This document shows, piece after piece, positions 1-64,000 of a stretch of 64,000 nucleotides of DNA (positions within the stretch are counted from its first letter, which is position 1; every line of letters starts with the position of its first letter). The notes below the pieces were generated by a model, which was not told where the DNA came from, searched no databases, and saw only the letters and a program-made list of their open reading frames with translations. The translations under genes were made by a program, and so were the position numbers. The DNA comes from Alishewanella agri BL06. Lineage in GTDB: Bacteria; Pseudomonadota; Gammaproteobacteria; Enterobacterales; Alteromonadaceae. The stretch spans positions 91,493 to 155,492 of the forward strand of contig NZ_AKKU01000025.1 in assembly GCF_000272005.1 (NCBI RefSeq). The letters are read 5' to 3'.

Positions 1-1075
1 AGCAACCCAGGCTGATGGTAACGTTGACGGTTTTTTCTGCACCGCTGCTGCCGCGGGCTTTTTTCCCGCTGCTGCTGTCTTTGGGTCGGTTATCGTTACG
101 GATCACCAGCGGGTACTCGGCAACTGCCAGCCGTACTTCTTCCAGTTTTTCTTCCAGCAGCGCTTTTTTATTATGGCCAAATACCAGCGTAAATTCTTCA
201 CCGCCATAGCGGTAGGCCGTTAATCCTTTGACCTTGCTAAGAATAGAGCCCAGTAACTTTAATACCTGATCGCCAACGTCATGGCCGTAAGTGTCGTTAA
301 ATTTCTTAAAATGGTCGACATCCAGCATACAAATCGCGCTGTTTCGTCCTAAGCGGTTCAGGTGCGCCATCAGCGCGCGGCGCTGCGGCAATTGTGTCAG
401 CTCATCGATATATGCCAGGTGTAACATCTGGAAGGCTAAGGCCAAAAACACCGACAGGCAGGCCGCAACCAGCGTCCAGTTGGCGACAGCAGTACCGGGC
501 GGAATAACCGTGCTAAGTAGCAGGGCCAGCAACAGGCCAAACTCCCCCCAATTGGCCGCCTTCGGTGGTTTTAAGTTAATGGCAATAAGCCATATCCCAG
601 CCAGAATACTGAACCACCAGGCACTCAACCAATTAATCGGGCTTGCTGCCAACACGGGCTGAAATACTATGGCAGGTAACTGCGCTGAGGCCAGCCAGGT
701 TGCCAATGGCAGCTGCTGACTGAGTAACAGCAGTAATGGTGGGCTGATAAGAAGCAACAGCCCGTTGAGTTTAAAAGGTGAGGGTTTAGGTATTAACGCC
801 AGTAGTAGCAACAGGCTGGCGCTAAGCAGCGGCAGACTATTAGCAAACTCCGTCGCGGTTAAGTTGGTTGAGCTGGCAAGCCAGTAATGGGTAGCCAGGA
901 TACCAAGCCAGTAAAGCCACTCTGTTTGGCGTAATAACAGTGCCAGTAACAAGACACTGATCAGCGCCAGATAACTGGTTTGCGGAAAGGGGAGTAACTG
1001 AAAGAGTGCCAGCTCCGGCGTCAGACCTTGGGCAACCAGTAACAACAGTACGGGCAATAAAATGATCAATGGCAC
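1..1075 (-). CDS. Membrane-anchored GGDEF diguanylate cyclase (C-terminus cut off by window edge)
   Basis: Likely synthesises c-di-GMP from two GTP at the inner membrane. The first ~230 residues are very hydrophobic and form about six to eight membrane segments with no recognisable soluble sensor. A GGDEF domain follows, with LDVDHFKKFNDTYGHDVGD and an intact active site RYGGEEF (plus-strand positions about 190-215). The RxxD inhibitory site is absent: the four residues before the usual AR-GGDEF spacer read KGLT, so product inhibition is not expected. The start is GTG at 1075, preceded by AAGAGG. A stop lies just upstream in frame. The reading frame is still open at base 1, inside the conserved VTISLG strand, so only the last part of the domain is missing. 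It is divergent from the Aer-like receptor gene. Confidence 0.88.
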   Translation of the reverse strand, partial: MPLIILLPVLLLLVAQGLTPELALFQLLPFPQTSYLALISVLLLALLLRQTEWLYWLGILATHYWLASSTNLTATEFANSLPLLSASLLLLLALIPKPSPFKLNGLLLLISPPLLLLLSQQLPLATWLASAQLPAIVFQPVLAASPINWLSAWWFSILAGIWLIAINLKPPKAANWGEFGLLLALLLSTVIPPGTAVANWTLVAACLSVFLALAFQMLHLAYIDELTQLPQRRALMAHLNRLGRNSAICMLDVDHFKKFNDTYGHDVGDQVLKLLGSILSKVKGLTAYRYGGEEFTLVFGHNKKALLEEKLEEVRLAVAEYPLVIRNDNRPKDSSSGKKARGSSGAEKTVNVTISLGC

Positions 1076-1219
1076 TATGACCTCTTAGCTGTCGCAGGAC
1101 AGTCTTTTTCTTTATCTGGATCAAAGAAAGGTGAAACATAATTTAGCCGTTATATCTTAACACTCTGGTTTATTAATAGAATTAAAAACCGTTTGCGGCT
1201 TACCTCACCCAAATGGGTA

Positions 1220-1248
1220 TTGACGGCGTTCGCTGGACATTATATAAC
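1220..1248 (+). promoter_or_regulatory. Sigma70-type promoter for the Aer-like / GGDEF-EAL operon
   Basis: TTGACG (1220-1225), a 17-base spacer, then TATAAC (1243-1248): five of six consensus bases in each hexamer at optimal spacing. It lies 54 bases before the ATG at 1302 and has the right orientation. No transcript data are available, so this is a motif call. Confidence 0.6.
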
Positions 1249-1268
1249 CACACTTAATTTGTGGTTAT
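1244..1268. promoter_or_regulatory. Inverted repeat overlapping the -10 and start of transcription (candidate operator)
   Basis: ATAACCACA (1244-1252) and TGTGGTTAT (1260-1268) are perfect 9-base inverted arms around a 7-base centre. The left arm covers most of the -10 hexamer, so a dimeric protein bound here would be placed to repress. The cognate regulator cannot be named from the sequence. Confidence 0.4.
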
Positions 1269-1301
1269 GTGCCAATAATAAGAACGCCAGCAGGGAGCCG
1301 C

Positions 1302-2885
1302 ATGAAACAGAATCTACCCGTAACCAACCGGGAGCAACCCGTACCCGCCGATGCCAATATCCTGTCGACTACCGATTTACAGGGTAAAATCAAATACGTA
1401 AATCCCGCTTTTGTTGAGATCAGCGGCTTTGAGCGCGCCGAGCTACTGGGGCAAAACCACCATATTGTGCGGCATCCATCGATGCCGCCGGAGGTATTCC
1501 GGCAGTTCTGGCAGCGCATTAAAAGCGGCCAGCCTTGGATGGGAGTGGTGAAAAACCGTTGCAAAAATGGCGATCACTATTGGGTCGATGCCTATGTTAC
1601 GCCGATAAGCCATGACGGCCAGATTACCGAGTATCAGTCGGTACGCCGTAAAGCTAAACCCGAGCAGGTGCAGCGTGCTGAGCAGGTGTATCAGGCGTTG
1701 AATAATGGGCGCAGTTTAAAACAATTAAAACCGGCGCTGTCATTAGGTACACAGTTACTGTTGTTGCTGGTGGTGCCGGTATTGGCCGCGATCTTGTTAG
1801 GTTTTTGGTATCCGGCTAGCTATGCACCGACCCTGTTTCCACTGCTGGGCTTAGGCTTGTCGGCCCTGTTGTGCTGGCAATGGCTACAGCCTTTTAAACA
1901 ATTATGCCAGCAAAGCCGTAACCTGACTGATGATGCTGTCGCGCGTTATGTCTATACCGGGCGCAATGATGATATCGGCCAGTTGCAATTAGTGCTGCGC
2001 AGCCTGGAAGCCGAAACCGCCGGCGTGGTCGGGCGGGTCGCCGATTCCGCCAAGGCACTGGCAGCGGGTATTGGCCAACTCACGGATTCCGTTAATGGCT
2101 CACGACAGGAAATTCAGGCCCAGTTTGCTGAAACCGAACAGGTGGCCAGTGCGATCCATCAGTTATCGGTAAGTGTGCAGGAGGTGGCTGGCAGTGCCCG
2201 CCACTCTTCTGATGCGGCAGATAATGCACTGAGTCAGGCACAAAGCAGTAAAACCGTTACCACGCAAAGCCAGACTGCAGCGACCAATTTACAGCAGCAA
2301 CTTAGCCAAAGCCAAAAACTGCTGCAGGCGGTAGCGCACAGTAGTCAGGATATTCATCAAATTCTGGAGCTGATTTGCAGTATTGCCGAGCAGACCAATC
2401 TGCTGGCGCTGAATGCGGCCATTGAAGCCGCCCGCGCCGGTGATGCCGGTCGCGGCTTTGCAGTAGTGGCTGACGAGGTGCGGCAATTAGCCAGCCGCAC
2501 GCAAAGTGCCACTACCGATATTCAGCAAAAAATTGCCCGTTTGCAGCAAAGCACCGGCGATGCGGTGGCCGCGCTGGCGCAAAGTCAGCAAGGGGCTCAG
2601 CATTGTGCTGAACTCAGTGCCAGTACCGCGCAGCAACTGGAGCAAATTCTGGCGGCAATCCACAGCATTACAGCACAAAACCAGCAGATTGCTGCGGCGG
2701 TAGAGCAGCAAAGTTATGTCGCCGAGATGATTAATCAAAATATCACCAGTATCCGCGATCTGGCGAGCCGTAGCCTGAGCAATGCTGAGCATACGGCGTC
2801 AGCCAGTGATGAGATGCATGGTGTGACTCAGGGCTTTGATGCGTTAACCCGGCAATTTTGGGCCAAACAGCGCAGCCAGGCATAA
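1302..2885 (+). CDS. aer: Aer-like PAS-domain methyl-accepting chemotaxis protein (redox/aerotaxis)
   Basis: Energy-taxis receptor signalling to CheA/CheW. Residues ~22-125 form a PAS domain very like E. coli Aer: STTDLQG, a VRHP motif, and [17 protein letters not shown], the stretch that lines the FAD pocket in Aer. A hydrophobic double-pass anchor follows at ~148-196, then a cytoplasmic MCP domain whose hairpin tip reads [18 protein letters not shown]. There is no periplasmic domain, as in Aer, so the signal should be internal redox state. ATG 1302 is preferred over an in-frame GTG at 1269 because CAGGGAG sits at 1291-1297. The next gene starts 9 bases downstream, so the receptor and a c-di-GMP enzyme are probably co-transcribed. 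Confidence 0.9.
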
Positions 2886-2894
2886 GGAGACGTC

Positions 2895-5003
2895 ATGCTG
2901 GTATCCGGGCAACAACAGCTACAGCAGTTACTGAATTTGTTCTCTGAAAATGTGCCGGGGTTCTTTTTTCAGCTCTACCGTAAACCCGAGGGCAGTTTTC
3001 AGCTGCAACTGGTGTCGGAAAGTGCCGGTAAAGCGCTGGGTATCGCCTTACCACAGCTCGGGCAAGATAGTGCTGCTGCGCTGGCCCGGGTGCACCCGGA
3101 CGATGTTGATGATCTGCGCGAGACTATTCAGCACTCGGCACAGTACCTTAGCCCCTGGAGTTTACAGTTCCGCTATCAGCACCCGGCAGGCGACTATCGC
3201 TGGTTTGAAGGCAATGCTACCCCACGGCGCGATGCCGAGGGCGGGATCCTCTGGCATGGCTATATCAACGATATTAGCAGTATCCGCCAGAATGAGCTGG
3301 CACTGGCTGAATACGCCAGTCAGCACCGCGAAATTGTCGATAACATTATCGATGCCATCATTACCATTAATGAAGCCGGACTAATTGAAACCTTTAATAA
3401 TGCAGCGGTACGGATTTTTGGCTATCAGCCACAGGAGGTGATTGGCAAAAATGTCTCCATGCTGATGCCAGAGCCTTATCGTAGCGCTCATGATCATTAT
3501 ATCGATGCTTATCAACGCACCGGCGAGGCGAAGATTATTGGCCAAAGTCGCGAGACGAAAGGGCAGCGTAAAGATGGGCGCTTGTTCAATATGGAGCTGA
3601 GGATCAGCCGCATTCAGCGGGTTGATAGCTATAAATTTATTGGCATGGTACGCGATCTGTCAGAGCGTAAACGGGCTGAAGTGCTGATCGAGAAACTGGC
3701 GTTTTATGACCCTTTGACCCAACTGCCGAACCGCCGCCTGTTAAAGCAACGTCTGGCGGAAACCCTGAAGCAACGCCAGCCGGGCCAGGAGCTGGGGGCC
3801 TTGTTATATATTGATTTGGATAACTTTAAACACTTGAACGATTCGCTGGGGCATGGCACCGGTGATCAGTTGTTACGCCAGGTCGCCAGCCGTTTGCAGC
3901 AGAGCGTACGGCAGCATGATTTGGTGGCGCGTTTAGGCGGCGATGAGTTTATTATTCTGCTACACAATCTCTCGCCGGTGCGGCAGGTCGCGTTGCAGCA
4001 GGCCGAGTTGGTTGCCGAGAAAGTGCGCACGGCGCTGAATACCCCTTTTAAGTTGGAGCAGCTCAGTTATGTCAGTAGCCCCAGTATCGGCATTACGCTG
4101 TTTTCAGATGATAACAACTCGATAGACGAATTATTGCAGCAGGCTGATTTAGCGATGTATCAGGCGAAAGCTGCTGGCAAAAATATGATTAAGTTCTTTG
4201 ATGTTGCGATGCAGGTCAAAGCCTCTGAGCGCACCCGGCTGGAAAGCGAGCTGCGCGAAGCGATCAAACGGCAACAATTACAGTTGTACTTTCAGGGGTT
4301 GCATGATGGTCAGGGTAAATTATTAGGGGCCGAGGTACTGCTACGCTGGTTTCATCCGGAATTAGGTACGGTCAGTCCGGCGGTATTTATTCCCATCGCC
4401 GAAGAGAGCGGGCTGATCTTTGAAATTGGTAGCTGGGTGATCGAACAAGCATGCCGGCAGCTGGCGATCTGGACTGAAAGCAAACAGGCCTTGCAGCTTA
4501 AATTATCGGTTAATATCAGTGCGCGGCAATTTCACCAGGAAAACTTTTTACCTCAGGTGATTCAGACATTAGAGCGCTACGGTGTGGCCCGCAACCGGCT
4601 GCAGTTTGAGCTAACCGAAAGTATCCTGGTATCAAGGGTGGATGAAGTGGTGGCGAAGATGAATCTGCTGAAAAACTATGGCGTTGCCTTTGCGCTGGAT
4701 GACTTTGGCACCGGCTATTCGTCGCTAAGTTATTTAAAGCGGTTACCCTTGGAGCAGCTGAAAATCGACCGCAGTTTTGTTGATGATATTTTAAATGACC
4801 CGAACGATGCCGCCATTGCCAGTACTGTGATAGCGTTATCTGAGGCTCTGGGGCTGGGCGTTATCGCTGAGGGCGTAGAAACCGCCGCGCAGCGTGATGC
4901 GTTAGCCGCACTGGGCTGTTATCATTATCAGGGTTTCTATTTTAGCCGGCCGTTGCCGGGGCAGGATTTCGTCGCGATGCAACAACAGGCTCAGTTACAC
5001 TGA
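2895..5003 (+). CDS. PAS-PAS(heme-like)-GGDEF-EAL c-di-GMP enzyme, possible oxygen sensor
   Basis: Predicted bifunctional c-di-GMP synthase/phosphodiesterase, soluble. PAS1 spans ~5-130 and PAS2 ~145-265. GGDEF spans ~270-440 with intact GGDEF at 348-352 and an RQHD inhibitory site just before it. EAL spans ~455-695 with EVL at E480 and DDFGTGYSSLSYLKR intact. PAS2 contains MPEPYRSAHDHYI and IIGQSRE. By recalled alignment, His199 matches the heme ligand of FixL (His200) and DosP (His77), and Arg219 the oxygen-contacting arginine 20 residues later (FixL Arg220, DosP Arg97). That suggests heme and O2 sensing, but is not proof. AAGGAG lies directly before the ATG. It follows the Aer-like gene and converges on pelG, fitting oxygen-tuned c-di-GMP control of Pel. 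Confidence 0.9.
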   Translation: MLVSGQQQLQQLLNLFSENVPGFFFQLYRKPEGSFQLQLVSESAGKALGIALPQLGQDSAAALARVHPDDVDDLRETIQHSAQYLSPWSLQFRYQHPAGDYRWFEGNATPRRDAEGGILWHGYINDISSIRQNELALAEYASQHREIVDNIIDAIITINEAGLIETFNNAAVRIFGYQPQEVIGKNVSMLMPEPYRSAHDHYIDAYQRTGEAKIIGQSRETKGQRKDGRLFNMELRISRIQRVDSYKFIGMVRDLSERKRAEVLIEKLAFYDPLTQLPNRRLLKQRLAETLKQRQPGQELGALLYIDLDNFKHLNDSLGHGTGDQLLRQVASRLQQSVRQHDLVARLGGDEFIILLHNLSPVRQVALQQAELVAEKVRTALNTPFKLEQLSYVSSPSIGITLFSDDNNSIDELLQQADLAMYQAKAAGKNMIKFFDVAMQVKASERTRLESELREAIKRQQLQLYFQGLHDGQGKLLGAEVLLRWFHPELGTVSPAVFIPIAEESGLIFEIGSWVIEQACRQLAIWTESKQALQLKLSVNISARQFHQENFLPQVIQTLERYGVARNRLQFELTESILVSRVDEVVAKMNLLKNYGVAFALDDFGTGYSSLSYLKRLPLEQLKIDRSFVDDILNDPNDAAIASTVIALSEALGLGVIAEGVETAAQRDALAALGCYHYQGFYFSRPLPGQDFVAMQQQAQLH

Positions 5004-5018
5004 GCCGGTTTAAGTTGT

Positions 5019-6386
5019 TTAGCGTTGCAACATAAAAGTTTGATATTCCAAATGATTGAACTGACGATTCACCATTATCAAGCCGAGCAGTGTGGTAATC
5101 AGCATCGATACCGCGAAACCATAGCCATAAAACGCCAGCCCCAGCTGAATCGACAGCTGGCTGAGCAGCAAGTTGGTGATCGCCATGACCAGAATTAATG
5201 CTAAAGCCTGATAACGTTTATCCAGATAAAACATCACGTTTAAGATTGCCATCACCAATACCTGCAACGATACCCCGACTAAATCGACATAGAGCAAGTG
5301 TAGGTAGGCCAGGTCAATTTTCAGCAGCAACAGAATTTCCTCACTCCACAGTAGCAACATGGCTAAGGTCAGACCCTGAATTTTAAAGATCTGATACAGA
5401 CTGTTTTTACAGGCCAGCACCATTTTATCTTTTAACAGAAAAATCGCTTCCAGGGTGCCGCCTTCGCGCACGGTTTTATAGAACTGTTCATTAGCGGCAG
5501 CAAAATCGGTTTCCATATGCAGCATAAATACCGCCATACCGGGAATGATTGCCAGGTAGGCGATAAAGATCGGTAAATCGTAAATATAGGAAGCACGGAA
5601 AATATCAATAACGGTAAAGGACACCTCAGTGGTGAACCAGAATACGAACTTATCCACCCAAACCCCGAGGTTATAAAATAAGCCACACAGCGCCAGCGAA
5701 ATAAACGCATGCCGTCGTTTTAAAAATTCAAAGGCAACGAGTTGCTGTGACGGATAATTGCGCAGCACAAAAAACAGCAGCGTGAAGGTAATCAGTGCCT
5801 GCGCAGTGGCAAAAATAACCAGCAAACCCAGCAAGCCGAAAGGAGGCAGCAACCAGGCTGCCAGTACCATCAGGCCATAGCCACCGAGCAGTGTTAACAC
5901 AATGCGGTAGTATTGTTTCATGCCGCTGAGGAACACAATAATCAACCACAGATTACACAGCACCACAAAGGCGGCTAACATGGTCATTTTAAGGGCGGCC
6001 GGCAGTGCCGAAACGACCAGAATGCTGCCGCCTAACAGCGTGCCAAGCAAGGAAGTGATTAACATACACCCCAATAAATTTGGGGTGACTTTATGCCCTT
6101 CGTTCTGAAATAAACGGTCGGAAATAAAACGGGTTAGCAATAACTGAAACAGACCGCTTAAAATCAGTGAGCCGGCCATCATATAGGTTACCAGCACCAA
6201 GAACTGAATAATCAAGTCGGTCGGAAACACCCGGCCGATGCTCAAAATACCAATTAGCATTAGTGCCAGGATCGAGAGGACCCACGGACCCGAACCGATA
6301 ATCGCGGCCAGGCCGTAAGCTTCCAGGTAGGAAAGCAGGGTATTCTTTTTTAAGATGTTCCGAAGCTCGAAGCCTATGCCTGCCAT
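5019..6386 (-). CDS. pelG: PelG, Pel polysaccharide inner-membrane transporter
   Basis: Polytopic inner-membrane protein of 455 residues with about twelve hydrophobic segments, of the Wzx/MATE-like PelG family. It is thought to work with PelD, PelE and PelF in moving the growing cationic galactosaminoglycan across the inner membrane. The N-terminus MAGIGFELRNILKK is typical of PelG. Its start overlaps the end of pelF by 13 bases, so the two are translationally coupled. It is the last gene of the pel operon, and its stop lies 15 bases from the convergent GGDEF-EAL gene with no clear terminator between them. Confidence 0.95.
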   Translation of the reverse strand: MAGIGFELRNILKKNTLLSYLEAYGLAAIIGSGPWVLSILALMLIGILSIGRVFPTDLIIQFLVLVTYMMAGSLILSGLFQLLLTRFISDRLFQNEGHKVTPNLLGCMLITSLLGTLLGGSILVVSALPAALKMTMLAAFVVLCNLWLIIVFLSGMKQYYRIVLTLLGGYGLMVLAAWLLPPFGLLGLLVIFATAQALITFTLLFFVLRNYPSQQLVAFEFLKRRHAFISLALCGLFYNLGVWVDKFVFWFTTEVSFTVIDIFRASYIYDLPIFIAYLAIIPGMAVFMLHMETDFAAANEQFYKTVREGGTLEAIFLLKDKMVLACKNSLYQIFKIQGLTLAMLLLWSEEILLLLKIDLAYLHLLYVDLVGVSLQVLVMAILNVMFYLDKRYQALALILVMAITNLLLSQLSIQLGLAFYGYGFAVSMLITTLLGLIMVNRQFNHLEYQTFMLQR

Positions 6387-7879
6387 GTCAGAAAGGTCTC
6401 ATATAATTGGTTATAGCGATGAAACATAAAGTGCTCCTGGTAGTAGAGCTCGACGCGACGATAGCCGACATCACTCATCTGCTGCCAGTGTGCTGTATCG
6501 CTCAGTAGCTTTAGCATGGCGCTGCATGCCTGGTTAGGATTCGCAATACTAATCACGTAACCACAGCGGCCAAGGGCCTTATCCTCTGGTTGCATTCCTT
6601 CGATAATTTCGCGGCAGGAGCCAACATCCGTCGCGATACAGGGTACGCCTGCGGCCATCGCTTCTAACAAAACCAGCGGTTGCGCTTCACTGATAGAAGT
6701 CAGCATACAGACGCCCAACTGCGGCATAATTTCAGCCACATTCTGCATCCCCAGGAATTTTACGTGCTGGCCTAGTGCTAAGCTGTTTATCAGCAGCTCA
6801 CATTCTTTAACATAGATCGGATCCTCATCAGCCGGGCCGATAATCCAGCCCTGAATTTCAGGATCATGGTTAATCGCAACCCGCATACTACGGATAAAGG
6901 TTTTAATATCTTTGATTGGTACTACCCGGCCAATTAATCCCACGACTTTGGGGGGTGTTTGGCTGCGGCTGGCCCGGGCCTGAGTAAACCGTGCCAGATT
7001 AATGCCATTGACAATGATTTCGGTTTTGGCCTGATCGGCGCCATCTTTAATTTGACGCTGTTGGTTACCCTGGTAGAGCGCAGTGATGTGGTCGGCGCTA
7101 CTGTAGGCAGTGCGGCCTAGTTGCTCAAAAAAGCTAATCCAGGTTTGCCGGGTTTGCTCCATTTTTTTGTGGATACTGGTGTCAAGGGCAAAGCGTCGAT
7201 CCTGGATCCAACTGGCCTGGGTTAGATCAATTTTACGCTCTTTGGTATAGATACCGTGTTCGCTTAGCAGATAGGGTGCCTGTTGGCGCTGCTTCAGTAA
7301 GGCACCCAAAAAGCCGGCATAACCTGTGGAGATACTATGGAACATCCTGGCCGGAGGTACCTTATTGGCAATTTTTACCAAATTAAACAGGGGCGTGTAG
7401 ATATTGCGGAAGGTCCAGAAGAAATCGACAAAAGACTGGTTTTCTGCTTGCTCGAAGTAAAGATCCACCAAAACTTGCCATGATGACTCGCTGTATAAGA
7501 AGTCTTCATAGGTCAGGCCGTGACGCTGGCCAAGTTGGGTTAGCATCAGCTGAAGCTGTTCCGTACTTAGCGGCTGCTTCGACAGATTAAAGCGCTCTAA
7601 TACTTGTTGCCACATAGTAAAGGCTTGGGTATTACCCAGTCTGGCACGAGGGGGCTGCAGCGAGTCGCGCTCCATAATATAGTGAGTTTCCAGCCCCAGC
7701 ACATTATCAGGCAAAGGATAGTGTTGCTTACCATAGGCGTCGCGGGTTCCACCGAGAAAGACCAGATAGAACGAATAATGCGGTAAACCACTAATCAGCT
7801 GGTGTACCCAGCTGGATACGCCGCCCCGCACATAGGGATAGGTACCTTCCAGTAATAAACAAATATCAGCTTGCTGCAC
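6374..7879 (-). CDS. pelF: PelF, Pel polysaccharide glycosyltransferase (GT4)
   Basis: Cytosolic GT-B glycosyltransferase that polymerises Pel from UDP-sugar donors. At 501 residues it matches the usual family length. It begins ADICLLLEGTYPYVRGGVSSW, the N-terminal Rossmann signature of PelF. The C-terminal donor domain has GLIGRVVPIKDIKTF and the E-x7-E motif (SEAQPLVLLEAMAAG, about residues 397-405). Its start overlaps pelE by 14 bases and its end overlaps pelG. Confidence 0.96.
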   Translation of the reverse strand: MQQADICLLLEGTYPYVRGGVSSWVHQLISGLPHYSFYLVFLGGTRDAYGKQHYPLPDNVLGLETHYIMERDSLQPPRARLGNTQAFTMWQQVLERFNLSKQPLSTEQLQLMLTQLGQRHGLTYEDFLYSESSWQVLVDLYFEQAENQSFVDFFWTFRNIYTPLFNLVKIANKVPPARMFHSISTGYAGFLGALLKQRQQAPYLLSEHGIYTKERKIDLTQASWIQDRRFALDTSIHKKMEQTRQTWISFFEQLGRTAYSSADHITALYQGNQQRQIKDGADQAKTEIIVNGINLARFTQARASRSQTPPKVVGLIGRVVPIKDIKTFIRSMRVAINHDPEIQGWIIGPADEDPIYVKECELLINSLALGQHVKFLGMQNVAEIMPQLGVCMLTSISEAQPLVLLEAMAAGVPCIATDVGSCREIIEGMQPEDKALGRCGYVISIANPNQACSAMLKLLSDTAHWQQMSDVGYRRVELYYQEHFMFHRYNQLYETFLTWQA

Positions 7880-8846
7880 GGCGCCAGTACTCCTTCAGCT
7901 CATTGATCATAGTGTTTTGGCCGGTCGGCACGGCTTGTAGCAAAGTGGCAATTTCCTGATAACGCTGTTCGGCAAACAGGATCTCCGCCAGGTAAGGGGT
8001 AACCTGCTTCACCAGCAGGCCATCCTGCTGTGCTTTGATTAAGTGTTCACGGGCTGCCGCATACTGTTGTTGCTCTAACAGAATACGGCCGAGTTTTAGC
8101 TCCATTCCGGGGTTCGGTGCCAGTTTCAGTGCCTGTTCCAGATAATGCTGTGCTTGCTCCAGATAAAAGCTGCGGATAGGTCCCTCTGCGATACCGAGGT
8201 AACAGAGTTCCCAATAGTTTTCAGCAACGCGGTGTAATAGTTCTGCTGACGGCGTTTGCCGAATTTTTTGCTGCAGTGAGGCGATTTTGTTGTTTAGTGT
8301 AAACTCAATTTTCTCGATTGCGGCATAGGCCAGTAAGCGGATATCGTCACTGCGATCGGTGAGTGCCAGTTTTAATAACGGCATAGCAACCTGAGGTGGC
8401 AGAAACCGACAAGAGTTAGTGGCCATTAAGCGTTTTTCATCTGACGGGTTGAATAACAGGATGTCTTTTAACGCCGCATACCCATATTGATTGGTTTCTA
8501 ATTGCTCCGGGTGGATCGGGAGTTCCAGACTATGGGTACGTTGCCACAGATTTTTGGCCTCTGGTTTAGGAAAGTACAGCGCCAGCAGAAAAATGCTCGC
8601 CAGACCCAGGATCCCCAACACTGGAATACAGAAAGCGAGAGTAAAGATAAATAACAAAGCTGGCGCAACTGGTCGCTTTAATCGCAGCGGTAACACCAAC
8701 CAGCACAGTAGTGTAAAACTGGCCGCCGCCAGACCATGGCTGCAGAAATAACCCAGCCATTGCAACCAGTCCAGTTGCTCATTACCCAGCAGGTAAAGGC
8801 TGCCGAGTTCAAACAGCAGGGTTTGCAGTGTCAGCCAGGTCTTCAT
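7866..8846 (-). CDS. pelE: PelE, membrane-anchored TPR protein of the Pel synthase complex
   Basis: 326 residues: two or more hydrophobic segments within the first ~95 residues, then a cytoplasmic helical region with TPR-like repeats in the C-terminal half (YLEQALKLAPNPGMELKLG, ILLEQQQYAAAREHLIKA). This is the usual PelE architecture, a scaffold bridging PelD, PelF and PelG at the inner membrane. It overlaps the end of pelD by 38 bases and the start of pelF by 14, so the inner-membrane genes are tightly packed. PelE is poorly conserved in sequence, so the call rests on length, topology and position. Confidence 0.9.
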   Translation of the reverse strand: MKTWLTLQTLLFELGSLYLLGNEQLDWLQWLGYFCSHGLAAASFTLLCWLVLPLRLKRPVAPALLFIFTLAFCIPVLGILGLASIFLLALYFPKPEAKNLWQRTHSLELPIHPEQLETNQYGYAALKDILLFNPSDEKRLMATNSCRFLPPQVAMPLLKLALTDRSDDIRLLAYAAIEKIEFTLNNKIASLQQKIRQTPSAELLHRVAENYWELCYLGIAEGPIRSFYLEQAQHYLEQALKLAPNPGMELKLGRILLEQQQYAAAREHLIKAQQDGLLVKQVTPYLAEILFAEQRYQEIATLLQAVPTGQNTMINELKEYWRRAAS

Positions 8847-10170
8847 CGTATGCGCCTAATTCATTTAACAACTGCTCAATTCTGGTTTGATGGGCAGAGA
8901 GCAACAGCGGTCCGGTCAGAGCCAGTTCGTTATCTTCAAAACGGGCATGACTGCGTAAAATCGCTTTTACCCGTTCGATAAATTGCTTAGCTTCCATTAG
9001 CGTTGTCATTGGTAATAACACGCAAAGTGCCTGGCGTTGTTCTGTCGTTTGACAAGACCAGTAAATATCAGCACCGCGCCGATAGTCAGTAACCTGATGC
9101 AGTGGCAACTGCTGGGTGCTGCTGAGATCGGTAAAGACCACCAGCGTACTGTCTATGCCATAGCGCCGGATGTATTGCCGCTGGTTTTCCAGATAATTGC
9201 GGAACAGCTGGCGCTGTTCTGGTTTCAGAATAGGGACTAAAACCTCATTAGCCATAAAATTCGCAATATAGCCGGATAAAAGTGCAATCAGCGCAATATT
9301 CGCTTCGGTGAGTTGTACAAATTTAATCTTTTCAGCCAGTACCACGCCTTGCAATTCACCATGTAAATCGACCAGCGGAATGGCAAGTTGGTACTGCAGA
9401 TGACTTTGCTGCAACAGATCGGCAGGTGACAGCAGGGCTTTGCTTTGCCAGAGATCGGTGAGCATGGGGTCGTCAGCGACCAAGCGGTGTTGGTTGCCGA
9501 TAGTAGCAAGTGGTGTAGGATCCAGCTTGCCATTATTGACGCGATAAAGGCCGGCTTGATAGAGCGTGATAATTTCAGTCATCAGCTGCAGACTACGCTC
9601 AGCCAGTTTTACCGGGCGTTCGCCAGCCGCTACCAGCGTTTCCTGTTGCAGCAATTGAATGCCGGTGCGTAAACTCATTTGTTTCCCAGCGACCCGCTGT
9701 TCAAGCTGGTCGTGCGAAACTTTTAATAAATGGTAGTTTTGGGTAAAGCTTTTTAGCTTTTGCTCCATGTAGCGGTGGTTTAGCTCGAAGCGTTCATTGA
9801 TATCATGCCAGTGATCGCGGAATTCACCGACCAGCATCGTCATCATGGCCGTGCCAACGGCGACCGGCATACTCAGCAAGTAAGGCTGGCCATATGAAGT
9901 TTGCCACACTGAAAAGCCAATCAGCAGCAAAATAAAACTCATGATGCCGCGACCAAAGCCATAACGCAGCGCAATCAGAATCGGGCCCAACATGGGCCAA
10001 AAAAAGTATTGTTGCGGGACATCGTATTCGAGGCTGGCTTGGTACACCCAAATCAACATGGCCGCTACAGTTACCAGCAACAACTCAAACCAGGCAAAGA
10101 GTTGGTGGTCGCTACCGAATAATAATCGGCGTAATAAGGCACTGCCGCCACGTTGTTTGAGTTGACTCAT
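8809..10170 (-). CDS. pelD: PelD, c-di-GMP receptor of the Pel synthase
   Basis: Inner-membrane c-di-GMP receptor that switches on Pel synthesis after translation. Residues ~20-115 carry about four membrane segments, followed by a short helical stalk, a GAF domain (~165-310) and a degenerate GGDEF domain. The GGDEF catalytic motif is absent. The RxxD c-di-GMP-binding motif is present as RGAD at 365-368, almost the same position as in Pseudomonas aeruginosa PelD. At 453 residues it matches family length. The local c-di-GMP enzymes at 1-5 kb and 37-42 kb are candidate input sources. Confidence 0.95.
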   Translation of the reverse strand: MSQLKQRGGSALLRRLLFGSDHQLFAWFELLLVTVAAMLIWVYQASLEYDVPQQYFFWPMLGPILIALRYGFGRGIMSFILLLIGFSVWQTSYGQPYLLSMPVAVGTAMMTMLVGEFRDHWHDINERFELNHRYMEQKLKSFTQNYHLLKVSHDQLEQRVAGKQMSLRTGIQLLQQETLVAAGERPVKLAERSLQLMTEIITLYQAGLYRVNNGKLDPTPLATIGNQHRLVADDPMLTDLWQSKALLSPADLLQQSHLQYQLAIPLVDLHGELQGVVLAEKIKFVQLTEANIALIALLSGYIANFMANEVLVPILKPEQRQLFRNYLENQRQYIRRYGIDSTLVVFTDLSSTQQLPLHQVTDYRRGADIYWSCQTTEQRQALCVLLPMTTLMEAKQFIERVKAILRSHARFEDNELALTGPLLLSAHQTRIEQLLNELGAYDEDLADTANPAV

Positions 10171-10177
10171 GGTGCTG

Positions 10178-10684
10178 TTAGTCCCAGTTCAGGTTAGCGG
10201 TAAGCTTGCGTAGTGACGTCAGACCAAGCTGCGATAAGGATTCCCGGCCCCAACCACTTTTTGCGATCGAACCGCGCCATAATACCTGGCCGTTCAGATC
10301 GCTTAACTGCAGGGTGACACCAACTGCTGGCTCGCCATCTAAGCCATATTTGTATTGCCATTCCTGCACGGCACCCTGCAACACATACCCCTGACGCTTA
10401 CTGGCCAACCAGGCTTGGGCTTCAGCTTGCCGTTGCTCGGGCTCAATACTGGCTTGCAGATCGTTAACTTTGCTGGTGGGGTAAAGCTCGACCCGGATGC
10501 CGGCATCCGCCAGCACAGACGCTAACAGTTGCTCAACCTGCGCCTGCGCCATTGGCATCGTTGATTGGTTGCTTAGCGGCATAATATACAGCACCTGACT
10601 TTTGTCCAGCTTAGGGCTGGGACTGCTCATTTGACTGGCGCAGCCAGTCAGCAGTAAAAACATAACAACGATTAGCGCTCTCAC
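10178..10684 (-). CDS. pelC: PelC, outer-membrane lipoprotein of the Pel export apparatus
   Basis: 168-residue lipoprotein with signal peptide MRALIVVMFLLLTGC; the lipobox LLTGC puts the acylated cysteine at 15. PelC forms a dodecameric ring on the periplasmic face of the outer membrane that guides the positively charged polymer to the PelB pore. The length matches the family. It sits between pelB (15 bases upstream) and pelD (7 bases downstream), in the normal pel order. Confidence 0.93.
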   Translation of the reverse strand: MRALIVVMFLLLTGCASQMSSPSPKLDKSQVLYIMPLSNQSTMPMAQAQVEQLLASVLADAGIRVELYPTSKVNDLQASIEPEQRQAEAQAWLASKRQGYVLQGAVQEWQYKYGLDGEPAVGVTLQLSDLNGQVLWRGSIAKSGWGRESLSQLGLTSLRKLTANLNWD

Positions 10685-10699
10685 AGTCTTCTCCTACAG

Positions 10700-13600
10700 T
10701 TAAAAATCGATAAAGTAGCCCAGGCTAAAACTCAGACTTTCCCGGCCAAGGGGATCCGCGCTTTGCCAGTTACTTTTAATAAAGAGTTCGTCATTTCCCA
10801 GCAGCCTGATGCCAAGACCAAAGCTCAGCGCGTAATCAACATTGTCGGTGACCAGGTTGTAGCCAACGGCGGTGTCGAGGAAGTAGCGATAGTGCGGTTG
10901 CTGCGGGCCTGGCTCACCCACCTGACCGCGTGCCCATTGTTGACCAATCGCCAGTCTTTGGTAACGCTCTGTCAGAAAATCCAGTGCCGTGTAGCTGTTG
11001 CCGGTGTAGTTACTGAGTGCGGTAAAGTCGGTAGCTGCCAGCCGATTGGTTTGCCAGTCATATTGCGTGTACCAACGCCAGTTCGGCGTTTGCAGCAGCT
11101 GATAACTGTATTGCAGTTGTAGCTGCCGTTGCTGGCCAATAGACTCATTAAAATCGGTAGCAAAGCGGCTAACCGCCAGGCTGCCACTTAGGCTGTGCAC
11201 CCGATCGAATTGCCATCGCGGCTGCCATTCCAGTCGGTCTTCGTGGCCCAATAAATACAGATTACGACTTTGTTCGCTGGGCATCTGATGGCGTAACCGC
11301 AAGCTGTGTGACAGCCGGTAGGCATTATCCCAACTAAGTACGGCTTGCTGGCCATGCTGCAGTTGGTTGGCACGCTGGCGCACTAACCAGTTAAGTTGTA
11401 ACTGTAAGGCGTTATCCTGCACAGAGGTGAGCCAACTAAAATGTCCGCTTTGGTTACGATAGCCCGTCAGTAAAGGACCCGGCGTGTCGCCCGCTTCATG
11501 TTGTAACTCCAGTCGCCACTGGCTATCGGCGTAAGGTTGGTAGTAGCGCAGCTCGCGGCGTGAGAAATCCCAACTGGCATGTTCGGTGACAGTGGCCCGC
11601 CAGCCATGGCTGCGCAGCGGATGCAAATTGGCGGCTAATCTTAGCAGCGGTGCCCGTTCGGCAACACTAAGCTGGCCATTTGCATAGCGTTCAGCCAGAT
11701 TCCAGGCCGCATCCCGATCGCCAATTTCGGCCAGCGCACTGGCACGTTCCAGAGGCGTCAGCGTGACTGAGCCATAGGCCAGCGCCCGCACTGCCAATTT
11801 ATCCTGCTTAGCCAGAGCCAGCGTAAGTGACAGCGTATCATTAATCGCCTGTCCCTGTTGTTGCAGCTGTTGCTGCCAATACTGTAGTGCTGCCAGATTA
11901 TTGCGCAAGGTGCCTGCAGCAAGCGGGTTTAAGATCTGACTACTGGGTTGCTGCTGCAGTTGTTGCAGTAACTCTGCAGCAGCAACGGCGGGCGCCAGTA
12001 AGCTCGCGACCAGACTTTGATAACTGAGCTCTGTGTTTGGATCCTGACGCAAGGCGGTGCTATGTTCGCGAACCACTTGCCAGCGTAATTGCTGTGCCAG
12101 CGCCAGATCACCAAAACGTTCTGCCAGCAAGGCAAAGTTAAGTTTATCGGCGGCGGCGACCTCAGGATGAGCGGCCAGCAGTTGTTGCCAGTAGAGCGCT
12201 TGCTGAAACTGCCCCAGCCGTTCTGCCATCGCGGCCAGTAGCCGCAGTTGATTGGCTTCGCTGCGCGCTTGCCGTTGCAGCTGCGGATATAACTGACGTA
12301 ACCAGCTCTGATCGCTGGTGGTCAGTGCAAGCCAACCCGCATTGCGCCACTCTGACGTTAGCTCTGGATAGGCTTGCAGTATTTGCTGTAGCTGCTGTTT
12401 GGCCAGGGTGTAGTCTTGTTGCTGTAAGGCGACAAAAATCCGCAGCTGTTGCGTTTCCGGATTATTATCGGTTGCATGATATTGCTGCAACATCGCCGCC
12501 GCTTTGGCAAAAAGGGCGTCATCTGCGGTGCTGCTGGCATGATTCAGGATCGCCGATAAAATATTCAGCGCCTGAGTTTGTTGGTACAGTTGCCACAAAA
12601 ACTCGAGGTCGGCACTGCTCATGGCGCTATGGGTTTCAACTGCCAGAAAGGTATCCAGTTCGTTATCAGTGCGCAGCAATAATTGCTGCTGATAGTAGCG
12701 CTGCAGCGGCAGATTCGCGGTATAGCGTGCCAGCTCCAGTTGCGAACTTAATTGGGCAGTACTCATTGTTTCCGGCGTACTGTATTGATGCAAAATTTGC
12801 AGTGCCGTCTCGGGTTGACCAACGCTGATAAACGCCTGGGCAAACCAGTTTAGTTGCGGAGTGCTCAATGGTTCGGTATTGGCAACTTGTGGCCAGAGGG
12901 CGGTTACTTGCTGCGGTTGGCCGGTAAACAGATAAAACCGGGCCAGTTGGGCGGCCAGCCCGGCTTGTTGTGGTCGGAGCCGGTACAGCTGCTGCAGCTT
13001 TTGTAAGGTAACAGCAGCACCATAAGCCTTATCCGTGGCATCGATAAAGGTGTCGAATTCGGCCGGTGTCAGTCCGGTTTGCCGGGCCAGGATGGTATAA
13101 AAATCGGCCAGTGCCGCTAAGTCACTCTCTGCCATCGCATCGGCAATAGCTTGTCGTACCGTGCCCTGATCCTGAGTTTGTTGTAGCAGGCGCTTGCTAA
13201 GTCGCAGTGCGGCCGTGGTATCTTGTTGCCAGCGGTAATATTGATGTAGTTGCCGGTCTACCGCCTGACTGGGTTGCTGTTGACTGACTAATTCCAGATA
13301 GTGCGTTGCTTTTGCGATTTCGCCAGTGGCGGCAAAGAGTTCGCTTGCTTGCAGCCAGTCTGCGGTATCGCGGCTAGTCGCGGCTTTTCGATCAGCAAAG
13401 GCGGCGGCTTGCTGTACGTCATTACTGCGCAGTGCCAGGCCAATCAGGTATTGTAAACAGGCGGCATCGCACGGTGCAGTCTGCAGATGTTGTGTTGCCA
13501 GGCGCAGTGCGAGTTGTCCTTGCTGCTCTTGTTCTAATAGGGGCAGTAATTGCAGCAACGTCTGCTGGCTGGGCTCCAGCTGATAAAGCGCAGTCGCCTG

Positions 13601-14179
13601 CCGTGCCGCCTCGTCTGTGGCGTTGGCTTGTAATGCCAACGCCAGCAACTCTGCCGGATCTTGCGCGGGTAATGTCTTGCGGATAGCTAAGGCCAGTGCC
13701 GGCTCGCCCAGTTGCAGCGCGTAGTCTGCCAATTGCTGTTTTTGGCTAACGGGCAGGGTGAGAGGCAGTTGCTGTAAATAGCTAAGCAGGGTAGCGCGGG
13801 CTGCAGCATCTGTCTGGCTTAAATTCAGTAACAACTGGGTATAGAGTTGATGTGCGGTTAACCATTCAGGTGTTTGATCGAATTTTGCCAGTGGCGACAA
13901 ACTCTCAATGCCCCGTTGCGGTTGCGCCAATTTCTGATATTGCTGTGCCAAAGCCAAATCCAGGGTCGGAGAACTCTGATCGCTCCTTAGTACCTGGATA
14001 AAGGCAATCGCCACAGTCGGATCTTCAGTTTTCTCCAGCAGGGAAACTAGTAGATTAGTGTTTGGCTTCAACAGCCACAATAGCGTCAGTGTGACCAGTG
14101 TCAGCGTAAACAAAGTCCGCCGGTTTACTAATTCAATACGTTTGCCAACCCGTTGGTTTATTCTTTCTAACGGCCTCAT
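10700..14179 (-). CDS. pelB: PelB, TPR scaffold and outer-membrane beta-barrel exporter
   Basis: 1159 residues. A single N-terminal membrane helix (~24-46) anchors a very long alpha-helical region rich in Gln, Ala and Leu with many TPR-like repeats (~60-860). The last ~300 residues alternate polar and hydrophobic positions and end in GRESLSFSLGYFIDF, a terminal Phe typical of outer-membrane barrels. PelB forms the export pore, and its TPRs bind PelA and regulate its deacetylase and hydrolase activities. Its start overlaps the pelA stop (ATGA-type), so the two are translationally coupled. Confidence 0.95.
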   Translation of the reverse strand: MRPLERINQRVGKRIELVNRRTLFTLTLVTLTLLWLLKPNTNLLVSLLEKTEDPTVAIAFIQVLRSDQSSPTLDLALAQQYQKLAQPQRGIESLSPLAKFDQTPEWLTAHQLYTQLLLNLSQTDAAARATLLSYLQQLPLTLPVSQKQQLADYALQLGEPALALAIRKTLPAQDPAELLALALQANATDEAARQATALYQLEPSQQTLLQLLPLLEQEQQGQLALRLATQHLQTAPCDAACLQYLIGLALRSNDVQQAAAFADRKAATSRDTADWLQASELFAATGEIAKATHYLELVSQQQPSQAVDRQLHQYYRWQQDTTAALRLSKRLLQQTQDQGTVRQAIADAMAESDLAALADFYTILARQTGLTPAEFDTFIDATDKAYGAAVTLQKLQQLYRLRPQQAGLAAQLARFYLFTGQPQQVTALWPQVANTEPLSTPQLNWFAQAFISVGQPETALQILHQYSTPETMSTAQLSSQLELARYTANLPLQRYYQQQLLLRTDNELDTFLAVETHSAMSSADLEFLWQLYQQTQALNILSAILNHASSTADDALFAKAAAMLQQYHATDNNPETQQLRIFVALQQQDYTLAKQQLQQILQAYPELTSEWRNAGWLALTTSDQSWLRQLYPQLQRQARSEANQLRLLAAMAERLGQFQQALYWQQLLAAHPEVAAADKLNFALLAERFGDLALAQQLRWQVVREHSTALRQDPNTELSYQSLVASLLAPAVAAAELLQQLQQQPSSQILNPLAAGTLRNNLAALQYWQQQLQQQGQAINDTLSLTLALAKQDKLAVRALAYGSVTLTPLERASALAEIGDRDAAWNLAERYANGQLSVAERAPLLRLAANLHPLRSHGWRATVTEHASWDFSRRELRYYQPYADSQWRLELQHEAGDTPGPLLTGYRNQSGHFSWLTSVQDNALQLQLNWLVRQRANQLQHGQQAVLSWDNAYRLSHSLRLRHQMPSEQSRNLYLLGHEDRLEWQPRWQFDRVHSLSGSLAVSRFATDFNESIGQQRQLQLQYSYQLLQTPNWRWYTQYDWQTNRLAATDFTALSNYTGNSYTALDFLTERYQRLAIGQQWARGQVGEPGPQQPHYRYFLDTAVGYNLVTDNVDYALSFGLGIRLLGNDELFIKSNWQSADPLGRESLSFSLGYFIDF

Positions 14180-16965
14180 TGCAATACTTCACTACCTGAT
14201 TGCGGGCAGCGCAGCTGCAGTTGAACGGTAGCCGGTTCGGCGGTGCTAAGTTGGAAAGTGTCGGCCTGACGGCTGAGCTTTAACGCAGGACTTTGGCTGA
14301 TAATCTGACAACCGGCTACCTGCCGCAGCTCAGCCTGCAGCGGTACGTGGCTTTGCAGTTCCAGCCAGAGATCATTAGCGTCAAGCCGCCACTCTTGCAC
14401 TATGGCGTTGGCGTGTTGCAAGTAAGGGCGGCCTTGCAGATGTTGTTGATTAGAGGCCGGCATTAATTCCACCACCGCAGCACCCAGCGTGGCATACCAG
14501 CCATCGGGCCCTTGGGTAACGCCGGCAATACCCCGGCTTAGCGGCGACAGATAAAGATCCCCGGGCAGGCGCAAGCTACGCACACCCGTACTGCGCACCC
14601 GAAACCCAGGGCCGCTCAGGTGATAAGCCATGCCGGTTTCATACAAACTATGGGCACGCTGTGCAAATTCACTCAGGTAAAGCGGCGTAAAGGCCTGACG
14701 CATCGCCCACTGATACAAATAATCCAGGGCACCCAATGAACTGGGGTACATGCCGGAGTACATATGATAGTAAATGCTGACGGGCTTTAAACGGCGGGGG
14801 GAGCCCAACTGCTCAAAGGTTTCCGTGACTCGGGCAAAGCCGCTGAAATTTTCGGTCCAGAGTTCGGTGTAGAGGTTTTCATTCATCACTGGCGCGTAAA
14901 CCTGTACCGCACCGGGATACCAGTTGATATGCGGAGACACCTGAGCGTAGGAGAAGTTATCGTTTAGTACATAGGTGTTACCACCATTGACATTCTGTAG
15001 TCCGAGCGCTGAAGTGCGGGCAATAATATCGGGCGTGGGATTCGCCATGCCGGACCAAAGGTATACCTTTACGGCCTTATCGGGTGGTGCCAGCTGTCGG
15101 TTGATATAGGCGACGCTGCCAGCCACTTCACGGTCGTAGTCAAGTTGATAATCCGGCACAGGGAGCGCATCACCATAGAGCTTTTCCCGAGCCGATACCC
15201 GCGGATCCCAGAAAAACGGATGACTGAATGTATGGGACGCCATTTCGACATGCGGTAGCCGGAAGATTTGACGGGCAATGTCTTCCAGTTTAGCCGCATG
15301 CTGCGGATAGAGACCATGCGGCGCGACTTCGGCTTCTACCACTGAAACGGTATGGGGCAGTGGATATTGACGTAAAATACGTTGGTAAATAGCATCGCCG
15401 GCAAAGGGTTTACCGGGCAGCCAGGCAACGGACGGGAAGCCATCACCATCAATATGGGCGGTCAGGATCCGCTGGCCTGACTCAGTGGTCAGATCCGGTA
15501 CCGGTAACGCCGGAAGCTGTAGTAAAGGTAGCAGGTAGTCGAAAGGATCCAGCATCCAGCGCAGGCGATCACCGACCAGCTCCTGTAAATGTACCGGAGC
15601 CAGCACTGCACCACCCCAGGGCGCTTTGATTACTGCGGCGCCAACCGCCCCCTGACTATCGGTAAGGCTAACTAAGATGTCGAGCTCGGGATTAGTACTG
15701 ACATAACGTGGAAAACGGGTACCGGAGGCGGTGGGCAACGGATAGAGCATAGTGCTGCTGGCCGTTAATCGCCCGCTGTAAAAACCTTCCTGCTGGATAC
15801 CCAGTTGTTGCAGCAAGCCGCTATCACTAGGCAAGGTACCAACAAATACGGTTGGGATTTGTGGTACCAGCCGTTGGACTAATTGGGTAACCCGGGCGTC
15901 CTGATAATTGGCATCCGGCAGATCGATAGCCGCAGCGGCATACAACTGCAGCGGAAACTGCGCCGGGTCAAGCTGGCGGAAGTTCAGGCAATCCGGTACA
16001 TAGCCGGCATACTCAATCAGCATCGACAAATAGCGGTGACAACGGGACTGTTTTTTCGGACTGGCGTCACCGTCGTATAACCCTAATACCCGGCGTCGTA
16101 CCGGGTAATGTAATGACACACCATGCTGGCGTAACAAACCATCGGCAATATAGGGGGTAAAGCCCTGCGCCAGGATTTGTTGGGCTGCCTTAAGGCGCAG
16201 CGGCAGCTCGTCGGGTAGGTAATCCAGTACTATTGCTTCGATACCCTGCTGCTGCACCTGACGCAGTTGCGCACTAAGCCAGGCAATATCCTCTGCACTC
16301 TGTTGCGTATAGCGGTCAGTGCTGACATCGTAGCCGTGGAACAGTGACTCAGCGACGACGGCAACCGGTGGTTTACGCAGGGCCGGCAGGATGTCAAAAC
16401 CACGATTTAGGATCAATTGGGAACTGATCTCGGCTAACTGGTCGAGTAGTTGGCGTAGCGCATCCTGTTGCGCATTATGTTGTGAAGCATTCGCCAGGCG
16501 GAAGCTATCGAGGGTATCGAGAAATAGGCCGTCGAAACCACGGTCATGCAGTTGCTGCGCGCTTTGCCGTAAGTATTGTTGCCAGGCGGGATGCTGCAAA
16601 TCCATCACCAACGATTGCCAGGCGCTATTTTCGGTAAGCTGGGCATTGGGTAGGGTAGCGGCAAGTTGCGGATTGGCTTCGCCAACACTTAAGTACGCAA
16701 AAACCTGCACCTGAGCCTGTTGTAGTTGTTTTAGTTGAGAGTCAGATAACGCTTCTGGCGTGACAACAACCCGGTCATAACTTAATAATTCCCGGACTGA
16801 GTCGATACTTTGATAGTAAAAGGCGATAGAGCGCTCTGGCGATTTCGCGACAACTGGGCGATTAATGCCAAACAATAAGCCACATAGTAGCAGGCAGAGC
16901 CAGAACGCACGCCTCGAAGAGGCAGTGTGATCGAAAAGGCGGCGAGACGCTGCAAGCAAACGCAT
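14176..16965 (-). CDS. pelA: PelA, bifunctional Pel deacetylase and glycoside hydrolase
   Basis: 929-residue periplasmic protein, first gene of the operon. A signal peptide at ~18-42 precedes an N-terminal hydrolase-like TIM barrel (~45-285) with YYQSIDSVRELLSYDRVVV and FDGLFLDTLDSF. The polysaccharide deacetylase domain shows the metal-site pieces AHIDGDGF (~503-510) and ASHTFSHPFFWDP (~575-587). PelA partially deacetylates Pel, giving it positive charge, and can cleave the polymer to release a secreted form. The length is close to the P. aeruginosa protein. It is divergent from the lipoprotein hydrolase gene across 83 bases. Confidence 0.95.
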   Translation of the reverse strand: MRLLAASRRLFDHTASSRRAFWLCLLLCGLLFGINRPVVAKSPERSIAFYYQSIDSVRELLSYDRVVVTPEALSDSQLKQLQQAQVQVFAYLSVGEANPQLAATLPNAQLTENSAWQSLVMDLQHPAWQQYLRQSAQQLHDRGFDGLFLDTLDSFRLANASQHNAQQDALRQLLDQLAEISSQLILNRGFDILPALRKPPVAVVAESLFHGYDVSTDRYTQQSAEDIAWLSAQLRQVQQQGIEAIVLDYLPDELPLRLKAAQQILAQGFTPYIADGLLRQHGVSLHYPVRRRVLGLYDGDASPKKQSRCHRYLSMLIEYAGYVPDCLNFRQLDPAQFPLQLYAAAAIDLPDANYQDARVTQLVQRLVPQIPTVFVGTLPSDSGLLQQLGIQQEGFYSGRLTASSTMLYPLPTASGTRFPRYVSTNPELDILVSLTDSQGAVGAAVIKAPWGGAVLAPVHLQELVGDRLRWMLDPFDYLLPLLQLPALPVPDLTTESGQRILTAHIDGDGFPSVAWLPGKPFAGDAIYQRILRQYPLPHTVSVVEAEVAPHGLYPQHAAKLEDIARQIFRLPHVEMASHTFSHPFFWDPRVSAREKLYGDALPVPDYQLDYDREVAGSVAYINRQLAPPDKAVKVYLWSGMANPTPDIIARTSALGLQNVNGGNTYVLNDNFSYAQVSPHINWYPGAVQVYAPVMNENLYTELWTENFSGFARVTETFEQLGSPRRLKPVSIYYHMYSGMYPSSLGALDYLYQWAMRQAFTPLYLSEFAQRAHSLYETGMAYHLSGPGFRVRSTGVRSLRLPGDLYLSPLSRGIAGVTQGPDGWYATLGAAVVELMPASNQQHLQGRPYLQHANAIVQEWRLDANDLWLELQSHVPLQAELRQVAGCQIISQSPALKLSRQADTFQLSTAEPATVQLQLRCPQSGSEVLQ

Positions 16966-17048
16966 TAGAATGAATCAATCCTTATTATATTTTTTATGGG
17001 ATAATCACGTTTCCGATTTTACAGTCGCCAAACCGGATAGCTGACTTT
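16966..17048. promoter_or_regulatory. Divergent promoter region, pelA / lipoprotein hydrolase
   Basis: This 83-base AT-rich gap must hold the signals for the whole pel operon on the minus strand and for the hydrolase on the plus strand. A TATAAT lies on the minus strand (plus positions 16984-16989), and AAGGA just before the pelA start may be its Shine-Dalgarno. No good -35 hexamer is visible, which would fit an activator-dependent promoter. A plus-strand GGATAAT lies near 16999-17005. No FleQ-type site could be assigned by eye. Confidence 0.4.
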
Positions 17049-18974
17049 ATGGATTCAATAGCACGATATTATCGACAGCTGATCAGAGTTACAAGCACGG
17101 CCCCCACTTATTGCGGTGGAATGCTGTTGATTTTGATATTGATGTTATCCGGCTGCGCCATGGTGTCAGTATCGAATGTTGATAGCCGCGATTATGTAAA
17201 GCAGCGTCGAGGTGATGTCCTGACCACCGGTGAGCTGAGTTTATATACCGGTACCGTGTTACAAATTCTTGGTCAGGATGAAAGTAGTTGCCGGCGTCAG
17301 GCGGCGCAATGTGCAGAAATGTTAACCACGGCAATGGGGCTGACCAGCGAGCAGCGGCTGTCGACCATGGCGGAACTGTGGTTGTATCAGGCGCTCTGGT
17401 ATGCAAAACCCCGGCACAAAGACTTACTGGCGGAAATCGATGCCTATCTGATGAGTGCCCGCTACGCCTATGCCTATTTGTTTTACTCTGGCGTCGCGCC
17501 ATACAACCGGCTGTTTACTGATCGCCAGACCCAGGTGCGGGATTACTACAATTTTGCGGTACAACAAGCGGCTACGCTGTTGTTCGCACAGTCACAGCGC
17601 CGCTGGTTACAGGATCCGGACGTGCGTTTGCAAACCCAGAATTGGCAGGTGCGCAGTTTATTGCAGCATCAACGGTTTCGGCAACAAGCACTGCCACAGC
17701 AATTGCTGGCCGCCAGTAGCTTGTCGTTTCAGGGCCTGCGCAATCAATACCGTCGTGATGGCTTAGGCGCTGAACTGGTTGCGGTGGGGCCGGATGCCAG
17801 TGTTGCCCGCAATGAACGCGGCTTTAGCGAATTGCCGGTACCGGTGGTGACGGCACTGCTAAGTTTCGATGGAACAACTCTTGATGAGGTATTGGCCAGT
17901 GATCAGGCGACGTTACATTTAGTTGATCCCTTACAACAGCGTGAGGTGCGGATTGCCGGTAATCCGATCCCGCTGGCTGCGAACTTTACTGCCGGTTACG
18001 GCTTGTGGCTGGCGCGCTCAGACTTTTCGCGGCAGGCTTTCTGGAATTTGATGGGCGCCAGCGATGCGCTGGCCGAGCCGCAGCTGTTTATGCTGCAGCC
18101 CTATGATCCGAATCGTAAAATTATCATTATGTTGCATGGCATTGCCAGTAGCCCGGAAGCTTGGGTTAACACGGCAAACGAGGTGTTAGGCGATGAAACC
18201 CTGCGGGAGCAATATCAGCTGTGGCAACTGTATTATCCAACGAACTTACCGCTGATTATTAATGTACAGAGCATCCGCCAGCGTATTCTCAGTACCTTAC
18301 AGCATTTTGATCCGACAGGCAGTGCAGCGGCGTCGCGCGATATCGTGCTGATAGGCCATAGCATGGGTGGTTTATTAACGCGGTTTCTGGTATCCGATTC
18401 CGGCGATAGTCTTCTGCAAACGATTAGTGAGCAGCGCCGGCTGGATGCACAGCGACGGCAGCAGTTTTTCCAACGTTTTCGCGAGGATCTCACGTTAACG
18501 GCTTTACCGGGTGTCAGTCGGGCGGTGTTTATTGCCGCGCCGCATCGTGGTACTGCCGTTGCCGATTACCGGTTGGCGCGCTGGCTGGCCGGCTTAATCA
18601 CCTTGCCGGTTACGGTGCTGGAACGTTTGGCGCAGGTCACCGAGTTACTGATCGATCCTGACACTTCGGACAATAGCCGGCCGGTGCGCTTTACCAGTAT
18701 TGAAAACCTCAGCGATCAGGATCCCTTTATTAAGGCGACTGCCGGTTTGCCGATTAACCCGGCAGTGCGATACCACTCTATTATCGGGGTCGAGCAACCG
18801 GCGTTACCGGTTGAGCAGCAATCTGACGGTGTTGTACCTTATTTAAGTGCGTCGCTAGCCGGTGCCCAGTCGGAGATGGTGATTCGCTCTGGTCATAGTG
18901 TACAGGAAACGTCCTCCGCCATTTTGGAGTTGCGGCGTATCCTGCACCAGCATTTAGCAGAGCTGCCCGACTAA
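17049..18974 (+). CDS. Lipoprotein alpha/beta hydrolase (lipase/esterase-like)
   Basis: 641 residues, predicted lipoprotein: a hydrophobic stretch then LMLSGC with the acylated Cys at 36. The N-terminal ~330 residues are helical and unassigned. The C-terminal half is an alpha/beta hydrolase: IIMLHGIASSPEAW supplies the oxyanion loop, and the probable triad is Ser438 in GHSMGG, Asp593 in QSDGVVPY and His616 in SGHSVQ. Specific substrate unknown; PGAP1/triacylglycerol-lipase-like folds are the nearest recognisable type. It is divergent from pelA, so it may share regulation with pel, but this is positional inference. An imperfect palindromic repeat begins 20 bases after its stop. Confidence 0.85.
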   Translation: MDSIARYYRQLIRVTSTAPTYCGGMLLILILMLSGCAMVSVSNVDSRDYVKQRRGDVLTTGELSLYTGTVLQILGQDESSCRRQAAQCAEMLTTAMGLTSEQRLSTMAELWLYQALWYAKPRHKDLLAEIDAYLMSARYAYAYLFYSGVAPYNRLFTDRQTQVRDYYNFAVQQAATLLFAQSQRRWLQDPDVRLQTQNWQVRSLLQHQRFRQQALPQQLLAASSLSFQGLRNQYRRDGLGAELVAVGPDASVARNERGFSELPVPVVTALLSFDGTTLDEVLASDQATLHLVDPLQQREVRIAGNPIPLAANFTAGYGLWLARSDFSRQAFWNLMGASDALAEPQLFMLQPYDPNRKIIIMLHGIASSPEAWVNTANEVLGDETLREQYQLWQLYYPTNLPLIINVQSIRQRILSTLQHFDPTGSAAASRDIVLIGHSMGGLLTRFLVSDSGDSLLQTISEQRRLDAQRRQQFFQRFREDLTLTALPGVSRAVFIAAPHRGTAVADYRLARWLAGLITLPVTVLERLAQVTELLIDPDTSDNSRPVRFTSIENLSDQDPFIKATAGLPINPAVRYHSIIGVEQPALPVEQQSDGVVPYLSASLAGAQSEMVIRSGHSVQETSSAILELRRILHQHLAELPD

Positions 18975-18993
18975 CAGCAGGCAGCACTATACT

Positions 18994-19262
18994 TAGGGCG
19001 TGTTGACGTTTGCTGCTTAGATTTTGTTCGCACTGGCGGCGCTTTGATAGCGAAACGAGGAGCGCAGTTTAGTTATTCTAAATAAGTGACGAGTGACAAA
19101 GAGCAAAGCGCCGCCAGCGCGAACCCTTCGGGCAGCGTTTGGCTGGCGTTTCTACTGCGTTATCGCTTGTTCATGTAGAATAACTACACATCACAAGCTC
19201 TGCCTTGTATAAACACCAGCCAAACGGCTGCAAAAACAAGCAGCAAACGTCAACACGCCCTA
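18994..19262. repeat. MITE-like element with 25-bp perfect terminal inverted repeats and two long hairpins
   Basis: 269 non-coding bases fill the gap between two convergent genes. The ends are perfect 25-base inverted repeats (18994-19018 and 19238-19262; outer bases TAGGGCGTGTTGACG). Hairpin 1 pairs 19026-19046 with 19104-19124 (20 of 21 positions). Hairpin 2 pairs 19133-19151 with 19211-19230 with one bulge and one wobble. The loop segment TAGTTATTCTA (19070-19080) is exactly complementary to TAGAATAACTA (19176-19186). Flanking TA dinucleotides are compatible with a TA target. The layout fits a miniature inverted-repeat element or a structured RNA, and it may also end transcription from both sides. 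Confidence 0.8.
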
Positions 19263-19265
19263 GGG

Positions 19266-19955
19266 TTATTGGCAGCTGCCACAGCAGCTTTGATCGCCGT
19301 GGCCTGGCCGTTTGGGTTCGACAAACAAAATTTCATTTTCCAGCAAAATATGCTGCATTAAATCTTCTTTCAGTTCGCGCAGCCCCAGATACAGTGCGGT
19401 CCAGGTATTACAGGCGCCGGGCGGTAATTGCTGTTCAAAGCTCAATTTATCCAGTTTTTCCAGCGCTTCGCCATGCTCCTGATGCTCTTCCAGCATCACG
19501 CTGATTGGGCCGAACGGATAGACGCCGCGCACCAGCATTGGGAACAGGATCTGCTCTTCTTTTAGCATATGGCTTTCCAGCTCTTGCTGCATATCAGCCA
19601 GATGATTGGCCAGACCATGCGGGCAATGTGGGCTGTCACTGTGCACGGTTTCAACCCGTCGCGCCAGGCGGATCAACTCGGGCAGTTGTTCACGGTGGCG
19701 TTGATGAAAACGGGTCAGTACATATTCGGCCAGTTTTGGCGTAGGCTCACTATGCCAGTCAACAGCGGCCTGTGGCTGGCGTTGTAGTTTTTCCAGTGCC
19801 GCCAACACCTGTTGTTGATTTAAACCGCGCTTGGCGATGGCCTCACCGAGGCTTTGCTGACCACCGCAGCAAAAATCCAGCTTGAATTGGTGGAAGACGG
19901 CCGTCGCACCGGCGATGCGGGTGGCCAGTTGGCCTAAAGGTTGTTCCAGTAACAT
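19266..19955 (-). CDS. ric: Ric/YtfE/NorA-family di-iron protein for Fe-S cluster repair
   Basis: 229-residue cytosolic hemerythrin-like protein that repairs iron-sulfur clusters damaged by nitric oxide. The N-terminal ScdA-type segment has FHQFKLDFCCGGQQSL. Conserved histidines of the di-iron domain appear as FHQRHREQLP, HCPHGLANHLADM, ESHMLKEEQILFP, LEEHQEHGE and a late HILLENEILF. The start is ATG 19955 with CAGGAG six bases upstream; an in-frame TTG seven codons earlier has no such support. It is divergent from norR and preceded by a sigma54 promoter and NorR-type sites, matching the norR-norA arrangement known from Ralstonia. Confidence 0.94.
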   Translation of the reverse strand: MLLEQPLGQLATRIAGATAVFHQFKLDFCCGGQQSLGEAIAKRGLNQQQVLAALEKLQRQPQAAVDWHSEPTPKLAEYVLTRFHQRHREQLPELIRLARRVETVHSDSPHCPHGLANHLADMQQELESHMLKEEQILFPMLVRGVYPFGPISVMLEEHQEHGEALEKLDKLSFEQQLPPGACNTWTALYLGLRELKEDLMQHILLENEILFVEPKRPGHGDQSCCGSCQ

Positions 19956-20009
19956 AGCGTACTCCTGTCTAATCAAAGGTTTGCCTGTAGCAGGCGGTTA
20001 TCCTTGTAG

Positions 20010-20025
20010 AGCAAGCGGGATGCCA
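20010..20025 (-). promoter_or_regulatory. Sigma54 (-24/-12) promoter of ric
   Basis: On the minus strand TGGCAT-N5-TTGCT, with GG and GC at the exact sigma54 spacing (consensus TGGCAC-N5-TTGCW). It lies 55 bases before the ric ATG. The adjacent norR product is a sigma54 activator and candidate sites for it lie 42-112 bases upstream. Confidence 0.75.
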
Positions 20026-20066
20026 GAACTACCACCTTTGATTTATATAAGTTTTTTGCAGCGGAT

Positions 20067-20122
20067 GGTAAATTGCACCCTAATTACTTCGGGTGAGTTT
20101 CACCATAAGGGTAAAAACAACC
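20067..20122. promoter_or_regulatory. Three NorR-type enhancer sites (GGT-N7-ACC)
   Basis: Three copies of GGT-N7-ACC, the NorR half-site pair GT-N7-AC with matching outer bases: 20067-20079, 20092-20104 and 20110-20122. The middle one, GGTGAGTTTCACC, is nearly a full palindrome. Three sites upstream of a sigma54 promoter is the arrangement described for E. coli norVW. The third overlaps the ribosome-binding region of norR, which would permit autoregulation. Confidence 0.7.
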
Positions 20123-21637
20123 ATGTTGGATGCAGTCTTATTTGCCGACTTAGTGACAGAGCTGCCGGCAGCCGTGCGTTTACAACGGCTGGTCAACACC
20201 TTGCGTAATCATTTTGCCTGTGGCGCCGTCGCATTGTTGCAGCTGCAGCAAGCACAGTTAAAGCCGGTCGCGGTGCAGGGGCTGTTGCGTGAAACCTTGG
20301 GCCGACGCTTTGTGGTGGCACAGCATCCAAGGCTGGCCGCGATTTTAGCCAGTCGCCAACCGGTGCGTTTTCCACCTGGCAGCGAGCTGCCCGATCCTTA
20401 TGATGGATTATTGGCAGAAACGCCGGGTGAAGCGGTGCCGGTGCATGATTGTATGGGCGTATCGTTATACGTTGAAGGACGCTGCTGGGGCGCCTTAACG
20501 CTGGATGCCCTGTCGCCGGCTGGTTTTGATGCGCTGGCCATTTTACAGTTACAGCAACTCAGTTTGCTGGTAGAGGCCGCCATTCGCATTACCGAGTTGG
20601 AGCAGGCCAATCGTGCCTTACGTCAGGGCGAGCTACCGGCAGCAGGTACCAGTACTGCTGGCGCGCAACAGTATGAAATTATTGGCCAGAGTCCGGCACT
20701 GCAACGCATTTTGCAGGAGTTGGATGTGGTGGCCAGCTCAGAGTTACCGGTGTTGCTGCTTGGTGAAACCGGGGTTGGTAAAGAGCTGTTTGCCCGTCAG
20801 TTACACCGTCGCTCCGGGCGTGCGGACAAACCGATGATCTATGTGAACTGTGCCGCCCTGCCGGAAAGTCTGGCCGAAAGTGAATTATTCGGGCACAGCA
20901 AAGGTGCCTTTTCCGGCGCTTTGAGTGAGCGCGCTGGCCGTTTCGATGCCGCCGATGGCGGCACCTTATTTCTGGATGAAGTGGGCGAATTGCCGTTATC
21001 AGTGCAGGCGAAATTACTGCGCGTGCTGCAAAACGGCGAAATTCAACGCCTGGGCTCGGATAAGCTACAGCGGGTTAATGTGCGGCTGGTGGCAGCGACC
21101 AATCGTGATTTGCAGCAACAGGTCAAGCAGGGCGAATTTCGCGCTGATCTCTATCACCGCTTATCGGTATATCCGATCCCCATTCCGCCGCTTCGTGAAC
21201 GCAGCGAAGATTTGCCGTTACTGGCCGGGCATTTCTTAGAGCAAAACCGCAGCCGGCTGGGCTTGCGCAGTTTGCGCCTGGCGCCCACTGCCGAGCTGGC
21301 GCTGCTGGGTTATAACTGGCCCGGCAATATCCGCGAGCTGGAGCATGTGATCAGCCGGGCGGCAATTAAGGCACTAAGCCAGGGCGCACAGCGCAGTGAT
21401 ATCGTGATTCTGCAGCCAGAGTTACTGGACTTGCCGCAAACGATAAGAGCACCCTTGTCGCCGGCACCGGCAATCTTGCCGACACAGGGATTGAAAGAAG
21501 CGGTAAACCAGTACCAGCAGCAATTGATCCTGCAAGCTCTGCAGCAACATCAACAATGTTGGTCGAAGGCAGCGCGGGCACTGCAACTGGATGCCAGTAA
21601 TCTGCATAAACTGGCGCAACGGTTGGGATTAAAATAA
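20123..21637 (+). CDS. norR: NorR, nitric-oxide-responsive sigma54 activator
   Basis: 504 residues, the same length as E. coli NorR. The N-terminal GAF domain keeps LPDPYDGL and a later HDCMG..LTLDAL segment, the region of the mononuclear iron site that binds NO. The central AAA+ domain has Walker A GETGVGKE, Walker [10 protein letters not shown] and a sigma54-contact loop reading GAFSGA instead of GAFTGA (~residues 262-267), a conservative change. The C-terminus has an Fis-type helix-turn-helix. ATG 20123 was chosen over GTG 20093: alignment to NorR fits better and the GTG lies inside a NorR site. It is divergent from ric, its likely target. Confidence 0.95.
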
Positions 21638-21639
21638 CC

Positions 21640-22017
21640 ATGCTAAAAACTACTGGCTACCGGTTATTAGCCCTGTGCAGTTTGGCTTTGGGCCTCGTGG
21701 GTATTCCGTTACCGGGTTTGCCCACGGTGCCTTTTGTGTTGCTGTCGGCCTGGGCTGCCGGTAAGGGCTGGCCGCAGTTTGAAGAGTGGTTGCTGGCGCA
21801 TCAAAGGTTTGGCCCGTCGATCCGGCAATGGCGGCAGCAGGGCGCCGTGTCGCGGCGGGCGAAATGGCTGGCGTCCGGCATGATGCTGGCCAGTATGCTG
21901 CTACTGTGGTTGTCGACAGCGCCTTTGTTATTAAAAACTATCTTACCCGGTTGCCTGTTACTGGTAGCCGTTTGGCTATGGCGGCGGCCAGAGCCGCAGG
22001 AGTCAGCAGATGACTGA
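21640..22017 (+). CDS. YbaN/DUF454-family small inner-membrane protein
   Basis: 125 residues with an N-terminal membrane segment carrying the family motif GLVGIPLPGLPTVPFVLLSAW and two more hydrophobic segments near residues 78-112. The family is widespread in Proteobacteria, and its function is not established. It begins 2 bases after the norR stop and overlaps moeB by 8 bases, so it is co-transcribed with norR and moeB. Confidence 0.85.
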   Translation: MLKTTGYRLLALCSLALGLVGIPLPGLPTVPFVLLSAWAAGKGWPQFEEWLLAHQRFGPSIRQWRQQGAVSRRAKWLASGMMLASMLLLWLSTAPLLLKTILPGCLLLVAVWLWRRPEPQESADD

Positions 22018-22765
22018 GATACTTAACCCGCAGCAAGCGCTGAGGTACAGCCGGCAGTTAATGCTGCCGGCGCTGGACTTTCGTGGTCAGGAAGCGTTAT
22101 TAGCCAGCAAAGTGCTATTGGTTGGCATGGGAGGGCTGGGTTGCGCGGCGGCGCCTTACCTGGTAGCCAGTGGTGTTGGCGAGCTTACCCTGGTGGATGA
22201 CGATAACATTGATCGCAGTAATCTGCAGCGTCAAATACTGTATCGCGAGCAGGATATCGGCCAGCCGAAAGTCAGTACTGCCTTGCAGCAACTGCAACAA
22301 TTAAACAGCGACATCAGGCTGACCGCTTTGGCGCAGCGGCTGGATGAAACCGCACTACAACAACTGATTCCCGGCTATAGCCTGGTGCTGGACTGCACTG
22401 ATAACCTTAGCACCCGCAACGCCATCAATGCCGCCTGTGTTCACGCCGGTGTGCCGCTGGTTTCAGCCGCAGCTATCCGCTTTGAAGGCCAGCTATTGAG
22501 TTTACGCCATCAGCCTGGCGATCCATGTTATCAGTGTTTAAGCCGCTTTTTTGGTGAACAGCAACTTAGTTGTATGGAGGCAGGGATCCTGTCGCCGGTA
22601 GTCGGTGTGTTGGGAGTAATGCAGGCCCTGGCGGCGGTAAAGATTCTGGCTGCGGTTGGTGAACCCGAGTATCACCAGTTAAAGTTGTTTGATGCCTTAA
22701 GCGGTCAGTGGCAGCAGTTTCAGTTAACCGTGGATCCTGATTGTCCGGTATGCCGGGGGCGTTAA
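22010..22765 (+). CDS. moeB: MoeB/ThiF/HesA-family adenylyltransferase
   Basis: 251 residues, usual MoeB length. MoeB adenylates the C-terminal glycine of MoaD for molybdopterin synthesis. Visible features: nucleotide-binding GMGGLGCAAAPYLVASGVG, ELTLVDDDNIDRSNLQRQ with the catalytic Arg/Gln region, CTDNLSTRNAINAAC, and two CxxC zinc pairs (CYQC, CPVC). ThiF or HesA are alternatives, but neighbouring molybdoenzyme genes and mogA make MoeB the best reading. It overlaps the DUF454 gene upstream and the convergent DGC gene by 4 bases at its end. Confidence 0.85.
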   Translation: MTEILNPQQALRYSRQLMLPALDFRGQEALLASKVLLVGMGGLGCAAAPYLVASGVGELTLVDDDNIDRSNLQRQILYREQDIGQPKVSTALQQLQQLNSDIRLTALAQRLDETALQQLIPGYSLVLDCTDNLSTRNAINAACVHAGVPLVSAAAIRFEGQLLSLRHQPGDPCYQCLSRFFGEQQLSCMEAGILSPVVGVLGVMQALAAVKILAAVGEPEYHQLKLFDALSGQWQQFQLTVDPDCPVCRGR

Positions 22766-23157
22766 TGCCTGATCCCTTGCTGTTTTGTCAGTTGCGGCAG
22801 CACGTCGCTATGCACTTTTTGCAACAACTGGTAAGCATCGCCCAGATCACAGTTTTCATGATCGCGCTTTTTATAACCTAAAGCCGTAAGCTCCAGGTGC
22901 CAGGTCGGCACCACGTCTACCGTGGCCAGCGTTTGCTTAACACAGTTAAGCGGGCAGCCATCGACCGCCAGAATCGGCCGGCCAGATTGCGCGACCTTAA
23001 CCAGTTGTTTAACCTTACCACCTACGCCGGCAATGCAGGACATCTCCGCCAGGCCTTCCCGATCCATCACCACGGCTAAATCGTTGGCCAGTTGCGCAAC
23101 ATTGGAGCAACCAGAACAGGCATAAACCAGCGGCTTTGTTTCGTAACTATGACTCAT
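22762..23157 (-). CDS. DGC-domain putative zinc-binding protein
   Basis: 131 residues of the DGC family (named after conserved Asp-Gly-Cys). It has YACSGCSNVAQLANDLAV near the N-terminus, then SCIAGVGG and VDGCPLNCVKQ. The six cysteines in CxxC-type pairs suggest bound zinc or an iron-sulfur cluster. Function unknown; homologues often accompany denitrification and anaerobic genes. The ATG at 23157 has GGAAG upstream. A perfect FNR-type box lies 59 bases upstream, so expression should rise without oxygen. Its last four bases overlap the convergent moeB. Confidence 0.8.
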   Translation of the reverse strand: MSHSYETKPLVYACSGCSNVAQLANDLAVVMDREGLAEMSCIAGVGGKVKQLVKVAQSGRPILAVDGCPLNCVKQTLATVDVVPTWHLELTALGYKKRDHENCDLGDAYQLLQKVHSDVLPQLTKQQGIRH

Positions 23158-23215
23158 AATGTGGCTTCCTAAAACTTGCGATAGCTGAAGTTTAGAAGTC
23201 CACTGCGTCGGCAGC

Positions 23216-23229
23216 TTGATATAAATCAA
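23216..23229 (-). promoter_or_regulatory. FNR/ANR-type box for the DGC gene
   Basis: TTGATATAAATCAA, a perfect TTGAT-N4-ATCAA palindrome. A TAAACT (-10-like, plus 23189-23194) lies on the minus strand at the distance expected for a class II FNR promoter, centred about 41 bases before the predicted start of transcription. It lies in the 109-base gap between nnrS and the DGC gene. Confidence 0.75.
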
Positions 23230-23266
23230 AGCTGCACCAGCTTTACCCCTTCATGGGTAAGGCCGG

Positions 23267-24472
23267 CTAGCCCGGCCGGCCATCCGCTCTGGGCGTGGTT
23301 AATACCGGTAAGTACACCAGCACGTAACAACCATAGGCCAGCACCCAGCAAACAATACCCAGCCACAGCAAACTAAACGTATGCGCTGGCAGTAACCAAA
23401 TCAGTAAGGTACGGCTGATACCGGCCAGCGCCACCAGCAAGAACGCCCAGCCCATAATCTGTTTTGGTTGTAACAGCCGGCCGCTGTGGCCGAGCGAGAC
23501 CCTGGCCATCATCGACAGAATCATTGACCCCATGGCGCCAGCCGTTAACGCATGCAGTGCGATACTCTGGCTGATGGCAAAGCCGGCATAACGTAACGCA
23601 AATAACGCCAGACCCAGCGGGATAAACCAATAAGCCAGATGTAAGGACCACAGCAATGATACTCTGAAGGTCAGCCAGATTTTCCAGCGCGCGCAACGGA
23701 TAGCGGTCAGCAGCGCACTCAGGGCAAAGAGGGCGCTTAACAGGCTAGCGGGTAGTAACGAGGCCAGACTGAAAAAGTGCAGCACAAAGATCAGCCACAG
23801 ACTACCCAGCGCGGCACGATCCAGCCAGACCAGCGCCTCCACTTTTGGGGTTTTGGTGCCATTAGCAGTAAACATCGGGATCACCCGGCCACCGACAATG
23901 GCCATTAACAGGGTGATTAGCCAGATGGCATTTAAACTACCGAGTTGCTGTAAGTCATAACGGCCAAGAAAAAGCCCCAGATACATGATCAGGTTGCAGG
24001 TAGTGAGGAGCAACAAGACCGGGACAAAAAACAAATTACGATACTGTTTAACTGCCAGTAAAGGCTTGGCCAGTAGCCAGGCCGCCAATGGCAGAAAGCT
24101 GAGATCCACCGCCGCCACCAGCCATAATGGCAAACCCTGGCCAAACAGCAGCAAAAGCCGGGCACTGAGCCAGAGCAAAGTTAGCAACAACAAGCTTTTG
24201 CCGTGGGGCGCGCGCATTGACGTCCAGTTTTGTACTGCAGTAAGTAAAAAACCAATGACAATGGTGCAGGCAAAGCCAAACAGCATCTCGTGGCTATGCC
24301 AGAATAAGACCTGGCCCACCGGCTGAATTTTAAGCTGACCACCAAGAATCAAACCCCACAGCAGCATGGCAATGGCGCTAAAGGCCGCACCAAATAAAAA
24401 CATGGGCCGAAAGGCCTGGCGTAACAGCGGCAGCATTTTTTGTTCCGTTGCCAGATCGGTTATTTGCATCAT
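23267..24472 (-). CDS. nnrS: NnrS, heme-copper membrane protein of nitric-oxide stress response
   Basis: 401 residues with about twelve hydrophobic segments. It shows the NnrS signatures AFRPMFLFGAAF near the N-terminus, FWHSHEMLFGFA, RVIPMFTANG and HALTAGAMGSMILSMMARVSLGHSGR. NnrS is a heme- and copper-containing inner-membrane protein that lessens NO toxicity; in several proteobacteria it is controlled by NO regulators. Its ATG overlaps the stop of the upstream transporter (ATGATG over TGA), so the two genes form an operon. Confidence 0.94.
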   Translation of the reverse strand: MMQITDLATEQKMLPLLRQAFRPMFLFGAAFSAIAMLLWGLILGGQLKIQPVGQVLFWHSHEMLFGFACTIVIGFLLTAVQNWTSMRAPHGKSLLLLTLLWLSARLLLLFGQGLPLWLVAAVDLSFLPLAAWLLAKPLLAVKQYRNLFFVPVLLLLTTCNLIMYLGLFLGRYDLQQLGSLNAIWLITLLMAIVGGRVIPMFTANGTKTPKVEALVWLDRAALGSLWLIFVLHFFSLASLLPASLLSALFALSALLTAIRCARWKIWLTFRVSLLWSLHLAYWFIPLGLALFALRYAGFAISQSIALHALTAGAMGSMILSMMARVSLGHSGRLLQPKQIMGWAFLLVALAGISRTLLIWLLPAHTFSLLWLGIVCWVLAYGCYVLVYLPVLTTPRADGRPG

Positions 24473-25743
24473 TCGTCTTCATCCAATAAAAAATTATTAC
24501 TGCGGGCGTCAGTCAGGCGTTGTTGATATTGCGCCGCCTGATTGGCAAAAAACATCGTGATCATGCACAGTGCCAACACCCCATACAGAATCATAAAGCA
24601 GCCGGTCACGATGCCGAGCGCATCCTGTGCCAGACCAAATAACACCGGCAGAGTGCAGCCGCCGAGGCCGCCGATCGCGGCAACAAAGCCACCAACCGCG
24701 CCCATATGTTGCGGATAGTAGTCATGAATCACTTTATAGACGCTGGCGCGGCCAAAACCCTGCGCCACGCCGATAATAAAAATCAGCAGGGTAAACCACC
24801 AGACGTTTACGGCGATCTCCAGCGTCACGTCTTTTTCCAGGCCATGAATCACCAGCGTGGTGGGTGGATAACTGAGGAAAAACAAACAGACCAGACAAAC
24901 CCAAAATACGCTCCAGTTAACGGCACGGCCGCCATAACGATCGGCAAACCAGCCACCCAGTGCGCGGACCATACTAGAGGTAGCGACAAAAAACAGCGTA
25001 AAAGCCATCGCCTGTTGCGCATTCATCTGATAGGCCTGTATATAATATTGCGGCAGCCACAGCAGTAACGCCAGAAAGCCACCAAATACAAAATAGTAAT
25101 ACAGCGAAAAACGCCACACCCTGGCGTCGCCCAAGAGTTGCCGTAGCGTCATTACTGCCGCCGCCGGCCCGCTGCTGGTAGTTGGGGCTGGTGGCGATAA
25201 TAACCAGAACAACACCAGCATTAACGCCAGCCCTAAAGCATACACCGGCCCTACCCACTGCCAGCCCCAGAAGTTGACAATCACCGGTACCAGCACAAAG
25301 GTAATGGCAACGCCGGCATTACCGACACCAAATAAGCCCATCGCCAATCCTTGCTGGCGCGAAGCAAACCAATCGGTAACATAGCGAATGCCAAAGGTAA
25401 AAGAGACACCACTGAGGCCAAACCACAGGCCGGTAACCAGATAGCTAATGTAGCTTTCAACCCAGGGTAATAAGGCCAACGCCGGAATACAGCTGAGCAT
25501 CAATAGCAGCCAGAGGTTACGCGCCGGATAGCGATCGGCCAGAATGCCAAGTGGAATGCGCAACAACGCCCCGCTAAATATCGGTGCTGCCAGCAAAATA
25601 CCGTATTCGGTTGCCGACAAGGCCAGTTGCTGTTGAATATCCAGCCCCATTACCGCATACAGCGTCCAGACTGAAAAGCAGCCGGCAAAAGCCAGTGTGG
25701 CCAGCAGCAGTGCCCGGCCAGCTTGCGGGTGGGTTGCCTGCAT
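24469..25743 (-). CDS. NarK-type nitrate/nitrite transporter (NNP family), coupled to nnrS
   Basis: 424 residues, twelve predicted membrane segments, major facilitator superfamily. NNP-family marks include PLGILADRYPARN between helices 2 and 3, GVGNAGVAITFVLVP (the nitrate-signature glycine/Asn motif in helix 5) and QGFGRASVYKVIHDYYPQHMGAVGG as the second one (split here by positions near residues 330-355). It is expected to move nitrate or nitrite across the inner membrane. It has a good Shine-Dalgarno (CGGAGTC). Its coupling to nnrS suggests nitrite export or exchange during NO-producing respiration. Confidence 0.88.
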   Translation of the reverse strand: MQATHPQAGRALLLATLAFAGCFSVWTLYAVMGLDIQQQLALSATEYGILLAAPIFSGALLRIPLGILADRYPARNLWLLLMLSCIPALALLPWVESYISYLVTGLWFGLSGVSFTFGIRYVTDWFASRQQGLAMGLFGVGNAGVAITFVLVPVIVNFWGWQWVGPVYALGLALMLVLFWLLSPPAPTTSSGPAAAVMTLRQLLGDARVWRFSLYYYFVFGGFLALLLWLPQYYIQAYQMNAQQAMAFTLFFVATSSMVRALGGWFADRYGGRAVNWSVFWVCLVCLFFLSYPPTTLVIHGLEKDVTLEIAVNVWWFTLLIFIIGVAQGFGRASVYKVIHDYYPQHMGAVGGFVAAIGGLGGCTLPVLFGLAQDALGIVTGCFMILYGVLALCMITMFFANQAAQYQQRLTDARSNNFLLDEDE

Positions 25744-25854
25744 CTAAGACTCCGAAAAACTAAGCAGCTTAAGCATAACGAAAATGCTTGCAACCTGCTC
25801 AGCCAAAAAGCAGTACCCCCTAAGTTCCGTTAGTCGGGGCCAGGTATTGCGGCT

Positions 25855-25870
25855 TACTCCCAAGTAGGTA
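25855..25870. promoter_or_regulatory. NarL-type 7-2-7 heptamer pair between two nitrate transporters
   Basis: TACTCCCAAGTAGGTA reads as two convergent TACYNMT-like heptamers with a 2-base gap. It sits in the 302-base gap between the divergent NarK-type gene (start 25743) and nasA (start 26046), 112 and 176 bases from them. Otherwise the gap holds only an isolated TACCCCC at 25814-25820 and the weak FNR-like site listed separately. Confidence 0.4.
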
Positions 25871-25964
25871 GCCGGTGCTGAATGGTAGCGTTTTGCCGCC
25901 CGTTGCAGCTCTATCCATAAGAGGTAGAGAGGCTGGTTTCGCCGGTCAGTTGCCTCGAGCGCTG

Positions 25965-25978
25965 TTGTGCCAGATCAA
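25965..25978 (+). promoter_or_regulatory. Degenerate FNR-like site before nasA
   Basis: TTGTGCCAGATCAA keeps one perfect half (ATCAA) and three of five bases in the other. It lies 68 bases before the nasA start, a usable distance. Low confidence because of two mismatches. Confidence 0.3.
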
Positions 25979-26045
25979 CTTTTCTCAGTTAAAAACCCCT
26001 AGACTTGTACTGGAATTAATTGATTGACTCTTTCTGGAGGTCTCT

Positions 26046-27542
26046 ATGGCTGGCGCGGCGTCTGCGGCAGGGCACGGCAGTAAACTCAATCTGCTGAATT
26101 TTGCTGAACAAAAAATAAAAATGTTACACCTGACCTGGTTTGCGTTTTTCCTTACCTTCGTTATCTGGTTTGCCCATGCGCCCTTGCTGGTTCATATCAA
26201 AGAAGCACTGGCATTAACCGATGCTCAGATCCGGGCGTTGCTGATTTTAAACGTAGCGCTGACCATCCCGGCGCGAATTGTGGTCGGGATCCTGGTGGAT
26301 AAATATGGCCCGCGGATCATGTACTCGGTACTGCTGTTTATCTCAGCCTTGTTATGTATCGGTTTTGCCTTTGCCAATACTTATGATGCCTTAGCGCTGT
26401 TCCGGTTTTTGTTAGGCTTTGTTGGCGCGGGCTTTGTGGTTGGGATCCGGCTGGTGGGCGAATGGTTCCCGCATCATCAGGTGGGAACTGCCGAGGGGAT
26501 CTACGGGGGCTGGGGTAATTTTGGCTCTGCAGCGGCGGCGATGACGCTGCCAACTATTGCACTGATGTTCGGTGGTGAAAATGGCTGGCGTTATGCTATC
26601 GCCTCAGTAGGTGTAGTTAGCGCCATCTACTCACTGATCTTCTATAAATTTGCCCGTAATACCCCCAAAGGCTCAACCTACTTTAAACCGAAAAAAACCG
26701 GTGCCATGGTGGTGACCAGCTGGGGCGCGTTGTGGACGTTGATCCTGATGAATATCCCGATGCATCTGGCGTTGGGGATGCTGGCCTGGCGTTTATCACC
26801 GGCTGGGGTTGAGTTATTTTCCCAAACTGCGATGTATGGCATCTGGATCGCGTTGGTGGCGCTGTTTATTTTCCAAACTCAGCAAACCTGGAAAGTCAAC
26901 GCTGAACACTTACGGGAAGGGGTGCCGGAGCATGACAAATACAGCTTTAAGCAGGTAGGGATTTTAAATATTGCCTACTTTGCCACCTTTGGTTCAGAGC
27001 TGGCGGTAGTGTCGATGTTACCGCTGTATTTCCTGGAAACCTTTGAGGGCATGAGTGCGGTAAAAGCCGGTTTACTGGCATCTGCCTTTGCTTTTATGAA
27101 TCTGGTATCACGGCCGATGGGTGGCTGGTTCTCTGATAAGTTCGGCCGGCGCAAGAGTATGGTAATTCTGATTGGTGGCTTAGCCGCCGGTTACTTCCTG
27201 ATGGGCCTGATGGACAGCCATTGGTGGATCCCGCTGGCGGTGTTGGCGGTAATGGCCTGTTCCTTCTTTGTGCAGGCCGGTGAAGGCGCGGTCTTTGCCA
27301 TAGTGCCATTGATTAAACGTAGTATGACTGGCCAGATCGCCGGCATGGCAGGGGCTTATGGCAATGTGGGGGCAGTGGTGTATCTGACGGTATTAAGCTA
27401 TGTCGATTACAGCACCTTCTTTTATGTGATTGCGGCGTCGGCACTGGTAGGCTTAGTGGCGGTGATGTTCCTGGACGATCCGAAGGGTCATATTGTCGAG
27501 GTCGCGGAAGATGGTACAGTACATAAAATCAATGTCGGTTAA
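26046..27542 (+). CDS. nasA: NasA/NrtP-type nitrate transporter
   Basis: 498 residues, MFS fold with about twelve membrane segments and a longer cytoplasmic N-terminus. The NNP nitrate signatures are [16 protein letters not shown] and [16 protein letters not shown], and the MFS loop motif is [10 protein letters not shown]. It is closer to assimilatory NasA-type carriers (as in Pseudomonas) than to the NarK at 61-63 kb. CTGGAGG lies just before the ATG. A PP2C/kinase gene follows after 16 bases, the same pair seen in Pseudomonas nas clusters. No assimilatory nitrate or nitrite reductase follows here. Confidence 0.9.
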
Positions 27543-27558
27543 TTAAGGTCGTACCCAG

Positions 27559-29295
27559 GTGGCAGAGTTAGCACTGCAACTTCAGTTTGGCGCCTTGTCC
27601 GAGGCCGGTATTAAAGCGGCCAATGAGGATGCAGTGGCTTGCCAGCTGCCCGCCGCCGCTTACATACTGCAACACAAAGGCGCCTGCTTTGTTCTGGCCG
27701 ATGGTGTCAGTACTGCTGAAGCGGGCGCTCAGGCGAGTAAACTCGCCACCGAGCGATTTTGTCAGGAATATCCGCAAACCCCGGATAGCTGGTCGGTCGC
27801 CTACAGTGCCGGGCAATTACTGGCGACCATCAATAATCAGTTGTATCAGTTCAGCCATAAGTTTGCTCATGAACAAAAGGGCTATTTATGTACCTTTAGC
27901 GCGCTGGTACTGAAATCACGTACCGCGCATTTTTTTCATATCGGTGATAGCCGCATTTATCTGTATCGTGACGGTGCGCTGCAACAATTAACCCAGGATC
28001 ATATTACAGTGTTATCAGAGCAGCGGCAGTTCTTAGGCCGGGCGCTGGGGATGGACGCCAAGGTTGAAGCGCAGCAGGGCTCGCTGGCGCTGCAGGCTGG
28101 TGATCGTTTTCTACTGACCTCTGATGGCATTCACGATTTTTTACAGCCAGCCGAACTAACACAGCTGTTAGCGACGGTTGCAGATCCCGGGCAATGTAGC
28201 CGGCAGTTGCTTGACCGGGCTCTGGCCAATGGTAGTGATGATAATGTCAGTGCCATAGTGGTCGACATCACGCAGTTGCCGGGGCAAAGTCTGGATGACC
28301 TTAGCTCAGAGTTGACCCGCTTACCCTTTCCGCCGGCATTAAGTCCGGGCATGAAGCTGGATGGCTATAAGGTGCTGCGCGAGCTCTATGCCAGTAGTCG
28401 CAGCCACTTGTATCTGGTGGAAGATGAAGCCACAGCCGAACAGTTGGTATTAAAAAGCCCGTCGCAAAACTTTGCTGATGATGTGCTTTATATCGACCGC
28501 TTTATCCGCGAAGAGTGGATTGGCCTGCGGATCCAGTCGCCGCGCGTAGTGCAGGTGATCCGGCAAAGCCGGCCGCGGACTTTTTTATATTATTTAATGG
28601 AGCATCTGCAGGGGCAAAGCCTGGAAATTTGGTTTGCCGCCCAGCCGCAACCGCTGAAACCCTCCTTAGCAATTAAGCTGGTCAAACAAATCGCCGAAGG
28701 CTTGCAGGCGTTTCACCGTATGGGCGCTATCCATCAGGATTTAAAACCCGGCAATATTATGCGGCTGGCTGATGGCAACTTAAAGCTGGTAGATTTTGGC
28801 TCGGTGTATGTTGCTGGCCTGGCCGAAATATACAGCCCGCTACACCATGAAGGTGCGCTGGGTACGGCGACTTACTCTGATCCGCATTATTTACTGGGGC
28901 ATAATTCCGGTGTGCAGGGCGATGTCTATGCGCTGGCGACCATCGCTTATGAGTTGTTTAGCGGTGGGCAGCTGCCCTATGGGCCGGCAGTAGAAGAGTG
29001 TCGGGTGGCAAGCGACTATGACCGGCTGCGTTATCGCAGCGCTAACCAGTTTAACCCGCTGATCCCAACCTGGTTCGACCGGGCGCTGCAAAAGGGGGTT
29101 AGTTTGGATCTGAGTTACCGTTATCAAACTATCAGTCAGTTACTGACCGACTTACAGCAACCGAATCCGGCGTTTTTGCATGAAGAAGTGAAACAGCAGA
29201 GTAAATCTAACCCGCTGTTGTTCTGGCAGCTCTTATCCGGTTTCTGGTTTATTACCTTGCTACTGGTGATTTGGTTATTTTTACTCAGGCGTTAG
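27559..29295 (+). CDS. Bifunctional PP2C phosphatase / Ser-Thr protein kinase, membrane-tailed
   Basis: 578 residues. The N-terminal PP2C-type phosphatase (~1-235) has NEDA, LADGVSTAEAG, HIGDSRIYLYRDG, LTSDGIHDF and SDDNVSAI. The C-terminal Hanks-type kinase (~262-520) has Lys299 (VLKSP), catalytic Asp394 in HQDLKPGN and DFGS at 412. A single membrane helix at ~555-575 ends the protein, leaving both enzymes in the cytoplasm. Homologues pair with nasA in Pseudomonas and are presumed to control nitrate uptake, but targets are unproven. The start is GTG 27559 with a weak upstream AAGG. It is co-transcribed with nasA. Confidence 0.92.
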   Translation: MAELALQLQFGALSEAGIKAANEDAVACQLPAAAYILQHKGACFVLADGVSTAEAGAQASKLATERFCQEYPQTPDSWSVAYSAGQLLATINNQLYQFSHKFAHEQKGYLCTFSALVLKSRTAHFFHIGDSRIYLYRDGALQQLTQDHITVLSEQRQFLGRALGMDAKVEAQQGSLALQAGDRFLLTSDGIHDFLQPAELTQLLATVADPGQCSRQLLDRALANGSDDNVSAIVVDITQLPGQSLDDLSSELTRLPFPPALSPGMKLDGYKVLRELYASSRSHLYLVEDEATAEQLVLKSPSQNFADDVLYIDRFIREEWIGLRIQSPRVVQVIRQSRPRTFLYYLMEHLQGQSLEIWFAAQPQPLKPSLAIKLVKQIAEGLQAFHRMGAIHQDLKPGNIMRLADGNLKLVDFGSVYVAGLAEIYSPLHHEGALGTATYSDPHYLLGHNSGVQGDVYALATIAYELFSGGQLPYGPAVEECRVASDYDRLRYRSANQFNPLIPTWFDRALQKGVSLDLSYRYQTISQLLTDLQQPNPAFLHEEVKQQSKSNPLLFWQLLSGFWFITLLLVIWLFLLRR

Positions 29296-29345
29296 TGTGC
29301 TTGCTTTTTCGCAGTGGCAGGGGTATAACTGCCTAAATTCTGAAA

Positions 29346-29377
29346 AGTCCGACGGCGTTAGCCGGCGGGCTTTTTTC
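29346..29377 (+). terminator. Rho-independent terminator of the nasA-kinase operon
   Basis: AGTCCGACGGC pairs imperfectly with GCCGGCGGGCT and is followed by six T. It lies 50 bases after the kinase stop and 22 bases before rnk, separating the two transcripts. Confidence 0.65.
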
Positions 29378-29398
29378 TTTTTTACTTGGGAGTGTCAT

Positions 29399-29803
29399 AT
29401 GTCAGCTACACCTATCGTCGTTTCCAGTTTAGATATGGATCGGATTGAGGCGCTGTTAGAAAAAATGCCCCGGCTTACCCCGGAGTTGGAAAAGTTAGAA
29501 GACGAGCTGGATCGGGCAAATGTGGTGGAGCCGGCCGACTTGCCTGCCGATGTGGTTAGCATGAATTCAACGGTGCGCTTTAAGTTTGCCGGGGATGACA
29601 AGGTATTTCAGAAAACCCTGGTCTACCCGCATGAACTGAAACATGACGAGCAAATTTCGATCTTCGCACCGGTTGGCAGTGCGTTGCTCGGTCTGGCTGT
29701 GGGCCAGTCGCTGGAATGGCCAATGCCGCATGGACAAAGCCGCACCGTAGAAATTCTGGAAGTATTATTCCAACCAGAGCGCGCTGGCGAGCAACAACGT
29801 TAA
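29399..29803 (+). CDS. rnk: Rnk, regulator of nucleoside diphosphate kinase (GreA/GreB-like)
   Basis: 134 residues, cytosolic. It has a short N-terminal coiled coil (ALLEKMPRLTPELEKLEDEL) and a GreA/GreB C-terminal FKBP-like domain with VSMNSTVRF, FAPVGSALLGLAVGQSLEW and RTVEILEVLFQPE. Rnk binds RNA polymerase like Gre factors. The ATG at 29399 (GGGAG upstream) is chosen because the longer frame runs back through the terminator. Confidence 0.93.
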   Translation: MSATPIVVSSLDMDRIEALLEKMPRLTPELEKLEDELDRANVVEPADLPADVVSMNSTVRFKFAGDDKVFQKTLVYPHELKHDEQISIFAPVGSALLGLAVGQSLEWPMPHGQSRTVEILEVLFQPERAGEQQR

Positions 29804-29832
29804 GCGTAATCCCAACTGTTACTCTGCTCTGT

Positions 29833-29861
29833 GACTCCGCTACGCTTAACGTAGCGGAGTC
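29833..29861. terminator. Strong symmetric hairpin between convergent rnk and mipA-like gene
   Basis: GACTCCGCTACG and CGTAGCGGAGTC form a perfect 12-base stem around CTTAA. There is no long T-run, but the position midway between two convergent genes suggests a bidirectional terminator. Confidence 0.55.
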
Positions 29862-29892
29862 GCGAGCTGAGACTGCTCTAAGCCAATAGCAC

Positions 29893-30720
29893 TTAGAACA
29901 CGTAAATAAAGCCGATACCTACCTCAGCTTCAAAGTCACCACGGGCAATCGGGCTTTTGCGGACAGCACTGCTAAAATGTTCATACAGTGCTTCGCCGTA
30001 AATCTGCCAGTTATCGTTTACGTAGTGACGATAATTGTAATTGATACCGATAGAGCGATAACCGCCGCTCATATTGGTTGCAGCTAGGCCCGATGCTGCC
30101 GACTGTTCAGCGGTGATACCGAAATCTTTATTGGCATATTCACTGTCGTGAAATACCGCAACAATATTCACCTCAGAGCCCGAGCCATCAAACTTCTCGC
30201 CAAAGCGACGACCCACACCAAACAAACCCAAATTGCCATCACCGCCGGTGACAAGCCGGCCAACCAGCCAATAGCGCCAATCCCGATCAAAGGCGCGACG
30301 GGTTTGCAGCACTAATTCAAAGCCCTCGTCACTTTCACCTAGCCCATCCAGGTAGCCTTTTTTAGAATCACTTTCCGCACGACCTTCATCAAAGCCAATA
30401 AGGGCTTCAAACAGCCAGGTATCCGCACGCAACCCACGCCAGCCTATGGCCTCACCGACCCAAAAGAACACATCATTACCGCGCCGCCATTGCAGGCCCC
30501 CTGCCGGTTCAACCTCCAAACCAAATTCGTCCGAGCCTTCGTAGGCGGTTTCGTATTCAATACCTGCACCTAAGCCAAAACTCCAGCCATCTTTACCCCG
30601 ACTAAAATCATCAATAGACGGCAGAGGCACCAAAGCGGTTTTTGTTTCTTGTGCGCCCGCTGCCGGCAACAGCAGGCTATGCATAACAAGGGCGGTACCT
30701 AACACGAGTAATGTCTTCAT
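29893..30720 (-). CDS. MipA/OmpV-family outer-membrane protein
   Basis: 275 residues with a signal peptide (cleavage near PAAGAQE, ~residue 24). The rest alternates polar and hydrophobic residues in beta strands and ends in GIGFIYVF with a terminal Phe, as for outer-membrane barrels. Family marks are GWSFGLGAGIEYETAYEGSD near the N-terminus and GYRSIGINYNYRHYV. MipA-like proteins scaffold murein enzymes in E. coli, while OmpV-type members are poorly understood. It appears monocistronic. Confidence 0.85.
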   Translation of the reverse strand: MKTLLVLGTALVMHSLLLPAAGAQETKTALVPLPSIDDFSRGKDGWSFGLGAGIEYETAYEGSDEFGLEVEPAGGLQWRRGNDVFFWVGEAIGWRGLRADTWLFEALIGFDEGRAESDSKKGYLDGLGESDEGFELVLQTRRAFDRDWRYWLVGRLVTGGDGNLGLFGVGRRFGEKFDGSGSEVNIVAVFHDSEYANKDFGITAEQSAASGLAATNMSGGYRSIGINYNYRHYVNDNWQIYGEALYEHFSSAVRKSPIARGDFEAEVGIGFIYVF

Positions 30721-31044
30721 AACATGCTTTCCTATGCCAATTTAGCAAAATGCCAACTTATCTATACGCTAGCGTTTACGGGTTTTATTGCGTAAAGATC
30801 ATTGTTTGTCATGTTTTTAATGGCGCGCTCAGCTAGCTTAGAATTTTAGTCTAGACCAAAAGCGGATATTCTGGATTGGTCGGCTGTAATCTGTTTTTTT
30901 CACCTATACCCGTTGTATCCATAAGTTGATGTAAGTTTTAACGTTGCGATGGCCGAACAATTCAAGCCAGACATAGCAGCTTCGTGGCGATGTTTCATTC
31001 AGGTGTCATACGATTGGCTTAGCGGCCATTTGCGGAGAAGATGA
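30721..31044. other. Intergenic region with no recognisable gene
   Basis: 324 bases, AT-rich near 30760-30910. I see no convincing open frame, tRNA or known riboswitch. The half next to 30720 should contain the promoter of the MipA-like gene. The last part keeps a Shine-Dalgarno (GGAGA near 31034) that belongs to the cupin remnant downstream. Confidence 0.5.
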
Positions 31045-31116
31045 ATGAAAGTAGTAAGAAGTAAAGAATTTAAGGCTGATCGTGCTTGGGGGGCTGCTGA
31101 TATTGCCAACTGCTAG
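31045..31116 (+). pseudogene. 5' remnant of a small cupin gene
   Basis: ATG at 31045 with GGAGA upstream encodes MKVVRSKEFKADRAWGAADI and three more residues before a TAG. From memory this matches the first ~22 residues of a common ~110-residue cupin family that continues with a metal-binding barrel. Everything after IAN is gone, and the stop overlaps the convergent mogA stop by two bases. A deletion or rearrangement probably removed the rest. It could be expressed as a 23-residue peptide but is unlikely to be functional. Confidence 0.6.
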
Positions 31117-31649
31117 CCTTTAGGCCGAAACGCCTGTATCACCGCTTCGTTACACTGCAGATAAGGGCCGTCCATCAGATCGATGCAGTAAGGCACCGCC
31201 GGGAACACCGCATCCAGACACTGGCGGATTGCCTTGGGTTTGCCCGGTAAGTTAATAATCAGGCAGTTGCCACGTAAGCCCGCCGTTTGCCGTGATAAAA
31301 TAGCGGTTGGCACATACTTTAACGACTCCTGACGCATCAGCTCACCAAAGCCCGGCATCAACCTGTCACAGACGGCTTCAGTGGCTTCTGGCGTGACATC
31401 GCGTTTGGCCGGCCCGGTACCGCCGGTGGTGACAATTAAACAGCAACCCTGTTGCTCGGCCAGTTCTATCAGGGTTTGTTCAATCAGTGGTTGTTCATCC
31501 GGGATCAAACGGTACTCGGCGTGCCAGTCGCTGCTTAGATACTCTGTTAAGGTATCGATTATCGCCTTGCCGGATAAATCTTCATATATACCGGCACTGG
31601 CGCGGTCGCTTACCGTAACAATGCCAATTTTTGCCTGTTGCTGCGTCAT
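31113..31649 (-). CDS. mogA: MogA, molybdopterin adenylyltransferase
   Basis: 178 residues. MogA adenylates molybdopterin before molybdenum insertion. Signatures: IGIVTVSDRASAGIYEDLSG at the N-terminus, the phosphate-binding TTGGTGPAKRDVTPEAT and NLPGKPKAI. GGAGC lies before the ATG. It is the last gene of the apparent ubiU-ubiV-mogA run. The molybdenum cofactor is needed by NarG in this window, and moeB is about 9 kb away. Confidence 0.95.
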   Translation of the reverse strand: MTQQQAKIGIVTVSDRASAGIYEDLSGKAIIDTLTEYLSSDWHAEYRLIPDEQPLIEQTLIELAEQQGCCLIVTTGGTGPAKRDVTPEATEAVCDRLMPGFGELMRQESLKYVPTAILSRQTAGLRGNCLIINLPGKPKAIRQCLDAVFPAVPYCIDLMDGPYLQCNEAVIQAFRPKG

Positions 31650-31666
31650 CTGCGCTCCGGATTAAA

Positions 31667-31701
31667 ATTCAACATTCAACATTCAACACTCATCATTCAA
31701 C
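31667..31701. repeat. Five in-phase heptamers (ATTCAAC) between ubiV and mogA
   Basis: Three exact tandem ATTCAAC copies (31667-31687), one diverged unit ACTCATC (31688-31694) and a further exact copy (31695-31701), ending one base short of the ubiV stop. It fills most of the 53-base gap and looks like slippage-prone simple sequence. Confidence 0.8.
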
Positions 31702-31702
31702 A

Positions 31703-32575
31703 TCAGCCCGTCGCCATCCCTGCAAGCTTTAGCCAATAACCATTACTGTCGGTATCACTCAGTTGTTGTGGCGCGGCGCCATGCTGGTTCGCCTTAAATC
31801 TATTCAACCAGGCAAAGGTCCCCTCGGGCTCAGGGCTTAACCGTACTACATCAACCAACCCCTGCATAGTCGGTAGCTGATTAATCAGGTTATACCGATA
31901 GCCAGATTGGGTTTGAATACCGTTTAGCACAAACACCTGAGCACCATCCTGGCTATGCACAGTGCGCCCCTGCGGATATTTAATGCAACAGAGTTCGCAC
32001 TGATCTTTAGCGCGATTCTCGGAGCGGGCGGTAAAGCAGCGACCACTCCAGGCCAGTGGTAAATGGCCAAAGGCAAATACCTCGGTTTCAAAGCAATCGC
32101 GGATATCCTGAATAATGCCCTCGTCTAACACCTGTTGTAGCCAGTCGCCGGATAGTTCAACCGGCATTACCCAGCGTAATAAACCCATACCCACTAAGCG
32201 GCGCAGGCTATGCTGGTTATAGCAGTTAATGGCGGCGCCGGCGACAAAGGGCAGACCCTGTTCGTACAGCATAGCAATAGCGCCAACATCATTAGCTTCC
32301 AGCATAAAGTCACCGTTATCGACGTACTTGCGCAGCTCGCGCAGTTCAGACGGTGACTCCAACAGCGTCATGCCAGATAAACACACCTGTTTGCCGGCTT
32401 CGCGCAGCATATGCGCCAGCTTAAGATAGTCTTCCAGTTTTAGCTCGCGTCTTTTGCTGCAAACGGTTTCGCCCAGATAAACAATATCCACGGCTGAGTC
32501 GGCGGCCTGGCGGTAAAACTCCAGCATCTGTGCTTTGGGCCAGAAATACAGTACCGGGCCAAGTGAAAATTGCAT
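31703..32575 (-). CDS. ubiV: UbiV (YhbV), oxygen-independent ubiquinone hydroxylation factor
   Basis: 290 residues, U32-peptidase-like fold. With UbiU it forms a [4Fe-4S] heterodimer needed for oxygen-independent hydroxylation of ubiquinone precursors. The four cluster cysteines are visible at 39, 180, 193 and 197, the same numbering as in E. coli. It is 3 bases downstream of ubiU, so the partners are co-expressed. Confidence 0.95.
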   Translation of the reverse strand: MQFSLGPVLYFWPKAQMLEFYRQAADSAVDIVYLGETVCSKRRELKLEDYLKLAHMLREAGKQVCLSGMTLLESPSELRELRKYVDNGDFMLEANDVGAIAMLYEQGLPFVAGAAINCYNQHSLRRLVGMGLLRWVMPVELSGDWLQQVLDEGIIQDIRDCFETEVFAFGHLPLAWSGRCFTARSENRAKDQCELCCIKYPQGRTVHSQDGAQVFVLNGIQTQSGYRYNLINQLPTMQGLVDVVRLSPEPEGTFAWLNRFKANQHGAAPQQLSDTDSNGYWLKLAGMATG

Positions 32576-32578
32576 AGG

Positions 32579-33571
32579 TTATTTCCATTTCCGATGATAG
32601 GCACCGAGGGTGGTTTGGTTGCCCTCGGCCAGATTATTCAGCACCTGCTGCCAGTGTTGTTGCACCAGAAAATGCGCTGGATCCTGCATTACCGCATCAA
32701 TAGCCGCCCGCCAAACCTGGGTGATCTGGGTAACATAAGCCGGGCTGCGCTGCCGGCCTTCAATTTTCAGTGAGCTAATGCCCTCGGCATAGAGCTGTGG
32801 CAGTAAATCCAGAGTGTTCAGGCTGGTTGGCTCTTCCAGCACATGGTAGGTATCGGCATCGACTCTGAAACGTCCTTTACAGAGGGTCGGGTAGCCGGCG
32901 GTTTCATCCGCGGCGAAGCGGTCAATCAATACTTCATTTAAGCGCGACTCCAGTACGCCGTCTTGCTCTTGCCAGCGAACAAAGGCCGCCGGTGAGCAGG
33001 CGCCGGCGGTATTCGGTGACTGCCCGGTTAAGTAAGAGCTCAGATAGCAACGCCCCTCAGCCATAATGCACAGGCTGCCAAAGGCAAAGACTTCCAAATC
33101 GATATCACAGCTGCGGGCCAGCGCGCGCACCTGTTGCATCGAAAGCACCCGTGGTAATACTACCCGGCGGATATTAAATTGCCGGTAAAACTCAATGGCG
33201 GCGACATTGGTGGCCGAAGCCTGCACCGACAGATGTAATTCAACCTGCGGATAGCGTTCGGCGGCATAGGCCAGCACTGCCATATCGGCCAGAATCAGTA
33301 CATCGGTGCCAGCCCGTACTGCACTGTCGACCGCCTGCTGCCAGCGCGACCAAGCCGCGGGGTGAGCAAAGGTATTAATGGCCACATGCAATTTACGCCC
33401 CGCCTGATGCACATAGCGGGCAACCTCAGTCAGTTGCGACTCAGTAAAGTTTAAGCCGGCAAAGTGCCGGGCATTGGTGTCATCTTTTAAGCCGACATAG
33501 ATCGCATCGGCCCCCTGACTAATTGCTGCTTTGACTGCCGGCATACTGCCAGCCGGACAGAGTAACTCCAT
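32579..33571 (-). CDS. ubiU: UbiU (YhbU), oxygen-independent ubiquinone hydroxylation factor
   Basis: 330 residues, U32 family; partner of UbiV. It opens MELLCPAGSMPAVKAAISQGAD and GADAIYVGLKD. Cluster cysteines are at 168, 175, 192 and 231, one less than the E. coli numbering throughout. It is divergent from ubiT across 108 bases. No clear FNR box is visible in that gap, although anaerobic expression is expected. Confidence 0.95.
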   Translation of the reverse strand: MELLCPAGSMPAVKAAISQGADAIYVGLKDDTNARHFAGLNFTESQLTEVARYVHQAGRKLHVAINTFAHPAAWSRWQQAVDSAVRAGTDVLILADMAVLAYAAERYPQVELHLSVQASATNVAAIEFYRQFNIRRVVLPRVLSMQQVRALARSCDIDLEVFAFGSLCIMAEGRCYLSSYLTGQSPNTAGACSPAAFVRWQEQDGVLESRLNEVLIDRFAADETAGYPTLCKGRFRVDADTYHVLEEPTSLNTLDLLPQLYAEGISSLKIEGRQRSPAYVTQITQVWRAAIDAVMQDPAHFLVQQHWQQVLNNLAEGNQTTLGAYHRKWK

Positions 33572-33679
33572 ATCAGCCTCATTACTGTGACCCTGCCTGC
33601 TGTACCCCGGAAAGGCTATAGGCAGCGCCGTAGAACTATGCTTTTATTATAGGGAATTTAGCTGGTGGGTGGCTTCTAT

Positions 33680-34207
33680 ATGTTTGATATTAAAAGGGTT
33701 AGTCATAAATTGGTAGCGCTGCTACCTACTTTGGCGCAGCGGGTGCAACAGCTGACGCCCAAGCGTGTGCAGCAGCAGGGCTTAACGCTGCTGCTAAATA
33801 AGTTTTTTCAGCCAGAGCTAACTGCCGGCAGTCTGGATTTTCTGGCACAGCGATACTTAGTGTTACAGGTAAGCGACTGGCAACTGAGCTTTGCCATAAC
33901 TTTAAAAAACAACAAATTACAGGTTGAACTTGCATCTGTGCAGCAGGATCTGCTGATTAAAGCCAGCAGTCAGGATTTTCTGGATCTGATCTGCGGCAAA
34001 GTCGATCCGGATACCTTATTTTTCCGACGTCGCCTCAGTATGTTAGGGGATACCGAGCTGGGACTGTACTGCAAGAATCTGCTCGATACTATTGAGTTAA
34101 GCCGCTTGCCGCCGCCACTGCCGGCCTTGCTGCTAAGCTGGCAAAGTCTGTTGGCAACGGCAGAGGTTGCGGCAGATCAAACTGCTACAGTACCTGGCAG
34201 CTTATAA
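33680..34207 (+). CDS. ubiT: UbiT (YhbT), SCP2 lipid-binding factor for anaerobic ubiquinone synthesis
   Basis: 175 residues with an SCP2 sterol-carrier-like domain. UbiT binds ubiquinone intermediates and works with UbiU/UbiV without oxygen. The family signature DPDTLFFRRRLSMLGDTELG is intact near residues 112-131. ATG 33680 gives the typical N-terminus MFDIKRVSHKLV; a GTG at 33665 is possible and has AGGGA upstream, so the start is not certain. hemN follows after 27 bases. Confidence 0.92.
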   Translation: MFDIKRVSHKLVALLPTLAQRVQQLTPKRVQQQGLTLLLNKFFQPELTAGSLDFLAQRYLVLQVSDWQLSFAITLKNNKLQVELASVQQDLLIKASSQDFLDLICGKVDPDTLFFRRRLSMLGDTELGLYCKNLLDTIELSRLPPPLPALLLSWQSLLATAEVAADQTATVPGSL

Positions 34208-34234
34208 TTGTCCTGAGTTTTCCGGAGACAGCAG

Positions 34235-35596
34235 ATGCAGACACTTCAGTGGGACGCGGCGTTAATCGCCAAATACAATATTAACGGGCCGCGTTATACC
34301 TCTTATCCAACCGCGCTGGCGCTTAACACGGCCTTTCCGCAGGCGGCATTGTTTCAGGCGCTGGCCAGCAGTGGCTCAGAGTTAAGCCTGTATCTGCATA
34401 TCCCGTTCTGCCATAAGCTGTGTTACTACTGCGGCTGCAATAAAGTGATTACCCGTCATGAGCATAAAGCCGATACCTATCTCGATGCGCTGGCGGCAGA
34501 AATGGCGCTGTATCGCCCGCATCTGCAGCAAAAAGTGATTAATCAGCTGCATTTAGGCGGTGGTACCCCGACCTTTTTAACCGAAGCGCAGCTTAGTCGC
34601 TTAATGGCTTTGTTACGCCAGCACTTTACGATTTTGCCGGCTGCCGAAATCAGTATTGAAATTGACCCACGCAGTTGCAGCGACGACAAACTGCGGCATT
34701 TAAAACAACTGGGTTTTAACCGCGTTAGCTTTGGCGTGCAGGATCTGGACGAAAAAGTCCAGATTGCGATTAACCGGGTGCAGGACACTGAGTTGATCCG
34801 GCATCAGGTGGCATTATGTCGCGAGCTGGGGTTTAGTTCGGTCAATCTGGATCTGATCTATGGTTTACCCTATCAACAGCCAGCCAGCTTTGCCGAGACA
34901 GTCGCTGAAATTATTCGGCTTGATCCGGATCGTATTTCATTATTTAGCTATGCCCATTTACCGGAACGCTTCGCCGCGCAGCGCAAAATTCCGGGTAGCA
35001 GTTTGCCGGATGCGCCAGCCAAGCTGGCGCTGATGCAACTGGCGATCACACAGCTGGTGGCAGCCGGTTATCAGTTTATTGGTATGGATCACTTCGCCAA
35101 GCCAGATGATGCGCTGGCCAAAGCCCAGCAAGCCGGTAATTTACAGCGTAACTTTCAGGGCTATACCACGGCAGGGCAGGATGCGTTGCTCGGTCTGGGC
35201 GTATCCAGTATCAGCCAGGTAAACGGCGTGCTGTGGCAAAATAGCAAAGACTTGCCGGCCTATTATGCCGCGATAAACCAGCAGCAGCTGGCGGTTGAGC
35301 GCGGCTTTGTGTTATCGGCAGATGATCGGCTACGTGCGGCGCTAATTAGCCAGTTAATCTGCCATTTTGAGCTGGATATTGCCGCCTTTAGCCAGCAGTG
35401 GCAGTTGCCGAGCTTCTGGCAGTATTTCGACAGCGCGCTGAGTTTGCTTAAGCCCTTTATGGAGGATGGTCTGGTAGAGGTCTATGCCGAGCGGATCGGG
35501 GTAACGGACGCCGGCCGGCTCTGGGTGCGCAGTATCTGTGCCTGTTTTGATGCCTATCTGCAGCAAGGGCAGCAAAGGTACTCCAAAGTTGTGTAA
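34235..35596 (+). CDS. hemN: HemN, oxygen-independent coproporphyrinogen III dehydrogenase
   Basis: 453-residue radical-SAM enzyme that oxidatively decarboxylates coproporphyrinogen III without oxygen, supplying heme to NarI and cytochromes. The radical-SAM cysteines are C59, C63 and C66 in CHKLCYYCGC; the extra C68 is the residue seen in true HemN. GGGTPTFL follows, and a HemN C-terminal domain is present. YNINGPRYTSYPTA near the start is diagnostic. It lies 27 bases behind ubiT in one transcript, joining anaerobic quinone and heme synthesis. Confidence 0.95.
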   Translation: MQTLQWDAALIAKYNINGPRYTSYPTALALNTAFPQAALFQALASSGSELSLYLHIPFCHKLCYYCGCNKVITRHEHKADTYLDALAAEMALYRPHLQQKVINQLHLGGGTPTFLTEAQLSRLMALLRQHFTILPAAEISIEIDPRSCSDDKLRHLKQLGFNRVSFGVQDLDEKVQIAINRVQDTELIRHQVALCRELGFSSVNLDLIYGLPYQQPASFAETVAEIIRLDPDRISLFSYAHLPERFAAQRKIPGSSLPDAPAKLALMQLAITQLVAAGYQFIGMDHFAKPDDALAKAQQAGNLQRNFQGYTTAGQDALLGLGVSSISQVNGVLWQNSKDLPAYYAAINQQQLAVERGFVLSADDRLRAALISQLICHFELDIAAFSQQWQLPSFWQYFDSALSLLKPFMEDGLVEVYAERIGVTDAGRLWVRSICACFDAYLQQGQQRYSKVV

Positions 35597-35822
35597 TACT
35601 TTATTACTATTCAGTGGTTGCTAAGGTGGTGTTTAGACGAGCATAATTTCGTTTAAGCTTAATAATTTCCTGATTCTGCATCCAAGCTAATCAGCAGCCC
35701 GGAAATGCGTCGGCAGAGATCCGCTATTGCGTATATACTGTACAGCAAGGATAGCTGCCTGGTGCAGTGCTATGGTCTGACACGCTTCGTTGTATGATCC
35801 GGACAAGGATAGACACCCTTTT

Positions 35823-36797
35823 ATGCTACTAAAAAACTTTAACGTCCTGGTGTTAGATGACGTTATTCTAATGTGCGATTTTCTCTATGGCGTGGCCAAT
35901 AAAGTGCCGGGCTGCAAAGCTTTTAAAGCGCTGGATGCCAAAACCGCCAGCGAGATCCTGGAACATGAAACCATCGATTTATTAATCACCGATATAGAGC
36001 TAAAAGGGCCGAGTGGGCTCGACTTGCTGTCTCGGGTCCGCTCCGGTGCTTTTACCACCACGGCCCACGATATCCCGATTATTGTGTTCTCAGGCAATGC
36101 CTATCGGGAGCTGATTCAGCAATGTATTTTGTTTGACGTCAACGACTTTCTGGCGAAGCCGGTTTCGGCGGTGCAGCTCAGCAAAAAAATTCAACATCAT
36201 TTGCAGCATGAAAAGCTAATCCAGCCAGCTACCCATTATGCTGAAATGAAACAACGGTTGGAGGCGCCGAAAGAACCTAATGATGAAGAAGGGCAGCATC
36301 GTTTTCGGGTAGCAATAGTGCGGGAGCTGGAGCAAAAAGCCGAGCAAGAAGAGCAGGAGCTGGATGAGCAGGGTAATAAAGTCGAAAAACGCGATTTTCT
36401 GCACTGGCCAGAGGATGCGACCACTGGCTATTTTCAGCTGGATCGGCGTTTAAGAAATTTAGCCTATAACCTGAGCTGTTTTCATAATGTGTTTATCAAT
36501 AATTGCAAAACGGTAGCCATTGATGCCGAACGTAAGCGCGCCTGCGCCGCCGCTGACTATTTGATTCATATCGCTAAAACCATGCAGCAACGTGAGCAAC
36601 GCCCGGAGTTCTGGAGTATGTTACAGCAGCGACTACAAAAGCTGCAGGCGTTGATGGCGGAGCTGGCAGAAGTGAATGTAAAGCATCACAAGCAGGTGCT
36701 GGCATTACTAAAGAAGCTGGCCTATTGGTGGATGCAAACCTGTAACCGACCCTTGATTAATAAGACGGAAGCAGAAGATGAGCCAAGCCTGCACTGA
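35823..36797 (+). CDS. Response regulator with unusual helical output domain
   Basis: 324 residues. The REC domain (~5-125) has the acidic pair in VLDDVIL, phospho-acceptor Asp57 in ITDIEL, Ser in VFSGNA and Lys in LAKPVS. Residues ~130-195 are highly charged (EQKAEQEEQELDEQ) and the last ~120 are helical with no recognised DNA-binding motif. I do not recognise the output. The ATG at 35823 has AAGGA 13 bases upstream; an in-frame TTG at 35790 is less likely. It overlaps the HPt gene by 20 bases and starts the six-gene signalling cluster. Confidence 0.82.
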   Translation: MLLKNFNVLVLDDVILMCDFLYGVANKVPGCKAFKALDAKTASEILEHETIDLLITDIELKGPSGLDLLSRVRSGAFTTTAHDIPIIVFSGNAYRELIQQCILFDVNDFLAKPVSAVQLSKKIQHHLQHEKLIQPATHYAEMKQRLEAPKEPNDEEGQHRFRVAIVRELEQKAEQEEQELDEQGNKVEKRDFLHWPEDATTGYFQLDRRLRNLAYNLSCFHNVFINNCKTVAIDAERKRACAAADYLIHIAKTMQQREQRPEFWSMLQQRLQKLQALMAELAEVNVKHHKQVLALLKKLAYWWMQTCNRPLINKTEAEDEPSLH

Positions 36798-37158
36798 GCT
36801 GGCAATTCTCGATCTTGCCATCCTGATCGAGATGTACGGTGACGATAGTCGGGAGACGTTAGAGAGTGCTCTAAGCGGTTTTTTGGCAGCCGCACCGCCC
36901 TATATTCAATCGATCAAAGAAGCGAGTGCAAGACGAGATCTTCCGGCCTTGTCCGCTGCCGCCCATAGCCTGAAAGGGATCGCCGCCCTTACCGGCGCCA
37001 CGCAGTTGGCTGCACTTTGCCGGCAGCTGGAGCTGGCCGCCCGGAATGCTGACGAACACGCGCTGGCCCCGTTGTTGGTCACTTTTTCGGACTGCTGGCA
37101 ACAATTACAGCAACAGCTGCGGCAACAACTTAAGCAATTAGGAGTAGCTGGTGTTTAA
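36778..37158 (+). CDS. Free-standing HPt phosphotransfer protein
   Basis: 126 residues forming a four-helix HPt domain. The phospho-acceptor His63 lies in AAHSLKGIAALTGA. It would shuttle phosphoryl groups between the histidine kinase and the REC domains encoded around it. Its start overlaps the upstream response regulator by 20 bases and its end overlaps the next REC gene by 8, so all three are translationally coupled. Confidence 0.9.
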   Translation: MSQACTELAILDLAILIEMYGDDSRETLESALSGFLAAAPPYIQSIKEASARRDLPALSAAAHSLKGIAALTGATQLAALCRQLELAARNADEHALAPLLVTFSDCWQQLQQQLRQQLKQLGVAGV

Positions 37159-37507
37159 CGTACTCTTTGTTGATGACGAGCTGTTATTGCTGGAGGCCTA
37201 TCGCCGTATGTTGCGCCAGAGTCCTTTTCAGTGTCATACCCTGACCGACAGTGCTCAGGTAATGGATTTTTTAAGCCAGCAGTCGGTAGATATTGTCGTC
37301 GCTGATCAGTTAATGCCGGCCCTGACCGGAGGCGAGCTGTTACAGCAGTTGGTTAAAAAACATCCGGCGATTAAGCGGGTATTAATCAGTGGCAACCTTA
37401 ACTTGGTAGAGCCGGCTGCCAGGGTGGCAGCCCACAGTTTGCTGGAGAAACCCTGTAGTAAGGCAGTATTACTCTCAACATTACAGGCGTTAATGGAGCC
37501 AGCATGA
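37151..37507 (+). CDS. Single-domain response regulator (REC only)
   Basis: 118 residues: VLFVDDELLLLEAYRRML, phospho-acceptor Asp52 in VADQLMP, LISGN and EKPCSK. It has no output domain, so it acts by protein contact or as a phosphate sink or relay. The REC type resembles those of RpfG-like proteins. The start is GTG inside the end of the HPt gene, and its stop overlaps the start of the 1594-residue protein (ATGA). Confidence 0.88.
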   Translation: MFNVLFVDDELLLLEAYRRMLRQSPFQCHTLTDSAQVMDFLSQQSVDIVVADQLMPALTGGELLQQLVKKHPAIKRVLISGNLNLVEPAARVAAHSLLEKPCSKAVLLSTLQALMEPA

Positions 37508-40500
37508 GAGGATTAATGCAAAATCGGTCTGCCCGCTTTTTTGGCCCCATGCTGGGTTACAGCTTATTTTATGCCAGTACCGCAGTATTATTACTCAGCG
37601 CGTTGACGGCTATTCTCGATCAGCTATTTCATGCTGATGCCGACAACTACACCGTGATTTTACCTTTTTCTTCACTGCTGCTGTTTTCCTATTTGGTCTT
37701 ATTGCTAGTGGCGGTTATTACCAGAAAATGGCAATTGGTTGCGGTGTGCTGGCTACTGTTACTGGGTTATCTGCTGAGTCAGAGCCTGATTGCTGAGCCG
37801 ACACAGCAGTTAGAAACTCCGCCCTTACAATACCTGGCTTGGGGCTTATTACTTCTGGGTTGGCTGGGCTGGCTGGGTAAAAAGCAACGCTGGAGTGCTT
37901 ATCTGGCACTGCTGTGTCATCTGCTATTACTGATACTGGTGGTTGCCGTGATTTGGCAAGACACCGGTACCTTGTTTGGTTACGCCTTCGGTGTTTCCCC
38001 CTCTGTCGCGATGAATTCGGCTATTTTATTACTATTTGCGGCTATTGCTGGCTTAAGTGCGCGCTTTAGTGGTCGCTTTCGCTGGCAGGAACAGCGTGGT
38101 AATCCGGGCAGTTGGTTGGCACTGCTATTAGCCAGTTTTGCGGTCTTGCTCTGGCTGAATTTTATGCACCAGTTAGGGCAAGTAAAAAGAGATGTGATTG
38201 ATAACACCTTGTCCGCCTTTCAACAGCAACTAAATCAGGTTTTTAATGAGCAACAAGGCTTGATCTATCGCTTAGCCGATCGCCTGGCCAGTTCAGAAAC
38301 CCCTTACAGTGCCAAACAACTCGAGTTGGAGCTAAGCAGTTATCTGCGAGATTTTGCCTATCTCGATTATCTGGCAATCATCAATACCAACAATGAATTA
38401 CAATTATCGATTAGCGACAGTGATGAAGATCGGCGCTGGTTTGATCAATACCTAAGTGTTGCTAAGCCAGTACCCTCAGTATTAGCAAGCAACAGCCGCC
38501 GTCCGGAGGTTGGTTTTTATTATGATAGCCGGGTTGACCATACTTTTGTGCGGGCGTTGCTGCCACAGCCCAATGCCTCGGCGCTGCGTGAGGTAGTGGC
38601 CAGTCTGAATTTTCGTGACGTGATCACCAAACTATTGCCGGTGATGGTCGCACCGGGCTACGCGGTGCAGGTGGCGTATCAGGACTTGCCCGAGCCGTTA
38701 ATCGACCAGCGTCAGGCTGAGCGGCAATATTTTTTACTCGGCGAATATCCGGTAGTGTTATTCGGCGACTTAGAATGGCGGTTGCAGCTTTATCGTGATC
38801 TAGACAGTGAACTGGATTTTGTGCGGCAGATTGCCGAAGTCGTGCTGCTGGCCGGTTGGCTGGTGGTGGTGCTGGCCCTGCTCAGTCAACAGTATCAGCG
38901 TTTATTGCAACGCCAGCAAAGCCGTTTATTAACGTCAAACCGTCGCACTCAGCATAGTCTTGGCATCCAACGCCGTTTGCAGTTACAGCATCAACAGATT
39001 ATGGATAACTCCGGCGATATTCTCTGTATGGTCGACCAGCAAGGTCACTTTCTGGAGTTAAGTCGATCCTGTGAGTGGGTGTTGGGGTATACCCCAGCAG
39101 AGCTGACCGGCCGCGCCTTTATGGATTTTGTGCATCCCGACGATCATGTGCTTACCGAGCAGGAAGCCAACAATATTATCAATGGCCAGCGTACCGAGTA
39201 TTTCCGTAATCGTTATCTGCGTAAAGATGGCAAAATTGTCTACCTGATGTGGTCGGCGCGTTATGTGCCCAGTCTTGGCATTATGTACGCGGTGGCGCGG
39301 GATGTTACCGGACTGGTAAAAGCAGAGCAGTTGCAGCAAGCCCAACAGCAAGTCCTGCGGTTAATCTCTAATGAACAACCGCTGGCAGAGATTATCCAAC
39401 AGATTTGTTTGCTGGCGGAGCGGCAAAATCCTGTTTTTCGGGCCAGCATGATGCTTAAAGTCGGGGAGCAGTTAGAAATGATTGCGGCACCGTCGTTTAG
39501 CGAAGCCTACCGCGAATTTTTTGCCACCTTACCGATTGCCGACAACACCGGGTCTTGCGGTACTGCGGCCTTTCAAAAGAGTCTGGTCATTGTCGAAAAT
39601 ATCGCTACCGATCCCAAATGGCAGCGCGGTGCTGCGGTAGCACTGGCCGAGCAGGTAAAGGCATGTTGGGCCATTCCGATGGTCTCACTACAGGATGAGG
39701 TGCTGGGCACCTTTGCCGTCTATTGTACGGAAGCCAGAGCGCCGTCGGGTGAGGAGTTGGAGTTATTGCTCAGCTGTAGCCGTTTTGCGGCGATGGCGAT
39801 TGAGCGCGCCCAGCAAAAGCGGCTACTGACTGAGAGTGAGCAGCGTTTTCGCTCGTTGTATCAATATAATCCAGACCCGGTCTATGTGTTGAGCGAGAGC
39901 GGATTCTTTAGTCAGATTAATGCTGCCGGTTGCCGGTTGCTAGAGTGGACTGAGGCGGAGCTGAAGCAAATGCATTTTAGCCGGGTAATTTTACCGGAGC
40001 AGTTGTCGGAAGTGGCCGGCTATTTCGCCCGGGCGTTGGCGGGTGAAGCGGTAAGCTTTGAAGCCAGTATTCTGAATCACAGCGGCCAGCAGCTGGAATT
40101 ACAGATCACCATCGTACCAACCCATATTGATGGCCGGATTGCCGGGGTGATTGGCATGGCCAAGGACGTGACGCAGCGACTACAAACCGAGAAGCAATTA
40201 CGGTTATATAAGCGGGCGGTGGATGCCAGCTCCAGCGGCGTAGTGATTGCAGACATTACCTGGCCGGATATGCCGGTAACCTACGTTAATTATGCCTTTG
40301 AGCGCCTGACCGGTTATAGCAGTGATGAGGCCATTGGTCACAACTGCCGTTTCTTGCAAGGCACTGAGCGTGATGAATTAGCCATTAAACAAATTCGCCA
40401 TGCGATAGCCGCACGCCAGGAATGCAGTGTAGTACTAAAAAACTACCGTAAAGATGGCAGTATTTTCTGGAATAACCTGTTCCTGGCGCCTGTGCCGGAT

Positions 40501-42288
40501 GAGCAAGGGGTCATCACGCACTATATTGGCATTCAAACCGATATTACCGCGCAAAAAAATTATGAGCAGGAACTTGCCTATAATGCCTCCTACGATTTAC
40601 TGACTGGTTTGCCCAATCGCAGTCTGCTTAAAGATCGTCTGACCCAAAGTTGTAAAATCAGTGCCCGGCATCAGGAAAAGGTGGCAGTGCTGTTTATTGA
40701 TTTAGATGGCTTTAAACTGATTAACGATAGTAAAGGCCACGCCGTAGGCGATGAGGTGTTACGGCAAATCAGTTATCGTTTAAAGGCCGAACTGCGCGCT
40801 GGTGATACGCTGGCGCGGTTGGGTGGTGATGAATTTGTATTAATGGTTCCTGATCTGCGGGAAACTGAGGCCTTAAATGCCTTAGCGCAGCACTTACTGA
40901 CTATTATCGCACGGCCGATCCTCGTCGAGGAACAGGAATTACAAATCACTGCCAGTATTGGTATCAGCCTGACCGATAATGCCTTTGACGAACCCATGCA
41001 GCTGGTGCAACAGGCCGACCTAGCGATGTATCAGGCTAAATTGCAAGGCCGTAATAACTATCAGTGGTATCAGGCGGAAATGGAAACCAGTCTGAACAAG
41101 CGCCTGAATTTACGCGCTATGTTGAAAAAGGCGGTCGCTAATCAGGAGTTTGTACTGTATTACCAACCGCAGGTTGAAGCGGGTAGCGGCCGCTTAATTG
41201 GTTTAGAAGCCCTGCTGCGTTGGCCACACCCAGAGCATGGCATGATAGGTCCGGATGAATTTATTCCGGTGGCTGAAGAAACCGGACTAATAGTGGAGAT
41301 CGGGCAGTGGGTGATTGAGCAAGCGGCGGCCTTTAATGCGTCATTGCAACAACGTGGTATTGCGCATCTGGTGATGGCGGTGAATCTGTCCTCACTGCAA
41401 TTCCAGCGCCCTGGCTTTGTCGAACAGTTACAGCAAACACTGCAACAGCAGCAGTTGGCACCGCGTTGGTTTGAGCTAGAGTTAACCGAGTCATTGTTAC
41501 TACAAAATATTGAGCAGGTGGTGACCAAGTTACAGCAACTAAAGAAACTGGCGGTAAGTATTGCCATTGACGACTTTGGTACCGGCTATTCCAGCCTCAG
41601 TTATCTAAAACGGTTACCGATTAATAAACTGAAGATTGACCGCAGCTTTATCCGTGAGTTAGTGACTGATCAGCGCGATGCCGCCATCAGCCGCGCCATT
41701 ATTGCAATGGCGCATCAGCTCGGGGTCAGGGTAGTAGCGGAAGGCGTTGAAACCGAAGCCCAGGCCAGCTTCCTGGCCAAAAGTTTATGCGACGAGTTAC
41801 AAGGCTACTACTTTGCCCGGCCAATGCCGGGGGCACAGCTGGAGCAGTTTCTGATCCGCTATGCCCCGGTGAGTCATAATACTGCGGCAACACAGCAAAC
41901 CTTGTTGCTGGTTGATGATGAAGAAAATATTTTGCACTCGCTAAAACGGTTGCTGCGCAAAGAGCCGTATCAGGTACTCAGTTGCAGCAGTGCCGCAGAA
42001 GCCCTGGAATTGCTGGCAATACATCAGGTGCAGGTGATTATTTCGGACCAGCGGATGCCGGAGATGAATGGCACTGAGTTTTTAAGCCGGGTCAAAGAAA
42101 TGTATCCGGATACCGTGCGGATCGTGCTGTCTGGTTATACTGATTTACGTTCGGTTACCGAAGCAATTAACCGCGGTGCTATCTATAAGTTTATGACCAA
42201 ACCCTGGCAGGATGATGAGTTAAAAACGGAGATTGCTGCGGCGTTCCGGCGCTATCGCGAGCAGCATCTGCAGAGTGCTGGCGAGTAA
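37504..42288 (+). CDS. Giant membrane sensor: 7TM-like/periplasmic sensor-PAS-GAF-PAS-LOV-GGDEF-EAL-REC
   Basis: 1594 residues. Several membrane segments fill ~15-220, then a periplasmic domain (~235-440) and a last helix (~442-465). The cytoplasmic part reads PAS (~495-605), GAF (~612-775), PAS (~780-895), a LOV-type PAS (~900-1015), GGDEF (~1020-1190), EAL (~1205-1455) and REC (~1463-1585). The LOV domain has GHNCRFLQG with photoactive Cys948, plus the flavin-contact residues in NYRKDGSIFWNN and GIQTD. GGDEF is intact at 1107-1111 with an RAGD inhibitory site; EAL keeps E1235 in LEALLRW and DDFGTGYSS. The REC acceptor is Asp1515. Predicted to turn light, membrane and phosphorelay signals into c-di-GMP changes. 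Confidence 0.92.
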   Translation: MRGLMQNRSARFFGPMLGYSLFYASTAVLLLSALTAILDQLFHADADNYTVILPFSSLLLFSYLVLLLVAVITRKWQLVAVCWLLLLGYLLSQSLIAEPTQQLETPPLQYLAWGLLLLGWLGWLGKKQRWSAYLALLCHLLLLILVVAVIWQDTGTLFGYAFGVSPSVAMNSAILLLFAAIAGLSARFSGRFRWQEQRGNPGSWLALLLASFAVLLWLNFMHQLGQVKRDVIDNTLSAFQQQLNQVFNEQQGLIYRLADRLASSETPYSAKQLELELSSYLRDFAYLDYLAIINTNNELQLSISDSDEDRRWFDQYLSVAKPVPSVLASNSRRPEVGFYYDSRVDHTFVRALLPQPNASALREVVASLNFRDVITKLLPVMVAPGYAVQVAYQDLPEPLIDQRQAERQYFLLGEYPVVLFGDLEWRLQLYRDLDSELDFVRQIAEVVLLAGWLVVVLALLSQQYQRLLQRQQSRLLTSNRRTQHSLGIQRRLQLQHQQIMDNSGDILCMVDQQGHFLELSRSCEWVLGYTPAELTGRAFMDFVHPDDHVLTEQEANNIINGQRTEYFRNRYLRKDGKIVYLMWSARYVPSLGIMYAVARDVTGLVKAEQLQQAQQQVLRLISNEQPLAEIIQQICLLAERQNPVFRASMMLKVGEQLEMIAAPSFSEAYREFFATLPIADNTGSCGTAAFQKSLVIVENIATDPKWQRGAAVALAEQVKACWAIPMVSLQDEVLGTFAVYCTEARAPSGEELELLLSCSRFAAMAIERAQQKRLLTESEQRFRSLYQYNPDPVYVLSESGFFSQINAAGCRLLEWTEAELKQMHFSRVILPEQLSEVAGYFARALAGEAVSFEASILNHSGQQLELQITIVPTHIDGRIAGVIGMAKDVTQRLQTEKQLRLYKRAVDASSSGVVIADITWPDMPVTYVNYAFERLTGYSSDEAIGHNCRFLQGTERDELAIKQIRHAIAARQECSVVLKNYRKDGSIFWNNLFLAPVPDEQGVITHYIGIQTDITAQKNYEQELAYNASYDLLTGLPNRSLLKDRLTQSCKISARHQEKVAVLFIDLDGFKLINDSKGHAVGDEVLRQISYRLKAELRAGDTLARLGGDEFVLMVPDLRETEALNALAQHLLTIIARPILVEEQELQITASIGISLTDNAFDEPMQLVQQADLAMYQAKLQGRNNYQWYQAEMETSLNKRLNLRAMLKKAVANQEFVLYYQPQVEAGSGRLIGLEALLRWPHPEHGMIGPDEFIPVAEETGLIVEIGQWVIEQAAAFNASLQQRGIAHLVMAVNLSSLQFQRPGFVEQLQQTLQQQQLAPRWFELELTESLLLQNIEQVVTKLQQLKKLAVSIAIDDFGTGYSSLSYLKRLPINKLKIDRSFIRELVTDQRDAAISRAIIAMAHQLGVRVVAEGVETEAQASFLAKSLCDELQGYYFARPMPGAQLEQFLIRYAPVSHNTAATQQTLLLVDDEENILHSLKRLLRKEPYQVLSCSSAAEALELLAIHQVQVIISDQRMPEMNGTEFLSRVKEMYPDTVRIVLSGYTDLRSVTEAINRGAIYKFMTKPWQDDELKTEIAAAFRRYREQHLQSAGE

Positions 42289-42301
42289 CGGAGCAGACAA
42301 G

Positions 42302-43126
42302 GTGGCAGATCAGGACATCAGGGTATTAAAGCAGCAGCTGGCTGAGCTTACCGAGCAATTAGTACGCTCAGAAAAATTGGCCTCAATTGGCCAGCTGGCG
42401 GCAGGCGTCGCGCATGAAATTAATAATCCTATCGGCTATGTCGCGTCTAATCTGGCAGTACTAAAAGACTATACCAATAGCCTGACGCTGTTGGTGCAGC
42501 GCTTAAGCGAGCAGCTACCGCCGGCGCAAAGTCAGTTGCTAAAAAGCCAGTTTGACTTTGATTATATCTGCGAGGATTTACCCAATTTATTGCAGCAATC
42601 TGAGCAGGGCTTGCAACGGGTGATTGAAATTATCCGCGATTTAAAAGACTTTTCGCATATCGATCAGGCCGAGTTTGTCATGGCCGATCTGCAGCAGGGG
42701 ATCCTGAGCACCCTGAATATTGTTGCCAATGAAATTAAATATAAAGCTGAAGTGGTGAAGCAGTTTGCCGAATTGCCGCCGGTATTTTGTATTCCGTCGC
42801 AGCTGAATCAGGTATTGCTGAATTTACTGGTGAATGCCGCCCAGGCAATTGTCGATCGTGGCATTATTACCATCAGTACCGGCTGCGACGCGCAGTGGGT
42901 GTGGTTTAGTGTTGCCGATACCGGACCGGGCATAGCAGCAGAGCAATTAGAGCAAATCTTTCAGCCTTTTTATACCACCAAGCCAAAAGGTCAGGGCACT
43001 GGCCTCGGCTTGGCGTTATCGCGCAGCATTGTGGAAAAACATAAAGGGTTATTAGAGGTACAGAGTACGCCTGGCGTTGGCAGCTGTTTTACCGTCAAGA
43101 TCCCACGTACTGTTACAAGTCCATAA
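42302..43126 (+). CDS. Soluble histidine kinase with N-terminal coiled coil
   Basis: 274 residues, no membrane segment. A short coiled coil (~8-30) leads to the H-box GVAHEINNPIGYVASNL with His38. The HATPase domain shows LNLLVNAAQA (N), DTGPG (G1), FYTTKPKGQGTGLGL (F/G2). With no sensor of its own, it probably takes signals from partner proteins. The start is GTG 42302 with GGAG 8 bases upstream, 13 bases after the giant sensor. It is the likely phosphodonor for the HPt and REC proteins of the cluster. Confidence 0.9.
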   Translation: MADQDIRVLKQQLAELTEQLVRSEKLASIGQLAAGVAHEINNPIGYVASNLAVLKDYTNSLTLLVQRLSEQLPPAQSQLLKSQFDFDYICEDLPNLLQQSEQGLQRVIEIIRDLKDFSHIDQAEFVMADLQQGILSTLNIVANEIKYKAEVVKQFAELPPVFCIPSQLNQVLLNLLVNAAQAIVDRGIITISTGCDAQWVWFSVADTGPGIAAEQLEQIFQPFYTTKPKGQGTGLGLALSRSIVEKHKGLLEVQSTPGVGSCFTVKIPRTVTSP

Positions 43127-43216
43127 GCTTGCCACTTTTCTACCTCTTTAGTAGTAAAAAAGACGACTCTGAACTAAGTTTGTTTAGACTTTAATCGTTT
43201 AGGGGAAACATCAAGG

Positions 43217-43720
43217 ATGAACCTGTGTATACAAACGGAAACGCTATCCTGGTTAACGTTAGGTCCACAAAAAAATACATCAGAGCTCTGGCCGGCCCGG
43301 GCCAGTTTAATCTTATTTAGCCCAGACCGCTTAGATCAGGCGCACCACTTCAATGAACTACCTATTTCGGGGCTGATTACTGAGCGCTTTCAGCAGTTTT
43401 TACAACAGCAGCTGGAGGTAGGAGAGAAGTTGCTGTTTAACCCGGATCAGGAAGAATGGTTAGTGATCACCTTGCGGCCACTCGCTGCAGCCAGAGAATT
43501 TGCCGAGCAGTTGCGCTGGCAGTTAGCTGATTCGGAATTGCTTTCTATTCAAAGCCGGGCATTGACGTGCAGCTTTGCGGTGAGTTTTTACGAGCAGCTG
43601 TCACAGGTGCAATTGGCGCTGGAGGAGCTGCAGGCCTTACTGTTGCAGGCTAAACTGATGGGGCCTGATTCGTTGTTGTGTAGCTTTCGCCAACCTGCTT
43701 ACAGGCCGTCTAAACGTTAG
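43217..43720 (+). CDS. Small degenerate GGDEF-like protein
   Basis: 167 residues. The C-terminal third resembles the end of a GGDEF domain: CSFAVSFYEQLSQVQ takes the place of the usual T-x-SIG-V strand, and LQALLLQAKLMGPDSL resembles the terminal AD-AL-xAK-xGRN helix. The catalytic GGDEF motif and the nucleotide-binding residues are absent, so no enzyme activity is expected. It may be a decoy or adaptor. Lying 90 bases after the kinase gene, it may have its own promoter. Confidence 0.55.
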   Translation: MNLCIQTETLSWLTLGPQKNTSELWPARASLILFSPDRLDQAHHFNELPISGLITERFQQFLQQQLEVGEKLLFNPDQEEWLVITLRPLAAAREFAEQLRWQLADSELLSIQSRALTCSFAVSFYEQLSQVQLALEELQALLLQAKLMGPDSLLCSFRQPAYRPSKR

Positions 43721-43747
43721 GCTAACCGGCACAGAGCAGAACGAGCC

Positions 43748-44152
43748 CTAATAGAGCGCGACCAGCTCGCCGTTTTTGTCAAAGGTCAGAAAGTCGGCAA
43801 TCATGCCGCCCTGAATTTTTTGCATCATCATTTGCAGTGGTTGCACCGCTTCATCACTATTCGGTGGAAAACCACCACGGCCGCCTAAAGCTGAAACAAA
43901 AGCAATATCCCAATTAAAGCCGGTATGCCTGGATTCTTCGACGAGTTGCTGAAAGTTCGCTACATCCTGCGGTAGTTTATCGACACATAACACGGGTTCC
44001 AGTGCACCACCCTGTCCTTGCTCAAAATGCTGCTTTTGGTTTTCGGTATAGCCGTTGGGGAGTTCTGCTCTGGCAAACACAAACAACAAGCGCTGCGGTT
44101 CTGTTTGTGCTTGGGCGGCTTGGATTAGATCCTGATAACTTTCAATATTCAT
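43748..44152 (-). CDS. Conserved hypothetical protein, ~134 residues
   Basis: Soluble, acidic protein with SYQDLIQAAQAQTEPQRLL, a Tyr/Asn-rich middle, and DIAFVSALGGRGGFPPNSDE followed by MMMQKIQGGMI. From memory, relatives are often labelled ribonucleotide reductase alpha subunit in databases; nothing in this sequence supports that. Function unknown. It is convergent with the preceding gene and divergent from the nitrate chemoreceptor. Confidence 0.7.
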   Translation of the reverse strand: MNIESYQDLIQAAQAQTEPQRLLFVFARAELPNGYTENQKQHFEQGQGGALEPVLCVDKLPQDVANFQQLVEESRHTGFNWDIAFVSALGGRGGFPPNSDEAVQPLQMMMQKIQGGMIADFLTFDKNGELVALY

Positions 44153-44239
44153 CGCAATAACCTGCAGTACGCTGGGAAATTTCGTCCTATGCTAACAACA
44201 ACGGAGCGTAACGACTATCCGGCAAAGGTGAGTCTGGGT

Positions 44240-44255
44240 TACCTCTGAGGGGGTA
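44240..44255. promoter_or_regulatory. NarL-type 7-2-7 heptamer pair before the nitrate chemoreceptor
   Basis: TACCTCTGAGGGGGTA: the first heptamer matches TACYNMT exactly, and the inverted second one (TACCCCC) misses only the last base. It lies 74 bases before the NIT-MCP start; a TATACT (-10-like) follows at about 44294. Confidence 0.55.
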
Positions 44256-44329
44256 GCCTATTTTGCGCTTAAGGCTTTAGGGTCAAATTAACCTATACTG
44301 CGTAGGTGTTTTTTACCTAAGAGGCCACT

Positions 44330-46291
44330 ATGCAGCAAGTTATCCGCGATTTATCCATCGGTCGTAAGTTAATGCTGTTACTCAGTTTACCGGTGCTGTT
44401 ATTACTGTGGCTGGCCAGTAGCCAACTAATGAACCGGCTGCAGGAGGTGCAGGTGGCACAGCAGGTAGGCGAAGCAATAGAGGTCAGTGTGGCGATGGGC
44501 GAGCTAATTGGCGCGTTGCAAGCGGAGCGTGGCGCCAGTGGCGTGGTGATCAATAGTCAGGGGCAACGCTTTACTGACCGGTTGCGTCAGTTACGGCAAA
44601 GCAGTGACCAGCAGCTGGCTCGCTTTCAACAGCACCGCCAGCCGGAGGTATTACAGCTACAGCAACGTTTTAGCGAATTAACTGCACTGCGCCAGCAAGT
44701 GGATAGCTTTGGCATTAGCGCCAACCAATCGGCAGAGCGTTACACCAGTCTGATCCGGGCATTAATGGATTTTAACCAACAGTTAGAAGCCGGCCTGACC
44801 CATCTGGCGATGGCCAGACAACTGAATTTACTTAACCAGTTTATTGAAATGAAAGAGCGCGCCGGGCGTGAACGAGCGATCCTCGGTTTGGCATTTAGTC
44901 GTAATAGCTTTACCCCTGAATTATTAACCCGCTTTACCAATAACCTCGGCGCCTTTAATGCTTACGAAGAGAACTTCTTAAAAGCACTGGCACCAGCACA
45001 GCTGCAACGGGTGCAAGCCATACAGCAGGATCCGAGCTTTGCCGAGGTCAGCCGGTTACAGCAGTTGGCTTTTACCGTGCCGCTTGGCGAGGCATTGGGT
45101 GTTGATGATGGTGCCTGGTTTGATATAGCCAGCCGCCGGATCAACCAACTTACGACCTATGAGCGGGAGTTAAGTGCTGAGATTGCAGCCCAAGCCAAGG
45201 TGCTGGCCGCACAAGCCCGGCAGAGCCTGGTGATGCTGGCGCTGGTCATTTTGTTGGCCTTGACGGCTGTAGGCATATTGACCGTGCTGATTGCCCGGAA
45301 TATCCGTTTGGCGGTACAGGAAATTGAGCGGGTTATGACGGCACTGGCGAAGCGGGATTTGACACAACGCAGCCAATATCAGGGGCGGGATGAGTTTGGC
45401 CGTATCGCCCTGTATGCCAACAATATGGCCGATGAGCTGCAAGGCGTGATGCAGGAAATTGGTTCGGCCACCGCGCAGGTCGCCACTGCAGCAGAGGAAT
45501 CTTCGGCCGTGACACTGCAAACCAGTAAAGGCGTGCAGCAACAGCAGCAGGACACGGAACTGGTCGCCACCGCGATGCATGAAATGAGTGCTACGGTGCG
45601 TGATGTCGCCAGCAGTACGGCTGAAGCGGCGGCCCTGTCAGAGCAAGTACAAAAAAATGCCGGTAGTGGTCAGCAAAAACTACAGCAGACGATCGCACTG
45701 ATTGAGCGCCTGGCACAGCAAGTCAGTGGTACCGCGCAGGTGATTGAACAGGTAAAACAGGATAGCAATGCCATTAGCTCAGTGCTGGATGTGATCCGCG
45801 GCATCGCTGAACAAACCAACTTGCTCGCGTTAAATGCGGCGATTGAGGCGGCCCGTGCCGGCGAACAAGGTCGGGGCTTTGCCGTAGTGGCAGATGAAGT
45901 TCGTACCCTGGCGCAGCGCACCGCCAAATCAACCGGCGAAATTCAGCGCATGATTGAGGGCTTACAACAAGGGTCAGTCAAGGCGTCTGAAGCCATGCGT
46001 TTAAGCTTGCAGCAAGCCGAAGAGGGTACCAGTAATGTCAATGAAACCGGCCGTATTCTGCGTGAAGTACTGGAAGGGATCAGTGGTATTAATGATAAAA
46101 ATATCCAGATTGCCTCTGCTGCTGAAGAACAGACCACAGTGGCTGATGAAATCAATCAGAAAGTGCTGAGTATCAGCGATGTGGCGGTACAAACCAGCGC
46201 CGGCGCCGAACAAACCGCGGTGACCAGTCGCGAACTGGCAAGATTGGCGGAGCAGTTAGAATCCCTAATTGGCCGCTTTAAATTAGCCTAA
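44330..46291 (+). CDS. Methyl-accepting chemotaxis protein with NIT nitrate/nitrite sensor domain
   Basis: 653 residues. A membrane helix at ~12-31, a periplasmic NIT domain (~45-290) with the signature [16 protein letters not shown], a second helix (~300-322), HAMP (~323-376) and a full MCP signalling domain with tip [23 protein letters not shown] domains of chemoreceptors such as P. aeruginosa McpN bind nitrate, so taxis to nitrate is likely. AGAGG precedes the ATG. A NarL-type heptamer pair upstream ties expression to nitrate, and a hairpin terminator follows. Confidence 0.92.
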
Positions 46292-46299
46292 TGCTAAAG

Positions 46300-46327
46300 G
46301 GCTCCGATTGCTGTACTGGTCGGAGCC
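46300..46327 (+). terminator. Hairpin terminator after the NIT-MCP gene
   Basis: GGCTCCGA pairs with TCGGAGCC (8-base stem) starting 9 bases after the stop, followed by a weak pyrimidine run (CTTCTCCTC). Confidence 0.5.
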
Positions 46328-46378
46328 GACTTCTCCTCATGCCATAGGTTCGAGCATCGGTGCCAGATACGCTAAGAC

Positions 46379-46657
46379 TTATAAAATCTTATTGCGCACC
46401 AGATTGCGGCGTACACTCTGACATAGCTTACCAAAGCGACGTAGCTCATCAAATTTCGGGATGCGGCCTTGCTTTAGTGCGCTTTCCCAAAAACATAGCT
46501 CAGAATCGACCATTTCCAGCATTTTTTTCGGGCAACCCTGACAGTCACTGTTGGTGATACCACAGACATAGGTGGCGGGTTCGTATAGAGGGAGGCTTTG
46601 CTTCACCTCGCTGATCAGTAGCTGCATCGCAGTAGCCAGATCGGGTTTAGCACTCAT
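46379..46657 (-). CDS. Small cysteine-containing hypothetical protein
   Basis: 92 residues, soluble. A cysteine cluster CGITNSDCQGCPKKM plus a later SELCFWE and a C-terminal KLCQSVRR could bind a metal or cluster. I do not recognise the family. GAGGAAC lies before the ATG. It is convergent with the NIT-MCP gene, and its stop is about 50 bases from that gene's terminator hairpin. Confidence 0.6.
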   Translation of the reverse strand: MSAKPDLATAMQLLISEVKQSLPLYEPATYVCGITNSDCQGCPKKMLEMVDSELCFWESALKQGRIPKFDELRRFGKLCQSVRRNLVRNKIL

Positions 46658-46761
46658 GGGGTGTTCCTCTGAGACGACGGCTGAGCAGATTTTACCGCCT
46701 GCAGTAGCACAGTGCTATGCCTCTGCCGGGGTACTCCACTTAGCCCCGGCCAAAAGCCCGC

Positions 46762-47961
46762 TCAGATTGTCTGGAGTTGCCGCAGCTGATGTTGAAACAG
46801 CGCGGCAATCACATCTGACTGTGTCACTAATCCCAGCAAGGTGCCATCAGCTGCGATAATGGGAATATGGTGTAAGCCTTTATCGGATAACAAGGGCACC
46901 AGCGTAACAAGGTGCTCATCCGGTCCTACGGTAACTAATTGTGTACTCATGCGATCGGCAACGGTCAGCTTTTGCTGCTGTTTATAATGGCGCTGTAGCA
47001 ACAGCGCATTCACTTGCTTTAGCAGCGCGGCATAGCTGGGCACTTGCAGCTGTTTTAGAATATCTACAGTAGCGATAATGCCGATTAAGCGCTGATCTGC
47101 ATCGACGACTGGCAGGCTACCGATCTTATGTTTGCGCAGCAACTGCCAGGCCATAAATAGCGGTGTGTCGGCCCGCACAGTAATCAAGTCTTGCGACATA
47201 ATATCGCGACAGCGGATGTCGCCACTAAAGCGTTGATACGCATTTAGCTGAGCACGCTGATACAGCCGCTCCAGATCTTGTTCGCTGATATCAACTACCG
47301 TATCAAAGCTATTCAGTGCCATCACTAAATCTTCGGCTTGTAGGCCAAGGCGTTTTAGTGGTGAGGGATCCTGATGTAAATGGACCGGGTCAAATTGTTG
47401 TGGTGGTGGTTGTAAACCCCGTTTTAACCAGAACTTCTGCAATAAAAGTGCGACAGCAAGCATCACCAACACATTTAACGCCACCGGATAGAGCAAAAAC
47501 TCGTAACCAAGCAGGCTATCGGTAGAAGCGATAACCGGCACCAGGGCAGTGGCGCCACCAGGTGGATGCATACACTCAAACAAATACATTACAAACAGCA
47601 CCAGCCCCACTGTTGCTGCTGCCATCAGCGCCAAATCGGTGAATAGATGGGAGCAAATTAACCCCACCGTAGCCGAAATCAGATGGCCGGCGGCGAAGGA
47701 CCAGGGTTTCGCCAGCGGGCTGTTCGGTAAACCAAATAACAGTACAGAAGATGCCCCCATCGATGCCAGCAGCACAATAGTACTGGCGGTATCGGCCAGT
47801 TGCAGGCTGGTGTAGGTCACGATAAAAAGAGCCACAAAGGCCGCCAGTGCCACTTTTAACCGTTCTGCCAGCGGGATGGCAGATAAGCGCTGGCTATCGC
47901 TATTGCGTAGCCCTAACCGGGCCAGCAGGGTTGTAAGCAGAGAAGTTGCTGGAATTCGCAC
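46762..47961 (-). CDS. HPP-family membrane protein with two CBS domains
   Basis: 399 residues. Four membrane segments (~35-185) form an HPP domain with MGASSVLLFGLPNSPLA and the name-giving ECMHPPGGATAL. Two CBS domains follow (~248-305 and ~325-390), starting DIMSQDLITV and DRMSTQLVTV, which usually bind adenine nucleotides. HPP proteins of plants and cyanobacteria have been linked to nitrite transport, so with the surrounding nitrate genes a nitrite role is possible here, but not shown. The gene appears monocistronic. Confidence 0.88.
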   Translation of the reverse strand: MRIPATSLLTTLLARLGLRNSDSQRLSAIPLAERLKVALAAFVALFIVTYTSLQLADTASTIVLLASMGASSVLLFGLPNSPLAKPWSFAAGHLISATVGLICSHLFTDLALMAAATVGLVLFVMYLFECMHPPGGATALVPVIASTDSLLGYEFLLYPVALNVLVMLAVALLLQKFWLKRGLQPPPQQFDPVHLHQDPSPLKRLGLQAEDLVMALNSFDTVVDISEQDLERLYQRAQLNAYQRFSGDIRCRDIMSQDLITVRADTPLFMAWQLLRKHKIGSLPVVDADQRLIGIIATVDILKQLQVPSYAALLKQVNALLLQRHYKQQQKLTVADRMSTQLVTVGPDEHLVTLVPLLSDKGLHHIPIIAADGTLLGLVTQSDVIAALFQHQLRQLQTI

Positions 47962-48014
47962 ACTAAGACCCGAGAGAAAATCGCCAAAGCGGCCAGTATA
48001 AGCAGGAACGCGCT

Positions 48015-48044
48015 AAAAAAACACCGCAGCGTCAGCTGCGGTGT
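48015..48044 (-). terminator. Rho-independent terminator of nrdDG
   Basis: On the minus strand, a perfect 10-base stem (ACACCGCAGC/GCTGCGGTGT) with a 4-base loop followed by seven T. It lies about 70 bases after the nrdD stop. Confidence 0.85.
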
Positions 48045-48111
48045 GGGCTAAGAGCCGGGAGTTAACCAGGTTATTGCAAAGGTTGACGCGCGGCTTTGCT
48101 GTCGTCAACAC

Positions 48112-49914
48112 CTAGCCAGTTTTTTGTAAATGGGAATGGGTATGGCGCTGATAATACCGCAGGCTATGTTCCTGGCGGCGACCCTTACTAAAGGCCGAAA
48201 CCCGCTTTAAATACCCTATTACCCGAGTGCCGTAATCAATATCCTGACTGCCACATTGGGCACAGGCGCACAGGGTGCGTTTGTCGATAGCTTCGCAATG
48301 GTTACAGATAGTGATTTTGACGTTAACGCAAAAGTAGTTGCAGCCAGTGGTGGCGGCGATATTTAGCAGTTGCAGATAGCCCTGCAGATCCAGCTTTTCT
48401 TCCAAGTTCAGGTGCAGCGCTGAGCCGCCATCGAGATAATTTAATAGCTCGCGGCCATGTAACTGAAACTTATCCAGCGCATTGCTTTGCTCGTCTTCCA
48501 CCACATAGAAATAGGAGTTATAGCAATCACGCGGCACGAAATAGCCATCTGCACGATCCCATTTAGCATTTTTAACACCCAGATTTTCCGCTGGCACAAA
48601 CTCAGTATTAAACAGATAACCATATTCGGCTTTAGCGGCTTTGTTAGCGTCAAAGATCACTTTTAATTGCTGTTGCACAAAGCGGATATAATCCGGGTTA
48701 TTACCAGCGGTTAAGCCTTGTGACTCTGCCGCTTCTACCATGCCGTTAATGCCAATGGTTAAAAACTGCTTGTCGAGGCTGATAAAACCAGCGTCGTATA
48801 CGGTTAACAGGCCAGCTGCTTTGTACTCTTCCATAAGCTTGCGGTACGCCACCTGATATTTATGGATTTTGCTGACTTCGCTGGCTAAATCACGGCCATC
48901 CTGGATCAGGCGGTTCATATTAAGGGTAATCACATTGATGGAGCCGGTGGCGACGCCGCCCGCGCCCAGGGAATAAGAAAAGGTATTATCGCTGATTTCA
49001 CTGCGCAGCCGGCAGCAGCTGGCCAGCGAGTCGGCGTTATCCGACTGATAGATAAAGAACGAATTCCCGGCTGCCATTTCGCGGGCGATCTCAGTGGCAA
49101 ATGGTTGATCTTTGCAGTGGCCGTTTTCCGTTAACATAGCGACGGTAACGACCGGGAAGGTGAGGATAGTTTTCTCGCGCTCCTGATTAAACCAGCTTAA
49201 GAAAAACTGTTGCAGCGCCGACACCGAAGACCACTCTGGTTTTACAAAGTCCGGAAACACAAAGTTGCCAAACATGCTGTCAAAATAGTGCTGGTCATAG
49301 ACCGAGATATTCCAGAATACACTCTGATAACCGCGCGCCGCCGCCGGCTGGTTTAGCGCATACACCACATGCTGCAGGTGGTTTTCGATTTGTTTGCGAT
49401 GGGTCTGCAGATAGTTATCGCCATAATCTTTGCGCGCAAAGTAGTCGAAGTAGGTCAGAAACTCGACCGTGGCCACGGCACCGGCAAACTGGCTGGAAAC
49501 CGCGAATACAAAGTTAACGAAGCAGCCACAGAAGGACTCCAGATGCTTCGGTGCCTGCGATTCACCTCCAAGTTTGGTTAAGCCATCGCGTAAAAACGGA
49601 TACATGGTGACCGACACACAATAGGGTTTCAGGCTGGTTTCGTCGTGCACATAAATTTCATGTTGTTCGATTTGGCGTACATACTCTGCTGCCAGCTCAG
49701 CATCAAATAACTGACGGATCTTGTTGCTGACCAGAGCGCGGTTAACCTGAATAAACTGATCTTTCATCAGCTCGGCTTCCAGGGTGGCAATATTCTTCTG
49801 GGTTACATTGGCATTGGCATCCAGTTTCGAGCCATCGGCTGCATTGGCTGCCTGTAAGTAGTGTTCAATAAAGTGGAGTTTTTTCTGCAGTTGTTCGGTG
49901 TTAAGCGCCGCCAT
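48112..49914 (-). CDS. nrdD: NrdD, anaerobic (class III) ribonucleotide reductase, without ATP-cone
   Basis: 600-residue glycyl-radical enzyme reducing ribonucleoside triphosphates without oxygen. The C-terminal zinc site has two CxxC pairs (CNHC, CAQC) and the glycyl-radical loop RVIGYL puts the radical Gly at 567. It is about 110 residues shorter than E. coli NrdD because the N-terminal ATP-cone is absent, so dATP inhibition through a cone is not expected. The third of three clustered ATGs (49914) is chosen because GAGGGA is then 6 bases away. nrdG lies 22 bases upstream of that start. Confidence 0.93.
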   Translation of the reverse strand: MAALNTEQLQKKLHFIEHYLQAANAADGSKLDANANVTQKNIATLEAELMKDQFIQVNRALVSNKIRQLFDAELAAEYVRQIEQHEIYVHDETSLKPYCVSVTMYPFLRDGLTKLGGESQAPKHLESFCGCFVNFVFAVSSQFAGAVATVEFLTYFDYFARKDYGDNYLQTHRKQIENHLQHVVYALNQPAAARGYQSVFWNISVYDQHYFDSMFGNFVFPDFVKPEWSSVSALQQFFLSWFNQEREKTILTFPVVTVAMLTENGHCKDQPFATEIAREMAAGNSFFIYQSDNADSLASCCRLRSEISDNTFSYSLGAGGVATGSINVITLNMNRLIQDGRDLASEVSKIHKYQVAYRKLMEEYKAAGLLTVYDAGFISLDKQFLTIGINGMVEAAESQGLTAGNNPDYIRFVQQQLKVIFDANKAAKAEYGYLFNTEFVPAENLGVKNAKWDRADGYFVPRDCYNSYFYVVEDEQSNALDKFQLHGRELLNYLDGGSALHLNLEEKLDLQGYLQLLNIAATTGCNYFCVNVKITICNHCEAIDKRTLCACAQCGSQDIDYGTRVIGYLKRVSAFSKGRRQEHSLRYYQRHTHSHLQKTG

Positions 49915-49936
49915 AGCCATTCCCTCTTGCATTTTG

Positions 49937-50398
49937 TTAGTTAGGTTGTTGAAACAGCGAATTCAGACACTGGCCTGTTCGCAAATCGATAAATTTTTGG
50001 TTAGTCGTCAGGCTCTGCAGGCCGCCACGCTCAGGCAGCCAACGCCCGGTTTTAATAAAGGTCAGCTCGCGGCGCAGCGCGCCGCTGACATCTGACAACT
50101 CCAGCCCGGTATACAGACAGCACTTTAAACCGGCGGCCTTGCTCAGGCTTAACAGTGGCATTAGCTCTGGCTCCTGCCACTCGCCACCTAAAAACAGCAC
50201 ACAACTAATCAGCCCCTGATAATCTTGAAGCCGCCGTGCAAAATGCTCTGCCGACAGTGGCTGGCCCTGGCGGGCATCCCAGCTATCGGCACTATGGCAG
50301 CCTTTACAACCCAGCTGGCAGCCACTAAAGGTGTAGGCCAGTGACACCTCTCCCGGTACTTCCTGCCAGACAATCTGTTCTGCAATATAACGAAGCAT
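49937..50398 (-). CDS. nrdG: NrdG, activase of anaerobic ribonucleotide reductase
   Basis: 153-residue radical-SAM enzyme that generates the glycyl radical on NrdD. The [4Fe-4S] cysteines are C27, C31 and C34 in CQLGCKGCH. The length matches E. coli NrdG. AAGGG precedes the ATG. It is the first gene of nrdGD, reversing the E. coli order. Confidence 0.93.
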   Translation of the reverse strand: MLRYIAEQIVWQEVPGEVSLAYTFSGCQLGCKGCHSADSWDARQGQPLSAEHFARRLQDYQGLISCVLFLGGEWQEPELMPLLSLSKAAGLKCCLYTGLELSDVSGALRRELTFIKTGRWLPERGGLQSLTTNQKFIDLRTGQCLNSLFQQPN

Positions 50399-50401
50399 AA
50401 A

Positions 50402-50448
50402 ACCCTTTATATTGTGTTGATATTTTAAATTGGCACTAGATATTGTGT
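50402..50448 (-). promoter_or_regulatory. Pair of NrdR boxes before nrdG
   Basis: On the minus strand ACACAATATCTAGTGC (50433-50448) and ACACAATATAAAGGGT (50402-50417) each match 14 of 16 positions of the NrdR box ACACWATATATWGTGT. They start 31 bases apart, three helical turns, the usual NrdR spacing. The proximal box overlaps the nrdG Shine-Dalgarno. Confidence 0.8.
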
Positions 50449-50478
50449 TTTAGCTTAGGTGCTTAGAGCGAAAAAAGA

Positions 50479-50492
50479 TTGATCCAGATCAA
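50479..50492 (-). promoter_or_regulatory. FNR-type box for nrdGD
   Basis: TTGATCCAGATCAA, a perfect TTGAT-N4-ATCAA palindrome, 81 bases before the nrdG ATG. At class II spacing the start of transcription would fall near 50444, inside the distal NrdR box, so NrdR could block what FNR activates. Confidence 0.8.
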
Positions 50493-50642
50493 GGTTTCGG
50501 TAGTGGGCAGCGCGTATCAGTGCGCCAGGTCGCGCCACTGCAGCAATCTTTACCCCATCGGTGGTAGCGGTTTTTTGCTTCAGCCCCGGTTCAGCGCACT
50601 TTGCCAAAATCAACTTGTGTTTAGCCAGAAATGGAGCCTGCT

Positions 50643-51167
50643 ATGAAAACAGGTATCAACAAAACGCTGTTAATCGCGACCCTGTTAACCCTGCCAGCCT
50701 GGCCGCTGAGTGCCCATCAGGAGCGCTACGACCCAGCCGAGCGGGTGGTGCAGGATGTGCTTGCGTTTACACTGCAACGGGCGGCAGATGAGATTTTACG
50801 GGTGTCGCGCATTGACCCGGTATATCAGGGGTACAGTCGGCATTATGAAATCCGCCACGCACCGCCGCGGGTGGACGACCGTACCCGCCAGCAATTACGC
50901 CGCTTAGCCGCTGATCATCAGCGTAAGCTTGCCAGCTATGAGCGTGAATTGGATCGGGAGCTGGATAAACTGGCCCGGGATTACCGCCACGATCATCGTA
51001 AAGGTAAAGGGCGGCCCCATTATAAAGAGCGGGAGAAATTCCAGCGTAAAGTAGATCGCGCCTATGATAAGTTCGCCGCCAAGGTCGAACGCGAACATGA
51101 TCGCTTTGATCGCCAACGTGACCGTATTCTGCGTGATGCGTATGCCTATCAGCCCAGAAGATACTAG
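50643..51167 (+). CDS. Secreted, highly charged helical protein of unknown function
   Basis: 174 residues with a signal peptide (cleavage near PLSAHQ, ~residue 24), so periplasmic or outside the cell. The mature part is dominated by Arg, Lys, Asp and Glu in heptad-like helices (LASYERELDRELDKLARDY; FQRKVDRAYDKFAAKVERE), suggesting a coiled coil. No known domain recognised. GGAG lies upstream of the ATG. It is followed after 80 bases by a small cytochrome-like lipoprotein gene. Confidence 0.7.
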   Translation: MKTGINKTLLIATLLTLPAWPLSAHQERYDPAERVVQDVLAFTLQRAADEILRVSRIDPVYQGYSRHYEIRHAPPRVDDRTRQQLRRLAADHQRKLASYERELDRELDKLARDYRHDHRKGKGRPHYKEREKFQRKVDRAYDKFAAKVEREHDRFDRQRDRILRDAYAYQPRRY

Positions 51168-51247
51168 TTGACCACTGACATCCGGCATTGACATTGTGCC
51201 GATTGCTGGTTTAATCGGTACAGATGTCAGTTACCGGAAATGACCTG

Positions 51248-51646
51248 ATGCGCAGTTTGTTGCTTGTTGTCGTAGTGCTGCTGACTGCCTGCAGCACTAG
51301 TCAGCACGATGCTGAATTGAATAGTGCCAACACGCTGCAAGATGCCTTGTGGCAGCAAGGACAAGATGAATTTATCCGTTGTGTGGCTTGTCACAGTGTT
51401 GAAGCCGGTTCTAATACCGAGTTTGGGCCGCATTTACACCAATTGATAGGCCGCAAGCTGGCTGGATTGGATGATTATCTGTATACCGAGGCCGTAAAGC
51501 AGATTGATTTGGTGTGGACCGAAGAGGTATTAGATGCCTGGCTGGCGAAACCGCAACAACTGGTGCCTGAGATGTGCCTGCCGTTTACCGGTATGAGATC
51601 AGCTGAAGCCAGACAAGCCTTAATCGCCTATCTGAAAGGACAATAA
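51248..51646 (+). CDS. Small c-type cytochrome lipoprotein
   Basis: 132 residues. A lipoprotein signal LLTACS gives acylated Cys15. A single heme-binding CVACH motif (C45, C48, H49) follows, with PHLHQLIGRKLAG as in class I cytochromes c2, and a likely sixth ligand Met116 in MCLPFTGM. It would be a membrane-tethered periplasmic electron carrier. ATG 51248 is chosen because it puts the signal peptide at the very start; an ATG at 51224 would add eight polar residues. It converges on the nar operon. Confidence 0.82.
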   Translation: MRSLLLVVVVLLTACSTSQHDAELNSANTLQDALWQQGQDEFIRCVACHSVEAGSNTEFGPHLHQLIGRKLAGLDDYLYTEAVKQIDLVWTEEVLDAWLAKPQQLVPEMCLPFTGMRSAEARQALIAYLKGQ

Positions 51647-51675
51647 AAAGCCGCCATCTGAACACCAGTGGCGGC
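51645..51675 (-). terminator. Rho-independent terminator of narGHJI-ppiC
   Basis: Minus strand: GCCGCCA and TGGCGGC pair over a 12-base loop and are followed by TTTTTATT. It lies 48 bases after the ppiC stop. A second small hairpin (ACCAGC/GCTGGT) lies between them. Confidence 0.8.
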
Positions 51676-51722
51676 GCGGAGAGACCAGCTGAGAGGCTGG
51701 TTGAGAAGCCCTGTAAGGCGAT

Positions 51723-52490
51723 TTATTGCATTAGCGGTGAGTCAGACAGCTGGAAATCGTAGCCGTCGATGTTCGCCTGCACAATCAGTTGATGGATATA
51801 TTGCGCCACCGCTTTACGTCGTACTTTTTCATTTAAATAATCGGCAATTTTTTGTTTCACCGCACTGTACGGCAGCTGTTGCCCCGGCACTTTACGCATT
51901 ACTTCAACCACATGTATGCCATAGCGACTTTCGATACCTTGCGGCATTAAACCGGGCTCAGCGCTAAAAATCTGCCGTTCAAACTCGGGTACGGTCTGGC
52001 CGCGGCTGATTTGGCCTAAACTGCCGCCGGTTTCTTTTGATGGGCAAGCGGAGTAATTGCGTGCTGCCTCGACAAAGGACGTGCCTTGCTGCAGTTGTTG
52101 GACCAGAATCTCCGACAGGGTTTTCGCTTCAACCCGGGCGGCATCATCTTCCGGCGCTGCCGCCAGCAGAATATGCCGCACTTCTAACAGCGGCGAGCTT
52201 GTAAAGCGCTGCGGATTCAGTTTGTAGTATTGCTCACATTCAACGTCAGTGGCGGTCGGGATCATTACCTCGCGTGCCAGTAACGCATCCAGATAGTTAT
52301 TTTCGGTAACCACATTATTTTCGGTACTGATTTCCAGCCCCAGTTCAGCAGCACGTTGGCGTAGTAACTCGCCAATTACCAGCGATTCGGCAGCTTTTAA
52401 CATCGCCGTGCGTTTGCTGTCTGCCGGATGGTATTGCATTTCCGCCATAATGGCAGCTTCGCTAATTGGGGTATCGTTAACCTGAATCAT
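51723..52490 (-). CDS. Cytoplasmic parvulin-type peptidyl-prolyl isomerase of the nar operon
   Basis: 255 residues, no signal peptide. An N-terminal helical SurA/NifM-like part precedes a PpiC rotamase domain (~120-215) with EVRHILLAAAPED, SKETGGSLGQISRGQ and GIESRYGIHVVEV. It probably helps fold or assemble the nitrate reductase, as parvulins appear at the end of nar operons in other proteobacteria. ATG 52490 has GGAGGT directly upstream; an earlier in-frame start lacks one. It is 19 bases after narI. Confidence 0.9.
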   Translation of the reverse strand: MIQVNDTPISEAAIMAEMQYHPADSKRTAMLKAAESLVIGELLRQRAAELGLEISTENNVVTENNYLDALLAREVMIPTATDVECEQYYKLNPQRFTSSPLLEVRHILLAAAPEDDAARVEAKTLSEILVQQLQQGTSFVEAARNYSACPSKETGGSLGQISRGQTVPEFERQIFSAEPGLMPQGIESRYGIHVVEVMRKVPGQQLPYSAVKQKIADYLNEKVRRKAVAQYIHQLIVQANIDGYDFQLSDSPLMQ

Positions 52491-52509
52491 TTTGACCTCC
52501 ATCCCGCCT

Positions 52510-53199
52510 TTACCGCACAAACCGCTGGCGCACTATCTGGTGCTGCCGGCTGATATACTGCACTGGTACACTTAACATATGCACCAGTCGGCTGAACGGA
52601 AACACCACAAACAGAGTCATGCCCAGGAACACATGCAGTTTAAAGATCCAATGTACGCTACTGATGGACTCTGCGGCCGCGACGGAGTTAAACGTAACCG
52701 TATTTTGTGCCCAGGCCATTAACTTCAGCATTTCCTGACCGTCCAAATGTCCAACGGAAACAAAGATCGACAGTAAGCCCAGAATCAATTGTGCGTAGAG
52801 TAACAGCAGGATAGCGATATCCATTGGGTTACTGGTGGCACGAATACGCGGGTTAAACAGCCGCCGTTTGATGAGTATGGTCAGGCCGTAGAAGCAGATT
52901 AAACCAAAGATGCCGCCGGCAACGATCGCAATCATCTGCTTCATGGCGCTGGTAATACCGAACAAATACCAGAGTTCTTTTGGCATCAGCAGGCCGGCAA
53001 AGTGGCCTAAAAAGATCCCCAGAATACCGATATGAAACGCAATACTACCTTTGCGCAGTTGCTTGCTTTCCAACAGCTGAGATGAACTGGTTTTCCAGGT
53101 ATATTGTTCGCGGTCATAACGGATCCAGCTACCCAGAACCATAATCGCGATCGCGATGTAGGGATAAATCCCAAAGGCAAACAAATTTAAGTGTGCCAT
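52510..53199 (-). CDS. narI: NarI, cytochrome b subunit of respiratory nitrate reductase
   Basis: 229 residues with five membrane helices. It oxidises quinol at the periplasmic side and passes electrons through two b hemes to NarH. Heme-ligand histidines are seen in FHIGILGIFLGHFAG and VHWIFKLHVFLGM. GGAG precedes the ATG. Its heme could come from hemN, which lies about 17 kb away. Confidence 0.96.
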   Translation of the reverse strand: MAHLNLFAFGIYPYIAIAIMVLGSWIRYDREQYTWKTSSSQLLESKQLRKGSIAFHIGILGIFLGHFAGLLMPKELWYLFGITSAMKQMIAIVAGGIFGLICFYGLTILIKRRLFNPRIRATSNPMDIAILLLLYAQLILGLLSIFVSVGHLDGQEMLKLMAWAQNTVTFNSVAAAESISSVHWIFKLHVFLGMTLFVVFPFSRLVHMLSVPVQYISRQHQIVRQRFVR

Positions 53200-53210
53200 T
53201 TTAATGCTCC

Positions 53211-53966
53211 TTAAGCGCGCTTCACGGCGGCTTCATGAAATAGTTCTTGTGCCAGGGCGTCGGTTTGCAATAAATCGGTGCTCAGCGGCACAAATTGATC
53301 CCGCCGTTGTGCTTCACTCGGTTTATTGCCGGTGCCACAGGCGCTGTTGGATTGCTCAGCACTCATAAAGGTCACCATTTCCTCTTCCCAGACTTTATCC
53401 AGTGCTTTGGGGGTGTCATCACGTTTCTCGCTGGCGATTTGCGCTTTAATATCGGCTAAATCGACCTCAGCGGCGGACAATACCAGCAGGCTTTGGAATA
53501 AGGCGGCATAGTTGGATTCACGCTGCTCCAGCCGGCAGGTGAGTACGGCCAGAATCGGTGCAATTTCTTCCAGACCAAGTTGCGCATTGTCAGCGCCCTG
53601 AGTGGATAAAAATTCCAGATACAGCGGCAGATAGTCTGGTAGCTCTTTTACGCCAATATCCAGACCCGCCTCTTTGTACTGCGCCTGTAAGTCGACCATT
53701 GCCTGCCCACGGGCACGGGATTCACCATGCACATGCTCGAAGATCAGCAAGGACAGCGAGCGACCACGCTCAAATAAACCGTCGTATTCAGATTGCCAAT
53801 CCATTAAATCAGCGCTGCAGCGCTGCTTGATAAAGGAACTCAGGCTGTGTTTATTGCTTTGCGGTAAGTCACTGGCCGCTACCACGGCCAGTAATTCGTC
53901 CTGCACTGGCAACAGCTCAGGTTTGGGGTAATCCAGCAGCAATGAAATTAACTGTAAAATTTGCAT
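53211..53966 (-). CDS. narJ: NarJ, nitrate reductase assembly chaperone
   Basis: 251 residues, all-helical TorD-family chaperone. It binds the NarG N-terminus and controls molybdenum cofactor insertion and membrane attachment. LSLLIFEHVHGESRARGQAMVDL is the family core (residues ~75-97). Slightly longer than E. coli NarJ, with a Ser-rich C-terminal tail. It sits 9 bases after narH and 11 before narI. Confidence 0.95.
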   Translation of the reverse strand: MQILQLISLLLDYPKPELLPVQDELLAVVAASDLPQSNKHSLSSFIKQRCSADLMDWQSEYDGLFERGRSLSLLIFEHVHGESRARGQAMVDLQAQYKEAGLDIGVKELPDYLPLYLEFLSTQGADNAQLGLEEIAPILAVLTCRLEQRESNYAALFQSLLVLSAAEVDLADIKAQIASEKRDDTPKALDKVWEEEMVTFMSAEQSNSACGTGNKPSEAQRRDQFVPLSTDLLQTDALAQELFHEAAVKRA

Positions 53967-53975
53967 AAAACCCTC

Positions 53976-55508
53976 TTAATCCTTCAGCTCAACCGGAATC
54001 ACCTGGCGTACACCCTTGGCCTTAGTGCCAAACAGGTTGACGTCGTTATTACCATCGCCACAGCCGTTACCAAAGGTAAAGCCACAGCTGGATTTCAGGT
54101 CATAGGCGTTTTCGGCATAGGCACGGTGACTGGTTGGAATGACGAAGCGATCTTCGTAATTGGCTAGTGCCATGTAGCGGTACATTTCTTCAACCTGCAC
54201 GGCATTCAGGCCCACTTGCTTTAGCACGTCCAAATCTTCAACACCATCAACCTGTTGCGAACGTTTAAAGGCGCGCATCGCAATCATCCGCTCTAAGGCT
54301 CGAACGACGGGCGCTTCGTCACCAGCGGTCAGCATATTGGCCAGGTAACGCAACGGAATACGCAGTGACTTCAGATCCGGAATTTCGCCATTCATGCCGA
54401 CATGACCGGCCTGTACTGCGCTTTGAATAGGTGACAGTGGTGGTACATACCAGACCATCGGCAGGGTGCGGTACTCAGGGTGCAGTGGCAGCGCCACTTT
54501 CCAGTCCATCGCCATCATATACACCGGTGAGCGCTGGGCTGCTTTAATCCAGTTATCGCTGATGCCTTCGGCCCGGGCCGCGGCAATCACTGCCGGATCG
54601 TGCGGGTCGAGGAAGATATCCAGCTGTGCCTGATATAAATCTTTTTCATTCGCCACACTGGCGGCTGATTCAATGCGGTCGGCATCGTACAGCAGTACGC
54701 CTAAGTAACGGATGCGGCCGACACAGGTTTCTGAACAGGTTGTCGGTTGCCCGGCTTCAATCCGCGGGAAGCAGAAAGTACATTTTTCTGACTTACCGGA
54801 CTTCCAGTTGTAGTAGATTTTTTTGTACGGACAGGCCGAGACACACATCCGCCAGCCGCGGCATTTGTCCTGGTCAATCAAGACGATACCGTCTTCTTCG
54901 CGTTTGTATATCGCACCGGACGGGCAAGCCGCGACGCACGCCGGATTTAAACAGTGTTCACATAGCCGTGGTAAGTACATCATAAAGGTCTTTTCAAACT
55001 GACCGTAGATGTCTTTTTGTACCACTTCATTGAAGTTAGTATCTTTTTTGCGCTTTTCGAACTCAGTACCGAGAATTTCTTCCCAGTTTGGACCCCATTC
55101 GATTTTCTCCATGCGCTGGCCGCTAATCAGTGAACGCGGGCGGGCCACCGGCTGGTGCTTGGTATCACCCACATTATGTAAATGCTGGTAATCGAAGTCG
55201 AATGGCTCGTAGTAATCGTCAATTTCCGGTAAGTCCGGGTTGGCGAAAATATTTGCCAGAATACGGCGCTTGCCACCGATTTTCAGCTGCAGTTTGCCGT
55301 TTTGCCGCACCCAGCCGCCGTTCCATTTTTGCTGGTTTTCCCACTCTTTCGGAAAACCGATACCGGGTTTGGTTTCGACATTGTTAAACCAGGCATATTC
55401 GACCCCTTCACGTGAGGTCCAGACGTTTTTGCAGGTGATGGAGCAAGTGTGGCAACCTATGCACTTGTCTAAATTCAGCACCATGCCAATTTGGGCTCTG
55501 ACTTTCAT
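53976..55508 (-). CDS. narH: NarH, iron-sulfur subunit of respiratory nitrate reductase
   Basis: 510 residues, as in E. coli. Four clusters are bound by cysteine groups CIGCHTCSITC, CEHCLNPACVAACP, CRGWRMCVSACP (Trp in place of one Cys, the mark of the [3Fe-4S] cluster) and CTFCFPRIEAGQPTTCSETC. It carries electrons from NarI heme to NarG. It is 16 bases after narG. Confidence 0.97.
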   Translation of the reverse strand: MKVRAQIGMVLNLDKCIGCHTCSITCKNVWTSREGVEYAWFNNVETKPGIGFPKEWENQQKWNGGWVRQNGKLQLKIGGKRRILANIFANPDLPEIDDYYEPFDFDYQHLHNVGDTKHQPVARPRSLISGQRMEKIEWGPNWEEILGTEFEKRKKDTNFNEVVQKDIYGQFEKTFMMYLPRLCEHCLNPACVAACPSGAIYKREEDGIVLIDQDKCRGWRMCVSACPYKKIYYNWKSGKSEKCTFCFPRIEAGQPTTCSETCVGRIRYLGVLLYDADRIESAASVANEKDLYQAQLDIFLDPHDPAVIAAARAEGISDNWIKAAQRSPVYMMAMDWKVALPLHPEYRTLPMVWYVPPLSPIQSAVQAGHVGMNGEIPDLKSLRIPLRYLANMLTAGDEAPVVRALERMIAMRAFKRSQQVDGVEDLDVLKQVGLNAVQVEEMYRYMALANYEDRFVIPTSHRAYAENAYDLKSSCGFTFGNGCGDGNNDVNLFGTKAKGVRQVIPVELKD

Positions 55509-55524
55509 CTTACTTACTCCAACC

Positions 55525-58500
55525 TTATTTAGTGTCTAACCAATCAACGTTCTGCATCTTGCGCACAATGACAAACTCGTCCCGGTTACAGCCAACGGTA
55601 CCGTAGTAGTTAAAACCGTAAGCTTGCTGGGCATAACCGCCAATCATATGCGTCGGCTTCATTACGGCCCGGGTTACCGAGTTATGAATACCACCACGGG
55701 TACCGGTTACCTCACTGCCGGGCACGTTCACAATCCGTTCCTGGGCGTGGTACATCATGCTCATACCTTCCGGTACCCGCTGTGACACCACGGCACGGGC
55801 CGCGATAGCGCCGTTAACGTTAAAGATTTCGATCCAGTCGTTATCTTCAATCCCGGCGGCTTTGGCATCAATTTCACTGAGCCAGACAATGGGCCCGCCG
55901 CGTGATAAGGTCAGCATTAACAGGTTGTCAGAGTAAGTACTGTGAATACCCCACTTCTGGTGTGGTGTGATCCAGTTCAGTACGATCTCTTTGTTACCAT
56001 TCGATTTTTTGTTCAGCACCGGCTCAACTGTTTTCAGGTTAATCGGTGGCTTGTAGCTACACAACTGCTCACCAAAGTCGCGCATCCATTCATGATCCTG
56101 ATAGAACTGCTGACGACCGGTAATGGTGCGCCAGGGGATCAACTCATGCACGTTGGTATAGCCGGCGTTGTAAGACACATGTTCGTCTTCCAGCCCGGAC
56201 CAGGTGGGTGAACTGATAATTTTCCGTGGTTGGGCGACGATATCGTGGAAGCGGATTTTTTCATCTTCTTTCGGTAACGCCAGGTGCTTGTGATCGCGGC
56301 CGGTAATTTTACCCAGCGCATCCCAGGCTTTAACGGCAACATGACCATTGGTCTCCGGAGCCAGTGTCAGGATCATTTCGGCGGCATCAATCGCAGTATC
56401 AATTTTTGCCATGCCTTTATTGACGCCGTCAGCAGTATGTACCCGGTTCAGTTTACGCAGGAACTCGACTTCGTCTTTAGTATCCCAGCTGATGCCTTTC
56501 CCGCCATTACCGATTTTTTCCAGCAGCGGGCCAACGGAAGTAAAACGGGCGTAAGTATTAGGATAATCCCGTTCCACAATATTGATATGCGGCATGGTAA
56601 GACCCGGTATGGCCTCACATTCGCCTTTCCACCAGGCTTTTACGCCGTAAGGCTGCGCCAGCTCGGCCGGAGTGTCGTGGTGCATCGGTGTAGTCACCAC
56701 ATCGGTTTCCACCCCTAAGTGCCCAACGGCAGCTTTAGAGAACGCCTGCGCGATGCCTTTAAAGATTTCCCAGTCACTGCGCGCTTCCCACACCGGGTCA
56801 ATGGCTGCGGTTAACGGGTGAATAAAGGGATGCATATCCGAGGTATTCATATCATCTTTTTCATACCAGGTGGCGGTAGGCAGTACGATGTCGGAATACA
56901 GGCAAGTGGTAGACATGCGGAAATCCAGCGTCACCCACAGATCGACTTTGCCTTCGGCTGGCTGATCGGTCCATTCCACATCTTCCGGTTTTTTACCGCC
57001 AAAACCGCCTAAGTCTTTACCCAGCAAGCCGTGTTTGGTGCCCAGCAAGTGGCGCAGCATATATTCATGGCCTTTACCGCTGGATCCCAGCAGGTTAGAG
57101 CGCCAGATAAACATATTGCGCGGGAAGTTTTGCGGATTTTCCGGTTGCTCACAGGCAAACTTAATGTTGCGTGAGCTTAGTTGTTCCACCACATAGTCTT
57201 TCAGCTCTTTGCCGGCGGCTTTCGCTGCGGCCGCCAGTTTTAGCGGGTTCGTGCCCAGCTGTGGTGCTGAGGGTAACCAGCCCATGCGTTCGGCGCGGCT
57301 GTTGTAGTCGATGATGCTGCCAGACCATTTGTCTTTGTTGGCCAGCGGTGAAATCACTTCGGTCATATCCAGCTTTTCATAACGCCACTGGCTGGAATGG
57401 TTATAGAAAAACGAGGTGCCGTTCATATGGCGTGGTGGCCGTTGCCAATCCAGCGCGAAGGCCAGTGGCGTCCAGCCGGTTTGTGGCCGCAGTTTTTCCT
57501 GACCAACATAGTGTGCCCAGCCGCCGCCACTCTGACCGATACAGCCGCACATCATCAGCATATTGATCAGGCCACGGTAGTTCATATCCATGTGGTACCA
57601 GTGGTTTAATGCTGCACCAACGATAACCATCGAGCGGCCACGGGTTTTATCGGCATTGCGGGCAAATTCGCGGGCGACGCGGATCACGTCATCCGGATTC
57701 ACACCGGTAATGGCTTCTTGCCAGCCTGGGGTATAAGGCACGTTATCGGTATAAGATTGCGCACGGTTTGGATCATTAACACCGTTATCCACGCCGTATT
57801 GTGCCAGCATCAGGTCAAATACAGTGGCGACCAGTGCGGTACCACCGTTAGCCAGCTCCACCCGCTTGGCCGGAATTTTACGCATTTGTACATCAGCATG
57901 TTCGGTATGCTGGAAGTATTCATACTCGTGCGGCGCGCCACCGAAATACGGGAAGCCAACATCCACCAGTTCGTCACTGTTGTCTTTTAAGCTCAGTTGC
58001 AGCTCCAGCTCACCGTCTTTATCTTTTTGCTCCAGGTTCCACTTACCGGCCTGGCCCCAGCGATAACCGATAGCGCCGTTCGGGCTGGTCAGGCGACCAT
58101 ATTTGTTGATGGCAATGGTTTTCCAGTCCGGGTTATTGTCTTCCCCCAGGTTGTTCACCAGATCCGCCGCGCGCAGGAAACGGCCGGTGGTTAGCACCCC
58201 ATTTTGTTCCTCCAGCATAACCAACATCGGCATATCGGTAGTACGGCGTACATAGTCGGTGAAGTAGGCACTGGGGTTGTTGACGTGGAATTCTTTTAGA
58301 ATGACATGACCAAAGGCCATGGCCAGGGCTGCATCGGTACCCTGACGTGGGTGGAGCCAGGTATCACCAAATTTCGACGCTTCGGAGTAGTCGGAGGTGA
58401 TAACACAGGTTTTGGTACCCTTGTAGCGAACTTCAGTTAAGAAGTGCGCATCCGGGGTCCGGGTTTGTGGCACGTTCGAGCCCCAAACAATAATGTAGTT

Positions 58501-59241
58501 CGAGTTATACCAGTCGGCAGACTCCGGTACGTCGGTCTGCTCGCCCCAAACTTGTGGTGAGGCTGGTGGTAAATCGCAATACCAATCGTAGAAACTTAAG
58601 CAGTTACCGCCAATCAGCGACAGGTAACGGGCACCGGCGGCATAGGACACCATCGACATTGCCGGAATTGGTGAAAAACCGGTTACCCGATCCGGGCCAT
58701 AGGTTTTGGTAGTGTAAACGTTGGAGGCGGCGATCATCTCATTGACCTCGTCCCAGCTGGCACGCACAAAACCACCTAAACCACGGCGTTCTTTATAGCT
58801 TTTGGCTTTTACCGGATCGCTGACAATAGATTCCCAGGCTTTGACCGGATCTTTATGTTGTACCCGGGCTTCGCGCCACAGCTTCATCAGCTGCTGCCGC
58901 ACTTTCGGATACTTCAGGCGGTTGGCACTGTAGATATACCAGGAATAGCTGGCGCCACGCGGACAGCCACGCGGTTCGTGGTTTGGCAAATCCGGACGGG
59001 TGCGCGGATAGTCAGTTTGCTGGGTTTCCCAGGTAACCAGGCCATCTTTGACATAGATTTTCCAGCTACAGGAGCCGGTACAGTTTACGCCGTGTGTCGA
59101 GCGCACCACCTTATCGTGCTGCCAGCGCTGCCGGTAACCCTGTTCCCAGGTCCGGTCTTCATTGGTGGTCACCCCGTGGCCATTGGCAAAGGGCGTTTTG
59201 CGGGTCTTAAAAAACCGCAGTTTATCTAACAGATGACTCAT
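55525..59241 (-). CDS. narG: NarG, catalytic molybdenum subunit of respiratory nitrate reductase
   Basis: 1238 residues, normal length. It reduces nitrate to nitrite in the cytoplasm at a bis-MGD molybdenum site. The FS0 cluster motif HGVNCTGSCSWKIYVKDG (His and three Cys) is near residues 50-67. YNSNYIIVWGSNVPQTRTPD carries the Mo-ligand Asp region. There is no Tat signal, as expected for cytoplasmic NarG. First gene of narGHJI-ppiC, with an FNR box and NarL-type heptamers upstream. Confidence 0.98.
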   Translation of the reverse strand: MSHLLDKLRFFKTRKTPFANGHGVTTNEDRTWEQGYRQRWQHDKVVRSTHGVNCTGSCSWKIYVKDGLVTWETQQTDYPRTRPDLPNHEPRGCPRGASYSWYIYSANRLKYPKVRQQLMKLWREARVQHKDPVKAWESIVSDPVKAKSYKERRGLGGFVRASWDEVNEMIAASNVYTTKTYGPDRVTGFSPIPAMSMVSYAAGARYLSLIGGNCLSFYDWYCDLPPASPQVWGEQTDVPESADWYNSNYIIVWGSNVPQTRTPDAHFLTEVRYKGTKTCVITSDYSEASKFGDTWLHPRQGTDAALAMAFGHVILKEFHVNNPSAYFTDYVRRTTDMPMLVMLEEQNGVLTTGRFLRAADLVNNLGEDNNPDWKTIAINKYGRLTSPNGAIGYRWGQAGKWNLEQKDKDGELELQLSLKDNSDELVDVGFPYFGGAPHEYEYFQHTEHADVQMRKIPAKRVELANGGTALVATVFDLMLAQYGVDNGVNDPNRAQSYTDNVPYTPGWQEAITGVNPDDVIRVAREFARNADKTRGRSMVIVGAALNHWYHMDMNYRGLINMLMMCGCIGQSGGGWAHYVGQEKLRPQTGWTPLAFALDWQRPPRHMNGTSFFYNHSSQWRYEKLDMTEVISPLANKDKWSGSIIDYNSRAERMGWLPSAPQLGTNPLKLAAAAKAAGKELKDYVVEQLSSRNIKFACEQPENPQNFPRNMFIWRSNLLGSSGKGHEYMLRHLLGTKHGLLGKDLGGFGGKKPEDVEWTDQPAEGKVDLWVTLDFRMSTTCLYSDIVLPTATWYEKDDMNTSDMHPFIHPLTAAIDPVWEARSDWEIFKGIAQAFSKAAVGHLGVETDVVTTPMHHDTPAELAQPYGVKAWWKGECEAIPGLTMPHINIVERDYPNTYARFTSVGPLLEKIGNGGKGISWDTKDEVEFLRKLNRVHTADGVNKGMAKIDTAIDAAEMILTLAPETNGHVAVKAWDALGKITGRDHKHLALPKEDEKIRFHDIVAQPRKIISSPTWSGLEDEHVSYNAGYTNVHELIPWRTITGRQQFYQDHEWMRDFGEQLCSYKPPINLKTVEPVLNKKSNGNKEIVLNWITPHQKWGIHSTYSDNLLMLTLSRGGPIVWLSEIDAKAAGIEDNDWIEIFNVNGAIAARAVVSQRVPEGMSMMYHAQERIVNVPGSEVTGTRGGIHNSVTRAVMKPTHMIGGYAQQAYGFNYYGTVGCNRDEFVIVRKMQNVDWLDTK

Positions 59242-59297
59242 ACTTGACTCCTGGTCCTGTCCTGCATGAACAGCGTTTTTGCTTTTTCAGTAAGCTC

Positions 59298-59338
59298 ACT
59301 ATAGAAACTACCGCCTAATTCTGCTTGATTCAGATCAA
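59298..59338 (-). promoter_or_regulatory. Class II FNR promoter of narGHJI
   Basis: A perfect FNR palindrome TTGATTCAGATCAA (59325-59338) and, on the minus strand, a TATAGT -10 hexamer (59298-59303). The box centre lies about 41 bases before the predicted start near 59291, the exact class II geometry. Confidence 0.85.
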
Positions 59339-59376
59339 GGTTGCCATGCGTCTAAATTGCTGAAAATTAAGAAAAA

Positions 59377-59392
59377 TACCCCAAAGGTGGTA
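59377..59392. promoter_or_regulatory. NarL-type 7-2-7 heptamer pair upstream of narG
   Basis: TACCCCAAAGGTGGTA forms two convergent TACYNMT-like heptamers two bases apart, 39 bases beyond the FNR box. The rest of the 341-base narG-narX gap holds an isolated GGGGGTA near 59487 and no gene. Confidence 0.6.
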
Positions 59393-59582
59393 GTGTGGTT
59401 ATTGGCTAAATGCTTGAAAATGCAAGCCTTGGCTGAGCGGGTCTACTCACTTTGTCTTAAGGTGTTCTCTGGCTGGGGAAAAGGGGGTAGCCCAAGTATC
59501 CCCAGCTAATCGGTAAGTGGATTTTGCTGCAGGAAAGACGCAGGCGCGTTAAGCTTAGAGCAGACAGCAGCGGGAGTATCAG

Positions 59583-61364
59583 ATGCGTACCTTTTCAATT
59601 GTTACCCGGATCAATATCGCCCTGGCCTGTATTGTAACGCTGGCGCTCGGCACGATGATGGTGTCTTACTGGTTATCGGATCGGGCGGATAGTGATGCGC
59701 ATGCCATCAATGTCGCGGGCTCGCTGCGGATGCAAAGCTACCGGCTGGCCTGGTTACATCAGCAGCAGGATCAGCAAAAACTGCAGCAGGCGTTACAGCA
59801 ATTTTCCAGTAGCTGGCAGCATCCGGTATTTAAACGCTTTTTAAACCAACCGGAGATTTTAAAGAAGTACCAGACGGCACAACAACATTGGCTGCAACTG
59901 GCACCACAGCTCGGCAATAGCCCGGCCTTGCCGTTGTTGGAACAGCAACTAACTGAGCAGGTACGTTTGCTGGATGAATTGGTGATGGTCATTCAGCACG
60001 ATGCTGAGGCCAAGGTAAAAACCTTCCGCTCGGTACAGGTGATAGCGGTACTGGCGACTATTTTGCTGTCGATTATTGTGATGTATTGGCTCAAAGTGAT
60101 GGTGGAGGAGCCATTACAGGAGCTGATCCGCGGTGCCCGCCGCATTGCGCAGGGCGATTTTACCCATCGGATTACGCCGCAGCATCCGGACGAACTGGGG
60201 ATGCTGGCGACCAGTTTTAATAAGATGAATACAGCCATTGGCTATATGTATGGCAATCTGGAAAAGCGGGTGGAAGAACAAACGGCAGAGCTAACCCAAA
60301 CCAATACGACCCTGAAGTTTCTTTACAATACCGCACAGCGGATCAGTGAACACACGACTGAATATCATGATTTTTCAGAAATTATTAGCGAGCTGCGTCA
60401 GATCACCGGGTTAAGCGACATTGAACTGTGTTTATTTACGGAGCAGGGCAATCAGCCGTACCTGCAGGTACAAGCTGCAGAGGGACAGGACCCTTGTGCT
60501 GCTGAAAATTGTGCGGAATGCTTAAGCAGTGAGCAGCCGCTGCGGGCAGATTGTCAGCTACATAACTTTGTGTTGCAACGTGACCGCACTCAATACGGCG
60601 TTCTGGTGGTGCGGCTGGTACCCGGACAGCCATTATTACTGTGGCAGCAGCGGCTGGTTACTGCAATTGCCGATCAGCTGGCGCTGGCGCTGAGTTTAAA
60701 ATCGGAAGAAGAGCAGGTGCGGCGGCTGGCATTGATGCAGGAACGGACAGTGATTGCCCGCGAGCTGCACGATTCGCTGGCGCAGGCGCTGTCCTACCTG
60801 AAAATTCAGGTTACCCGGTTAAATAAAGCTATCGCCAAAGACGATAGGGCGGTGATGCAGGATGTCTCTTCTGAATTGAAAAGTGGGCTGGATGCTGCGT
60901 ACCGACAACTTCGGGAACTGTTAACCACCTTCCGCTTAAAGGTCGATGGCGCCGGTTTACTGAGTGCACTGCAAACGACGGTACAGCAGTTGACTGAGCA
61001 GTCGGAGCTGCAAATCCGGCTCGACTATCAGTTAAGCAATATTCCGCTGGCACCGAATGAGGAAATTCATCTACTGCAGATTATCCGGGAGGCAAGCCAA
61101 AATGCGGTGCATCATAGTCAGGGTGCTAATCTGACCATCAGTTTGCACCAAGATAGCAGCAAGTATATTTTGCTGGCGGTGGAAGATGATGGTATCGGTA
61201 TCCCGGAGCAGTCGGAGAAAATGCATCACTATGGCTTAGCCATTATGCAGGAGCGTAGCAAACATCTCTCTGGTGAGATCCAAATCCGGCGCCGGGCCGA
61301 AGGCGGCACCGGTGTGTATTTCCGGTTTTTACCGGAGTACTTACAACAACCGAAAAGCGCCTGA
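59583..61364 (+). CDS. narX: NarX, nitrate/nitrite sensor histidine kinase
   Basis: 593 residues. Membrane helices at ~12-30 and ~151-171 flank a periplasmic sensor with the P-box INVAGSLRMQSYRLA (42-56) that binds nitrate. HAMP (~172-225) leads to a central region with cysteines 305, 310, 313 and 324, then a HisKA_3 domain with His396 in ARELHDSLAQAL and a HATPase. It phosphorylates NarL. It is divergent from narG and separated from narL by the inverted narK. Confidence 0.95.
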   Translation: MRTFSIVTRINIALACIVTLALGTMMVSYWLSDRADSDAHAINVAGSLRMQSYRLAWLHQQQDQQKLQQALQQFSSSWQHPVFKRFLNQPEILKKYQTAQQHWLQLAPQLGNSPALPLLEQQLTEQVRLLDELVMVIQHDAEAKVKTFRSVQVIAVLATILLSIIVMYWLKVMVEEPLQELIRGARRIAQGDFTHRITPQHPDELGMLATSFNKMNTAIGYMYGNLEKRVEEQTAELTQTNTTLKFLYNTAQRISEHTTEYHDFSEIISELRQITGLSDIELCLFTEQGNQPYLQVQAAEGQDPCAAENCAECLSSEQPLRADCQLHNFVLQRDRTQYGVLVVRLVPGQPLLLWQQRLVTAIADQLALALSLKSEEEQVRRLALMQERTVIARELHDSLAQALSYLKIQVTRLNKAIAKDDRAVMQDVSSELKSGLDAAYRQLRELLTTFRLKVDGAGLLSALQTTVQQLTEQSELQIRLDYQLSNIPLAPNEEIHLLQIIREASQNAVHHSQGANLTISLHQDSSKYILLAVEDDGIGIPEQSEKMHHYGLAIMQERSKHLSGEIQIRRRAEGGTGVYFRFLPEYLQQPKSA

Positions 61365-61365
61365 T

Positions 61366-61389
61366 AAAAAAGGGGCGCCACAGCGCCCC
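61366..61389 (-). terminator. Rho-independent terminator of narK (also closes narX)
   Basis: GGGGCGC and GCGCCCC form a perfect 7-base stem over CACA. On the minus strand six T follow. It fills the 42-base gap between convergent narX and narK. Confidence 0.8.
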
Positions 61390-61406
61390 AAGCCAACCAC
61401 CATTGT

Positions 61407-63023
61407 TTATGGGTTATAAAATTCCCCGTTTTTGCGCAGATAAAAGAACCAGTTTACCGCCAGGCATATGGCATAGAAGATGGCAAAACCAATCATCGCA
61501 TACTCAGGCGTTGCTGCACGGATTTGCTCGCCTAGCACCTGTGGAATATAGAAGGCGCCATAGGCCGCCACAGCGGAAGTCCAGCCTAGCACCGGTCCGG
61601 CTTGTTCTTTTGGAAACACCACCGCTATGGTGCGGAAAGTTGAACCATTACCGATACCACTGGCTGCGAATAACCCCAGAAAGATCAGGAAGAAAGGAAC
61701 AAAGTATTGTTCAGGTGTGGCGCTTTGGTAGGCCTGCTGCATAAAGTAACCGGCGCCCAGTGCACACAGCACCATCACCACAGAGCAGAGTTGGGTGACC
61801 AAAGAGCCCCCAATCTTATCGGCAATCCAGCCGCCAACGGGCCGGATCAGGGCGCCGATAAAGGGCGCGATCCAGGCGTAGGTCAAGGCACTCGGGCCAT
61901 TCGGATTCGGTGTGGTATGCGTCATTACACCATCCACCATCACATGGCTGTAGCCGAAGATAACCTGAATCGACAGCGGGAAGGCTGCAGAGAAGCCAAT
62001 AAAAGAACCGAAGGTCATGATATACAACACACTCATAATCCAGGTGTGTTTGTTATTAAAGATTTTGTATTGCCGATCCAGGCTGGTACGGATCGCGCCA
62101 GGTAACAGCTTTAATAAAAATACGGTAGCGAACAGTACCCCGACTAACACTATTTCTTTTGGAATACCGAAACCTGAACCATTAGCAGACTCGGGTAAAA
62201 TCAGCCATAAACCCGCGATCGAAGTGATAAAGCCGATCCCCAACATCGCCAGAATAATGCTAAAGGAGGTCACTGCGGCGGGCAGCTTCGGTGTGACTTC
62301 GTCGGTATGGATATTATTGGTTCCAAACCAAAGCAGAAAGGCCAGTGGAATTAGGGTTATTAACCAGGCAAAGCCAGCATTCTGGATCCAGGTTTGGGTG
62401 CCTGCCGGGATAGTGCCGGTAACGGTACCGCTGGCTTTCGCCAGAACCATTGGATCGCCGCCACCCAACAACGTAAAGACGCCATAAGACATAAAAATTG
62501 GCACCAGAATTTGTACTGTGGTGACACCAAAATTGCCCAGGCCGGCATTTAGCCCCAGCGCCAAACCTTGTTGTTTTTTAGGAAAAAAGAAGCTGATATT
62601 CGACATTGATGAGGCAAAGTTACCACCGCCGATACCTGACAGTAAGGCCATTAATTGAAACACCCACAGCGGCGTATCAATACTTTGTAATGCCAAGCCG
62701 GTACCGACCGCAGGAATCATCAATAAACTGGTGGTCAGGAACAAGGTATAGCGACCACCGCAAAGCCTGACAAAGAAGCTTGATGGGATCCGCAGTGTCG
62801 CGCCGGTAAGCCCGGCGATCGCGGTTAGGGTGAATAGCTCGGCGGTGCTAAACGGATAGCCGACATTCAGCATCTGCACCGTGACCACGCTCCACAACAT
62901 CCAGACCCCAAAGCCGCAGAGCAGGCTCGGAATGGAAATCCATAAATTGCGGTTGGCAATACCGCGCCCGCTTTGTTGCCAGAAATTCTCGTCTTCTGGC
63001 TGCCATTTTCTTAAATCAGACAT
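61407..63023 (-). CDS. narK: NarK, respiratory nitrate/nitrite transporter
   Basis: 538 residues, about twelve to fourteen membrane segments, NNP family. Nitrate signatures GLNAGLGNFGVTTVQ and, late in the protein, FASGIGNGSTFRTIAVVFP; substrate arginines sit in the TLRIPSSFFVR region. The N-terminal WQPEDENFWQQSGRGIANRNLW is typical of the long NarK type. It supplies nitrate to NarG and exports nitrite. It has its own promoter region with a NarL-type heptamer pair. Confidence 0.94.
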   Translation of the reverse strand: MSDLRKWQPEDENFWQQSGRGIANRNLWISIPSLLCGFGVWMLWSVVTVQMLNVGYPFSTAELFTLTAIAGLTGATLRIPSSFFVRLCGGRYTLFLTTSLLMIPAVGTGLALQSIDTPLWVFQLMALLSGIGGGNFASSMSNISFFFPKKQQGLALGLNAGLGNFGVTTVQILVPIFMSYGVFTLLGGGDPMVLAKASGTVTGTIPAGTQTWIQNAGFAWLITLIPLAFLLWFGTNNIHTDEVTPKLPAAVTSFSIILAMLGIGFITSIAGLWLILPESANGSGFGIPKEIVLVGVLFATVFLLKLLPGAIRTSLDRQYKIFNNKHTWIMSVLYIMTFGSFIGFSAAFPLSIQVIFGYSHVMVDGVMTHTTPNPNGPSALTYAWIAPFIGALIRPVGGWIADKIGGSLVTQLCSVVMVLCALGAGYFMQQAYQSATPEQYFVPFFLIFLGLFAASGIGNGSTFRTIAVVFPKEQAGPVLGWTSAVAAYGAFYIPQVLGEQIRAATPEYAMIGFAIFYAICLAVNWFFYLRKNGEFYNP

Positions 63024-63138
63024 CTGGTAACTCCTGTTGTCTTGGCAGAGTGCTTAATGCAGCAAGTCTGATTGGCATTGGCAGGAGGCACAATGTATCT
63101 AAGGAGTTAGCCAAAGGCGTGGGCCAGCAAAGACGAGG

Positions 63139-63154
63139 TATCACTAAAGTGGTA
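63139..63154. promoter_or_regulatory. NarL-type 7-2-7 heptamer pair upstream of narK
   Basis: TATCACTAAAGTGGTA is almost a perfect palindrome of TACCACT-like heptamers two bases apart. It lies 116 bases before the narK start, within the 324-base narK-narL gap. Confidence 0.55.
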
Positions 63155-63267
63155 GTTGCAAGGGTTTAGGCTGCAATTATCAAATATTTTCAATAAGATA
63201 ATACTGCTTAGTGTTGCGTTGCCTGCCCGCAGATCTCCGGCGGCCAAAATAGGTAGAGGCGGCTAAC

Positions 63268-63311
63268 ATGATTTATATCAAAGTATCCGCAGCATAGATC
63301 TAAGCTAATAT
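63268..63311 (+). promoter_or_regulatory. FNR-like box and -10 before narL
   Basis: ATGATTTATATCAA (63268-63281) misses the FNR consensus only at its first base. TAATAT (63306-63311) lies at class II distance, giving a start near 63318 and a short leader to the narL ATG. It may also act on narK in the other direction. Confidence 0.55.
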
Positions 63312-63347
63312 GGGTAAAGCCACGAGACAGGCAGTCAGGAGCAGGTT

Positions 63348-64000
63348 ATGTCAGAGCAAAAATCCAGCGTAATGCTGGTTGATGATCATCCATTATTACG
63401 CAAGGGCTTAAAGCAGTTGCTGGCGTTAGAAGATGAATTAGAGGTGATAGCGGAAGCCAGTAATGGTCAGGATGCAATTAAACTGGCCGCAGAACTGGAT
63501 CCGGACCTGATTATTCTTGATCTGAATATGCAAGGCATGGATGGGCTGGAAACCTTAAAACGGATGCGCGATGAGGGCGTGACGTCCCGCATTGTGATGC
63601 TGACAGTATCAGATGCCGATGAAGACATTGTCAAAGCCATCAGTAATGGCGCCGATGGCTATTTATTAAAAGATACCGATCCGGAAGTGTTACTGGATCA
63701 AATTAAAAAAGCACTGGAAGGTAAGATGGTATTAAGTGAAGCCATTACCCAGGTGCTGGCCACCGCCTTGCGTCGGCCACAGGCGAAAACGCCGGCTGAG
63801 CTAAACAGTTTGACCAACCGCGAATATGAGATTTTGCATCTGATTGCCAAAGGTATGAGCAATAAAGTGATTGCCCGCGAACTGAATATCTCTGATGGTA
63901 CCGTGAAGGTACATGTTAAACATCTGCTGAAAAAGCTGGGCTTACGCTCACGGGTTGAGGCCGCCGTCTGGATGGTGAACCAGCAGGGCGGCAAGCTATG
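63348..64000 (+). CDS. narL: NarL, nitrate/nitrite response regulator (reaches window end)
   Basis: At least 217 residues; the frame is open at the last base (the final two bases, TG, could begin a TGA), so the gene is essentially complete. REC domain with VMLVDDHPLLRKGL and Asp58 in LIILDLNMQGMDG; C-terminal LuxR-type helix-turn-helix with LTNREYEILHLIAKGMSNK and VKVHVKHLLKKL. It is phosphorylated by NarX and binds the heptamers noted above. CAGGAG precedes the ATG. Confidence 0.95.
   Translation, partial: MSEQKSSVMLVDDHPLLRKGLKQLLALEDELEVIAEASNGQDAIKLAAELDPDLIILDLNMQGMDGLETLKRMRDEGVTSRIVMLTVSDADEDIVKAISNGADGYLLKDTDPEVLLDQIKKALEGKMVLSEAITQVLATALRRPQAKTPAELNSLTNREYEILHLIAKGMSNKVIARELNISDGTVKVHVKHLLKKLGLRSRVEAAVWMVNQQGGKL

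Follow-up and report, generated by a model that had tools for sequence, protein, structure and literature searches.

Is a membrane protein that joins a LOV domain to both c-di-GMP enzyme domains wired to the phosphorelay genes beside it, and how far does such a unit reach? This question is raised by a locus in the window, the 64,000-nucleotide stretch of Alishewanella agri BL06 DNA analyzed here (source genome, 3.49 Mb). A sequence-only reading had described there a six-gene cluster (A to F; Table 1), packed with overlaps, whose products would make up a full His-Asp-His-Asp relay around one protein, D, that could read several signals and both make and break c-di-GMP.

Composition, edges and inheritance of the unit

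The composition proposed for D (1594 residues, LOV Cys948, GGDEF, EAL, receiver Asp1515) was borne out by Pfam and alignments, the Pfam domains being PAS regions, GAF_2, GGDEF, EAL and REC. The phospho-sites proposed for A, B and C also agreed with the Pfam matches, and the phospho-acceptor of E is His38 when the protein starts at the GTG at 42302.

Table 1. Features of the locus, in positions of the window
Feature	Position	Strand	Basis
A: response regulator, REC (Asp57) and helical C-terminal domain, 324 aa	35823..36797	+	Pfam Response_reg, 1.2e-15
A C-terminal domain: four predicted helices, without a Pfam family	36396..36794	+	AlphaFold2 model
B: HPt protein (His63)	36778..37158	+	Pfam Hpt, 1.2e-14
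C: single-domain REC (Asp52)	37151..37507	+	Pfam Response_reg, 7.8e-18
D: membrane sensor/c-di-GMP enzyme with C-terminal REC, 1594 aa	37504..42288	+	Pfam
D periplasmic dCache-like sensor region (predicted), ~residues 215-455	38146..38868	+	AlphaFold2 model mfb443a3cc178 and Foldseek
D GAF_2 domain	39376..39804	+	Pfam, 1.3e-13
D LOV domain (Cys948 at 40345-40347)	40192..40569	+	matches to solved LOV domains
D GGDEF domain with I-site RxxD	40585..41058	+	Pfam, 4.3e-47
D EAL domain	41116..41823	+	Pfam, 4.6e-78
D C-terminal REC (Asp1515)	41902..42243	+	Pfam, 7.6e-23
E: histidine kinase (His38 from GTG start)	42302..43126	+	HATPase_c, 5.2e-27; HisKA, 2e-07
F: orphan resembling part of a GGDEF domain, outside the conserved unit	43217..43720	+	
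Terminator-like site inside F	43288-43305	+	terminator scan

From the open reading frame coordinates, A and B overlap by 20 bases, B and C by 8, and C and D by 4. The claimed packing does not extend to GTG-started E and F, as E then begins 13 bases after D and F lies 90 bases beyond E; a longer, TTG-started E frame from 42233 would overlap D. A promoter scan found 7 promoter-like sites versus 8.8 expected by chance, and a terminator scan found 18 terminator-like sites versus 10.0 expected, none of them in the E-F interval.

The last gene fared differently from the other five. None of the 16 other loci in the comparison contained F, and a six-gene cluster was therefore rejected. It had no Pfam match at E<=0.1, and its sole match at E<=10 was Cas10 palm2 (0.15). 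Besides itself, only weak relatives (best, 2.6e-5) were detected in 60 genomes searched; the proteins giving weak matches in five loci also match the GGDEF domain of D, so that the proposed identity of F as a degenerate GGDEF protein is plausible.

Genes A to E recur together. A was present in 15 of 31 genomes of the genus, and A-B-C-D-E stood in this order in all 15 loci (the window, 12 others and two more). Orthologues of D were found in 13 of 25 genus genomes, the window's included, and the same 13 carry A. The closest named relative among the fetched loci is that of Alishewanella jeotgali, with 97% identity in protein A. A scan of named genomes with A gave 13 loci, 12 of which hold all five genes and were already counted in the 15; they are named Alishewanella, Arsukibacterium, Rheinheimera, or Gammaproteobacteria only. 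The 13th (L033), from the metagenome-assembled genome Rheinheimera sp. GS13, is more distant. The same five-gene order was found in four genomes of one other genus (L076 to L079; E of L078 is cut by a contig end), where D measures 1039 to 1614 residues. In L033, L036 and L075, the genes run A-B-C-E with D facing them, and D of L033 reads REC-PAS-LOV-GGDEF-EAL-REC, its membrane part not being evident. These loci bring the total to 22, across which the front end of D varies. In a tblastx comparison of 3.3 kb, the flanks of the 15 genus loci sorted into five unlike groups on the upstream side and six on the downstream side. As these surroundings differ while the genes between them do not, the conserved unit, judged by gene neighborhood, is one of five genes, from A to E. 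Its distribution is patchy, with 16 of 31 genus genomes lacking A, which counts against the reading that we favor below.

Key residues were checked in two sets, of 17 and seven loci, that have two in common and thus cover all 22. The phosphorylatable residues of A, B, C and the D receiver (Asp57, His63, Asp52 and Asp1515) are unchanged in the 22 loci, and the phospho-acceptor His of E is invariant in the 21 with a complete E; the parts list of a full His-Asp-His-Asp relay is thus present, as had been proposed. No change was seen in the GGDEF motif or at the EAL catalytic positions tested in the 22 loci; the I-site Arg is replaced, by Gln, in L012 only. Among 15 orthologues of D, conservation peaks in the C-terminal REC, with a mean pairwise identity of 81.5%, followed by EAL (76.3%), LOV (70.9%) and GGDEF (70.8%); the periplasmic and membrane parts reach 42.8% and 40.0%.

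Kinase, receivers and the proposed order of the relay

The reading that we favor, at a probability of about one half, combines the five-gene unit with a dual-input protein D, the kinase E and a relay to A. In D, the dCache-like domain would receive a periplasmic cue, and the LOV domain of almost every copy would receive blue light. E would be a dedicated kinase that phosphorylates the C-terminal REC of D, a second, phosphate input to that protein, and also the free REC C, from which phosphate would pass to the HPt protein B and then to the response regulator A. The helical domain of A would act on a partner.

The pairing of the D receiver with E was searched for in 185 genomes of the class, with only nine candidates scored per genome. 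Among the matches listed, receivers similar to that of D at E<=1e-40 occurred in 13 genomes besides the window's, and in 12 of these 13 an E-like kinase match lay within ~6 kb on the same contig, the exception being G550. One region was fetched from each of the 13 genomes, which form a selected set and not a random sample. GGDEF-EAL-REC proteins were found by Pfam in L063, L065 and L066, and one by eye in L064; in L064 to L066, the REC resembling that of D terminates a GGDEF-EAL protein near the kinase. The partners in L062 are HDOD and HD-domain proteins. The LOV motif was absent from the five regions in which it was searched (L061 to L063, L065 and L066). These kinase-receiver neighbors suggest that E also phosphorylates the REC of D. 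The best NCBIfam match of C, below the cut-off, is NF053512, a REC model that also matches the D receiver. We also considered whether D-REC and E are the halves of a split hybrid kinase, fused elsewhere. Three matches span both (G522, G589 and G448) and two span most of both (G491 and G543); only the E part of the G522 protein was recovered on regional re-check, and at 34 to 41% identity the matches are too distant for proof, so that this candidate was rejected.

The genes A, B, C and E together hold a kinase, REC, HPt, REC set with its phospho-sites, and A and B weakly resemble ArcB/TorS-type phosphorelay proteins in NCBIfam. In eight loci, a relative of A occurs but the LOV unit does not (L037, L038 and L080 to L085); the LOV motif was not found in them, and the notion that A relatives always stand beside a LOV protein was rejected. 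By BLAST, an HPt gene follows A in L037 and L080 to L084 (confirmed by Pfam in L037, L080, L082 and L083). L037 has a single-domain REC downstream of its HPt. L080, L082 and L083 have no C-like gene beside A-B, and a hybrid kinase with its own REC lies nearby, split over two overlapping open reading frames in L080; in L038, the gene right after A encodes a single HK-REC-HPt protein. L081, which has both a C-like gene and a hybrid kinase, is an exception to the rule that C is missing where the kinase has a REC. Neither C nor a kinase was found with A-B in L084, and in L085 A lacks an HPt gene and is preceded by one for a GGDEF-EAL protein. The gene content of these distant loci suggests that phosphate passes from the kinase to C, B and A, in this order.

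It is also conceivable, if unlikely, that there is no linear relay, in which case E would phosphorylate the REC of D, C and B would only drain phosphate, and other kinases would feed A. Free-standing REC proteins can act as phosphate sinks, a form that C has, and A-B pairs do occur without D and E. Against this, A, B and C overlap and remain together in the three rearranged loci, and in L038 a kinase, a REC and an HPt form one chain directly after A.

Protein A would thus stand at the end of the favored relay, as the carrier of an output domain that lacks a Pfam family. The AlphaFold2 model of residues 201 to 310 is of moderate confidence (10-residue means, 57 to 80). The best 50 Foldseek matches of A were driven by its REC, and the C-terminal fold gained no assignment; similarly, REC alone was matched among the matches listed in a profile search of solved structures. 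A profile of the C-terminal domain (A3) found it in 16 of 196 genomes of the family, three of these from the genus, and in 1 of 321 genomes of the class, the window's own; a relative of A occurs in another family of the order (G102).

More tentatively, D may be both a c-di-GMP photoswitch and the receiver of its own kinase, with the kinase also driving the REC-HPt relay to the domain of A; the unit may have originated from a class-wide GGDEF/EAL-REC-kinase pair and the A-B relay of the family.

Proposed inputs of D and the place of light

The sequence-only reading had given D three possible kinds of input: a periplasmic ligand, small molecules through the GAF domain, and blue light. For the N-terminal part (525 residues from the second Met), an AlphaFold2 model built on 13 sequences (mean pLDDT, 75.3) predicts a helical membrane part and a further domain, and dCache sensors lead the Foldseek matches of this domain. 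The sensor region matched the KinD sensor domain best (E, 1.5e-6), with a TM-score by target length of ~0.5 to 0.6. The model thus supports a periplasmic sensor of dCache-like fold. The GAF input is not general, since the GAF domain is missing, along with the PAS before the LOV domain, from 2 of 15 genus orthologues.

The LOV region was matched best by the solved LOV domain 5luv (1.7e-35), and also by 8c05, a diguanylate cyclase with a sensor domain (1e-33). Its motif, GHNCRFLQG, places the adduct-forming Cys at position 948, and both Asn (N980 and N990) and the active-site Gln (Q1011) are present in the window's D; the two Asn and the Gln have known roles in LOV domains. A search of the window's genome with this region gave five matches at E<=1e-8, of which D alone has the GxNCRFLQ motif. 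The genome also encodes one BLUF protein. The Cys is kept in 21 of the 22 operon copies of D (14 of 15 in the genus, 7 of 7 in the second set) and replaced by Gly in L012; the Gln is replaced by Leu in three loci of the second set. LOV domains with Leu for Gln can still signal, according to the passage available (PMC9098866).

The LOV domain directly precedes the GGDEF-EAL pair, whose catalytic motifs are intact. In the favored reading, a signal from the LOV domain would reach that pair through a linker. Counted from the Asp of D(I/V)(T/S) to the Leu of DxLT, by script in 13 copies and by eye in L017 to L020, the linker measures 21 residues in all 17 copies of D. Two LOV-GGDEF truncations with 21-residue linkers, taken from LOV-GGDEF-EAL proteins, are described in the relevant passage as giving no light-regulated cyclase; one of these lacks GGDEF residues, and light may act on EAL there (PMC10396304). 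From a Mesorhizobium LOV-GGDEF-EAL protein, a LOV-GGDEF piece is presented as a blue-light-repressed cyclase (PMC9098866), and the light state of SL2 is stated to hydrolyze c-di-GMP (PMC8846402). These passages are consistent with a drop in c-di-GMP under blue light, and by analogy with the proteins that they describe, blue light would probably lower c-di-GMP through D as well, perhaps by acting on EAL.

One genome, G018, separates the LOV and REC domains of D. Its operon copy (L012) carries C948G, R949S, N980Q, N990C and Q1011L and keeps the REC. A second, solo D (L021) keeps all five LOV residues and ends soon after EAL, before the REC; in its 17-kb region, BLAST detected none of A, B and C, and the sole kinase match was a weak one (8e-08). 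Compared with the other 14 copies, the LOV domain averages 55.8% identity in L012 and 68.6% in L021; EAL gives 66.0% and 67.9% in the same comparison, and GGDEF is also lower in L012 (56.1% versus 64.1%). In this single genome, the pattern fits a division of labor in which one form would serve light and the other phosphate. With the LOV site lost in one of 22 operon copies, light would not be indispensable to the unit. With the natural proteins of G018, the proposed inputs by light and by phosphate can be examined separately.

This genome also bears on whether light runs the relay itself. The REC of D would then bind E and gate its autophosphorylation, and light would alter c-di-GMP as well as the phosphorylation of A. 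E directly follows D and has no sensor domain found by Pfam in the window, as had been claimed, and the D receiver is the best-conserved domain of the protein. Outside the genus, however, E is longer (366 to 404 residues in L033, L036, L075 to L077 and L079), with an additional N-terminal region that had no Pfam match in L033, and G018 has kept the relay genes with an altered LOV site; we regard this arrangement as doubtful. Still less probable is a LOV domain acting in vivo as a flavin-based redox or oxygen sensor and not as a light sensor. In favor of it, the authors on RprR, the described protein nearest in plan to D, see hardly any blue-light effect on transcription that depends on rprR and propose functions independent of light (PMC12802281), and a LOV-like PAS of RmcA is required for a phenazine response (PMC8846402). 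Against it, redox sensing need not demand the Cys retained by nearly all operon copies of D.

Comparison with known systems

GGDEF domains, alone or with EAL, occur in about 18% of bacterial LOV proteins according to the passage available (PMC4844311). The earlier claim that no described system has this composition appears to hold for the gene set, which was not found in the open-access literature, with subscription journals mostly outside the scope of the search; nor did that literature yield a pairing of a D-type C-terminal REC with an E-type kinase, or the domain of A. The claim does not hold for D-type proteins. RprR (Rsp0254) of Ralstonia pseudosolanacearum is, like D, a membrane protein with a periplasmic Cache domain, PAS domains including LOV, GGDEF and EAL; unlike D, it is described in the relevant passage without a C-terminal REC, and no REC-HPt-REC-kinase set is named there (PMC12802281). 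SL2 of Synechococcus elongatus shares the LOV-GGDEF-EAL order, and its passage describes these three domains only, naming neither a REC nor a relay (PMC8846402). The Cache-LOV-GGDEF-EAL plan of D is therefore not new.

LadC joins LOV to GGDEF by a coiled-coil linker, and the linker of D has the length of the short-linker class in the passage defining it. LadC ends there, whereas D has EAL and REC after its GGDEF domain, with more sensors and a membrane part, and so D is not a LadC (PMC10396304). HmrABCX of Caulobacter crescentus is presented as a putative HPt phosphorelay that affects c-di-GMP and lifestyle, made up of other genes with no LOV protein among those named in the passage (PMC11481889).

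Hybrid-kinase phosphorelays, ArcB and TorS among them, have the same kinase, REC, HPt, REC set. In the present unit each part is a protein of its own, and the REC of D adds a further receiver. The parts are of known kinds, and their five-gene combination appears to be undescribed. Under the more tentative reading given above, the unit would have two outputs gated by light and a ligand, one of them through a new response-regulator domain that is nearly confined to one family. It would show how one c-di-GMP enzyme can be tied to light, to a ligand from outside and to a phosphorelay.

Genes adjoining the unit

Gene F, which lies 3' of the kinase gene E, was found in none of the 16 other loci compared, so it may have been gained locally or be a relic. 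Among 13 loci compared, a chemoreceptor with a NIT domain adjoined the cluster only in L009, the locus taken as A. jeotgali. The four loci of another genus that share the A-B-C-D-E order (L076-L079) each have, adjoining the response regulator gene A, a gene in divergent orientation for a GGDEF-EAL protein (811-828 aa).

Features in the window and elsewhere in its genome
Feature	Location	Description
F	window 43217-43720	orphan gene; likeness to part of GGDEF domains
Chemoreceptor	window 44330-46291	NIT (nitrate/nitrite sensing) domain; downstream of cluster
L091	G000 C10:39116-39391	BLUF domain in 140-aa frame

Related relay parts at other loci

At L037, which carries a relative of A, the A-HPt-REC triad lies opposite a chemosensory-looking gene set, comprising one MCP match and further genes judged by eye; this set may provide further input into the same relay. 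At L073 (G522), a 19-kb region holds four or more E-like kinases, together with several receivers resembling that of D.

Probable blue-light receptors

The LOV protein D is present twice in G018. The operon copy (L012) has an altered LOV site and retains its REC domain; the solo copy (L021) has an intact LOV site and lacks REC. The window's own genome likely encodes a second blue-light receptor, the BLUF protein L091.
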